Positions 1 to 27,369 of a stretch of 27,369 bases of DNA are shown here, in pieces. Origin of the DNA: a virus. The translations under genes were made by a program, and so were the position numbers. The stretch lies in the IMG/VR virus record IMGVR_UViG_3300031517_000002, positions 1 to 27,369 of that record, one strand, 5' to 3'. A model generated the notes under the pieces. It made no database searches and had not been told where the DNA came from. It saw only the letters and a list, made by a program, of their open reading frames with translations. Each line of letters opens with the position of its first letter. Position 1 is the stretch's first letter.

Positions 1-113
1 AATCTTCTCGATGACTTCCGCTGCGTTGTCGTAGACCTCGTTGATCACGTCATCATAGGTGTAGAAGCAAAGCACAGAGCGCGTGTAGTCAACACCTCGC
101 TCAGTGGAGTTGC
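1..113. repeat. Terminal direct repeat, left copy
   Basis: These 113 bases match 27257-27369 with one difference (G at 10, A at 27266). The difference is silent, both codons being Ile in the gene that reads through. The repeat therefore shows that the contig closes on itself. It may be assembly overlap of a circular or permuted genome, or a short physical terminal redundancy; sequence alone cannot separate these. Confidence 0.95.
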
Positions 114-741
114 GGTAGACGAGGAGATACGAGTTGGCAGCAGGAGTACCGGGCCCAAACCACGTTGTGATGCCGTCGTCAATGTCAGCGATCTTGTCTG
201 GGTCAAGGTCAGGAATACCCAGATGATTGCTCGATGAGAACACGGTATCGGCTTTGAGCATCAGCGGATTGCTTGCGCCGCCGATCGCGTTCGCTGGCAG
301 AGCGTCCACCTGCGATGCATTGAGTAACGCGCGAAGAGCGGTTACATCCGCCTTCCAGCTTTTCAGCATTTCCTCGTCGAGTCCCCACGCCACAAGCTGG
401 CTGTCGTCCCAGCCGGCTAGAGCATCCCAGTTCCACTGACCAGTTGCGCTAGCGTGAAGCAAAATGGTAAGCCGCTGGCGCTCTTCGTCGGTTAACGCGC
501 GCGACGCGCGTCTCACTTCCACTTCGTAGTCATCGCCGTAGACAAATTTGAGCGCGCTCAACCGCTGGTGACCGTCATAGACCTCGTTGTCAGGTCCAAC
601 GACGATCATATGCACCTGCCCGTAATCGCGCCACGAGTCCAACAGTCGTTGCGCAGCGCGCTTGCTGATCTGACGTGGGTTACGTTCCCACGGCTTAAGG
701 TCGCGCAGCTTGACGCGCTCGTTCGTCCACGTCAGCGACAT
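1..741 (-). CDS. ParB-domain/DUF4417 fusion protein, N-terminal 247 codons (continues at 27369)
   Basis: The frame opens at ATG 741 and runs off the left edge without a stop. Through the terminal repeat it continues in frame into 26822-27369, giving one protein of about 391 aa. Residues 8-70 look like a ParB/Srx N-terminal domain: an RDLKPWERNPRQ-type start and, near residue 55, a DGHQRL motif typical of ParB-like nuclease or CTPase folds. The rest of this half is an all-alpha linker leading into the DUF4417-like part. Phages often carry ParB-like genes just upstream of the terminase genes, as here, and a role in DNA processing or packaging is inferred from that. ATG 741 follows the upstream stop at 743 closely, so translation is probably coupled. 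Confidence 0.8.
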   Translation of the reverse strand, partial: MSLTWTNERVKLRDLKPWERNPRQISKRAAQRLLDSWRDYGQVHMIVVGPDNEVYDGHQRLSALKFVYGDDYEVEVRRASRALTDEERQRLTILLHASATGQWNWDALAGWDDSQLVAWGLDEEMLKSWKADVTALRALLNASQVDALPANAIGGASNPLMLKADTVFSSSNHLGIPDLDPDKIADIDDGITTWFGPGTPAANSYLLVYRNSTERGVDYTRSVLCFYTYDDVINEVYDNAAEVIEKI

Positions 742-742
742 G

Positions 743-931
743 CTACCTCGCCCTGAAGGACTCCATCGCCTCTTCTAGCAGCTCAAACGCGCGCTGGTGG
801 CGCTCCAGCTCTCGCTTAAGCTGCTGAATCTCGTTGCGCAGCGCTCGAATCTCCGCAGCCTGCTTGGCCGTCACCGCGGCCAACAGCACAGCAGAGACGG
901 CGAACAGCGCAGAGAAGGCATCCATGCGCAT
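743..931 (-). CDS. Small membrane protein with coiled coil (spanin-like candidate)
   Basis: A 62-aa protein has one N-terminal hydrophobic segment (about residues 5-22) followed by a heptad-like charged helix rich in E, R, Q and L to the end. This build resembles inner-membrane spanins (Rz type) or other holin accessory proteins. It lies directly after the holin-like gene: its ATG at 931 shares a base with the holin stop (TGATG), so the two are translationally coupled. A TTG three bases upstream is an alternative start. Rz proteins are usually longer and have a periplasmic coiled coil; no lipobox partner (Rz1) was seen. The lysis role is inferred from topology and neighbour. Confidence 0.5.
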   Translation of the reverse strand: MRMDAFSALFAVSAVLLAAVTAKQAAEIRALRNEIQQLKRELERHQRAFELLEEAMESFRAR

Positions 932-1284
932 CAATGGTCTTTGCGCAAGAGCTTGGCCAAGCTATCAGGCATCGGAATGCCTAGCTCATGCAAGCTCGCA
1001 GCGATGCGACCGAGAAGCGACGCTTCGATGATGAGCCATGTTGCGGTGGCCACGGCCTGCAATCCAAGCTCGTCCGCGGCGATGCGTATGCTGACATACG
1101 CGACAACGTAAGGCAGCAGATGACGCCATAGGAAGTTGGCCAGCGCTGGCAGGTGGAAATCGTCATTGCGAATACTCGCGGCCACAGCGAGAGCGGTGTT
1201 GACCAAGACTGACGCGGCGATGAACTGCACCTCAGGCAGTTCGGCAATGTATCTGAGAAAGGTCTGAACCTGTACGATGTCCAT
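931..1284 (-). CDS. Holin-like membrane protein
   Basis: A 117-aa protein has three hydrophobic stretches (roughly residues 20-38, 52-70 and 75-95) separated by short charged turns, and a basic C-terminus ending KLLRKDH. Size and topology fit a class I phage holin, which makes holes in the inner membrane at the end of infection. No specific holin family signature was recognised. It sits between the phosphoesterase gene and the small coiled-coil membrane gene, upstream of the packaging genes, in the leftward late operon. The start ATG 1284 has only weak Shine-Dalgarno character (CAGGG). A TACAAT sequence lies 7 nt upstream but lacks a convincing -35. Confidence 0.6.
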   Translation of the reverse strand: MDIVQVQTFLRYIAELPEVQFIAASVLVNTALAVAASIRNDDFHLPALANFLWRHLLPYVVAYVSIRIAADELGLQAVATATWLIIEASLLGRIAASLHELGIPMPDSLAKLLRKDH

Positions 1285-1295
1285 GCCCTGATTGT

Positions 1296-1310
1296 ACCTG
1301 TATTACAGGT
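1296..1310. promoter_or_regulatory. 15-bp perfect palindrome in the gap before the holin gene
   Basis: ACCTGTATTACAGGT has 7-bp arms around one central base and fills most of the 29-bp gap between the phosphoesterase stop and the holin start. It may be an operator or a small mRNA hairpin controlling holin translation. The sequence ATTACAGGTGG at its edge recurs as ATTACAGGCGG at 2210-2220, in the other late intergenic hairpin. Confidence 0.4.
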
Positions 1311-1313
1311 GGA

Positions 1314-2168
1314 CTATGGCTCAACGTCAAGCGAAAACTCGGCTACGAGCCGGCGTGGGGTGCGCGTGACGGTCAAGCGCCCCCACACGCAGCCGTACAT
1401 TCGAGGCGGCTTGCCAGTGCGCGCGGAGTAACCACGGTCGGCGTAGTCGTCGAGATACGAAGGGCAGCGGATGTGCCATGTGTGCGAGCGGCGCGGAATG
1501 CCGCTTCCAGATAGTTCTTCGCGCGCGACCGGCAGGACGTAGCAATCATGCGTGTGTCCCTGCACAACGACATCAGCGGAGATGTAGCTCTGCATACGAC
1601 GAGTGTCGAGCGTGCCAAAACTCATCATCGCGCCTGAACCGCTGCCGTGCGAGTAGCGAATCGTGAGCGTGCCAACGCGCGGGGTGCTGGTATGCACCGT
1701 CAAGCGAACCCAGCCGGCGTACGGCATCGCAACGCACTGCGAACCGCGCTCGCGTAACGCAGCAGCCATGCGGTCAGTGAGCGACGTGCCGTGGTGACGC
1801 AGCACGCTTTGCTCGTGGTTGCCCGTCGCCAGCATCGCAAAGTGGCCAGCGTAGGGCGCGTAGCGCTCAACGGCGCGGTTAACGAGCGAATCGAAGTACT
1901 CATCGCGCTTGTATTGGTCAGCGAGGCCGGAGTAAGACGCGCGTGGGTCGCCTTTGCCTTGCATTGCATCGAATAGGTCACCGAAATCCAGGATGATGGC
2001 GTTTCGCTCACGCGCAAGCTCAAGGTGGCGCGTCTCAAGCGCGGACCGCTGGGCAGGGTGGTCGTGGTGGCGGTCAGAAGAGAGCAGCAGATAAATCTCT
2101 TCGTCCCGACGCAGGGTCACGTCAATCAGAAGTACGTCTGGTGCACGCCGGCGTAAGGACCAGTGCAC
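1314..2168 (-). CDS. Calcineurin-like metallophosphoesterase
   Basis: A 284-aa protein carries the metal-binding motifs of the calcineurin-like phosphoesterase superfamily in order: SSDRHHD near residue 31, a GDLFDA block near 63, GNHE near 116 and a GHTHD block near 204. These residues coordinate two metal ions that hydrolyse phosphomono- or diesters. The substrate cannot be read from the sequence; phage members of this family have been linked to DNA or nucleotide turnover. It starts at ATG 2168, after an intergenic hairpin, and precedes the holin gene. The position in the lysis/packaging block is unusual, since such enzymes more often sit with replication or recombination genes. Confidence 0.8.
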   Translation of the reverse strand: MHWSLRRRAPDVLLIDVTLRRDEEIYLLLSSDRHHDHPAQRSALETRHLELARERNAIILDFGDLFDAMQGKGDPRASYSGLADQYKRDEYFDSLVNRAVERYAPYAGHFAMLATGNHEQSVLRHHGTSLTDRMAAALRERGSQCVAMPYAGWVRLTVHTSTPRVGTLTIRYSHGSGSGAMMSFGTLDTRRMQSYISADVVVQGHTHDCYVLPVAREELSGSGIPRRSHTWHIRCPSYLDDYADRGYSARTGKPPRMYGCVWGRLTVTRTPRRLVAEFSLDVEP

Positions 2169-2194
2169 GCGAGGATTATATCTACCGGAAACGG

Positions 2195-2224
2195 TCAGCC
2201 GCCCGTAGGATTACAGGCGGCTGA
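2195..2224. repeat. Intergenic stem-loop between nuclease and phosphoesterase genes
   Basis: Perfect 9-bp arms TCAGCCGCC (2195-2203) and GGCGGCTGA (2216-2224) enclose a 12-nt loop. It lies in the 86-bp gap before the phosphoesterase start. There is no T-run on the minus-strand 3' side, so it is not a classic terminator; mRNA stabilisation or processing is possible. Confidence 0.5.
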
Positions 2225-2254
2225 TCGGGAGAAAAGAGATGAACGGGCGTAATG

Positions 2255-2569
2255 CTACTCGGTTTGCTCGCTTGCGTCAAGCAAGGCATGTAGATCATGC
2301 TCCAACTGGCCAAGCTGATGCGGCGCGTAGCGCAGCACTCGCCAGCCGAGCACGACAGCGCGGTTGTACTTCTCCAGGTCTGCGAGATAGCCAACTGGTC
2401 GCACATGGCGACCGCGAATCCACACGCCGCCTTCAATCTCGACGGCAATCTTCAGGGCTGGCCATGAGAAATCGAAGCGCCAGCGGCGCTCGGGGTCGAA
2501 GCGGTACTCGCGTTCGGGCGCGGGCAGGCCGAGCTTGCGGGCAATGGAAGAGACCTTGGGGAAGGACAC
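2255..2569 (-). CDS. DUF559-like PD-(D/E)XK endonuclease
   Basis: The 104-aa protein (from GTG 2569) has the pattern of DUF559/Vsr-like nucleases: a conserved E near the N-terminus, RFDF followed by VEIEGG (the D...ExK-like core, here with Gly after Glu), then a GRHxR motif, an EKYN motif and GWxVLR. Phage proteins of this type are small nucleases, probably for DNA recombination, repair or packaging. It is the first gene of the leftward late block. The frame stays open to a TTG at 2602, but that codon lies inside the terminator-like hairpin 2599-2631, so GTG 2569 is preferred. No strong Shine-Dalgarno sequence is visible. Confidence 0.7.
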   Translation of the reverse strand: MSFPKVSSIARKLGLPAPEREYRFDPERRWRFDFSWPALKIAVEIEGGVWIRGRHVRPVGYLADLEKYNRAVVLGWRVLRYAPHQLGQLEHDLHALLDASEQTE

Positions 2570-2598
2570 TGATTGCGGGCAGTATATCAGCGGGGAAA

Positions 2599-2631
2599 GC
2601 AAAAGAGGCCGCGGTCAGCGGCCTCTTTTGC
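2599..2631 (-). terminator. Perfect terminator hairpin just upstream of the first late gene
   Basis: Arms of 14 bp (2599-2612 and 2618-2631) around a 5-nt loop form a GC-rich stem flanked by A4 and T4. The T side continues as TTTTGCTTT on the minus strand, which gives textbook intrinsic-terminator form for leftward transcripts. No gene to its left is transcribed rightward, so its likely target is RNA entering the late operon from the 2632-2827 region. This is the place for an attenuator or antitermination gate. Confidence 0.75.
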
Positions 2632-2827
2632 ACAAGGCAGGCGGGAGACTTCCTGGACACTCCCGGCGGCCGGCAGGACAGACGGCGGAGCAGACGGCCG
2701 GATGTCCCCGGCTGGATGCCACCAGCTGGAGACACCGGCTTCAAAAACCGGACCTTATAAACCCGTTTGGGGATAACCGGTGTTATCAAGATAACACAAG
2801 ATAACACCCCAAAAAAGGGGAAAGGTG
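2632..2827. other. Divergent intergenic region (probable late and RHH promoters)
   Basis: No gene is seen in these roughly 196 bases. The left part (2640-2750) is GC-rich with short inverted repeats and two copies of CAGACGG. A TTATAA at 2754-2759 could serve as a -10 in either direction, but no good -35 was found. The right part holds the GATAAC half-sites and a CCCC-A6-GGGG element (2807-2820). The region separates the leftward late block from the rightward RHH module, so it should hold the late promoter. Confidence 0.5.
2772..2807. promoter_or_regulatory. Operator array of GATAAC half-sites
   Basis: Four half-sites occur in 34 bp: GATAAC 2772-2777, GTTATC 2782-2787 (inverted), GATAAC 2790-2795 and GATAAC 2800-2805, with start spacings of 10, 8 and 10 bp. 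The last two form an exact 10-bp tandem repeat, AAGATAACAC. Such short, closely spaced half-sites are typical of ribbon-helix-helix repressor operators, and an RHH-like gene follows immediately. Binding by that protein is inferred. Confidence 0.6.
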
Positions 2828-3040
2828 ATGCAAAATGAAGGCATGAGACCGATAACGATTTACCTTGAACCTGCCGAGAAGCTGGCACTCGCCCACCTTG
2901 CCCGGCGCGAGCGGCGCAACCCCCGCGACCAGGCCGCATTACTGATTCGCACGAAGCTTATCGAGTTAGGCGTGCTGCAAGATGAACCTATGGATTGCAT
3001 CCGTTCGAGCTCACAAAAGCAGGAAGCTGGGCATGGCTAG
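2828..3040 (+). CDS. Small ribbon-helix-helix-like protein 1
   Basis: A protein of about 70 aa has a short beta-like N-terminal strand (RPITIYLEP) and then two helices (LALAHLARRERRNPRD and an IRTKLIELGVL segment). This is the strand-helix-helix layout of Arc/MetJ/CopG DNA-binding proteins. It is clearly related to the protein at 3193-3387, sharing the [YV]xLxP start, the RR-P turn and the L(I)xxGxLQ/K end. Start options are GTG 2825, ATG 2828 (used, with GGGG about 7 nt upstream) and ATG 2843, which aligns with the paralog's start. It probably autoregulates through the upstream GATAAC array. A DNA-binding role is inferred from fold pattern only. Confidence 0.6.
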   Translation: MQNEGMRPITIYLEPAEKLALAHLARRERRNPRDQAALLIRTKLIELGVLQDEPMDCIRSSSQKQEAGHG

Positions 3041-3059
3041 TCGCTCCGTGTAAAGCAAC

Positions 3060-3101
3060 CCCCGGCTGCCGTGACTTTTGGGGCAGGCGCGGCAGCCGGG
3101 G
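3060..3101. repeat. Large stem-loop between the two RHH-like genes
   Basis: Perfect 12-bp arms CCCCGGCTGCCG (3060-3071) and CGGCAGCCGGGG (3090-3101) enclose an 18-nt loop. There is no U-tract after it. It lies 20 bp past the first RHH stop and may end or protect that transcript, separating it from the second gene, which has its own promoter. Confidence 0.55.
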
Positions 3102-3136
3102 CAGCAAATTCCCAGCAGAGAGAGCGTAAAAGTATC

Positions 3137-3152
3137 AAAAGTCTAAACTTTT
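3137..3152. promoter_or_regulatory. Inverted repeat upstream of the 3193 gene promoter
   Basis: AAAAGT-CTAA-ACTTTT forms 6-bp arms ending six bases before the -35 element TTGATT. This is the position of an operator for a regulator acting at the promoter. Binding is inferred. Confidence 0.35.
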
Positions 3153-3157
3153 TGGTC

Positions 3158-3186
3158 TTGATTCTGCGCCCACGGCGGCGTAATAT
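3158..3186 (+). promoter_or_regulatory. Sigma70-type promoter giving a leaderless mRNA
   Basis: TTGATT (3158-3163), a 17-bp spacer and TAATAT (3181-3186) make a good housekeeping promoter. The expected transcription start, about 7 nt past the -10, falls on the A of the ATG at 3193. No Shine-Dalgarno sequence precedes that ATG, so the message is probably leaderless. Confidence 0.6.
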
Positions 3187-3192
3187 TTAGGC

Positions 3193-3387
3193 ATGCGACT
3201 GGTATATGTTGCTCTCGACCCAGAGGCTATCGAGGCGCTGGTTAGGTTAGCGCAGGCTAACCGCCGACATCCGAAGCACGAGGGCGGGCTGATTATCACG
3301 CGCTACCTGCAAGAGCAAGGTTTGCTCAAGGGTGATAATCAGACCCAGCCCAGCCAACATAACTTAGAACGCACAGAAGGCCCGTAG
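3193..3387 (+). CDS. Small ribbon-helix-helix-like protein 2
   Basis: A 64-aa protein is related to the one at 2828: a short strand (LVYVALDP), a first helix (AIEALVRLAQAN), a basic RRHPKH turn and a second helix ending LQEQGLL. This matches the Arc/CopG-like layout. The C-terminal 20 residues are polar and look disordered. It has its own promoter directly upstream and appears to be translated without a leader. It ends facing the leftward replication operon. It is likely a DNA-binding regulator; its target is unknown, and the AAAAGT inverted repeat next to its promoter is a candidate. Confidence 0.55.
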   Translation: MRLVYVALDPEAIEALVRLAQANRRHPKHEGGLIITRYLQEQGLLKGDNQTQPSQHNLERTEGP

Positions 3388-3464
3388 AGCCGCGTTTTGG
3401 CGGCCAGTGGTATGTGGGATACCCGTGGCGGCCAAACGAGGCCGAAAAACACGCTCTGGATGCG
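3388..3464. other. Convergent gap between RHH module and replication operon
   Basis: This gap of 77 bases lies between two converging stop codons. It contains a partial inverted repeat, GTTTTGGC...GCCAAAC (about 3394-3434), with a short A-run (GAAAAA) beyond it. It could act as a weak bidirectional terminator. No gene is seen. Confidence 0.3.
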
Positions 3465-3713
3465 TTATAGGCCACGTCTACCCGGGAGTCGGCGTGCCTT
3501 GCTGACGCACGAATAGCACACGCCCTCGACCGTCGCGCCCAGCTGCGGCACATGATATGGCCAACGCTCCGGCAGCTGCCAACCACGCAGGGTTGCTGCG
3601 CCAGGTGAGCGCGCGACGGTCGTGTAGCCACACCGCCGGCAGCGCACAAAGAGAAGCGGGCGGCCATGAACAACAGGGATGTCTTGTCGGTAACCGGGGA
3701 AACTAACTGGCAT
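3465..3713 (-). CDS. Small zinc-ribbon-like protein
   Basis: The 82-aa protein starts at ATG 3713, which overlaps the end of the helicase gene by 11 nt and has GGAGG six bases upstream. It contains two Cys pairs, VRCRRCGY near residue 25 and VCYSCVS near residue 66, about 40 residues apart, a four-cysteine arrangement that could bind one zinc ion. The region between them is rich in W, P and R. It is the last gene of the leftward replication operon. A role in nucleic-acid binding is plausible from the context, but no family was recognised. Confidence 0.6.
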   Translation of the reverse strand: MPVSFPGYRQDIPVVHGRPLLFVRCRRCGYTTVARSPGAATLRGWQLPERWPYHVPQLGATVEGVCYSCVSKARRLPGRRGL

Positions 3714-5013
3714 CAAGCACCTCCGCGAATGAAGCCTTAGCAGCGTGAAAGCCGAGCTGCAGCTTACCAACAGCTCCGTGGCGATTCTTGCGGATTTGCA
3801 CTTCGACCATGCGCACGGGCAGCGGGTTTAGCACGTCGCCAACATCAGCGCGCTCAAGCACAATGAGCGCATCAGCATGCTGCTCAATCGCGCGCGATTC
3901 ACGCACTTCGCCAGCGTCGTTGACCTGTGATCCGGCGACGATGGACGTGCCGAGCTGACCGGCCAGCGTCTTCAGCGCGAGCGCGACTTCTGCGACTTCC
4001 TGCTCGCGATTCTGGTCTCGGCGCGTACGACCATCCACGAGCTGGATGTAGTCCACGATTGCGAGCTTCGCGCCACAAAGTGCATGATGGCGCAGAAGGT
4101 GGCGCAGTTGGCTAACGGAAATACCAGGCCGGTATTCAATCGCGATCGGCATCCTGGAAACCTGGTCAGCAGCGTCCATCAACCGGCGGCGCTGTTCTGC
4201 GCGCGTGCGTTCGTCCAGCGCTAGCACGTCAGCCGGTGAAAGGCTGATGCCGGCGTGACGGCTGAGAATCACACGGCAAACTTCCGGCTCGCTCATCTCG
4301 CACGAGACGATGACGACGGAATGGCCGGCTCGTGCGGCAGACAGCGCCATCTGCAACATCAGCGTTGTCTTTCCAGCGCCCGGCTTGCCGGCGATCACGG
4401 TCAGCCTACCAGGACATAGGCCACCCAGGATGCGGTCGAGTGCGCTCAACCCGGTGGGTATGCCCGGCAGTCGCTCACCAGAGTCGTCGTAGTCGGCGAT
4501 GCAGCAAAGCAGCGCATCAGAGAGCGACACAACCTGCCGTGTACCGGTCGTGAGAGCAGATAGCCGGTCGGCGGCATACGTCGGTAAATCGTCGCGTCCT
4601 TGATGGGCAGCCTCGGCGATCTCTTGAGCAACGCGCATCGCCGTTCTGCGTTGCCAATCGCGGTACACGATCTCCGCGTAGTGACGAACGTGAAGCGCAG
4701 TTGGCACGACGCAGCACAATTCAGCGATGTAAGGCTCGCCGCCTATGTCGTCTAAGTGACCTTGCGTGCGCAGCTCATCGGAGAGCGAGAGCAGGTCAAC
4801 TGGAGCGCCGCGCGCAAACAACGAGAGTAGCGCTTCAAAGATGTGCTGATGGCGCAATTCGTAGAAGTGTTCGGGCCTGAGCAAGTCGGCCAGAACTGCC
4901 AGAGCTTCAGGGTCAATGATGGCTGAGCCTAGCGCTGATTGTTCGGCTTCCTCGCTGTAGATGGGGGTGATGTCGATAGAATGTGGCTTAGTTCCGTTTC
5001 GGCTTGCGTACAT
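3703..5013 (-). CDS. dnaB: Replicative DNA helicase, DnaB family
   Basis: A protein of about 436 aa has the full DnaB architecture: an N-terminal helical domain (SEEAEQSALGSAIIDPEAL and following, residues 20-125) and a RecA-like C-terminal domain with Walker A GKPGAGKTT (near 209-217), Walker B LAIVDYIQL (near 317-325) and a GSQVN sensor motif near 361-365. It unwinds DNA ahead of the replication fork as a hexamer. The gene follows the RepO-like initiator and overlaps its end; the frame is open to a TTG at 5040. ATG 5013 is chosen because AGGAGAGG stands about 7 nt upstream; ATG 5019 is the alternative. No separate helicase loader was found, so the initiator or host may load it. Confidence 0.93.
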   Translation of the reverse strand: MYASRNGTKPHSIDITPIYSEEAEQSALGSAIIDPEALAVLADLLRPEHFYELRHQHIFEALLSLFARGAPVDLLSLSDELRTQGHLDDIGGEPYIAELCCVVPTALHVRHYAEIVYRDWQRRTAMRVAQEIAEAAHQGRDDLPTYAADRLSALTTGTRQVVSLSDALLCCIADYDDSGERLPGIPTGLSALDRILGGLCPGRLTVIAGKPGAGKTTLMLQMALSAARAGHSVVIVSCEMSEPEVCRVILSRHAGISLSPADVLALDERTRAEQRRRLMDAADQVSRMPIAIEYRPGISVSQLRHLLRHHALCGAKLAIVDYIQLVDGRTRRDQNREQEVAEVALALKTLAGQLGTSIVAGSQVNDAGEVRESRAIEQHADALIVLERADVGDVLNPLPVRMVEVQIRKNRHGAVGKLQLGFHAAKASFAEVLDAS

Positions 5014-5857
5014 AGACATTCCTCTCCTCATCGTAGACAAGCTCGTATTCCTGCTGAGTTGAGCGTATGGCCTGTAGGTTGATCACAGCACCCGGCCAGG
5101 TGCAAATCAATCCGGCCTTGCGCGCTTCGTCGCGCGCGGCTTTGAGCCGCGCCTCATCGCAGCGCAACTCGTGCAGCGTCTCAGCAGCCTTCGCCCAGCG
5201 CTTTTTCTCGCCCCTGGTCGGAGAGACCTCGAAGACACGGGCAAAGGCGAGGCACTGGGCTTCTAGGTGAGGCGGCAGTGACCACGCGCGGATGATGCGC
5301 TCTGCTGGGTCGCGGCCATCCAGCCGGTCAAGCGCGTGGTCGAGATAGTCGCGGGTCTTTCCGTTCGCGCTTTCGCGCGAGAGCGAGAGTGCGCGCGATT
5401 CGCGCGCACTCTCTTGTTTGTTGTCTGTATATGTATGTTGTGGGTGGAATTTTTCCACCAGTAGCGGTGGAGTTTTTCCACCACTACTGGTGGAATTTTT
5501 CCACCGCTCCCTTTCTTCTGCCTCCTCTACTAGTGGAATTTTTCCACTAGCTAGTGGTGGATTTTTTCCACCAGTAGATGGCGGGATAACACATGCGTAA
5601 GACGCCGCCTTACTGCCTGCCGCGGCTTGTGTTTGCGCAACCAGCCCGCGTTCGAGTAGTCCTCGCAGCCCTTTGATCACGCTCTTCCTGTCAAGGCCAG
5701 TCATCTGCTCAAGCTGAGACAAACTTATCTCGTCGCTCTCCTTACGCCATCCCGCTGTCCTTCTTAGGATGGCGAGTAGAACCTTAAGCTCTGCTCCCGA
5801 CATGTCGGCGAGATGCTCAAAGTATGCGTTGGGCACTGGCACGAATCCCTCTGTCAC
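4988..5857 (-). CDS. RepO-like replication initiator carrying the candidate origin
   Basis: A 289-aa protein has an N-terminal winged-helix domain (residues about 5-76) like phage replication protein O: a GAELKVLLAILRRTAGW helix followed by ISLSQLEQMTGLDRKSVIKGL. The middle (residues 80-170) is low complexity, rich in S, G, K and P, and is encoded by the iteron repeats at 5443-5572. The C-terminal part (about 175-275) is helical and charged and may contact the helicase. By analogy with lambda O, the N-terminal domain should bind the iterons inside its own gene. It starts at ATG 5857, overlapping the upstream stop, and is followed by dnaB. The family is assigned by pattern only. Confidence 0.75.
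   Translation of the reverse strand: MTEGFVPVPNAYFEHLADMSGAELKVLLAILRRTAGWRKESDEISLSQLEQMTGLDRKSVIKGLRGLLERGLVAQTQAAAGSKAASYACVIPPSTGGKNPPLASGKIPLVEEAEERERWKNSTSSGGKTPPLLVEKFHPQHTYTDNKQESARESRALSLSRESANGKTRDYLDHALDRLDGRDPAERIIRAWSLPPHLEAQCLAFARVFEVSPTRGEKKRWAKAAETLHELRCDEARLKAARDEARKAGLICTWPGAVINLQAIRSTQQEYELVYDEERNVYVRKPKRN
5385..5413. repeat. 29-bp perfect palindrome beside the origin iterons
   Basis: Arms of 14 bp (5385-5398 and 5400-5413) around a single T. The arms begin GAGAGTGCGCGCGA. It lies directly next to the T-rich segment and is equivalent in place to the palindrome of lambda ori. It could extrude as a cruciform or bind a protein. Confidence 0.85.
5443..5572. repeat. Five palindromic iterons, consensus GGTGGAATTTTTCCACC
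   Basis: Copies lie at 5443-5459, 5466-5482 (GAG variant), 5489-5505, 5532-5548 (AGTGG...CCACT, extended to 21 bp with CTAG ends) and 5556-5572 (GAT variant). Each is a near-perfect inverted repeat with 7-bp arms and a TTT centre. Centres are 23, 23, 43 and 24 bp apart, as if one site were missing from an otherwise regular 23-bp array. CAGTAG or ACTACT links separate several copies. Confidence 0.92.
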
Positions 5858-6477
5858 CGCTTCTCCCTCTCCGCGATGTAGTGACGTTCGCGCTCAGAAG
5901 TCAACACGAGGATATATGTTTCTCTATGCTGCATAACTGAGAAGCAGACTTCGTCCTTCGTCACCAGGTGCTCGATAGCCTCTATAAGATACCGAACGCT
6001 TACTACGATGCGTCCGGGCAGTGTCAACCTGGCAGGGATGATGACCTTTCCTAACTTGCCTGTAAACTTGATCCTCTCCTCGCCAAACACAAGTTCGCAG
6101 CACAGCTCATTGAGCGATAGAGACTTTTCATACAGTTCCCTGACATGCTTGAGGTCACTCACGTGCACAACGGCTGCCAACACCTTGTCGGTCTCGTCGA
6201 GTATGCGCAGCGCTTCAGCGCGCCAGTCGTCTGAAGAAAGCGCACTTGACTCGTTCATCACACCGTCGAGAGACTTCGCGCGTCTCAGCACGTTTGCAGG
6301 GACGACTCGTTCAACCTTTCCTAGATCGTGCTTCCCCTGCGCGATCATGCACGCAGCACGAGAGCGCGCGATTGCCCATGCCTGAATCGAGGCGTCATCC
6401 GCTGCACGAACAACTACAACGGCGTCGGGGTTCGATTCGTCAACTGTGTAGAGCACCTTCTTTAGCTTTGCAATCAT
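5854..6477 (-). CDS. Unknown protein of the replication operon (207 aa)
   Basis: No family is recognised with confidence. The N-terminal third has alternating strand-like VVVV and helix segments (AIARSRAACM). The C-terminal half (about 100-200) is a strand/helix alternation with KVIIPARL and VSVRYLIEAIEHL segments that recall DNA sliding-clamp domains, where a similar RYLxxAL helix is followed by a beta hairpin. This resemblance is weak and unverified. The start ATG 6477 overlaps the previous gene's stop (ATGA), and its stop overlaps the initiator start, so it is translated as part of a tightly coupled unit. A role in DNA replication is inferred from that position only. Confidence 0.55.
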   Translation of the reverse strand: MIAKLKKVLYTVDESNPDAVVVVRAADDASIQAWAIARSRAACMIAQGKHDLGKVERVVPANVLRRAKSLDGVMNESSALSSDDWRAEALRILDETDKVLAAVVHVSDLKHVRELYEKSLSLNELCCELVFGEERIKFTGKLGKVIIPARLTLPGRIVVSVRYLIEAIEHLVTKDEVCFSVMQHRETYILVLTSERERHYIAEREKR

Positions 6478-7082
6478 CGCTCACCTCCGATGAAGGCAGT
6501 GAACCCGTTGCGGTAATCGAACACGTAGTGAGTCTCTGTGCCCAGCGAGATTTTGAGCGCACGCGCGTTGCGATGCCCCAAGATGTCCACGTGTGCCGTC
6601 TCGTCACGCGGCATCTGCTCGAAAACGAGTCGCAGCGGCCTGCTTCTCACGAGTATTTCTGCGCTGTATAGGGCGATTCCACCAAGCGGCACGCCTTGGA
6701 TAATCAGTCCTTTGTCGCCGATGCCAACTGTCTTCACGCCATCGTCTGGAAGAAAGCTCAGCGCCCATCGCAGCGCGTTCGTCTCAATGATCACACTTGC
6801 AAGGCTCTTGTGAGCTTCCATCACGTCGCAGATGTGGGGGTGGTTGTCTGCGAAGCCGTAGCGGTGCGCTGTGGCCTCAATCTCGTCCGCATACTGCAAA
6901 CCAGCCAGACGCTCGCGTGAAACAACGTATCGCGTCCTCTTTTGCGTCTTCGTGGGCCACATGTACTTTGCGGCCTGCTCGGCGTTGGATGCGAGCAGGT
7001 AAAGCCTGCGTCGCTCAGTACCAACGACTGCATCAAACGATGCGCAATACAGAAGGTTTTGGGGATAGTGGTTGTGGTTCAT
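6474..7082 (-). CDS. Unknown protein of the replication operon (202 aa)
   Basis: No family recognised. It has a similar size to the next gene and a loosely similar layout: an N-terminal strand/helix part (RLYLLASNAEQAAKYMW), a basic KTQKRTRYVVSRERLAGL segment, then a C-terminal half with LRWALSFLPDDG followed by strand-like IGDKGLIIQG. The two could be distant paralogs, possibly clamp-like, but the identity is low by eye. Both ends overlap neighbours by four bases (ATGA-type junctions). Residues near 85-95 (HRYGFADNHPH) contain three His and may bind metal, which is speculative. Confidence 0.5.
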   Translation of the reverse strand: MNHNHYPQNLLYCASFDAVVGTERRRLYLLASNAEQAAKYMWPTKTQKRTRYVVSRERLAGLQYADEIEATAHRYGFADNHPHICDVMEAHKSLASVIIETNALRWALSFLPDDGVKTVGIGDKGLIIQGVPLGGIALYSAEILVRSRPLRLVFEQMPRDETAHVDILGHRNARALKISLGTETHYVFDYRNGFTAFIGGER

Positions 7083-7396
7083 CTGTCTCTCCTTTCCATC
7101 TTTATTTGTGGCAGATGGTCTGCCACGTATTCACGTTTCAACGACCACCGCGCGAGATGCCAGGTGATGCCGTTCAGCTTGATGACCTCGTGTTGTGGTT
7201 CGCTCGCCAGGAAGATGAATGCTTCGCGCGCGAGCGTGATGACCAGCGCGATGTCGTCGTCGTCCGGCGGGCGGTCGGCGCGACCGATGGCTAGGTATTC
7301 CCGCGGCTGATAGCTGAGCGCTAGGCTGGGAACGACAAAGCCCTTGAGCGGACGTTCTGTTTGAAACGCTCGCTCAAGGGCGTTCGCTGAGATCAT
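7079..7396 (-). CDS. Unknown small protein (105 aa)
   Basis: No family recognised. The protein has a central acidic run (PPDDDD, near residues 44-49) between hydrophobic strand-like segments (GFVVPSLALSY, IALVITLAREAFIFLA) and a basic C-terminus (KMERRDR). It has no transmembrane segment of convincing length. ATG 7396 lies inside the 3' end of the RHH gene (overlap 23 nt), and its stop overlaps the next start. Gene order puts it second in the leftward replication operon. Confidence 0.5.
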   Translation of the reverse strand: MISANALERAFQTERPLKGFVVPSLALSYQPREYLAIGRADRPPDDDDIALVITLAREAFIFLASEPQHEVIKLNGITWHLARWSLKREYVADHLPQIKMERRDR

Positions 7397-7571
7397 GGTC
7401 GCTTTGCGTCTCGAGTCGCTCCAAACCGAACTCGATTAGCTCTCGCGCAAGCTGGCTGATGCTGATGCGCCGCGCGCGCGCGAGTGCCTTGACGCGCTGC
7501 TTAAGCTCCGGTTCGACGTAGCACCCCAGCAGGTGCTTCTTTATGATCTGTTCCTGCTCCCAGTTCCTCAT
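7374..7571 (-). CDS. CopG-family ribbon-helix-helix regulator
   Basis: A 65-aa protein has a clear CopG-type RHH domain at residues 14-55: a strand (LLGCYVEP), helix 1 (ELKQRVKALARARR) and, after ISISQ, helix 2 (LARELIEFGLERLE). RHH dimers insert a two-stranded sheet into the major groove. It is the first gene of the leftward replication operon and so is the likely repressor of its own promoter and perhaps of the divergent one. The start ATG 7571 has no usable Shine-Dalgarno sequence. A TACAAT -10 lies 7 nt before the start, so the mRNA is probably leaderless. Confidence 0.8.
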   Translation of the reverse strand: MRNWEQEQIIKKHLLGCYVEPELKQRVKALARARRISISQLARELIEFGLERLETQSDHDLSERP

Positions 7572-7577
7572 ACCTAT

Positions 7578-7583
7578 ATTGTA
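7578..7583 (-). promoter_or_regulatory. -10 element of the leftward replication promoter
   Basis: On the minus strand TACAAT (7583-7578) stands 7 nt before the ATG at 7571, so transcription should start at or next to the start codon. The -35 is poor, and its expected position overlaps the first DnaA box (7599-7607), which suggests that DnaA may compete with or recruit polymerase. ATAC-N7-GTAT (7570-7584) around the element is a possible RHH operator. Confidence 0.5.
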
Positions 7584-7598
7584 TATCGCTAAGCGCGC

Positions 7599-7631
7599 TT
7601 ATCCACAGACTTATCCACAGTTTTATCCACA
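7599..7631 (+). promoter_or_regulatory. Three consensus DnaA boxes spaced 12 bp apart
   Basis: TTATCCACA occurs exactly at 7599-7607, 7611-7619 and 7623-7631, all in the same orientation. This is the high-affinity box for bacterial DnaA. The cluster sits between two divergent promoters, those of the replication operon and of the rightward operon. It may be a DnaA-controlled regulatory switch or part of a second origin. Confidence 0.9.
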
Positions 7632-7676
7632 AGCGAAGACCAAAACTTAGAGTTTCGTGAGAATGCCGCGCGCCCC

Positions 7677-7704
7677 TTGACAAGCAGATGCGGGCGCATA
7701 CAAT
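7677..7704 (+). promoter_or_regulatory. Near-consensus sigma70 promoter of the rightward operon
   Basis: TTGACA (7677-7682, perfect -35), a 16-bp spacer and TACAAT (7699-7704). It is followed by a palindromic operator at the start point and by AAAGGAGG before ATG 7738. It is the strongest promoter seen in the window and probably drives the early operon 7738-12683. Confidence 0.85.
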
Positions 7705-7716
7705 ACTGCGCAGTAT
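7703..7716. promoter_or_regulatory. 14-bp palindromic operator at the rightward promoter start point
   Basis: ATACTGCGCAGTAT is a perfect palindrome overlapping the last two bases of the -10 and the expected +1. A repressor bound here would block the promoter. The binder is not known: the RHH protein encoded next door is the first candidate, and a host regulator with CTG-N2-CAG half-sites the second. Confidence 0.7.
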
Positions 7717-7737
7717 CCTAGAGAAAGGAGGAGACAG

Positions 7738-8076
7738 ATGAAGACACGACAAATCCTATCAGTTTTTGGTCTCAAGGCACAGTGCCGCCGTGATTCCTTT
7801 GGTCAATGGTTTATCGCTCTTTCGAATCAATCCCCCAAGTACAGGGCAACAAGCATACGGGGATTAATCGAGATGGTTGTTCCCCCGCCGCCGGCGGCGC
7901 TTTCCCCGTCGCCAGAAGCTATTGCTGCCTGGGCCGAGGAGTGTGCGGCTTCTGCGTATGGCAAAGTGGACCCAGATCGGCTAGCAAAGGCCGCATTCGC
8001 AGCCTATGGGCTGTCCCCCAGCCAAGAGGAGCTTAGCGTGTTCGCTGATGCAGTGCGCGCCTGGAAGCGTGAATAG
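7738..8076 (+). CDS. Hypothetical protein, first gene of the rightward operon
   Basis: No family recognised. The 112-aa protein starts at ATG 7738, with AAAGGAGG about 7 nt upstream, an excellent ribosome site. The N-terminal 45 residues are basic and strand-like (RQILSVFGLKAQCRR, FGQWFIAL). A proline-rich linker (VVPPPPAALSPSP) follows, and then a helical, acidic C-terminal domain (AAWAEECAASAYGKV through VRAWKRE). The two-part build suggests a small adaptor or inhibitor, as first genes of phage early operons often encode, but this is only a guess. Confidence 0.7.
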   Translation: MKTRQILSVFGLKAQCRRDSFGQWFIALSNQSPKYRATSIRGLIEMVVPPPPAALSPSPEAIAAWAEECAASAYGKVDPDRLAKAAFAAYGLSPSQEELSVFADAVRAWKRE

Positions 8077-8092
8077 CAGTGTTTGAGTTATC

Positions 8093-8119
8093 GTCCCGGC
8101 GCTCGTCGAGCGCCGGGAC
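8093..8119. repeat. Perfect stem-loop just before a Shine-Dalgarno site
   Basis: 13-bp arms GTCCCGGCGCTCG (8093-8105) and CGAGCGCCGGGAC (8107-8119) around one T. The stem follows the 8076 stop and is followed directly by AAAAGGAGG. With no U-tract it is unlikely to be an intrinsic terminator; a role in mRNA processing, stability or ribosome access fits better. The same layout recurs at 9789-9819. Confidence 0.8.
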
Positions 8120-8133
8120 AAAAGGAGGATGAG

Positions 8134-8532
8134 ATGAACGAGAAGATGAACGAAACCATGACCCTAGACGACCTGATTCGACGTGGCGTTGAAATCCGCG
8201 AGAAGCGGATCGCCGAGGAGCGCGCGCGCCTGCTCGCCGAAGAGAAAGCACGCGAGATTGGGCGCGACAAGGATGCACGCATGATCCGCGATCTGCTGCC
8301 ATCCTCGCTTGCTGAGTACGCGCAAATAGATGTGTTGAGTTGGCAGCACGCTTACGTGCATGTCAGGCAAATCTTTCCCAGAGCAGGAAGCGTAAAGATT
8401 TATGCGGCAAAGGATAGGTCGGGTCAATGGGCGCTATGCGGATACGAGGCGACCAACCCGAGCGGCTATTATCTTTCGCTTCCAACGCTTGAAGAAGCAG
8501 TAGCCTATGCCTCAGGAGCTTTGGAGATTTAG
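8134..8532 (+). CDS. Hypothetical protein with N-terminal charged helix
   Basis: The 132-aa protein starts at ATG 8134, five bases after AAAGGAGG; the open frame begins upstream but lacks a ribosome site there. Residues 8-55 form a long E/R/K/A-rich helix, probably a coiled coil. The C-terminal part (60-132) is a compact alpha/beta unit with aromatic residues (WQHAYVHVRQIF, GQWALCGYEA, GYYLSLPTLEEAVAYA). No family was recognised. It lies directly before the annealing-protein gene, so a role with recombination is possible. Confidence 0.65.
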   Translation: MNEKMNETMTLDDLIRRGVEIREKRIAEERARLLAEEKAREIGRDKDARMIRDLLPSSLAEYAQIDVLSWQHAYVHVRQIFPRAGSVKIYAAKDRSGQWALCGYEATNPSGYYLSLPTLEEAVAYASGALEI

Positions 8533-8534
8533 CC

Positions 8535-9212
8535 ATGAGTGAGTTACCCGCTACCAATCCCGTGAACGCCAGCGCACTAGAGCGCGTCCTGGTCGCCGGC
8601 GACCTGGCCGGCTTAAACGAGTCGCAGCGCATCGAGTACTACAAGGCAGTCTGCGAGTCGCTTGGCCTCAATCCCCTGACGCGCCCGTTCGAGTATCTCA
8701 GGTTGAACGGTCGCCTGGTGCTCTACGCCACGCGCGCGGCTGCCGACCAGTTGCGTGCCATCCACAGCATCAGCATCTTGGATGCGAAGATTGAGCGCCA
8801 AGACGACTTGATCACCGTGACCGTTCGCGGTCGCACTCGTGATGGGCGCGAAGATGTGGAAGTCGGCGTGGTCTCGGTTGCAGGCCTGCGAGGAGAAGCC
8901 TTAGCCAACGCTCAAATGAAGGCTTTAACCAAGGCCAAGCGCAGGCTAACTTTGAGTCTCGCTGGCCTTGGTTGGCTGGACGAGACCGAGACCGAGTCCA
9001 TCCCAGGCGCTCAGCGCGTTTCTGAGCCGCAGCCAGTGACAGCACTGCCGGATGAAGTCCACGCGCTGCGCCAGCAGCTGGCAGAGCGCGCGAAGGAGCT
9101 TCCCGAAGACTCACCTTTGCGCGCTCAGGCACGCGAGGCGTGGCGGTCAGGCGATGCTGATGTGATGAGAGAAGTTCTTAGCTCCATAGAAGGAGGGAAG
9201 AAAGATGAATAG
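8535..9212 (+). CDS. Single-strand annealing protein, RecT/Redbeta-like
   Basis: A 225-aa protein has the layout of phage single-strand annealing recombinases: a YYKAVCESLGLNPLTRPFEY segment (residues 35-54, cf. the Y-GLNP-T motif of Redbeta), a central beta region (ITVTVRGRTRDGR), then a basic helix NAQMKALTKAKRRLTLSLAG (about 126-145) followed by GWLDETET, matching the RHKAMIQCARLAFG and DEAE end of the Redbeta core. The last 70 residues are a variable helical tail. It anneals complementary strands during phage recombination. No cognate 5'-3' exonuclease was identified next to it. The call rests on motif comparison from memory. Confidence 0.75.
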   Translation: MSELPATNPVNASALERVLVAGDLAGLNESQRIEYYKAVCESLGLNPLTRPFEYLRLNGRLVLYATRAAADQLRAIHSISILDAKIERQDDLITVTVRGRTRDGREDVEVGVVSVAGLRGEALANAQMKALTKAKRRLTLSLAGLGWLDETETESIPGAQRVSEPQPVTALPDEVHALRQQLAERAKELPEDSPLRAQAREAWRSGDADVMREVLSSIEGGKKDE

Positions 9213-9780
9213 CCAGAAAGTTCAGATGCTCCGTTCGTTCAACCAGATCGAGTCCACGATTCGCCCGCCAGTGAATAGCCTCTCGATGTTTATAGCTGCC
9301 CTTACAGCGATGGGCAGCGGCGAGACTGTTCAACGTGCTTTGTATCTCGTTGAGCGACGCGCTCCAGAGGACGTGATCAAAGACGCCGAACAGTTGATCG
9401 ACGTTCTCTATGAGATCGGCGAAGGCGTAATTGCGATGAAACTTCAGCGTCGCTTAGCTGAGCTTCGAGAGGGTCAATCATCGGATGCAATCGCCGGTTT
9501 ATGGGAGATTGTCGATCTGCTGCCCCACGATGCCTATATGTCGTTTGGGTTTGCTACGGAGTGCGCGCAAGCGCGCTGCGGCGAGCACCCAAACCCACAG
9601 GAGCTTCTCCTGGACATGGACTTTGACCGCGAGGGGTTCAGGTTTGGTCCTGCTTGGGAGTTCTGGGGCGAGCGCGCGCCGGAGGCAATGAAGGTGGCGC
9701 GCGCAGCGTTCATCGCCAACCTGCTTTATGCAGCAGGTCTTGGCGACGAACCCGATTATCCCGAACCACTTGCCGATTAG
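9205..9780 (+). CDS. Hypothetical protein (191 aa)
   Basis: No family recognised. The ATG at 9205 overlaps the end of the annealing-protein gene by 8 nt and is preceded by GGAGGG. The protein is mostly helical and acidic, with helices at VQRALYLVERRA, AEQLIDVLYEIGEG and AMKLQRRLAELREG, and an aromatic C-terminal part (EGFRFGPAWEFWGERAPEAM). There is no signal peptide or membrane segment. It may work with the annealing protein, as coupled neighbours often do, but no direct evidence is visible. Confidence 0.65.
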   Translation: MNSQKVQMLRSFNQIESTIRPPVNSLSMFIAALTAMGSGETVQRALYLVERRAPEDVIKDAEQLIDVLYEIGEGVIAMKLQRRLAELREGQSSDAIAGLWEIVDLLPHDAYMSFGFATECAQARCGEHPNPQELLLDMDFDREGFRFGPAWEFWGERAPEAMKVARAAFIANLLYAAGLGDEPDYPEPLAD

Positions 9781-9788
9781 TTCAATCG

Positions 9789-9819
9789 CAGCCGGTGGCG
9801 CTGAACGCGCCACCGGCTG
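9789..9819. repeat. Perfect stem-loop before the DUF1874 gene
   Basis: 13-bp arms CAGCCGGTGGCGC (9789-9801) and GCGCCACCGGCTG (9807-9819) enclose a TGAAC loop. It starts 8 nt after a stop and is followed by AAAGAAGAAGGAGG, the next ribosome site. There is no U-tract. Position and form are like those of the stem at 8093-8119. Confidence 0.8.
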
Positions 9820-9838
9820 AAAGAAGAAGGAGGAACAA

Positions 9839-10210
9839 ATGACGGTCACAATTCTTTTGAACTCTGCGATGATGCCTGACGAAGGTCTCTATATTTTGAG
9901 ACGAGTGAGCCGTGAGTTCTTTGCAGAACTGGTAGCTGACGCTCACAGGCGCAGCAATCTTCAAAGCTACATCGGATACCCCGAGACTGCTCAGCACATC
10001 GAGAAAATCTCCGGCGTGCCGATTCCGGTAAACCGGGCGGCCACGCAGTTGCCGGACCAAGCGTTGCTGGCTGTTTGCAAGCTCAAGTACCGGGTCAGCG
10101 ACCCGACCATCAAGGGCCAGTTTCGCCCCGGCGACGAAGATTATGAGTACTTCGTTGCCACTTACGACCGCAACAGTTCGCGCTGGAGAATCTACGAAGA
10201 TGAGTCGTGA
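9839..10210 (+). CDS. DUF1874 protein (AcrIII-1 ring-nuclease family), His47 replaced by Tyr
   Basis: The 123-aa protein matches DUF1874 along its length: LLNSAMMP at the N-terminus (Ser9), SYIGYPETAQHIEK at 43-56, GVPIPVNR (Arg66) and VCKLKYRV (Arg85). DUF1874 includes archaeal-virus B116 proteins and AcrIII-1, a viral enzyme that destroys cyclic tetra-adenylate and so disables type III CRISPR signalling. In AcrIII-1 of SIRV1 the key residues are His47, Arg66, Arg85 and Glu88; counting by eye, this protein has Tyr47, Arg66, Arg85 and Asp88. It may bind cA4 without the usual catalysis (a sponge), use another residue, or act on something else. AAGGAGG precedes ATG 9839. Confidence 0.8.
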   Translation: MTVTILLNSAMMPDEGLYILRRVSREFFAELVADAHRRSNLQSYIGYPETAQHIEKISGVPIPVNRAATQLPDQALLAVCKLKYRVSDPTIKGQFRPGDEDYEYFVATYDRNSSRWRIYEDES

Positions 10211-10502
10211 GCTTAAAACATTGCGTGCAGCCGTCAAATCTGCCCGGCTGGCGGACTTACCAATAGCACAAGCGCTGAAGGCCCTTGCTGACATGCCTGA
10301 GGCAAGGGCCTTCAAACTCTCGCCCGACGTTCTCCGCCGGATGCTGCTCGAAAGCCTGCCGGAGCAGTATGCCACCTTTCTGTTCGATCAGGCCGGTTAC
10401 CGCGTCGAGATGTCACTCGCAGACCTTGCGTACTTCGCCAAACACGATGAGATATTAGTTGAGCTTGTGGTATCGATCATTTTGTATCTGGATAAGGAGT
10501 AG
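10200..10502 (+). CDS. Hypothetical helical protein (100 aa)
   Basis: No family recognised. ATG 10200 overlaps the end of the DUF1874 gene by 11 nt, with GGAG about 11 nt upstream. The protein is all-helical: basic at the N-terminus (SRELKTLRAAVKSARL), then LSPDVLRRMLLESL and a C-terminal segment rich in V, I and L (EILVELVVSIILYL). It could partner the DUF1874 protein or the ATPase that follows two bases later. A perfect inverted repeat lies inside the gene. Confidence 0.6.
   Translation: MSRELKTLRAAVKSARLADLPIAQALKALADMPEARAFKLSPDVLRRMLLESLPEQYATFLFDQAGYRVEMSLADLAYFAKHDEILVELVVSIILYLDKE
10276..10314. repeat. Inverted repeat inside a coding region
   Basis: Perfect 13-bp arms TGAAGGCCCTTGC (10276-10288) and GCAAGGGCCTTCA (10302-10314) enclose a 13-nt loop within the 100-aa gene. 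It has the same scale as the intergenic stems of this operon. It may form an mRNA hairpin affecting translation or processing. Confidence 0.7.
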
Positions 10503-10504
10503 TT

Positions 10505-11347
10505 ATGTTTGCAAGCTGGTACACCGCCCGACCATCAGACCGCCTTGTGGCACGTCTGCTGACTGAGCGAACAGATGATGGCGTGCGCGCGTGCATCATC
10601 ACAGGCGCGCCCGGCGTCGGCAAAACGTCGTTTGCCCGTGCCCTCGCTGAGGGCATGAGTGGGCGACTCGTCGAGTACTATGCCCACCACTGGAGCAACG
10701 ACGAGGATTTATTCGTTGCTGTGGATCCGGCGCGCGTTGCCGCGATTGCCGGCGGCCACGACATGCCGCTGGCCAAGACATACCGGCGCGGTGCGCTGCT
10801 GCGTGCTACGCTGTTGTCGCGGCGCATGCCGGTTGTCCTGCTCCTCGACGAGTGGGACAAGTCGCCAGAGCATTGCGACGCGCTGCTGCTGGAGTTCTTG
10901 CAGTCCGGCACGGTGCACGGTCGTCACGGCGAGCGCTGGCGCGCGAGCACGCGACAACTCACCGTGATCATCACCAGCAACGGCCTGCGCGAGTTGATCG
11001 AGCCGCTCCAGCGGCGGTGCTTCAGGTATGAGATGCCGTACCTGTCGCCGGAGATCGAGTCTGATGTGTTGCGCAAGACCACTGGTGCGCCCGTCGGCGC
11101 GCTCAGGCTAGTGGTCAAGGCCATGAACCTGATTCGCGCGAATGGTCGCTCGTCCCCGTCTTTACAGGAAGGCGCGATGCTGCTGCGGGGGATGGCGCTG
11201 GCGTCCAATGTGGACGATGTACGCCTGCTCGTCCGTGGGTACTTGGTGAAGGACTCTCAAGACGAGGGCGCGCTGAAGTCGCTGGGTGATGTTGCAGTCT
11301 CGCTCTGGGGAGAGTGGAAGAGAGGAAATGGGAAAGAAGCTCATTAG
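10505..11347 (+). CDS. MoxR/CobS-type AAA+ ATPase
   Basis: A 280-aa protein has Walker A GAPGVGKT (34-41), Walker B LLLDEWD (112-118), sensor 1 TSN (157-159) and a double arginine RR (170-171) in arginine-finger position, then a helical lid. The insertion pattern and its pairing with a VWA-domain gene fit the MoxR/CbbQ/NorQ/CobS branch of AAA+ ATPases. These work as rings with a VWA partner to remodel proteins or insert metal ions. Gene order AAA+ then VWA, with the next gene overlapping by 20 nt, supports a complex. The substrate in a phage is unknown. Start ATG 10505 is two bases after the preceding stop. Confidence 0.85.
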   Translation: MFASWYTARPSDRLVARLLTERTDDGVRACIITGAPGVGKTSFARALAEGMSGRLVEYYAHHWSNDEDLFVAVDPARVAAIAGGHDMPLAKTYRRGALLRATLLSRRMPVVLLLDEWDKSPEHCDALLLEFLQSGTVHGRHGERWRASTRQLTVIITSNGLRELIEPLQRRCFRYEMPYLSPEIESDVLRKTTGAPVGALRLVVKAMNLIRANGRSSPSLQEGAMLLRGMALASNVDDVRLLVRGYLVKDSQDEGALKSLGDVAVSLWGEWKRGNGKEAH

Positions 11348-12683
11348 ACTCAATCCCAAGCGTCGAGATTACGTCGTGAAGACGGCGTGGGCGCGTATGA
11401 GCGGGAGTCTCGTCGAGATTGTAGACGGTCATAAGGTGGAGATATACGTCTCAATTCTCGGCGAGCTATGGGCTGATGTCGACGTAGTTACTCCTGCGGT
11501 TCAAAGTTTTTTGTCGCGCATTCCTCTGGCCTATGCTGATGACGAGTCCTCGTCGTCGGCAAAGGCGAGCGCGGATGCGCTCGAGTCGAGGGAGTCGGCT
11601 CCTCTAGCTGATGCTAGTGAGGATGCTTACCCTTCGGCTGTTGGGGACGGCGAACCCCAAGCAGAATCACCCTGTGATTCTGCTGGCGATCTCAGTGAGT
11701 CACCTGAAGTTCAGGGCGAGGATTTGTCCTCGAACGGCATAAGCCGGGACTCTGAGAACGCCGAACAACATCCGGGTAGCGCCTCACCGTCGGGCGACGA
11801 CGATGGCGAGGAGAGCGTGCCGGATGGCCAAGCTGAGCATGCAGCTTCTGCCGCGGCGTCGCACGCGACAGAGGAAGCCACCAGCGGGGCGCTGGACAGC
11901 GATGCTGTCCAGCAACGGTGCGAATCCGTTCCGGCCGCTGGCGACGGCGCGCCGGCGTCGGAAAACATCCGGCGCTCCTTCCTATCGAAGGCCGACCTGT
12001 CGCATACCCCCCACCCGTCTTTCGGAGGCGTCTTTGCGTGGGTTTCCGAAGTCCAGCTTGACCGCGCGATGATCGCTCGCGCGCGCCGCGCGTTTCGGCG
12101 CATGCTCCTGGACGGCGAGACGAAGCCGGGGCCGCGATGGAACGCACGCGCCGTCTCAACCAAGACGGCAGGCTACCTGCGGTCGTGGACAGTGGATGAC
12201 CGCAGGCTGGAGTCGGGCCGACCGGCCCTGCTCATATTGCCTGACGTGTCAGGCAGCATGGGCAGACTCGCTCGCAACGTCGTTGCCTTTGCCGTCGCTT
12301 GCTACGGCACGCGCAGCGACGGCGACGTGGTGTGCATTACGCACTCTGATGGTATTCCTTTTGAGTACATCCCTGACAAACTATCAGGCATGGACTACGA
12401 GGAGATTATAAGGAAGCACAACGTGCGCGCGATAGTGATTGCAGCAGACCACGACGGAGAACTTACGTTCCTGCGCCTTGCTCATCTTGTGCCGAAGGTC
12501 TACTGGTTGTCTCCATTCGGCTGCAACCAGATGGAGCGCCCGCGCATCCGCGACACGGCAAAGGTACTGGCAGACTGGCCAGACGATATTCGACAGCGAG
12601 TAATGTACGCTGATGGATGCGGTGACCCAGAGAGCTGCTTGACAGCGATGGAGATGATGCTACAATTGGGAGTGCGTCACTAA
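11328..12683 (+). CDS. VWA-domain protein with acidic linker (CobT/CoxE-like partner of the ATPase)
   Basis: The 451-aa protein (ATG 11328, AGAGAGG just upstream) has three parts: a short N-terminal domain (1-70), a long S/D/E/A-rich disordered acidic linker (about 72-218), and a C-terminal VWA domain with MIDAS motif DVSGS at 306-310. Acidic linkers before a VWA domain are a mark of CobT/ChlD-type chelatase subunits and related MoxR partners. It should dock on the ATPase encoded just upstream and bind a metal through the MIDAS site. The last His codon and the stop are part of a hammerhead ribozyme (12671-12762), so self-cleavage would remove the stop codon from the message. Confidence 0.85.
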   Translation: MGKKLIRLNPKRRDYVVKTAWARMSGSLVEIVDGHKVEIYVSILGELWADVDVVTPAVQSFLSRIPLAYADDESSSSAKASADALESRESAPLADASEDAYPSAVGDGEPQAESPCDSAGDLSESPEVQGEDLSSNGISRDSENAEQHPGSASPSGDDDGEESVPDGQAEHAASAAASHATEEATSGALDSDAVQQRCESVPAAGDGAPASENIRRSFLSKADLSHTPHPSFGGVFAWVSEVQLDRAMIARARRAFRRMLLDGETKPGPRWNARAVSTKTAGYLRSWTVDDRRLESGRPALLILPDVSGSMGRLARNVVAFAVACYGTRSDGDVVCITHSDGIPFEYIPDKLSGMDYEEIIRKHNVRAIVIAADHDGELTFLRLAHLVPKVYWLSPFGCNQMERPRIRDTAKVLADWPDDIRQRVMYADGCGDPESCLTAMEMMLQLGVRH

Positions 12684-12762
12684 GACGACCTGTTGCTTTC
12701 AAAAGTCAGATAGACTATCAGGTCTACTTAGTCTGATGAGGGGTGAAACCCCGAAACGCACT
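12671..12762 (+). ncRNA. Type III hammerhead ribozyme
   Basis: All parts of the fold can be placed. Stem III: AGTGCGT (12671-12677) pairs perfectly with ACGCACT (12756-12762). The cleavage base is C12678 in a GTC triplet. Stem I: ACTAAG (12679-12684) pairs with CTTAGT (12727-12732) and, after a 2x2 internal loop, GACCTG (12687-12692) with CAGGTC (12719-12724). The core is CTGATGA (12733-12739). Stem II: GGGGT (12740-12744) and ACCCC (12748-12752). The second core strand is GAA (12753-12755). All invariant core bases and the G-C closing pair of stem II are present. Predicted cut: between 12678 and 12679, inside the last codon of the VWA gene. Confidence 0.92.
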
Positions 12763-12825
12763 TTATCCCGCTTGAGGGTCTAAGAGAACAAACGACTATC
12801 CCGCTTGAGGGATTCTGAGAAGTCA
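12754..12825 (+). repeat. Two tandem hairpin repeats with core TATCCCGCTTGAGGG
   Basis: The 15-base core occurs exactly at 12764-12778 and 12797-12811; each unit begins AAACG (12754, 12790), giving a 36-nt unit. In each, CCC pairs with GGG (in the second copy ATCCC pairs with GGGAT) around GCTTGA. The end region (TCTAAGAGAA or TCTGAGAAG) is also similar. The first unit shares bases with stem III of the ribozyme. The form, a short stem with an A/G-rich 3' end, recalls CRISPR repeats, but no room is left for spacers. Confidence 0.7.
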
Positions 12826-12826
12826 A

Positions 12827-12933
12827 GTTCCACGCTTCTGTAAGCGTGGCCCCTTTGAAGCGTTTGCGCCAACGGCACGCTCGAGCTAGACACGATGTTT
12901 CCACGCTCACAAAAGCGTGGCCCCATTGAAAAG
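12827..12933 (+). CRISPR. CRISPR-like repeat pair with one 35-nt spacer (mini-array or repeat mimics), no cas genes
   Basis: Repeat A (12827-12861) and repeat B (12897-12933) share CCACGCT, then five unlike loop bases, then AAGCGTGGCCCC and TTGAA, so 24 of 30 aligned core positions are equal. Each forms a stem CCACGCT/AGCGTGG. Length (35-37 nt), internal stem, TTGAA(A/G) 3' end and the 35-nt interval (12862-12896) are all typical of CRISPR arrays. The differing loop is not typical and points to conserved structure. It may be a viral mini-array, solitary repeat units acting as crRNA decoys, or an unrelated structured RNA. Confidence 0.55.
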
Positions 12934-12936
12934 ACG

Positions 12937-12976
12937 CGCGCCCGGTACTGCTACAGTACCGGGCGCGTTTTGTTTT
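12937..12976 (+). terminator. Intrinsic terminator ending the rightward operon
   Basis: A perfect 14-bp stem (12937-12950 with 12954-12967) with a 3-nt loop CTA is followed by TTTTGTTTT. It ends the rightward transcript and the ncRNA region. On the minus strand the stem is followed by CGTCTTTTC, so it probably also stops the leftward late operon, whose last gene ends at 12990. Confidence 0.93.
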
Positions 12977-12989
12977 GCTAGCAGCCTCG

Positions 12990-13463
12990 CTATCGCCTAC
13001 CCAGATAGACAAGACGAACGTCCACCGTCTGCAACGTGAAGCTCCCTGTACCGCCGGAGTTCACAACGTATATCTGGTAGCTCGCGCCGCCAGATGGAAC
13101 ATTCACCAACCGCGCGCCGCCAGTGGCAAATGAAAAACCTGCGTGCAGGTAGTACGGTTGCACGGCCAACCCCCACTCGTGCAACGGCGATGCCTGCCGC
13201 ATCAGCACGCTGAGATTCCCTACGCCGGTCGCGTTGCAGACAACATTGACCAGGAAGCCGATAACGCCCGCCTGCTTGATTCGCAGTGCCTGCGCCGCCG
13301 AAACATACTCAAAGATGTTGCCCGACACTTCGCTCAGCCCTGCAATCGCCAGCGTGACGTTGCTGTTCGATGGCACGTTAACCGAGCCAAACCAAGACAC
13401 CCTGGCCGTAGCAGGCGCGAAGCTATCTCCACGCTCCAAAAGGTCTATGCGTTCGCTGTTCAT
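12990..13463 (-). CDS. Putative tail appendage protein (last late gene)
   Basis: A 157-aa protein, nearly all beta-strand by pattern, rich in V, S, G and N, with repeated short strands (NVTLAIAGLS, FLVNVVCNAT, GSFTLQTVDVRLVYL). No family was recognised. Location after the tail hub gene at the end of the structural block and the beta-sandwich character suggest a small baseplate or fibre component, possibly host-binding. Start ATG 13463 overlaps the preceding stop by four bases. It ends 13 bases before the shared terminator. Confidence 0.6.
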   Translation of the reverse strand: MNSERIDLLERGDSFAPATARVSWFGSVNVPSNSNVTLAIAGLSEVSGNIFEYVSAAQALRIKQAGVIGFLVNVVCNATGVGNLSVLMRQASPLHEWGLAVQPYYLHAGFSFATGGARLVNVPSGGASYQIYVVNSGGTGSFTLQTVDVRLVYLGRR

Positions 13464-14521
13464 ATCTGCATCACCCCTACTTCAGCGCTTGAAACCTGCC
13501 CACCCGTAATTACGTAGCGCTCGCTCACCACGTGCGCAATGCCGGCGCATCGCTGATGGTCTCCCGCGACGAGAAACACCTGATCTCCAAGCCGCGGCAT
13601 CGCCTGTGAGTAAGCTTGCCCCGACCCAGCTTCGAACGGTCGCCAACGCATGAGCGCAGCTTGCGCTGCCGCCGACGTGCCAGTTGCTCGGCCATCAAGC
13701 CGGCCTTCCCAGTACGTCCAGCCGTTGAACAGCCCGCGCGCCGCGCGCGCCCTGGTTACGTCCCTGTCCTCTCCGTGACCGTAGCCCAAAGCCACTCCAG
13801 CGGTCGGCTGGCTTCGGTCATATACCCACGCCTCGTACTTGATAGAGCCGCCCCAGCGCGGGCGGAATAGCCCGTTTCGCGGTAAGCCGTGAGCAAACAC
13901 CAGAGCGACAGATGGTTCTACACCGTAGTTGCCTGTCGCATCTTTAGCAGCACACCATCTGCCGCACTCAAACCACCATACCAGCGGGAAACCCTGCGCA
14001 TGCGCCAGCCGCGTAATCTCCTGCGCAGCTTCGAGCCGCGATGCCCACGCAAACGACGTGCTGACGTTCACGCTTGGTGGCACGTTGTCCGGCGTGATGA
14101 TCCAGAGATCGCGGAAGCTGAGCGCAAACGAATGCACTGGCACGTACTCTATCGGCCTGAGCGAGCGCAACACCCCAGCAGCAGCATCGCCGTTCCACTG
14201 CGCATCACTTGTGCCCGCGTATCTCTCAGGGTAGTAGTCGCGCAGGTAGCGAAGGAACGTCTCGCCGCGCAAGACGTAATAGGTGTTGCGCCGCTCAATC
14301 GCAGTGACGAAGTAGTACTCTCTGCGGTCAGGCAGCATCACCAACAGCACGTCGCCGTACGCGCTCAGGTCGTAGATTGGCGCAAGCGCGTGTATCTCCA
14401 GTTCACACTCCGCTACGTCCATTGCCCTTCTTTCAAACGAGCCGCTGAGCGCTATCGCGCCTGTGCGCGTTCCAGGTTGTCTTAGCGACGTTAATGCTAA
14501 AGTGACCTCAGCGCCAATCAT
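13460..14521 (-). CDS. Tail hub/baseplate protein (Gp37-like)
   Basis: A protein of about 353 aa starts at ATG 14521, which overlaps the distal-tail stop by 14 nt; the frame extends upstream to a TTG at 14575, but that would overlap far more. Sequence features resemble siphovirus Gp37-like/Tal N-terminal hub proteins: an N-terminal beta part (LSGSFERRAMDVAECELEIHA), a segment YYFVTAIERRNTYYVLRGET, and a C-terminal part ending GDQVFLVAGDH...YVITGGQVSS, as in proteins that close the tail tube. The family is assigned from pattern and from position after the tape measure and distal tail genes. Confidence 0.65.
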   Translation of the reverse strand: MIGAEVTLALTSLRQPGTRTGAIALSGSFERRAMDVAECELEIHALAPIYDLSAYGDVLLVMLPDRREYYFVTAIERRNTYYVLRGETFLRYLRDYYPERYAGTSDAQWNGDAAAGVLRSLRPIEYVPVHSFALSFRDLWIITPDNVPPSVNVSTSFAWASRLEAAQEITRLAHAQGFPLVWWFECGRWCAAKDATGNYGVEPSVALVFAHGLPRNGLFRPRWGGSIKYEAWVYDRSQPTAGVALGYGHGEDRDVTRARAARGLFNGWTYWEGRLDGRATGTSAAAQAALMRWRPFEAGSGQAYSQAMPRLGDQVFLVAGDHQRCAGIAHVVSERYVITGGQVSSAEVGVMQI

Positions 14522-16265
14522 GTTTATATCGGTTAAGCGTGACGTTGTTCGACGCCACGCTTCCACCCACGGCAAACCAGTATCGGGTTACTCCCTCGTT
14601 CATTGACCCTCTAAACATGCGCTCATATTTCGTACCTGGCAGCGGCGTGACCACTCCCCCGCCATGGTACTTCGGCTCATAATTAGCCGCTTGAGTCTGA
14701 GGGTCAAGCACCTCGCCGAGAATCTCTGTATCTACCTTGCTGTAGCAACTGAACACAGGGACAGCAAGGCCGCCCAACCGCGGCACGATCTCCGCCGTCG
14801 CGCCGGTGTTTGCAATCGAGCCGACGTCAACAGTTAAAGGAGTCCACACATTCGCTGTCGCGATGTAGCCTATACACATGAGATTGTTCACTCGTCGTAC
14901 AGCAAAACTGTTCGCACTTGCTGTGAACAGCGGCATCGCCGTTCCGTCAACGCCAAGCCTAAACACCTTTCGCGGCTCGCTAGTGGTGAACGTGAAGCGC
15001 TCCACAGCGCAACCGTCTTGCACGCCGCCGACGGTCACCGTCGGGTAGGCATATGGAACGATGCCGCCCAGATTCCTTAAACGACACAGCGTGTTGAATG
15101 TGCGCCCTGCGTGAATCCATGACTCGGCACAGATAGTCACATCGTCAATCGCCGACGACTGGTCAATCTCGAGCGGCCCCCACGAGGACGCGCCCTCTGC
15201 GACAAAGTAGGGTGCGACCTGACCGCTCCACACCGCAACCCAGCTCTGCGACGGCGATGGCGCGCGATACGCGATTGCAACGCCGATGTTGTCTTGAATC
15301 AGCACGTCGCGGATGCGCCCGCCGCCAGGGAAGATGACGCTGGTTGGGAAGGGAGAAAACGAATTGGTGATATTTCCGTTGACATCAGTAGTGACCATCC
15401 CCGCCAGTCCACCTGTGGTTTGGAACTGGCTGAATTCGCCTACTGATACATAAGAATTACCGAATCGCCTGACACGAACTGGAACGCCGTTGAACGTACC
15501 TAACCCAGTTGGACCTGAGGAAGGGTAGGTAAATCGCACAAGAAAATTCACACCCTGCGCCACTGCTAGGATGTTTCCATCGTGCGTCACGCAGCCGCGC
15601 AACTGAGTCGAACCTGTGACCGACCCGACAAGCGCAGCCGCGCCGCCCGTAGCAGGCGCGCGCCAGACCTGCGTAGTTGTGAAGATGATCCACTCGTTTG
15701 AGGCTTCTCGGTAGTCAATGTTAAAGATTACATCCGCGATTCCAGTGATCGGCGCGAAAGTCATCGTGCTCAAGTCCACCACGAACACGCGACCGTTTAG
15801 CGTGCTGTTGGACGACGGGAACACGCCGATCCCTTCTCGCCAGTAGACGCTTCGACACGCAAAGCGCATCGTTACCGTGGCGCGATACTGGTCATCCTCG
15901 AACTGCGCGCTTATCTGTTCGAGCACAACTTCAATCGCGCTCCACGGGTTAGCAGCCTGCGCTCTGACGCGCAACTCAAGCGGTGTCCCTTTGCGCCAGC
16001 GTGTGTGCGTCTCCAGCTCTCGTATGGCCGCGTGCAGATTCGGCATGCTCGTCCCCTGCACGTCAAGCACGACGGCGATGCGCCTCGCTCGCCCTTGCTG
16101 ACCTACCGCTAACGTGCGCCCGCCTAGTGCATCGCGCGTGAGCACCTCGATTTCGTCCATCAGGTCGCCCTGGAGGTCTCGCAACACCCACGAGTATTGC
16201 CCTGGCACGTTGCGATAGTGCAGCGTAGTCAGCGTTGATGTTCCTCGGAAAAGCTCTATCTCCAT
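14508..16265 (-). CDS. Distal tail protein with C-terminal beta-propeller-like extension
   Basis: The 585-aa protein has an N-terminal part (1-140) like siphovirus distal tail (Dit) proteins: a strand-rich start, then RRIAVVLDVQG, HAAIRELETHTRWRKGTPLELRV and the ending TMRFACRSVYWRE. The remaining 440 residues are repetitive beta-strands of about 45 residues (ITGIADVIFNIDYREASNEW, and repeats containing GNILAVAQG), resembling a propeller or sialidase-type domain. It probably forms the tail tip ring and carries a receptor- or glycan-binding domain. AGGAGATTAGG before ATG 16265 is a good ribosome site. Confidence 0.65.
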   Translation of the reverse strand: MEIELFRGTSTLTTLHYRNVPGQYSWVLRDLQGDLMDEIEVLTRDALGGRTLAVGQQGRARRIAVVLDVQGTSMPNLHAAIRELETHTRWRKGTPLELRVRAQAANPWSAIEVVLEQISAQFEDDQYRATVTMRFACRSVYWREGIGVFPSSNSTLNGRVFVVDLSTMTFAPITGIADVIFNIDYREASNEWIIFTTTQVWRAPATGGAAALVGSVTGSTQLRGCVTHDGNILAVAQGVNFLVRFTYPSSGPTGLGTFNGVPVRVRRFGNSYVSVGEFSQFQTTGGLAGMVTTDVNGNITNSFSPFPTSVIFPGGGRIRDVLIQDNIGVAIAYRAPSPSQSWVAVWSGQVAPYFVAEGASSWGPLEIDQSSAIDDVTICAESWIHAGRTFNTLCRLRNLGGIVPYAYPTVTVGGVQDGCAVERFTFTTSEPRKVFRLGVDGTAMPLFTASANSFAVRRVNNLMCIGYIATANVWTPLTVDVGSIANTGATAEIVPRLGGLAVPVFSCYSKVDTEILGEVLDPQTQAANYEPKYHGGGVVTPLPGTKYERMFRGSMNEGVTRYWFAVGGSVASNNVTLNRYKHDWR

Positions 16266-18271
16266 CCTAATCTCCTCATCAATTCAAAGTCGTTCATCAC
16301 GCCCTGCGACGATGCAGCGTTCACAGTGAGCATGTAGTTGTTCGTCACGTTCTGCGTCGTTTGCTGCTGCTGCTGGCCACCCGCGCCGAACGGAAGGCGA
16401 ATGCTGCTGATAGCGCTGCCCACTGCTTGCGCCACGTTCAGACCAAGATTGCGCACGCTGAGAAGCGCGTTATTCACTCTCTCAATGAACGAGAGTACGC
16501 CGGTCAGGTTGACCCCAATCAGGTTGCCGACCGTTTCTACTGCGCCTCGTATAGCAGTCGTCACCAATTCACGCAGGTTCTTCACGCTGTCGCCGAGATA
16601 GCGAAAGAACCCGTCTATATCGCCGCGCAACAGCGCAGCGATGGCGCGGATGAACGACGTGAGCGTTTGCAGCGCTTCGCGGATCACAGCGCCGAAGGTG
16701 CGAGCGAAGGTGAGTAGCGCATTGCCAATCTGAGATACCAGCGGCGCAAGCGCGCGCAGGATGTTCTGCACATGCGGCGCGAGTACAGCGAACAACTCGC
16801 CGATGGCGTGTAGTGCGTCCTGCGCCACCGGCTTAAGGTCAGCAAACACTTCGCCGAGAACCCGGACTCCCTGCTCAGCAAGTTTCTGTATCTGGCCGCC
16901 GATGTCCTGCAATATCGGCGCAATAGTCGCGCCAAGTACAGCCAGCCCAGCTAGAAACGGCTGAAACACCCGGCCTAGCTCTTCGCCCGCCATGCGTACT
17001 GCGCCAATGAAAGACGCAAAGTCAATTTGCCCGATTGCGTCTCTCACCAAAGCGAAGGCTTCTGCGAGAAAGCCACCTATCTTCTCGCCAAGGTCTTCGA
17101 CGAACTGAATAACCCGGTCGTTTGTCAACAGGTCGGCAATAGTGAACCCCACCTGTGACAGAACCGGCAAGAGCTTCTCGCCGAACGACAGGCCGAGCGT
17201 CTCGACAGCGTTGTTCAGCGCCTCTTGCGCGCCTTTCAGCCCGCGCATGCGTGCTTCAGCCAACTCGGTTGCCGCATTCGCCTTGGTGACGGCTAGATAC
17301 ATCTCGTCGTACGCATCTGCACCTGCCATGAGCACGATGTTCGCGGCGCGGATAGCATCTGACCCAAACACAGTTGTGAGGATGTAGTTGCGCTCCTCTT
17401 CGGTGAGCGCCGATAGCTTGCTGGCAAACTGCGCGGTCAGGTCGCGCAACGGAAGCATCTTGCCTTGAGCGTCGGTCAGGCTGATGCCAAGGCTGTTTAG
17501 CTTCTCCTTCGCATCCTTCGTCGGCGCGACTAAGCGCAGCAACATCGTCTTTAAGGACGTGCCGGCATCGCTTCCCTGGATGCCAGCATTTGCCATCATT
17601 GAAAGTGCAGTGATGGTTTCTTCAATTGTCCTGTTGCTCATTGCCGCGACAGCGCTCGCCATCTTGAGCGAGTCGGCCATGCCGGTCACATCCGCAGCGC
17701 TCGCGTTCGCTGCGGCAGCTAACAAGTCGGCAACCCGAACAGCCTGATCTCCTGCCAATCCAAAGGCATTCAGCGCACCAGCCACAATCTCAGCCGCGCG
17801 CGCAGCGTCAAGTTGGCCAGCAGCAGCTAGTTGCAGTGAACCTTTTGCCGCAGCCATGCTTTGCTCAACCGATAGACCAGCTTTCGCAAGCTCGGTCATC
17901 GCCTTCGCCGCATCGAGCGCAGATGCAGCAGGGATGGTTACATCTGCGCCAAGCTGTTTCGCAAGCGTTGCCACCTGGCGCATCTGCTCACCAGTCGCGC
18001 CACTCACGGCCCGCAGGAAGTTAAGCTCACTCTCAAGCTCTGCGGCCTTACTGATTGCTCCGCCGACCGCGCCGGAGAGCGCCCGCAATCCGTCCTGAAT
18101 CACATTGGCAGCCAGGAAGCCGGCGGCTGAAGCGAACGCGGTCTTGAGCGCATCGCCCAGGCCAAAGCTTTGCTTTTTGAGCCTGCCGATGTCGTCAGAT
18201 ACACCGGCCAGCGCGCGCCGAAAGTCTCGCGCGTCGCCGGTAATCTCGATGCGAATCTCACCGTCCGCCAT
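16256..18271 (-). CDS. Tail tape measure protein, TP901 family
   Basis: A 671-aa protein with an N-terminal coiled part, then the conserved TP901 core: LNFLRAVSGATGEQM, AAKAMTELAKAGLS, VADLLAAAANASAADV, SMMANAGIQGSDAGTSLK and VFGSDAIRAANIVL (about residues 85-315). Several hydrophobic helices follow (about 400-560). It sets tail length and helps DNA pass into the cell. At about 0.15 nm per residue it predicts a tail near 100 nm. It starts at ATG 18271, overlapping the end of the frameshifted T frame by 14 nt, the usual place for a tape measure gene. Confidence 0.93.
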   Translation of the reverse strand: MADGEIRIEITGDARDFRRALAGVSDDIGRLKKQSFGLGDALKTAFASAAGFLAANVIQDGLRALSGAVGGAISKAAELESELNFLRAVSGATGEQMRQVATLAKQLGADVTIPAASALDAAKAMTELAKAGLSVEQSMAAAKGSLQLAAAGQLDAARAAEIVAGALNAFGLAGDQAVRVADLLAAAANASAADVTGMADSLKMASAVAAMSNRTIEETITALSMMANAGIQGSDAGTSLKTMLLRLVAPTKDAKEKLNSLGISLTDAQGKMLPLRDLTAQFASKLSALTEEERNYILTTVFGSDAIRAANIVLMAGADAYDEMYLAVTKANAATELAEARMRGLKGAQEALNNAVETLGLSFGEKLLPVLSQVGFTIADLLTNDRVIQFVEDLGEKIGGFLAEAFALVRDAIGQIDFASFIGAVRMAGEELGRVFQPFLAGLAVLGATIAPILQDIGGQIQKLAEQGVRVLGEVFADLKPVAQDALHAIGELFAVLAPHVQNILRALAPLVSQIGNALLTFARTFGAVIREALQTLTSFIRAIAALLRGDIDGFFRYLGDSVKNLRELVTTAIRGAVETVGNLIGVNLTGVLSFIERVNNALLSVRNLGLNVAQAVGSAISSIRLPFGAGGQQQQQTTQNVTNNYMLTVNAASSQGVMNDFELMRRLGWR

Positions 18272-18640
18272 GCTTCCTCATCGCGCGCTTTACCTGGCGC
18301 GCCTTCTCGCGCTCGTGCTCGCACACAGCTTCGGCCCAGAACAGCGATAACTCTCGCTCCAACACCCACGGCGGCACGCCCCACGTCTCCGCGAGATGCA
18401 GCAACAAGGTCACGCGGTCGCGCTCGTGTCCCCTAAAGGGGTTGGCTCTCCCGCGATGTGCTTGATGACATCCGTCAGCTCATTGAACGAAAGCTCCTGC
18501 AAGTTAACGCCGTAGCTCTCCAGCGCACGCGCGATGGCCATCAGGTCGCCTTCAGTGATGATGGTTTGCAGGCGCGCGTATTCCATAAAGCTACCTGGCG
18601 CGTTGCGGTCAATCCGGCGAACTTTGCTTAGGTCAATCAT
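18258..18640 (-). CDS. Tail assembly chaperone GT, made by -1 ribosomal frameshift
   Basis: The second frame after the G gene, open from about 18437 to the stop at 18258, encodes about 59 residues with a credible chaperone end (RVTLLLHLAETWGVPPWVLE, then ELSLFWAEAVCEHE). It has no good start of its own. Joined to G through a slip at 18434-18440 it makes a protein of about 127 aa (18640-18437 then 18437-18258). The arrangement G, GT, tape measure matches lambda and many siphoviruses, in which GT recruits tail tube subunits to the tape measure. Confidence 0.82.
18410..18640 (-). CDS. Tail assembly chaperone G (short product)
   Basis: A 76-aa protein, helical and partly acidic (FMEYARLQTIITEGDLMAIA, NELTDVIKHIAGE), in the place of tail chaperone gpG between the tail tube and tape measure genes. 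It starts at ATG 18640, overlapping the tube stop by four bases. The zero-frame stop at 18410 gives the short form; a fraction of ribosomes should shift at 18434-18440 to give GT. Confidence 0.8.
   Translation of the reverse strand: MIDLSKVRRIDRNAPGSFMEYARLQTIITEGDLMAIARALESYGVNLQELSFNELTDVIKHIAGEPTPLGDTSATA
18434..18440 (-). promoter_or_regulatory. Slippery heptamer for -1 frameshift (CCCTTTA)
   Basis: The minus-strand sequence C CCT TTA fits X XXY YYZ in the zero frame of G. After slipping, CCC and TTT re-pair fully or nearly so. The heptamer lies inside CCCC-TTTA-GGGG, a small inverted repeat. The zero frame ends 24 bp downstream, and the -1 frame stays open to 18258. Confidence 0.82.
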
Positions 18641-19587
18641 GGCAGCGTAGCGATACCGTTTATGGTTCGGATTTGCAGCCAGTTGTTTAACGGGCCAGCC
18701 ACAAGCGCCTTGAAAGTCAGCTCGACGGTCATGTTGCCGTCGCGGTCACCGAATAGCTCGACCGGCTCGGCAAGTAGGCCAACAAAATCAACGCGCAGCT
18801 CGCGCGTGTTGGCTGTCTCGACAAACTCGGCGCGGATGTTGCGCGCTACGCGGTTCGTTATCAGTGCATCCACCCAAGCCTTGGCGGTCGTGTTGAACTC
18901 CGCGGTGATGGTCAACTGCGCTTCCCATCGCCCTTCGCCCCAGTCGAGCGGCTGTGCGCCCTCGAACATCTTGAGGTGACGGTTGGTGTTGATGCTTAGC
19001 TCTGCTTCAATCACCGTACCGGGCACAGGCGTCGTGCCGTGCGCTGTTCCGGTGGGGTCCACAAACCACGACGCATGACGCGATAGAACGGGCGTCACGA
19101 CGCGCGTCGGCAGCGAGCCGGTTAGGGCGTTCGCTTGCACGCTGCGACCGATGAACGACCAACTCTCGGTCACGCCGGCGTTCGCCTCGTAACGCAGCGT
19201 CCACTCTCTTATGATGCTGCCGACTACCCTGTACTCCGCACCTGTCGTGCCATACTCCATCGTGTAAATCTGAGGCGCAGCGTAGTTAACAACCGGCGCG
19301 TTGAACGTGCGTGCACCACCGCTTGGTGCAACCGGCCCGAACAGGCCGAATAGACCGTAGAGGATGTCCTCGTACGTAGTCTGAAGCTCGATCTCGCCTT
19401 CGGCATGGCGTTGCGAGACGACGACAAGATCGCTCACCGAGCGGCCCAGCTCCTCAACCACCGCGTCATTGTGGTTGACGGTGACGCTCCCGTCTGTCAC
19501 GCCCCGCAAGATAGACGTGGCAGCAACAGGCGTTGAGAAAGTTGTCTGTTGACCTAGCTGAACTCTACGCAGATGCGTTGCTGGCAT
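18637..19587 (-). CDS. Major tail tube protein
   Basis: A 316-aa, mostly beta protein located before the G/GT chaperone genes, the standard place of the tail tube gene. Features fitting tube proteins: an N-terminal SPVAAT-like loop region (QQTTFSTPVAATSILRG), two related beta halves (residues about 10-150 and 160-316) with WTLRYEANAGVTESWSFIG and EAQLTITAEF, and the ending VDFVGLLAEPVELFGD followed by MTVELTFKAL. The duplicated layout suggests two tube-like domains. ATG 19587 overlaps the preceding small gene by 23 nt. Confidence 0.8.
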   Translation of the reverse strand: MPATHLRRVQLGQQTTFSTPVAATSILRGVTDGSVTVNHNDAVVEELGRSVSDLVVVSQRHAEGEIELQTTYEDILYGLFGLFGPVAPSGGARTFNAPVVNYAAPQIYTMEYGTTGAEYRVVGSIIREWTLRYEANAGVTESWSFIGRSVQANALTGSLPTRVVTPVLSRHASWFVDPTGTAHGTTPVPGTVIEAELSINTNRHLKMFEGAQPLDWGEGRWEAQLTITAEFNTTAKAWVDALITNRVARNIRAEFVETANTRELRVDFVGLLAEPVELFGDRDGNMTVELTFKALVAGPLNNWLQIRTINGIATLP

Positions 19588-19759
19588 CCTTCATCTTCTC
19601 CTTTCGGCTCACGTACAGGCCGCGAACAAACTCGATGTCGTAGTTATGAGCTTGTGCGAGTTGATCAAGCTCTTCATCAGTTATCAGGCCGCAGGGCAAG
19701 CCAGGGTAATAAACCCCATACCACCTCTCAACCTTAGGCTCGTAGATTACTTTGCTCAT
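19565..19759 (-). CDS. Small hypothetical protein in the tail block (64 aa)
   Basis: No family recognised. It is acidic in the middle (ITDEELDQLAQAHNYD) and aromatic at the N-terminus (VERWYGVYYPGLP), with a basic end. The EELDQLAQAH helix resembles short DNA- or protein-binding linkers. It is coupled to the tail terminator gene by a four-base overlap and to the tube gene by a 23-nt overlap, which suggests a real gene, possibly a minor tail or chaperone part. Confidence 0.6.
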   Translation of the reverse strand: MSKVIYEPKVERWYGVYYPGLPCGLITDEELDQLAQAHNYDIEFVRGLYVSRKEKMKDASNASA

Positions 19760-20166
19760 ATCTTCTCCACCACCCTTACTGCGATGCTGATGCTCAGGTA
19801 ATCCGTGCCCGCTAGCGTGTAGATGCTCGGCTCGTCAGCGTCCACGCTTGCAACGTGATCCACCTGACCGCCTAGCGTGATGTCGTCTGTGATCTTCGTC
19901 ATCACGTCATCGGCCAGTGTGTACAGCGCGGATTGCTGAGACGCCGTGATGCCCTGCGCTATCGGCGAGTGCACGATGCGCACGCGAACCAGCGTCTCGA
20001 TGCGCACCAGCTCATGCGCGTGCTGCCGGCGGTTCTCGCTAAGTGGCGTCACCAGCGCCATAGGCAGCGCAGGCGTGTTCGCGCTCATCGGCACGGTTGT
20101 GTAGGCTGCGGTGATTCCCGTCACCGTGGCAACAACAGCGTGTACGGCGTTTACAGCGCTCAGCAC
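19756..20166 (-). CDS. Tail terminator/tail completion protein
   Basis: A 136-aa protein with an N-terminal helix (LSAVNAVHAVVATVTG), then strands, a helix (QQSALYTLADDVMTKITDD) and a C-terminal beta pair ending LSISIAVRVVEKI. This alpha/beta layout and the location between the connector and tail tube genes match tail terminator (gpU-like) or tail completion proteins, which cap the tail tube and join it to the head. Overlap of 7 bp with the connector gene. Family assigned from context mainly. Confidence 0.65.
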   Translation of the reverse strand: MLSAVNAVHAVVATVTGITAAYTTVPMSANTPALPMALVTPLSENRRQHAHELVRIETLVRVRIVHSPIAQGITASQQSALYTLADDVMTKITDDITLGGQVDHVASVDADEPSIYTLAGTDYLSISIAVRVVEKI

Positions 20167-20708
20167 GGCATCACCTCGAGCACCACGTACGGATCAAGCA
20201 TCTGCGCGATGTCGCGCGGCATGCGCGTGCTCAGCGCATTTAACCCTTCCTGCCCCGCCACATCAAACACCTGTGCATCCTTTGAGCGATACATCCAACC
20301 CGCCAATCGAATGCAGATTTGCACGATGTCATCTGGTGGGGCTGCGGTAAATCCCCATTGGCCCGTGACGTCTGCGGTGTATTCAATGCTCCAAGATGGT
20401 GCGTCGGATTTGATGCGCAGCAACCTGGTCGGCGGGTCAAACGGCACAAAGTCGGATGGCAACAGGGTATCGCCTTCGTCGGTCACGACCTGCGTCAGCG
20501 CGCGCAGGTCATCCGGCAGGAAGAACACGTCTCTGACGATGTGTTCTCGAAGAATCTTCTTCGTCGCGGTTGATGCGGTGAATCGCCTGCCGGTGTAGCG
20601 GTCAATGGCCGCTGACGCGGCGTCTCTTAGCCGCGTCAGCAGCGCATCTTCGCTCGTCGCAGTGATGCCCAGATACTGCTTGACCTGAGCGAGCGTCGCG
20701 TAGCTCAT
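20160..20708 (-). CDS. Head-tail connector, HK97 gp6-like
   Basis: A 182-aa protein whose N-terminus (YATLAQVKQYLGIT, then EDALLTRLRDAASAAIDRYTGR) is typical of phage gp6-like head-tail adaptors: a helix-turn with LGIT and a helix ending in a YTGR motif. The middle is beta-rich, and the C-terminal helix ends in ALSTRMPRDIAQMLDPYV. Such proteins form a ring below the portal. The gene lies after the capsid and decoration genes. ATG 20708 shares its first base with the end of the preceding gene. Confidence 0.85.
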   Translation of the reverse strand: MSYATLAQVKQYLGITATSEDALLTRLRDAASAAIDRYTGRRFTASTATKKILREHIVRDVFFLPDDLRALTQVVTDEGDTLLPSDFVPFDPPTRLLRIKSDAPSWSIEYTADVTGQWGFTAAPPDDIVQICIRLAGWMYRSKDAQVFDVAGQEGLNALSTRMPRDIAQMLDPYVVLEVMPC

Positions 20709-21094
20709 CAGTCAACGATGGTCGTGCTAGCCAGCTTCGCAGGCGGGTTGTTGCGCGCCGAAGTGCCGATGAAGACCACGGCGACCGTCGCGTTCCCGTT
20801 CACCGCCGCGCGAATCCAGCGGTGACCGTCCGGCAAATCCTCGTCGCGGACGTTGATGATGCCCTCGCTGTTGGCGGCAACGCTGGTGATGCTCTTGCCG
20901 GTCAGGTCGGCGAACGTCGAGTTGTCGGCGCTGGACTGAATCTTGAACGACGGCGGCGTGGACGCTGTGCCTACGATGCACACAGCAGCCACGCCACGCA
21001 GCAACTGCATGTCCACACTAGTTGTTTCCGTCGCGCCGGTGATCGCCTGCGCCGGCAGGCGACCGGCGATGTTCAGAAAGTCAGTCGGCTTCAT
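20708..21094 (-). CDS. Head decoration/stabilisation protein (putative)
   Basis: A 128-aa protein, all-beta, with repeated short strands (VAAVCIVGTAS, FKIQSSADNSTFADLTG, TVAVVFIGTSARNNP). This Ig-like or SGNH-free sandwich pattern with a QSSADN motif is common in small phage proteins found next to the capsid gene that decorate the shell or form head fibres. A single direct match was not recognised; role inferred from position immediately after the capsid gene. Confidence 0.55.
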   Translation of the reverse strand: MKPTDFLNIAGRLPAQAITGATETTSVDMQLLRGVAAVCIVGTASTPPSFKIQSSADNSTFADLTGKSITSVAANSEGIINVRDEDLPDGHRWIRAAVNGNATVAVVFIGTSARNNPPAKLASTTIVD

Positions 21095-21106
21095 GTCAAC
21101 CTCCTG

Positions 21107-22087
21107 CTACTGTAGTCTCACAAAAGGACTCACTTCCACGTTTGTGTTGATGTACTTCGCCTTGTCCACCACGCGCGGCGTGCCGTCGGCGTAAACCGTC
21201 AGCCGATACGCCGTCTGATCGAACTCGAAGTAGGCATCTGTGCTTGCTGCTATCTCGATGTCGCGCACCAGCTGCACGGCGTACATCGAGAAGTCAGCCA
21301 GCAACACGTCACCAGCAGTGCCAAGCGCATTGACCTTCTCGGTCAAGATGACCGGAATGCCCATGAGCGTTCCCGCGATGCCTTCCTGCCAGTTTGGTTG
21401 CCAAACGGGGGTGTTGCCAACCGAGAACTGGACGAGTTGCGGCAGCACGGTCGGATGGATCAACCACACCGCGCGACCAAGTGAGCCTGGCATCAGCCGC
21501 TCCAGCATTCGCGCTGCGTCAACCGGCTTGAACTGGTTTGCCGTGTCGCGCGTCACGCTGACCAGCGCCTGGGCGCTCAACACGCCGAGCGGTTCGCCTG
21601 CGCCATTGCCACGGATGAAGTAGTAATCAAGGTAGTCCGAAGCGCTTTCAGCCAAGATGCGCCTGATTTGCGCGTCGAACGTGGTGCTGGCCAACATGCG
21701 ATTGCTCACGCGCACGATGCCGGCCATCGTCAAAGCACGCAAGGTGTACTGCTTGAAGGCCGGCTCGGTCTCGGCAATCGCGCTGTTCTCGTTCGCCCAC
21801 GTGAACTTTACGCCACCATACCAGGCGAACACACCAGAAGCACCCTTGCCCAGGTCAATGACCGGCTGGCGAACAGTTCCGGGCGCATCGGTCACGAACG
21901 CGCGCGGTAGAACGATGGACTGCTCGCTCACAGCGGTTAGCAAGTCGGGGAGTAGCGTTTCCGGCACGAGATAGCCCCCCGACGGGCCCTGTCCCGTGCC
22001 TAGCGCCTTAATCGCATCGTAATCCTTGCGCGCTACGGCGCCCATGAAGTCGCGCAAGGTTGCGGTCTTGGTCTCAGTTACATACAT
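21107..22087 (-). CDS. Major capsid protein from an internal start (HK97 fold)
   Basis: Inside the fused frame, ATG 22087 is preceded on the minus strand by GGAGGAG (22100-22094) at a spacing of 6 nt, an ideal ribosome site. Initiation here gives a 326-aa protein that begins MYVTETKTATL and spans the whole HK97 capsid domain. That would let the phage make many capsid subunits for few protease-fused ones. This is inferred from sequence; the ratio of the two products is unknown. Confidence 0.75.
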   Translation of the reverse strand: MYVTETKTATLRDFMGAVARKDYDAIKALGTGQGPSGGYLVPETLLPDLLTAVSEQSIVLPRAFVTDAPGTVRQPVIDLGKGASGVFAWYGGVKFTWANENSAIAETEPAFKQYTLRALTMAGIVRVSNRMLASTTFDAQIRRILAESASDYLDYYFIRGNGAGEPLGVLSAQALVSVTRDTANQFKPVDAARMLERLMPGSLGRAVWLIHPTVLPQLVQFSVGNTPVWQPNWQEGIAGTLMGIPVILTEKVNALGTAGDVLLADFSMYAVQLVRDIEIAASTDAYFEFDQTAYRLTVYADGTPRVVDKAKYINTNVEVSPFVRLQ

Positions 22088-23011
22088 GTGAATCTCCTCC
22101 GCTACGCTCTTTCGTGCATCCGCCTTGCCTTCCTCGGCGGTGACGACCGCCGCAGGCTTGACCTCTGGACGCGCAATCGAGCGGATAGCTTCGACAATCT
22201 CGATGCCGAGCGTGCGCGGTTCAGCCGGCGTCGGCGTCAGCGACACTTCAACAATAGGCCAGCGTTCAATCTCTCCGCTGCTCTTGCGCGAGACCAGGTG
22301 GCCAGGCGCGCCAGTGCTCATGCCGAGCGCGCCTTGTTCTGCCAGCTGGCGCACAAGCTCGATGTATTTGCTGTGCCGGTCGAGTTCCGCTTTGACCAAC
22401 ACGCCTATATCGTCGGCATCCATCTGCTCTACGCGCCCTATCACCCGTAGCCCAATCTCAGGATGGATGCCATGTTCGTACAGGAGCGGTGGGTTGCTCA
22501 GACCGAGCAGCTCTGCGCCAAAGTCGGTCTTGCGCGTGAAATGCTCGCCGTGCAAGTCGCGCCCGCCGAACACGACCGCGTAGCCTTCAGCGTATAACTT
22601 GCCTTCCTGTTCATACACCTTCACAGCGAACGAGCGCGTCTCCATCTCCTGCTCCTGCTTACTCAGCAGTTCTTCGAGCACCTTGCGCGCCTGGGCGAGT
22701 AGCTCTTCTGGCGCGTCAATTCCCCCGCGCGCGCCATTCACGGCAGCCAGCGCAAACTGCATGCCGGATGTGACCAGCCGCGGATTGCCGTCCACGATGT
22801 CGCCACATGGCGCAACCAGGTCGCCTTTGGTCGCAGACTCGTCACGGCGGAAGAGAAACAAGCGCGCGGCGCGGTCGAGCGCCTCATTGCGCATGTCCTC
22901 TTCGGCGTCGGTCTCGTATCCGGCCCACGATAGGATGCGTTCGCGCGCGGCGTCGCCGTCCCACTCGCCGCGCTCAATTACAGGAAGGTCTGTGTCAAGC
23001 GTGAATCTCAT
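21107..23011 (-). CDS. Prohead protease-major capsid fusion protein
   Basis: The 634-aa protein has three parts. Residues 1-118 are a WDGDAA...ARGGID-type domain often found with phage proteases. Residues 125-275 are an HK97-type (U35) prohead protease with His180 (LLYEHG), Ser232 (GMSTG) and the VEVSLTPTPAEPRT ending. Residues 309-634 are an HK97-fold major capsid protein (TLRDFMGAVARKD, GGYLVPETLLPDL, and the ending YADGTPRVV). The protease normally cleaves the capsid delta domain from a separate gene. A strong internal ribosome site just before Met309 (ATG 22087) means the capsid is probably also made alone. ATG 23011 overlaps the preceding stop. Confidence 0.92.
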   Translation of the reverse strand: MRFTLDTDLPVIERGEWDGDAARERILSWAGYETDAEEDMRNEALDRAARLFLFRRDESATKGDLVAPCGDIVDGNPRLVTSGMQFALAAVNGARGGIDAPEELLAQARKVLEELLSKQEQEMETRSFAVKVYEQEGKLYAEGYAVVFGGRDLHGEHFTRKTDFGAELLGLSNPPLLYEHGIHPEIGLRVIGRVEQMDADDIGVLVKAELDRHSKYIELVRQLAEQGALGMSTGAPGHLVSRKSSGEIERWPIVEVSLTPTPAEPRTLGIEIVEAIRSIARPEVKPAAVVTAEEGKADARKSVAEEIHMYVTETKTATLRDFMGAVARKDYDAIKALGTGQGPSGGYLVPETLLPDLLTAVSEQSIVLPRAFVTDAPGTVRQPVIDLGKGASGVFAWYGGVKFTWANENSAIAETEPAFKQYTLRALTMAGIVRVSNRMLASTTFDAQIRRILAESASDYLDYYFIRGNGAGEPLGVLSAQALVSVTRDTANQFKPVDAARMLERLMPGSLGRAVWLIHPTVLPQLVQFSVGNTPVWQPNWQEGIAGTLMGIPVILTEKVNALGTAGDVLLADFSMYAVQLVRDIEIAASTDAYFEFDQTAYRLTVYADGTPRVVDKAKYINTNVEVSPFVRLQ

Positions 23012-23436
23012 CGTTTCAGCTCCCGTTCGATGATGCGAGCAAACTCGCGCATCACGGCTCGATTGTAAACCAGTTTACGCGCTTCCTCGTCAGCGCGCCT
23101 CCAGCCGCGGTCCTTATGGAACGGTTGTTGCGCCTTGCCGAATACGAACGCGGCGTAGCGCGCCTTGTTTCGCACGACCACCTGCGCGTTGCTGGTCGGC
23201 GTGACGAACCATTGTTTCGCCAGCCAACCGGTTCTGCGGTAGGGCAGCTTGACGTTGGCCAGCACGTATCTGCGCTGACGCTCGGTCTTCCAGCGAATGC
23301 GCATCCCAGGCTTACGAGGCGGATAAATGTTCACGGTATCACGCAGCTTGTAACCCAAAAACAGTAGTGCTGGCGTGATGTCCAACTGACCGCGAAATAC
23401 ACGCGGCAGTTTTAAGCGAACAATGGTGTTACTCAT
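23008..23436 (-). CDS. HK97 gp10-like/minor head-tail protein (putative)
   Basis: A 142-aa, highly basic protein. Segments RWKTERQRRYVLANVKLPYRRT and GWLAKQWFV, followed by strand-like AQVVVRNKARYAAFVFG and a C-terminal helix, resemble HK97 gp10-like or neck proteins (the ARYAAFVFG strand, cf. YAxxVExGT in gp10). Usually gp10-like genes follow the connector; here it lies between portal and protease genes, which is unusual. ATG 23436 overlaps the portal-MuF stop and its own stop overlaps the next start. Confidence 0.6.
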   Translation of the reverse strand: MSNTIVRLKLPRVFRGQLDITPALLFLGYKLRDTVNIYPPRKPGMRIRWKTERQRRYVLANVKLPYRRTGWLAKQWFVTPTSNAQVVVRNKARYAAFVFGKAQQPFHKDRGWRRADEEARKLVYNRAVMREFARIIERELKR

Positions 23437-25238
23437 CTGCGGCGTCTCCTCGGCTGCTCAAGCGTCGTCCAGCATCGGCATCTGACATGAGCAGGCGGCA
23501 GATCGTCCCAGCCATCGCCTTGCTCGCGCCCATCGCGCGGCGCACAGATTGGGCACACGCGCTCGTCAGCGGCGGTGCGCCACACGTGCACGAGCGACAC
23601 GCCGGACTCGTCGAGTATCTGCCGCGCGATGTCAGTTCCCTGCGAGTAAGCGCGCGTGATTTCAGTTGTGGCGATCATCTCCGCGCGCTGCGGGCCGAAC
23701 ACGCGCGCAATTCGGTCAACAAGCATATTGCGCGTCCAGCCCTCGGCGCGCGAGCGGGTGAATAGCTCTTGCAGTCGCTTCCGCGTGGTCTCGTTGATTC
23801 CGCGAACAAGCTCGTAGCTGTAGTCTTTGGCCCACTGGCTTGCGAAGTCGTACGCCTTCTCCACGTCGGCAAAAGCAGCAGACGACAGCATTGCAGCGGT
23901 GGCTTGATCGATGGCAACAGCGAGCAGCAAAGACTCAGCATAGGCGCGCGCTTGCTTCTCGAAGCCTTGCTCATCGTAGCTCAGGTCGTCCAGCGAGATT
24001 GAGTCTTCGAGCACCTGAAGCATTTGGGCGGCCAGTTGTTCGCGCTCTCGGTCGAGCGGCGGGTCAACGCGACGCGCCTTCGCTTCGACAAAGCGCGCGA
24101 AGGCAAATGGAGAATGACCAAGGTCAGCAAGTGACCTAATCGCGCGAACCCACGAATCCGGCAGGTCACGGGGGGAGAAGTCGGCAAGTAACGTCTTGCG
24201 CGCCTCGCTCTTGCGTCTCCACTGGTCGAGTTCGCGCAACGCAGATTGCGTAGCAACATCAACAGGTTGCTCGACCTCGAAGCCCAGCATCTGGCGCGCT
24301 TCTTCGCGCGTCACCAGGCCGGCCTGATACAGGTCAATCACGCTCTTGCGCTGCGCGCCTACGTCCTCGGCCAGTGCCTCAATGTCGTCGTAGTTGACTG
24401 TCAAGCCCAGGGCTTCTGCGATGAGTTCGGCATCCGGCAGGACAGTGTCGCGCCAGAACGAGATTCGATGCTCAGCGGCGGTGGCGTAGTTTGCGGCGTC
24501 GGTCAGCATAGTAACCGGCACGCCAAACGCTGCGCTGATGCGCCTGAGTGCCATTTCGTCTACTCGTTCCATTGCGAGCTTGTCCAGCGCCGGGATATCT
24601 AGCGGTTGAATTTGCATGTTTCGCCTGAGCACCAGCGCGCGCCATGCATTGCGCACGCCAGATGTGAGACGCTGCCACGTCGTGCGCACAGCTTCGGCGT
24701 CTGCGTCCGTAAGCGCGCCTTCCTCTGGCGTGATGACCAATGGCGGCAACGCACCCTGTTCAAAAAAGGCGCGCGTGAACTGCTCGGCGGCCAGCGCGGT
24801 AGCTGCGCTGGTCTCAGCTATCTTCAGCGGTGCAAGGCCTGGCCCGATATCGCTCGTCGGCGACCAGGTGTGCGCGTAGATCAACTGATCAGGCTGGTAG
24901 CGGCGCGAGAACTGGCCGCTCTGCCATACGTGTGCAGTAATTCCTCTGGCAGCATCCCCTTCCACGCGCATCGCGGTCGGGTTGAGCACGCGCATGGTTG
25001 AACGTTCAACCCAGAACGCGCCGGCAACGCACAGTGACGCTTCGCAAAGGTAGTACAAGCGCGCAGGGAACGGCGCTTGCTCTTCACCACGCAGGAAAGA
25101 AAGAGACGCGACGGCATTCGCGCGCAAAGTGATGCAACGCATGACGTAGGCATGGAGCGGCTGCGCATGTGGGCGTGTCACGTAGCCCAAAGCGTCAATC
25201 GCCTTCGTTGCCCCGTATGCCGTCTTGATGGTCACCAT
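23433..25238 (-). CDS. Portal protein fused to a MuF-like head protein
   Basis: A protein of about 601 aa. Residues 1-330 match HK97-family portals: YVMRCITLRANAVASL, a PDQLIYAHTWSP region, then RRISAAFGVPVTML and SFWRDTVLPDAELIAEAL. The C-terminal 170 residues match phage Mu gpF/SPP1 gp7: AEMIATTEITRAYSQGTD, then ERVCPICAPRDG and HVRCRCW, a Cys/His cluster that may bind zinc. The portal is the DNA gate; MuF proteins are minor head proteins that may enter the cell. ATG 25238 overlaps the terminase stop (ATGGTGA). An upstream ATG-type start at 25289 would overlap terminase further. Confidence 0.9.
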   Translation of the reverse strand: MVTIKTAYGATKAIDALGYVTRPHAQPLHAYVMRCITLRANAVASLSFLRGEEQAPFPARLYYLCEASLCVAGAFWVERSTMRVLNPTAMRVEGDAARGITAHVWQSGQFSRRYQPDQLIYAHTWSPTSDIGPGLAPLKIAETSAATALAAEQFTRAFFEQGALPPLVITPEEGALTDADAEAVRTTWQRLTSGVRNAWRALVLRRNMQIQPLDIPALDKLAMERVDEMALRRISAAFGVPVTMLTDAANYATAAEHRISFWRDTVLPDAELIAEALGLTVNYDDIEALAEDVGAQRKSVIDLYQAGLVTREEARQMLGFEVEQPVDVATQSALRELDQWRRKSEARKTLLADFSPRDLPDSWVRAIRSLADLGHSPFAFARFVEAKARRVDPPLDREREQLAAQMLQVLEDSISLDDLSYDEQGFEKQARAYAESLLLAVAIDQATAAMLSSAAFADVEKAYDFASQWAKDYSYELVRGINETTRKRLQELFTRSRAEGWTRNMLVDRIARVFGPQRAEMIATTEITRAYSQGTDIARQILDESGVSLVHVWRTAADERVCPICAPRDGREQGDGWDDLPPAHVRCRCWTTLEQPRRRRR

Positions 25239-26416
25239 ATCGCTTCGGCAATCGCGCTGCTTCTGCTGGCGGCGCGCGAATACACCCACGCGATGGACAT
25301 CACGCAGTCATCGTGCATTCCGGCTGGCGCGGAGTACTCGTACGTCCCGTCCTTTCGTCGTCGCTGCGAGAACTGCTCAAGCTCTGTGAGAACGTAATCG
25401 TCATCTGGCAGCGCAATCTCACCGCGCTCAATCGCCCATGCCAACTGCTCAATGATTGCACGCTTTGTGCTGGCCGTGGTTGTCACGCCAAGCACAGGAA
25501 TGTTCTGCGACGCCAGGTAATCAACGACCGGCGCGCCGGCAGCATTCTGCTCCACGACAACCTCGATGGCTTGGCACTCGCGCGCGATCTGCGCGATGCG
25601 CTGAACGGTGCGCGTGTAATCCTCGTGTCGCCAGCGCTCGACCTTCAAGACAGCTGACTGGCTGATGTCAAACACAGCAACGGCGGTGTAGTCCTCGTCG
25701 CGCCCGATGTCCACTCCTAAGGCGAACGGGCCGCGCGGTTCGACGGCGCGCACACACGCGCGAACGCCCCTGAACACGCCGCCGGCCTCGTCCACGAACT
25801 CAGCAAGCCACTCTTGACGGTAGGTGCGCTCGCTCACGAGCTGGCGCGCTCGCTCCGCTGCCTCGTGAATGCTCGGCAATGGGTTATCAGTGCTCGGCGC
25901 GCGCCACGCTGCATTCTCTTGCTTACAGCGCTCGTACTCGTGCCAGAACCAGTTGCGGCCTCGCGGCGTGCTGATGAGCATCGCGCGCCCTCGGCGGTCA
26001 GCCAGCGTCGGCATGAGCACGTCGTACCAGACGCGCTCATCCATCAGCGCAGCCTCGTCAACAACGACCAAGTCGAACGCTTCGCCGCGGATTGAGTCTG
26101 GTGAGTCAGCAGAATAAACGCTCAGCGAACCACCGCTTGGAAACTCGATGGTTCGCTCAGCACGTCGGATGCGCAAGCGGTCTGCGACCGGTGCGGTCAT
26201 TCGCTCCGCAAGTCGCCACAACGGGCGCGAGTTACGATAGGTCGGCGCAACCCACGCGACTGCGCCGCCATGAGCTGCGCATGACAGCGCAAGGCTGCCG
26301 GTCATGACGGTTTTGCCCCATCTCCGGCCGGTGCAAACAACCTTAGTCCACGCTGGACTCAGGGCTATCGCCGTCTGGTCTCGCCGCAATCGCGGCAGCA
26401 GCAGCGTAGTAGTCAT
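25232..26416 (-). CDS. terL: Terminase large subunit
   Basis: A protein of about 394 aa with an ATPase domain (Walker A GRRWGKT, 30-36; Walker B VVVDEA, 117-122; a STPRG motif near 149-153) and a nuclease domain of RNase H type (Asp236 in GVDIGRD, a VVVEQ acidic motif, and HDDCVMS near the C-terminus). It cuts concatemers and drives DNA into the head. The frame extends upstream to 26452, but ATG 26416, with GAGG about 9 nt before it, gives the usual N-terminus. It overlaps the small subunit gene by 74 nt. Confidence 0.95.
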   Translation of the reverse strand: MTTTLLLPRLRRDQTAIALSPAWTKVVCTGRRWGKTVMTGSLALSCAAHGGAVAWVAPTYRNSRPLWRLAERMTAPVADRLRIRRAERTIEFPSGGSLSVYSADSPDSIRGEAFDLVVVDEAALMDERVWYDVLMPTLADRRGRAMLISTPRGRNWFWHEYERCKQENAAWRAPSTDNPLPSIHEAAERARQLVSERTYRQEWLAEFVDEAGGVFRGVRACVRAVEPRGPFALGVDIGRDEDYTAVAVFDISQSAVLKVERWRHEDYTRTVQRIAQIARECQAIEVVVEQNAAGAPVVDYLASQNIPVLGVTTTASTKRAIIEQLAWAIERGEIALPDDDYVLTELEQFSQRRRKDGTYEYSAPAGMHDDCVMSIAWVYSRAASRSSAIAEAIW

Positions 26417-26762
26417 ACGCGCGAACCTCAATCGGCGCACCGTCGCGCCCACTCACTTCTACTTTGTCGGGCACTTTGCCGTAAGCGACCTCAAGTATCC
26501 ACTGCGCGAAGCGCGGGTTGCGCATTGCACTGCGCAAGATGATCTCGACGTTTGTCGCTACATGGCCGTCAATGACAAGCGGTCGCCCGTCCGGGCCTTT
26601 CGCTGGCTCGTTGAGCAAAGACAACGCAAGTCTGCGCAACTGGTCGAAGGTGCGCGGGCGACCTTTGCGGTTTATGCGCGGATCGCCTTTGACGAACCGT
26701 CCGCGGTTCGTGCTACCGCCGCCGGCCTGCGCGTCCTTTTCCGCCCTTGCCTTTTCCGCCAC
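26343..26762 (-). CDS. Terminase small subunit candidate (DUF5681-type)
   Basis: A protein of about 139 aa with GRFVKGDPRINRKGRPRTFDQLRRLA (the RFxKGxxxNxxGRP motif of DUF5681), then helices with RNPRFAQWILEVAYGKVP. DUF5681 proteins lie before phage large terminases and are thought to act as small subunits that recognise DNA. GTG 26762 is used, with AAAGGTGG about 4 nt upstream; GTG 26771 is the alternative. The start lies inside a small basic ORF (26817-26713), and the gene is followed directly by terL. Confidence 0.75.
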   Translation of the reverse strand: MAEKARAEKDAQAGGGSTNRGRFVKGDPRINRKGRPRTFDQLRRLALSLLNEPAKGPDGRPLVIDGHVATNVEIILRSAMRNPRFAQWILEVAYGKVPDKVEVSGRDGAPIEVRAYDYYAAAAAIAARPDGDSPESSVD

Positions 26763-26817
26763 GCTTACCACCTTTGCTTGTACTAGAGCCTTTGGTTTTG
26801 GCGAGTATCTCCTTCAT
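26713..26817 (-). CDS. Small highly basic Gly/Lys-rich peptide (34 aa)
   Basis: ATG 26817 begins five bases after the ParB-DUF4417 stop, and GAGGTG stands about 7 nt upstream, so it should be translated. The product is rich in K, G and R (from residue 15, SKGGKRGGKGKGGKGR) and has no known family. Such peptides can bind nucleic acid. The terS gene starts inside it in another frame, so it may mainly serve as a leader for terS. Real function is unknown. Confidence 0.45.
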   Translation of the reverse strand: MKEILAKTKGSSTSKGGKRGGKGKGGKGRAGRRR

Positions 26818-26821
26818 CTTG

Positions 26822-27369
26822 TCACCTCACTTTAAGTTTCGCGCGCCAGGCTTTGCGCGCCAAAGCAACCGTCTCACAGAATACTACACGGCTAAAGTAC
26901 GCACTCGCGCGCTCGCGCCAGTATGCGTCCCCGCCGTAACAGATGACTTTTTGGGGACTCAGCCTTTCTGCAATCAATCTCAGCGCAGATTCTCTGCGCT
27001 GTATGTCTTCCTTGTCAGCGATACGCGACTGTAGCTGTATCGCAACGCAGCGCGGTCGGTCTGGAATGCCAAGAAGGTTGAACTCAAACGAGCCTTCATC
27101 TACCCAGTCAATATCCGGCACAACGAGTTGGCCAAGCGATTGCAGATACCGACCAACCCACCTTGAGCGGTACACCTGCCACATATGCACTACGACGGGG
27201 TCGCGCGGGCGAAGCGAGAAGTTCGGCGTGATGTACGCAAGGAATCGCTTAGCCAGAATCTTCTCAATGACTTCCGCTGCGTTGTCGTAGACCTCGTTGA
27301 TCACGTCATCATAGGTGTAGAAGCAAAGCACAGAGCGCGTGTAGTCAACACCTCGCTCAGTGGAGTTGC
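26822..27369 (-). CDS. ParB-domain/DUF4417 fusion protein, C-terminal part (continues from position 741)
   Basis: This frame enters from the right edge, where it matches the 1-113 copy, and ends at TGA 26824-26822. It supplies the DUF4417 domain: ITPNFSLRPRDPVVVHMWQV, YRSRWVGRYLQ, VVPDIDW...SFEFNLLGIP and a final VICYGGDAYW block. DUF4417 is of unknown function and occurs in phages and mobile elements. Fused to the ParB domain it makes a protein of about 391 aa. Upstream in the late operon come the holin and spanin-like genes; downstream are the terminase genes. Confidence 0.85.
   Translation of the reverse strand, partial: NSTERGVDYTRSVLCFYTYDDVINEVYDNAAEVIEKILAKRFLAYITPNFSLRPRDPVVVHMWQVYRSRWVGRYLQSLGQLVVPDIDWVDEGSFEFNLLGIPDRPRCVAIQLQSRIADKEDIQRRESALRLIAERLSPQKVICYGGDAYWRERASAYFSRVVFCETVALARKAWRAKLKVR
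27257..27369. repeat. Terminal direct repeat, right copy
   Basis: Copy of bases 1-113 with one silent difference at 27266. See the left copy. The single difference suggests either a sequence variant in the sampled population or a sequencing error. Confidence 0.95.

Follow-up and report, generated by a model that had tools for sequence, protein, structure and literature searches.

A putative type III hammerhead ribozyme in front of a mini-array of type I-G-like CRISPR repeats in a group of related phages

Hammerhead ribozymes are known in bacteria and in phages and prophages (Perreault et al., 2011, PMC3088659), and the role of the phage hammerheads has been an open question since that year. 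Viruses can also carry CRISPR repeats. The mini-CRISPR arrays of archaeal viruses, with one or two spacers, are used against competitors (Medvedeva et al., 2019, PMC6858448), and a leader is not required by a review definition of viral mini-arrays (PMC11656645). In type I-G CRISPR systems, which use a TTN PAM, Csb2 cuts the repeat 4 nt beyond its hairpin, leaving a handle of 8 nt (PMC9638904). Racr loci (Camara-Wilpert et al., 2023, PMC10651486) encode a small phage RNA with its own promoter and a solitary CRISPR-like repeat hairpin; an artificial hammerhead in one Racr variant made processing Cas6-independent (PMC10651486).

Here, we report an analysis of a 27,369-nucleotide stretch of phage DNA (IMG/VR record IMGVR_UViG_3300031517_000002, positions 1 to 27,369; hereafter the window), in which a predicted type III hammerhead precedes a short array of type I-G-like CRISPR repeats. 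The ribozyme shares with the type III hammerheads of Perreault et al. the core, the three stems, the type III topology and the phage setting. There are two differences. The first is in stem I, which has an internal loop and a long closed arm here and is missed by the RF00008 model; the second is in the setting, as this ribozyme appears to head a short RNA with its own promoter, whereas theirs flank genes. The array resembles the mini-arrays of Medvedeva et al. in having one or two spacers, in the lack of phage cas genes (none was detected among the window proteins searched) and in occupying the same site with different spacers in relatives. It differs from them in its type I-G-like repeats, its bacterial phage and the ribozyme in front, and also in that no host-like leader, host-identical repeat or spacer target was found. 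Compared with type I-G arrays, the 36-nt repeat, hairpin, CCCC linker, 8-nt handle and spacer length are alike, but the copies within the array are unequal and the handle is altered. Like Racr, the locus would give a small own-promoter phage RNA with altered-base CRISPR-like repeat hairpins; unlike Racr, it holds spacers of true length between its two or three repeats, and its hammerhead is native rather than artificial. Phage hammerheads, viral mini-arrays and RNA anti-CRISPRs are thus known already, and the combination seems to be new: in a literature search that covered mainly papers outside subscription, we found no earlier report of a natural ribozyme before a CRISPR array.

Fold and conservation of the ribozyme

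The hammerhead spans 94 nt of the plus strand (12670..12763). Its core is formed by CTGATGA (12733-12739) and GAAA (12753-12756), and the cleavage triplet GTC ends at 12678, which places the predicted cut between 12678 and 12679. A preliminary description, made from the letters of the window alone, had claimed a complete type III hammerhead here, and its sequence, coordinates, core strands, triplet and cut position are all correct. It had also described stem I as two-part, as is indeed the case: a helix of 6 bp (12679-12684/12727-12732) is followed by an internal loop, a second helix of 6 bp (12687-12692/12719-12724) and a long apical loop. Stem II (12740-12743/12749-12752) has four G-C pairs and one possible U-A pair. 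One adjustment is needed: stem III, given as a perfect 7-bp helix, actually consists of six Watson-Crick pairs (AGTGCG/CGCACT) with G.U wobbles on either side.

Folded by minimum energy, 12668-12765 adopts the hammerhead itself, its core single-stranded (-34.3 kcal/mol, z -3.6), and none of 200 shuffled sequences folded equally well. In this fold and in the pair counts, stem III is open and stems I and II are closed by loops, which is the type III topology. Even when the limits on the stems were made much looser, a type III descriptor found no match in 16.4 Mb of first-order Markov sequence; applied to 0.8 Mb of fetched DNA, the same descriptor gave type III matches confined to this phage group. 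No second ribozyme, which would have suggested a circular RNA, was found nearby with type I, II and III descriptors.

The preliminary description had proposed an Rfam search as a check and had held that the lack of a hit above threshold would refute the ribozyme. The search gave no usable match at gathering or relaxed thresholds; RF00008 scored 13 bits against a gathering cutoff of 48.5, a cutoff that is a detection threshold and not a structural definition. The RF00008 model is 54 nt long with a short stem I, while the element here has 94 nt, and the miss is probably due to the long stem I. The missing match is weak evidence against a hammerhead and is outweighed by the comparative evidence.

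For this comparison, eight IMG/VR loci were collected by means of a VWA-like protein encoded just upstream (see below). One of them (L008) ends before the ribozyme site and was left out of the count. A hammerhead occupies the same site in six of the seven loci that cover the 3' end of the VWA gene; the exception is L003, a 42-kb contig that includes this end and lacks the ribozyme. The window and the six relatives all have the invariant core CUGANGA...GAAA and an NUH triplet, either GTC or GTA, both of the cleavable kind. Beyond this group, no IMG/VR contig was found with this stem II and core.

When the seven ribozymes were compared, 97.5% of pair cells held standard pairs, and four pairs had changed on both sides. 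The covariation score was matched by one of 500 shuffles and was higher than every slid control; with only seven related sequences, we regard this as supportive rather than final. A second kind of linked change joins the internal loop of stem I (TA or CA) to loop II (TGAAA/TGAAT or TGGTAG) in all seven. L007 keeps the link even though its apical loop resembles that of the other group. A contact between stem I and loop II would be expected to produce such changes, which are consistent with it without proving it.

It might be argued that the element has the fold of a hammerhead without its catalysis, by chance or because it is kept for some other reason, and Rfam matches that all lie below threshold would agree with this. 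Against it stand the core, intact in seven of seven phages, the GTC or GTA triplets, the covarying stems and loops, and the lack of chance matches in 16.4 Mb, and we consider it very improbable. On its fold, conservation and covariation, we take the type III hammerhead to be real, with self-cleavage as the predicted activity.

Promoter, transcript and neighbouring genes

The 5' part of the ribozyme lies within the end of a VWA-like gene (11286..12683, plus strand), an open frame with a DVSGSM motif and homologues of 72-75% identity in related phages. Its protein has no Pfam or PHROGs match, so the name VWA is taken from the DxSxS motif only. An AAA ATPase gene stands before it; the two (10505-12683) resemble MoxR-VWA pairs and form the end of a rightward operon. 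At the end of the window, near the terminase genes, a DUF4417 protein is encoded on the minus strand (26822-27331).

The 3' end of the VWA-like gene also holds a sigma-70-type promoter on the plus strand (12639..12666), TTGACA-16-TACAAT with an extended -10 TG, which has 11 of 12 matches and stops 4 nt upstream of stem III. It is present in all seven ribozyme phages, in several of them with TATAAT; in L003, which has no ribozyme, the -10 box is degraded or lost. The only other match of this kind in the window, at 7677 before the rightward operon, has identical hexamers and spacing. Downstream, an intrinsic terminator with a 15-bp stem and a T-rich tail (12936..12978, plus strand) lies between convergent operons and is conserved in the relatives, although its stem in L005 has another sequence.

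Since only 4 nt separate the promoter from stem III, the ribozyme appears to stand at the start of a short RNA of its own, about 300 nt long (approximately 12,672-12,975). Its start is expected at about 12672-12674, within the 5' strand of stem III, so the ribozyme would trim about 5-7 nt off its own transcript. The preliminary description had the ribozyme end an early operon and start a repeat-rich RNA. This was half right. Repeats do follow downstream, but they are type I-G-like CRISPR repeats around a spacer, which it did not recognize, and a promoter inside the VWA gene appears to serve this RNA separately, which puts the ribozyme at the 5' end of a dedicated transcript.

The ribozyme would cut read-through VWA mRNA as well, at the same bond. 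That read-through RNA is a substrate as well is suggested by the outer pairs of stem III, which lie ahead of the predicted start and likewise vary on both sides. In two cases, the window and L002, cleavage would deprive the VWA mRNA of its stop codon, which is found 3-5 nt past the predicted cut (12678-12683 in the window). The -10 box itself supplies the stop in L004, L005, L006 and L009, ahead of the cut.

These observations bear on a rival explanation, in which the hammerhead serves mRNA processing by separating the VWA message from the RNA further downstream, and the array is carried along without any relation to it. Phage hammerheads have been proposed to split long transcripts (PMC3088659), and the both-side variation of the outer stem III pairs, the stop codon that comes right after the cut in the window and in L002, and the three relatives in which the ribozyme occurs without an array (L004, L005 and L009) would all fit. 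However, the promoter immediately ahead of the ribozyme is strong and conserved and the RNA is closed by a terminator, both of which point to a dedicated transcript, and we judge this explanation to be improbable.

Between the ribozyme and the array, repeat analysis and comparison with the relatives revealed two small hairpins, CCCGCTTGAGGG, 33 nt apart on the plus strand (12767-12778 and 12800-12811; span 12767..12811). Every ribozyme phage has one or two copies of the pattern CCC-GNNNGA-GGG, and elsewhere in these phages there is none except for one match in L222. They may be a binding site for a protein or the remains of a repeat. They were also considered as a host CRISPR leader, a candidate that was rejected because they are unlike host leaders.

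The mini-array and its repeat family

The array, on the plus strand, consists of a 36-nt unit in two copies 71 nt apart, with 81% identity between them. Repeat 1 (12826..12861) has an 8-bp hairpin, CCCC and the handle TTTGAAGC; it is followed by a spacer of 35 nt (12862..12896) and by a degenerate terminal copy (12897..12933), recognized by alignment and fold, with the handle ATTGAAAAG. A minus-strand open frame at 12728-13012 is an artefact, the repeats read backwards, like the open frames that run across host arrays.

There are three repeat copies in L002 and L007, two in the window and L006, and none in L004, L005 and L009. The six spacers (one each in the window and L006, two each in L002 and L007) are all different, that of the window being unlike every relative's, and their lengths of 35-37 nt fall within the 34-42 nt of host spacers. 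Phage and host repeats fold alike, into a hairpin, CCCC and an 8-nt handle. All six spacer-preceding phage repeats end in the handle TTTGAAGC (12854-12861 in the window), whereas about 99% of host repeats, more than 1,100 of them, have ATTGAAGC, a difference of one base. Since the ribozyme persists in three relatives that have no array, its role goes beyond the array and would lie in a benefit to the RNA itself or to the upstream mRNA.

When 84,980 genomes were scanned, the repeat consensus turned up in 91 bacterial and archaeal stretches, in planctomycetes, Nitrospira, Methanothrix, Chloroflexi and others. Most of these are repeated copies at steps of 72-75 nt, many with 10-100 copies. Type I-G-like genes adjoin 41 of the 91 stretches, and beside some of them the type I-G proteins Cas7g, Csb2 and Cas4-Cas1g were identified. 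The exact phage repeat was absent from all the genomes scanned. Next to host CRISPR arrays, no hammerhead was found apart from one weak type I chance match (L094), and the spacers of the 91 stretches gave no match to the window phage above noise. The phage spacers, in turn, had no protospacer in related phages or GenBank phages (six spacers) or, for two of them, in a scan of the whole of IMG/VR. By inspection against host type I-G leaders, no host-like leader precedes the array, and the spacers may thus not have originated through normal adaptation.

Guide or decoy, and the link to a host

A link to possible hosts comes from a single array. A survey of 400 genomes from the Candidatus Roseilinea phylum turned up a Chloroflexota genome (L252) whose array has the repeat GTTTCCACGCCTAACAAGGCGTGGCCCCATTGAAGC (or ending GG), with a cas4-cas1g gene nearby. 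One of its spacers encodes ESELTINTNRH, and a structural gene of the phage family (18637-19587, minus strand in the window) encodes EAELTINTNRH or EAELSINTNRH; this peptide-level match scored 54, while the best of 300 shuffles reached 35 and none did as well. In each of the eight phage records with this site, TTN stands directly before it. Compared as DNA, even the best match differs at 8 of 36 positions, and the spacer therefore came from a relative rather than from these phages. With this spacer directed against the family and the TTN beside its site, Chloroflexota with type I-G systems are plausible hosts of the phage family. A TerL homologue was not found in two Chloroflexota genomes. In the phyla of the Armatimonadetes and Truepera representatives, which were also considered, there were no GCGTGG-stem repeats of this kind.

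We lean slightly towards the following account. Transcription would start from the promoter in the 3' end of the VWA gene and stop at the intrinsic terminator, giving an RNA of about 300 nt. The hammerhead would remove the first few nucleotides to leave a 5'-OH RNA, and would cut the same bond in read-through mRNA of the upstream operon. What remains would be a repeat-spacer-repeat mini-CRISPR array, in which the Csb2 (a Cas5-Cas6 fusion) of a host type I-G system would cut 4 nt past each hairpin to yield a crRNA with an 8-nt handle; this crRNA would then guide the host effector to a competing mobile element, for which the mini-arrays of archaeal viruses offer a precedent (PMC6858448). Sequence and comparison support the ribozyme's fold and conservation, the promoter, the repeat family, the turnover of spacers, the terminator and the Chloroflexota spacer against the family. 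Catalysis, the exact start, processing by Csb2, the actual identity of the host and the use against competitors are steps that we infer from them. Weighing against the account are the six spacers for which no target was found, the lack of a host-like leader, the altered handle of a repeat that no scanned genome has in exact form, and the ribozymes that occur without an array.

The main rival is an RNA anti-CRISPR, in which the repeats, perhaps with the small hairpins, would mimic type I-G repeats and bind Csb2 or form faulty complexes; the spacers would be incidental and the ribozyme would free the decoy. The one-base change in the handle of every spacer-preceding repeat points this way, as do the unequal copies within one phage (81% identity) where host arrays repeat one sequence, the strong dedicated promoter, as in Racr loci (PMC10651486), and the Chloroflexota type I-G array that already targets the phage family. 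A decoy would not, however, account well for the presence of two or three repeats instead of a solitary one, for true-length spacers that vary from phage to phage, or for the repeat-less forms of the RNA, and we consider it rather unlikely.

A reading that spans guide and decoy treats ribozyme and array as one machine, in which the hammerhead would mature the 5' end of a viral RNA that enters or jams the host type I-G CRISPR system. We hold it tentatively, as a possibility somewhat short of probable. If true, it would be the first natural ribozyme-headed CRISPR array, and would suggest that phages use self-cleaving RNA where researchers place artificial ribozymes before guide RNAs. Type I-G-like repeats would join those of virus-borne mini-arrays, and a short RNA for a defined CRISPR subtype, as guide or decoy, makes the function of a phage hammerhead testable.

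Similar CRISPR-like arrays, with no hammerhead, are present in two unrelated phage contigs, L011 (IMGVR_UViG_3300046516_001118, approximately 440-700) and L013 (IMGVR_UViG_3300050821_013618, approximately 2115-2290). In each, one spacer encodes a peptide like that of the phage's own neighbouring gene (KNSRINRTIVIG versus LNSSINRTIVIG and KTKTCVWTAVFR versus KTPLSVWTKIFR, respectively), a likeness that fits a putative targeting of related phages.
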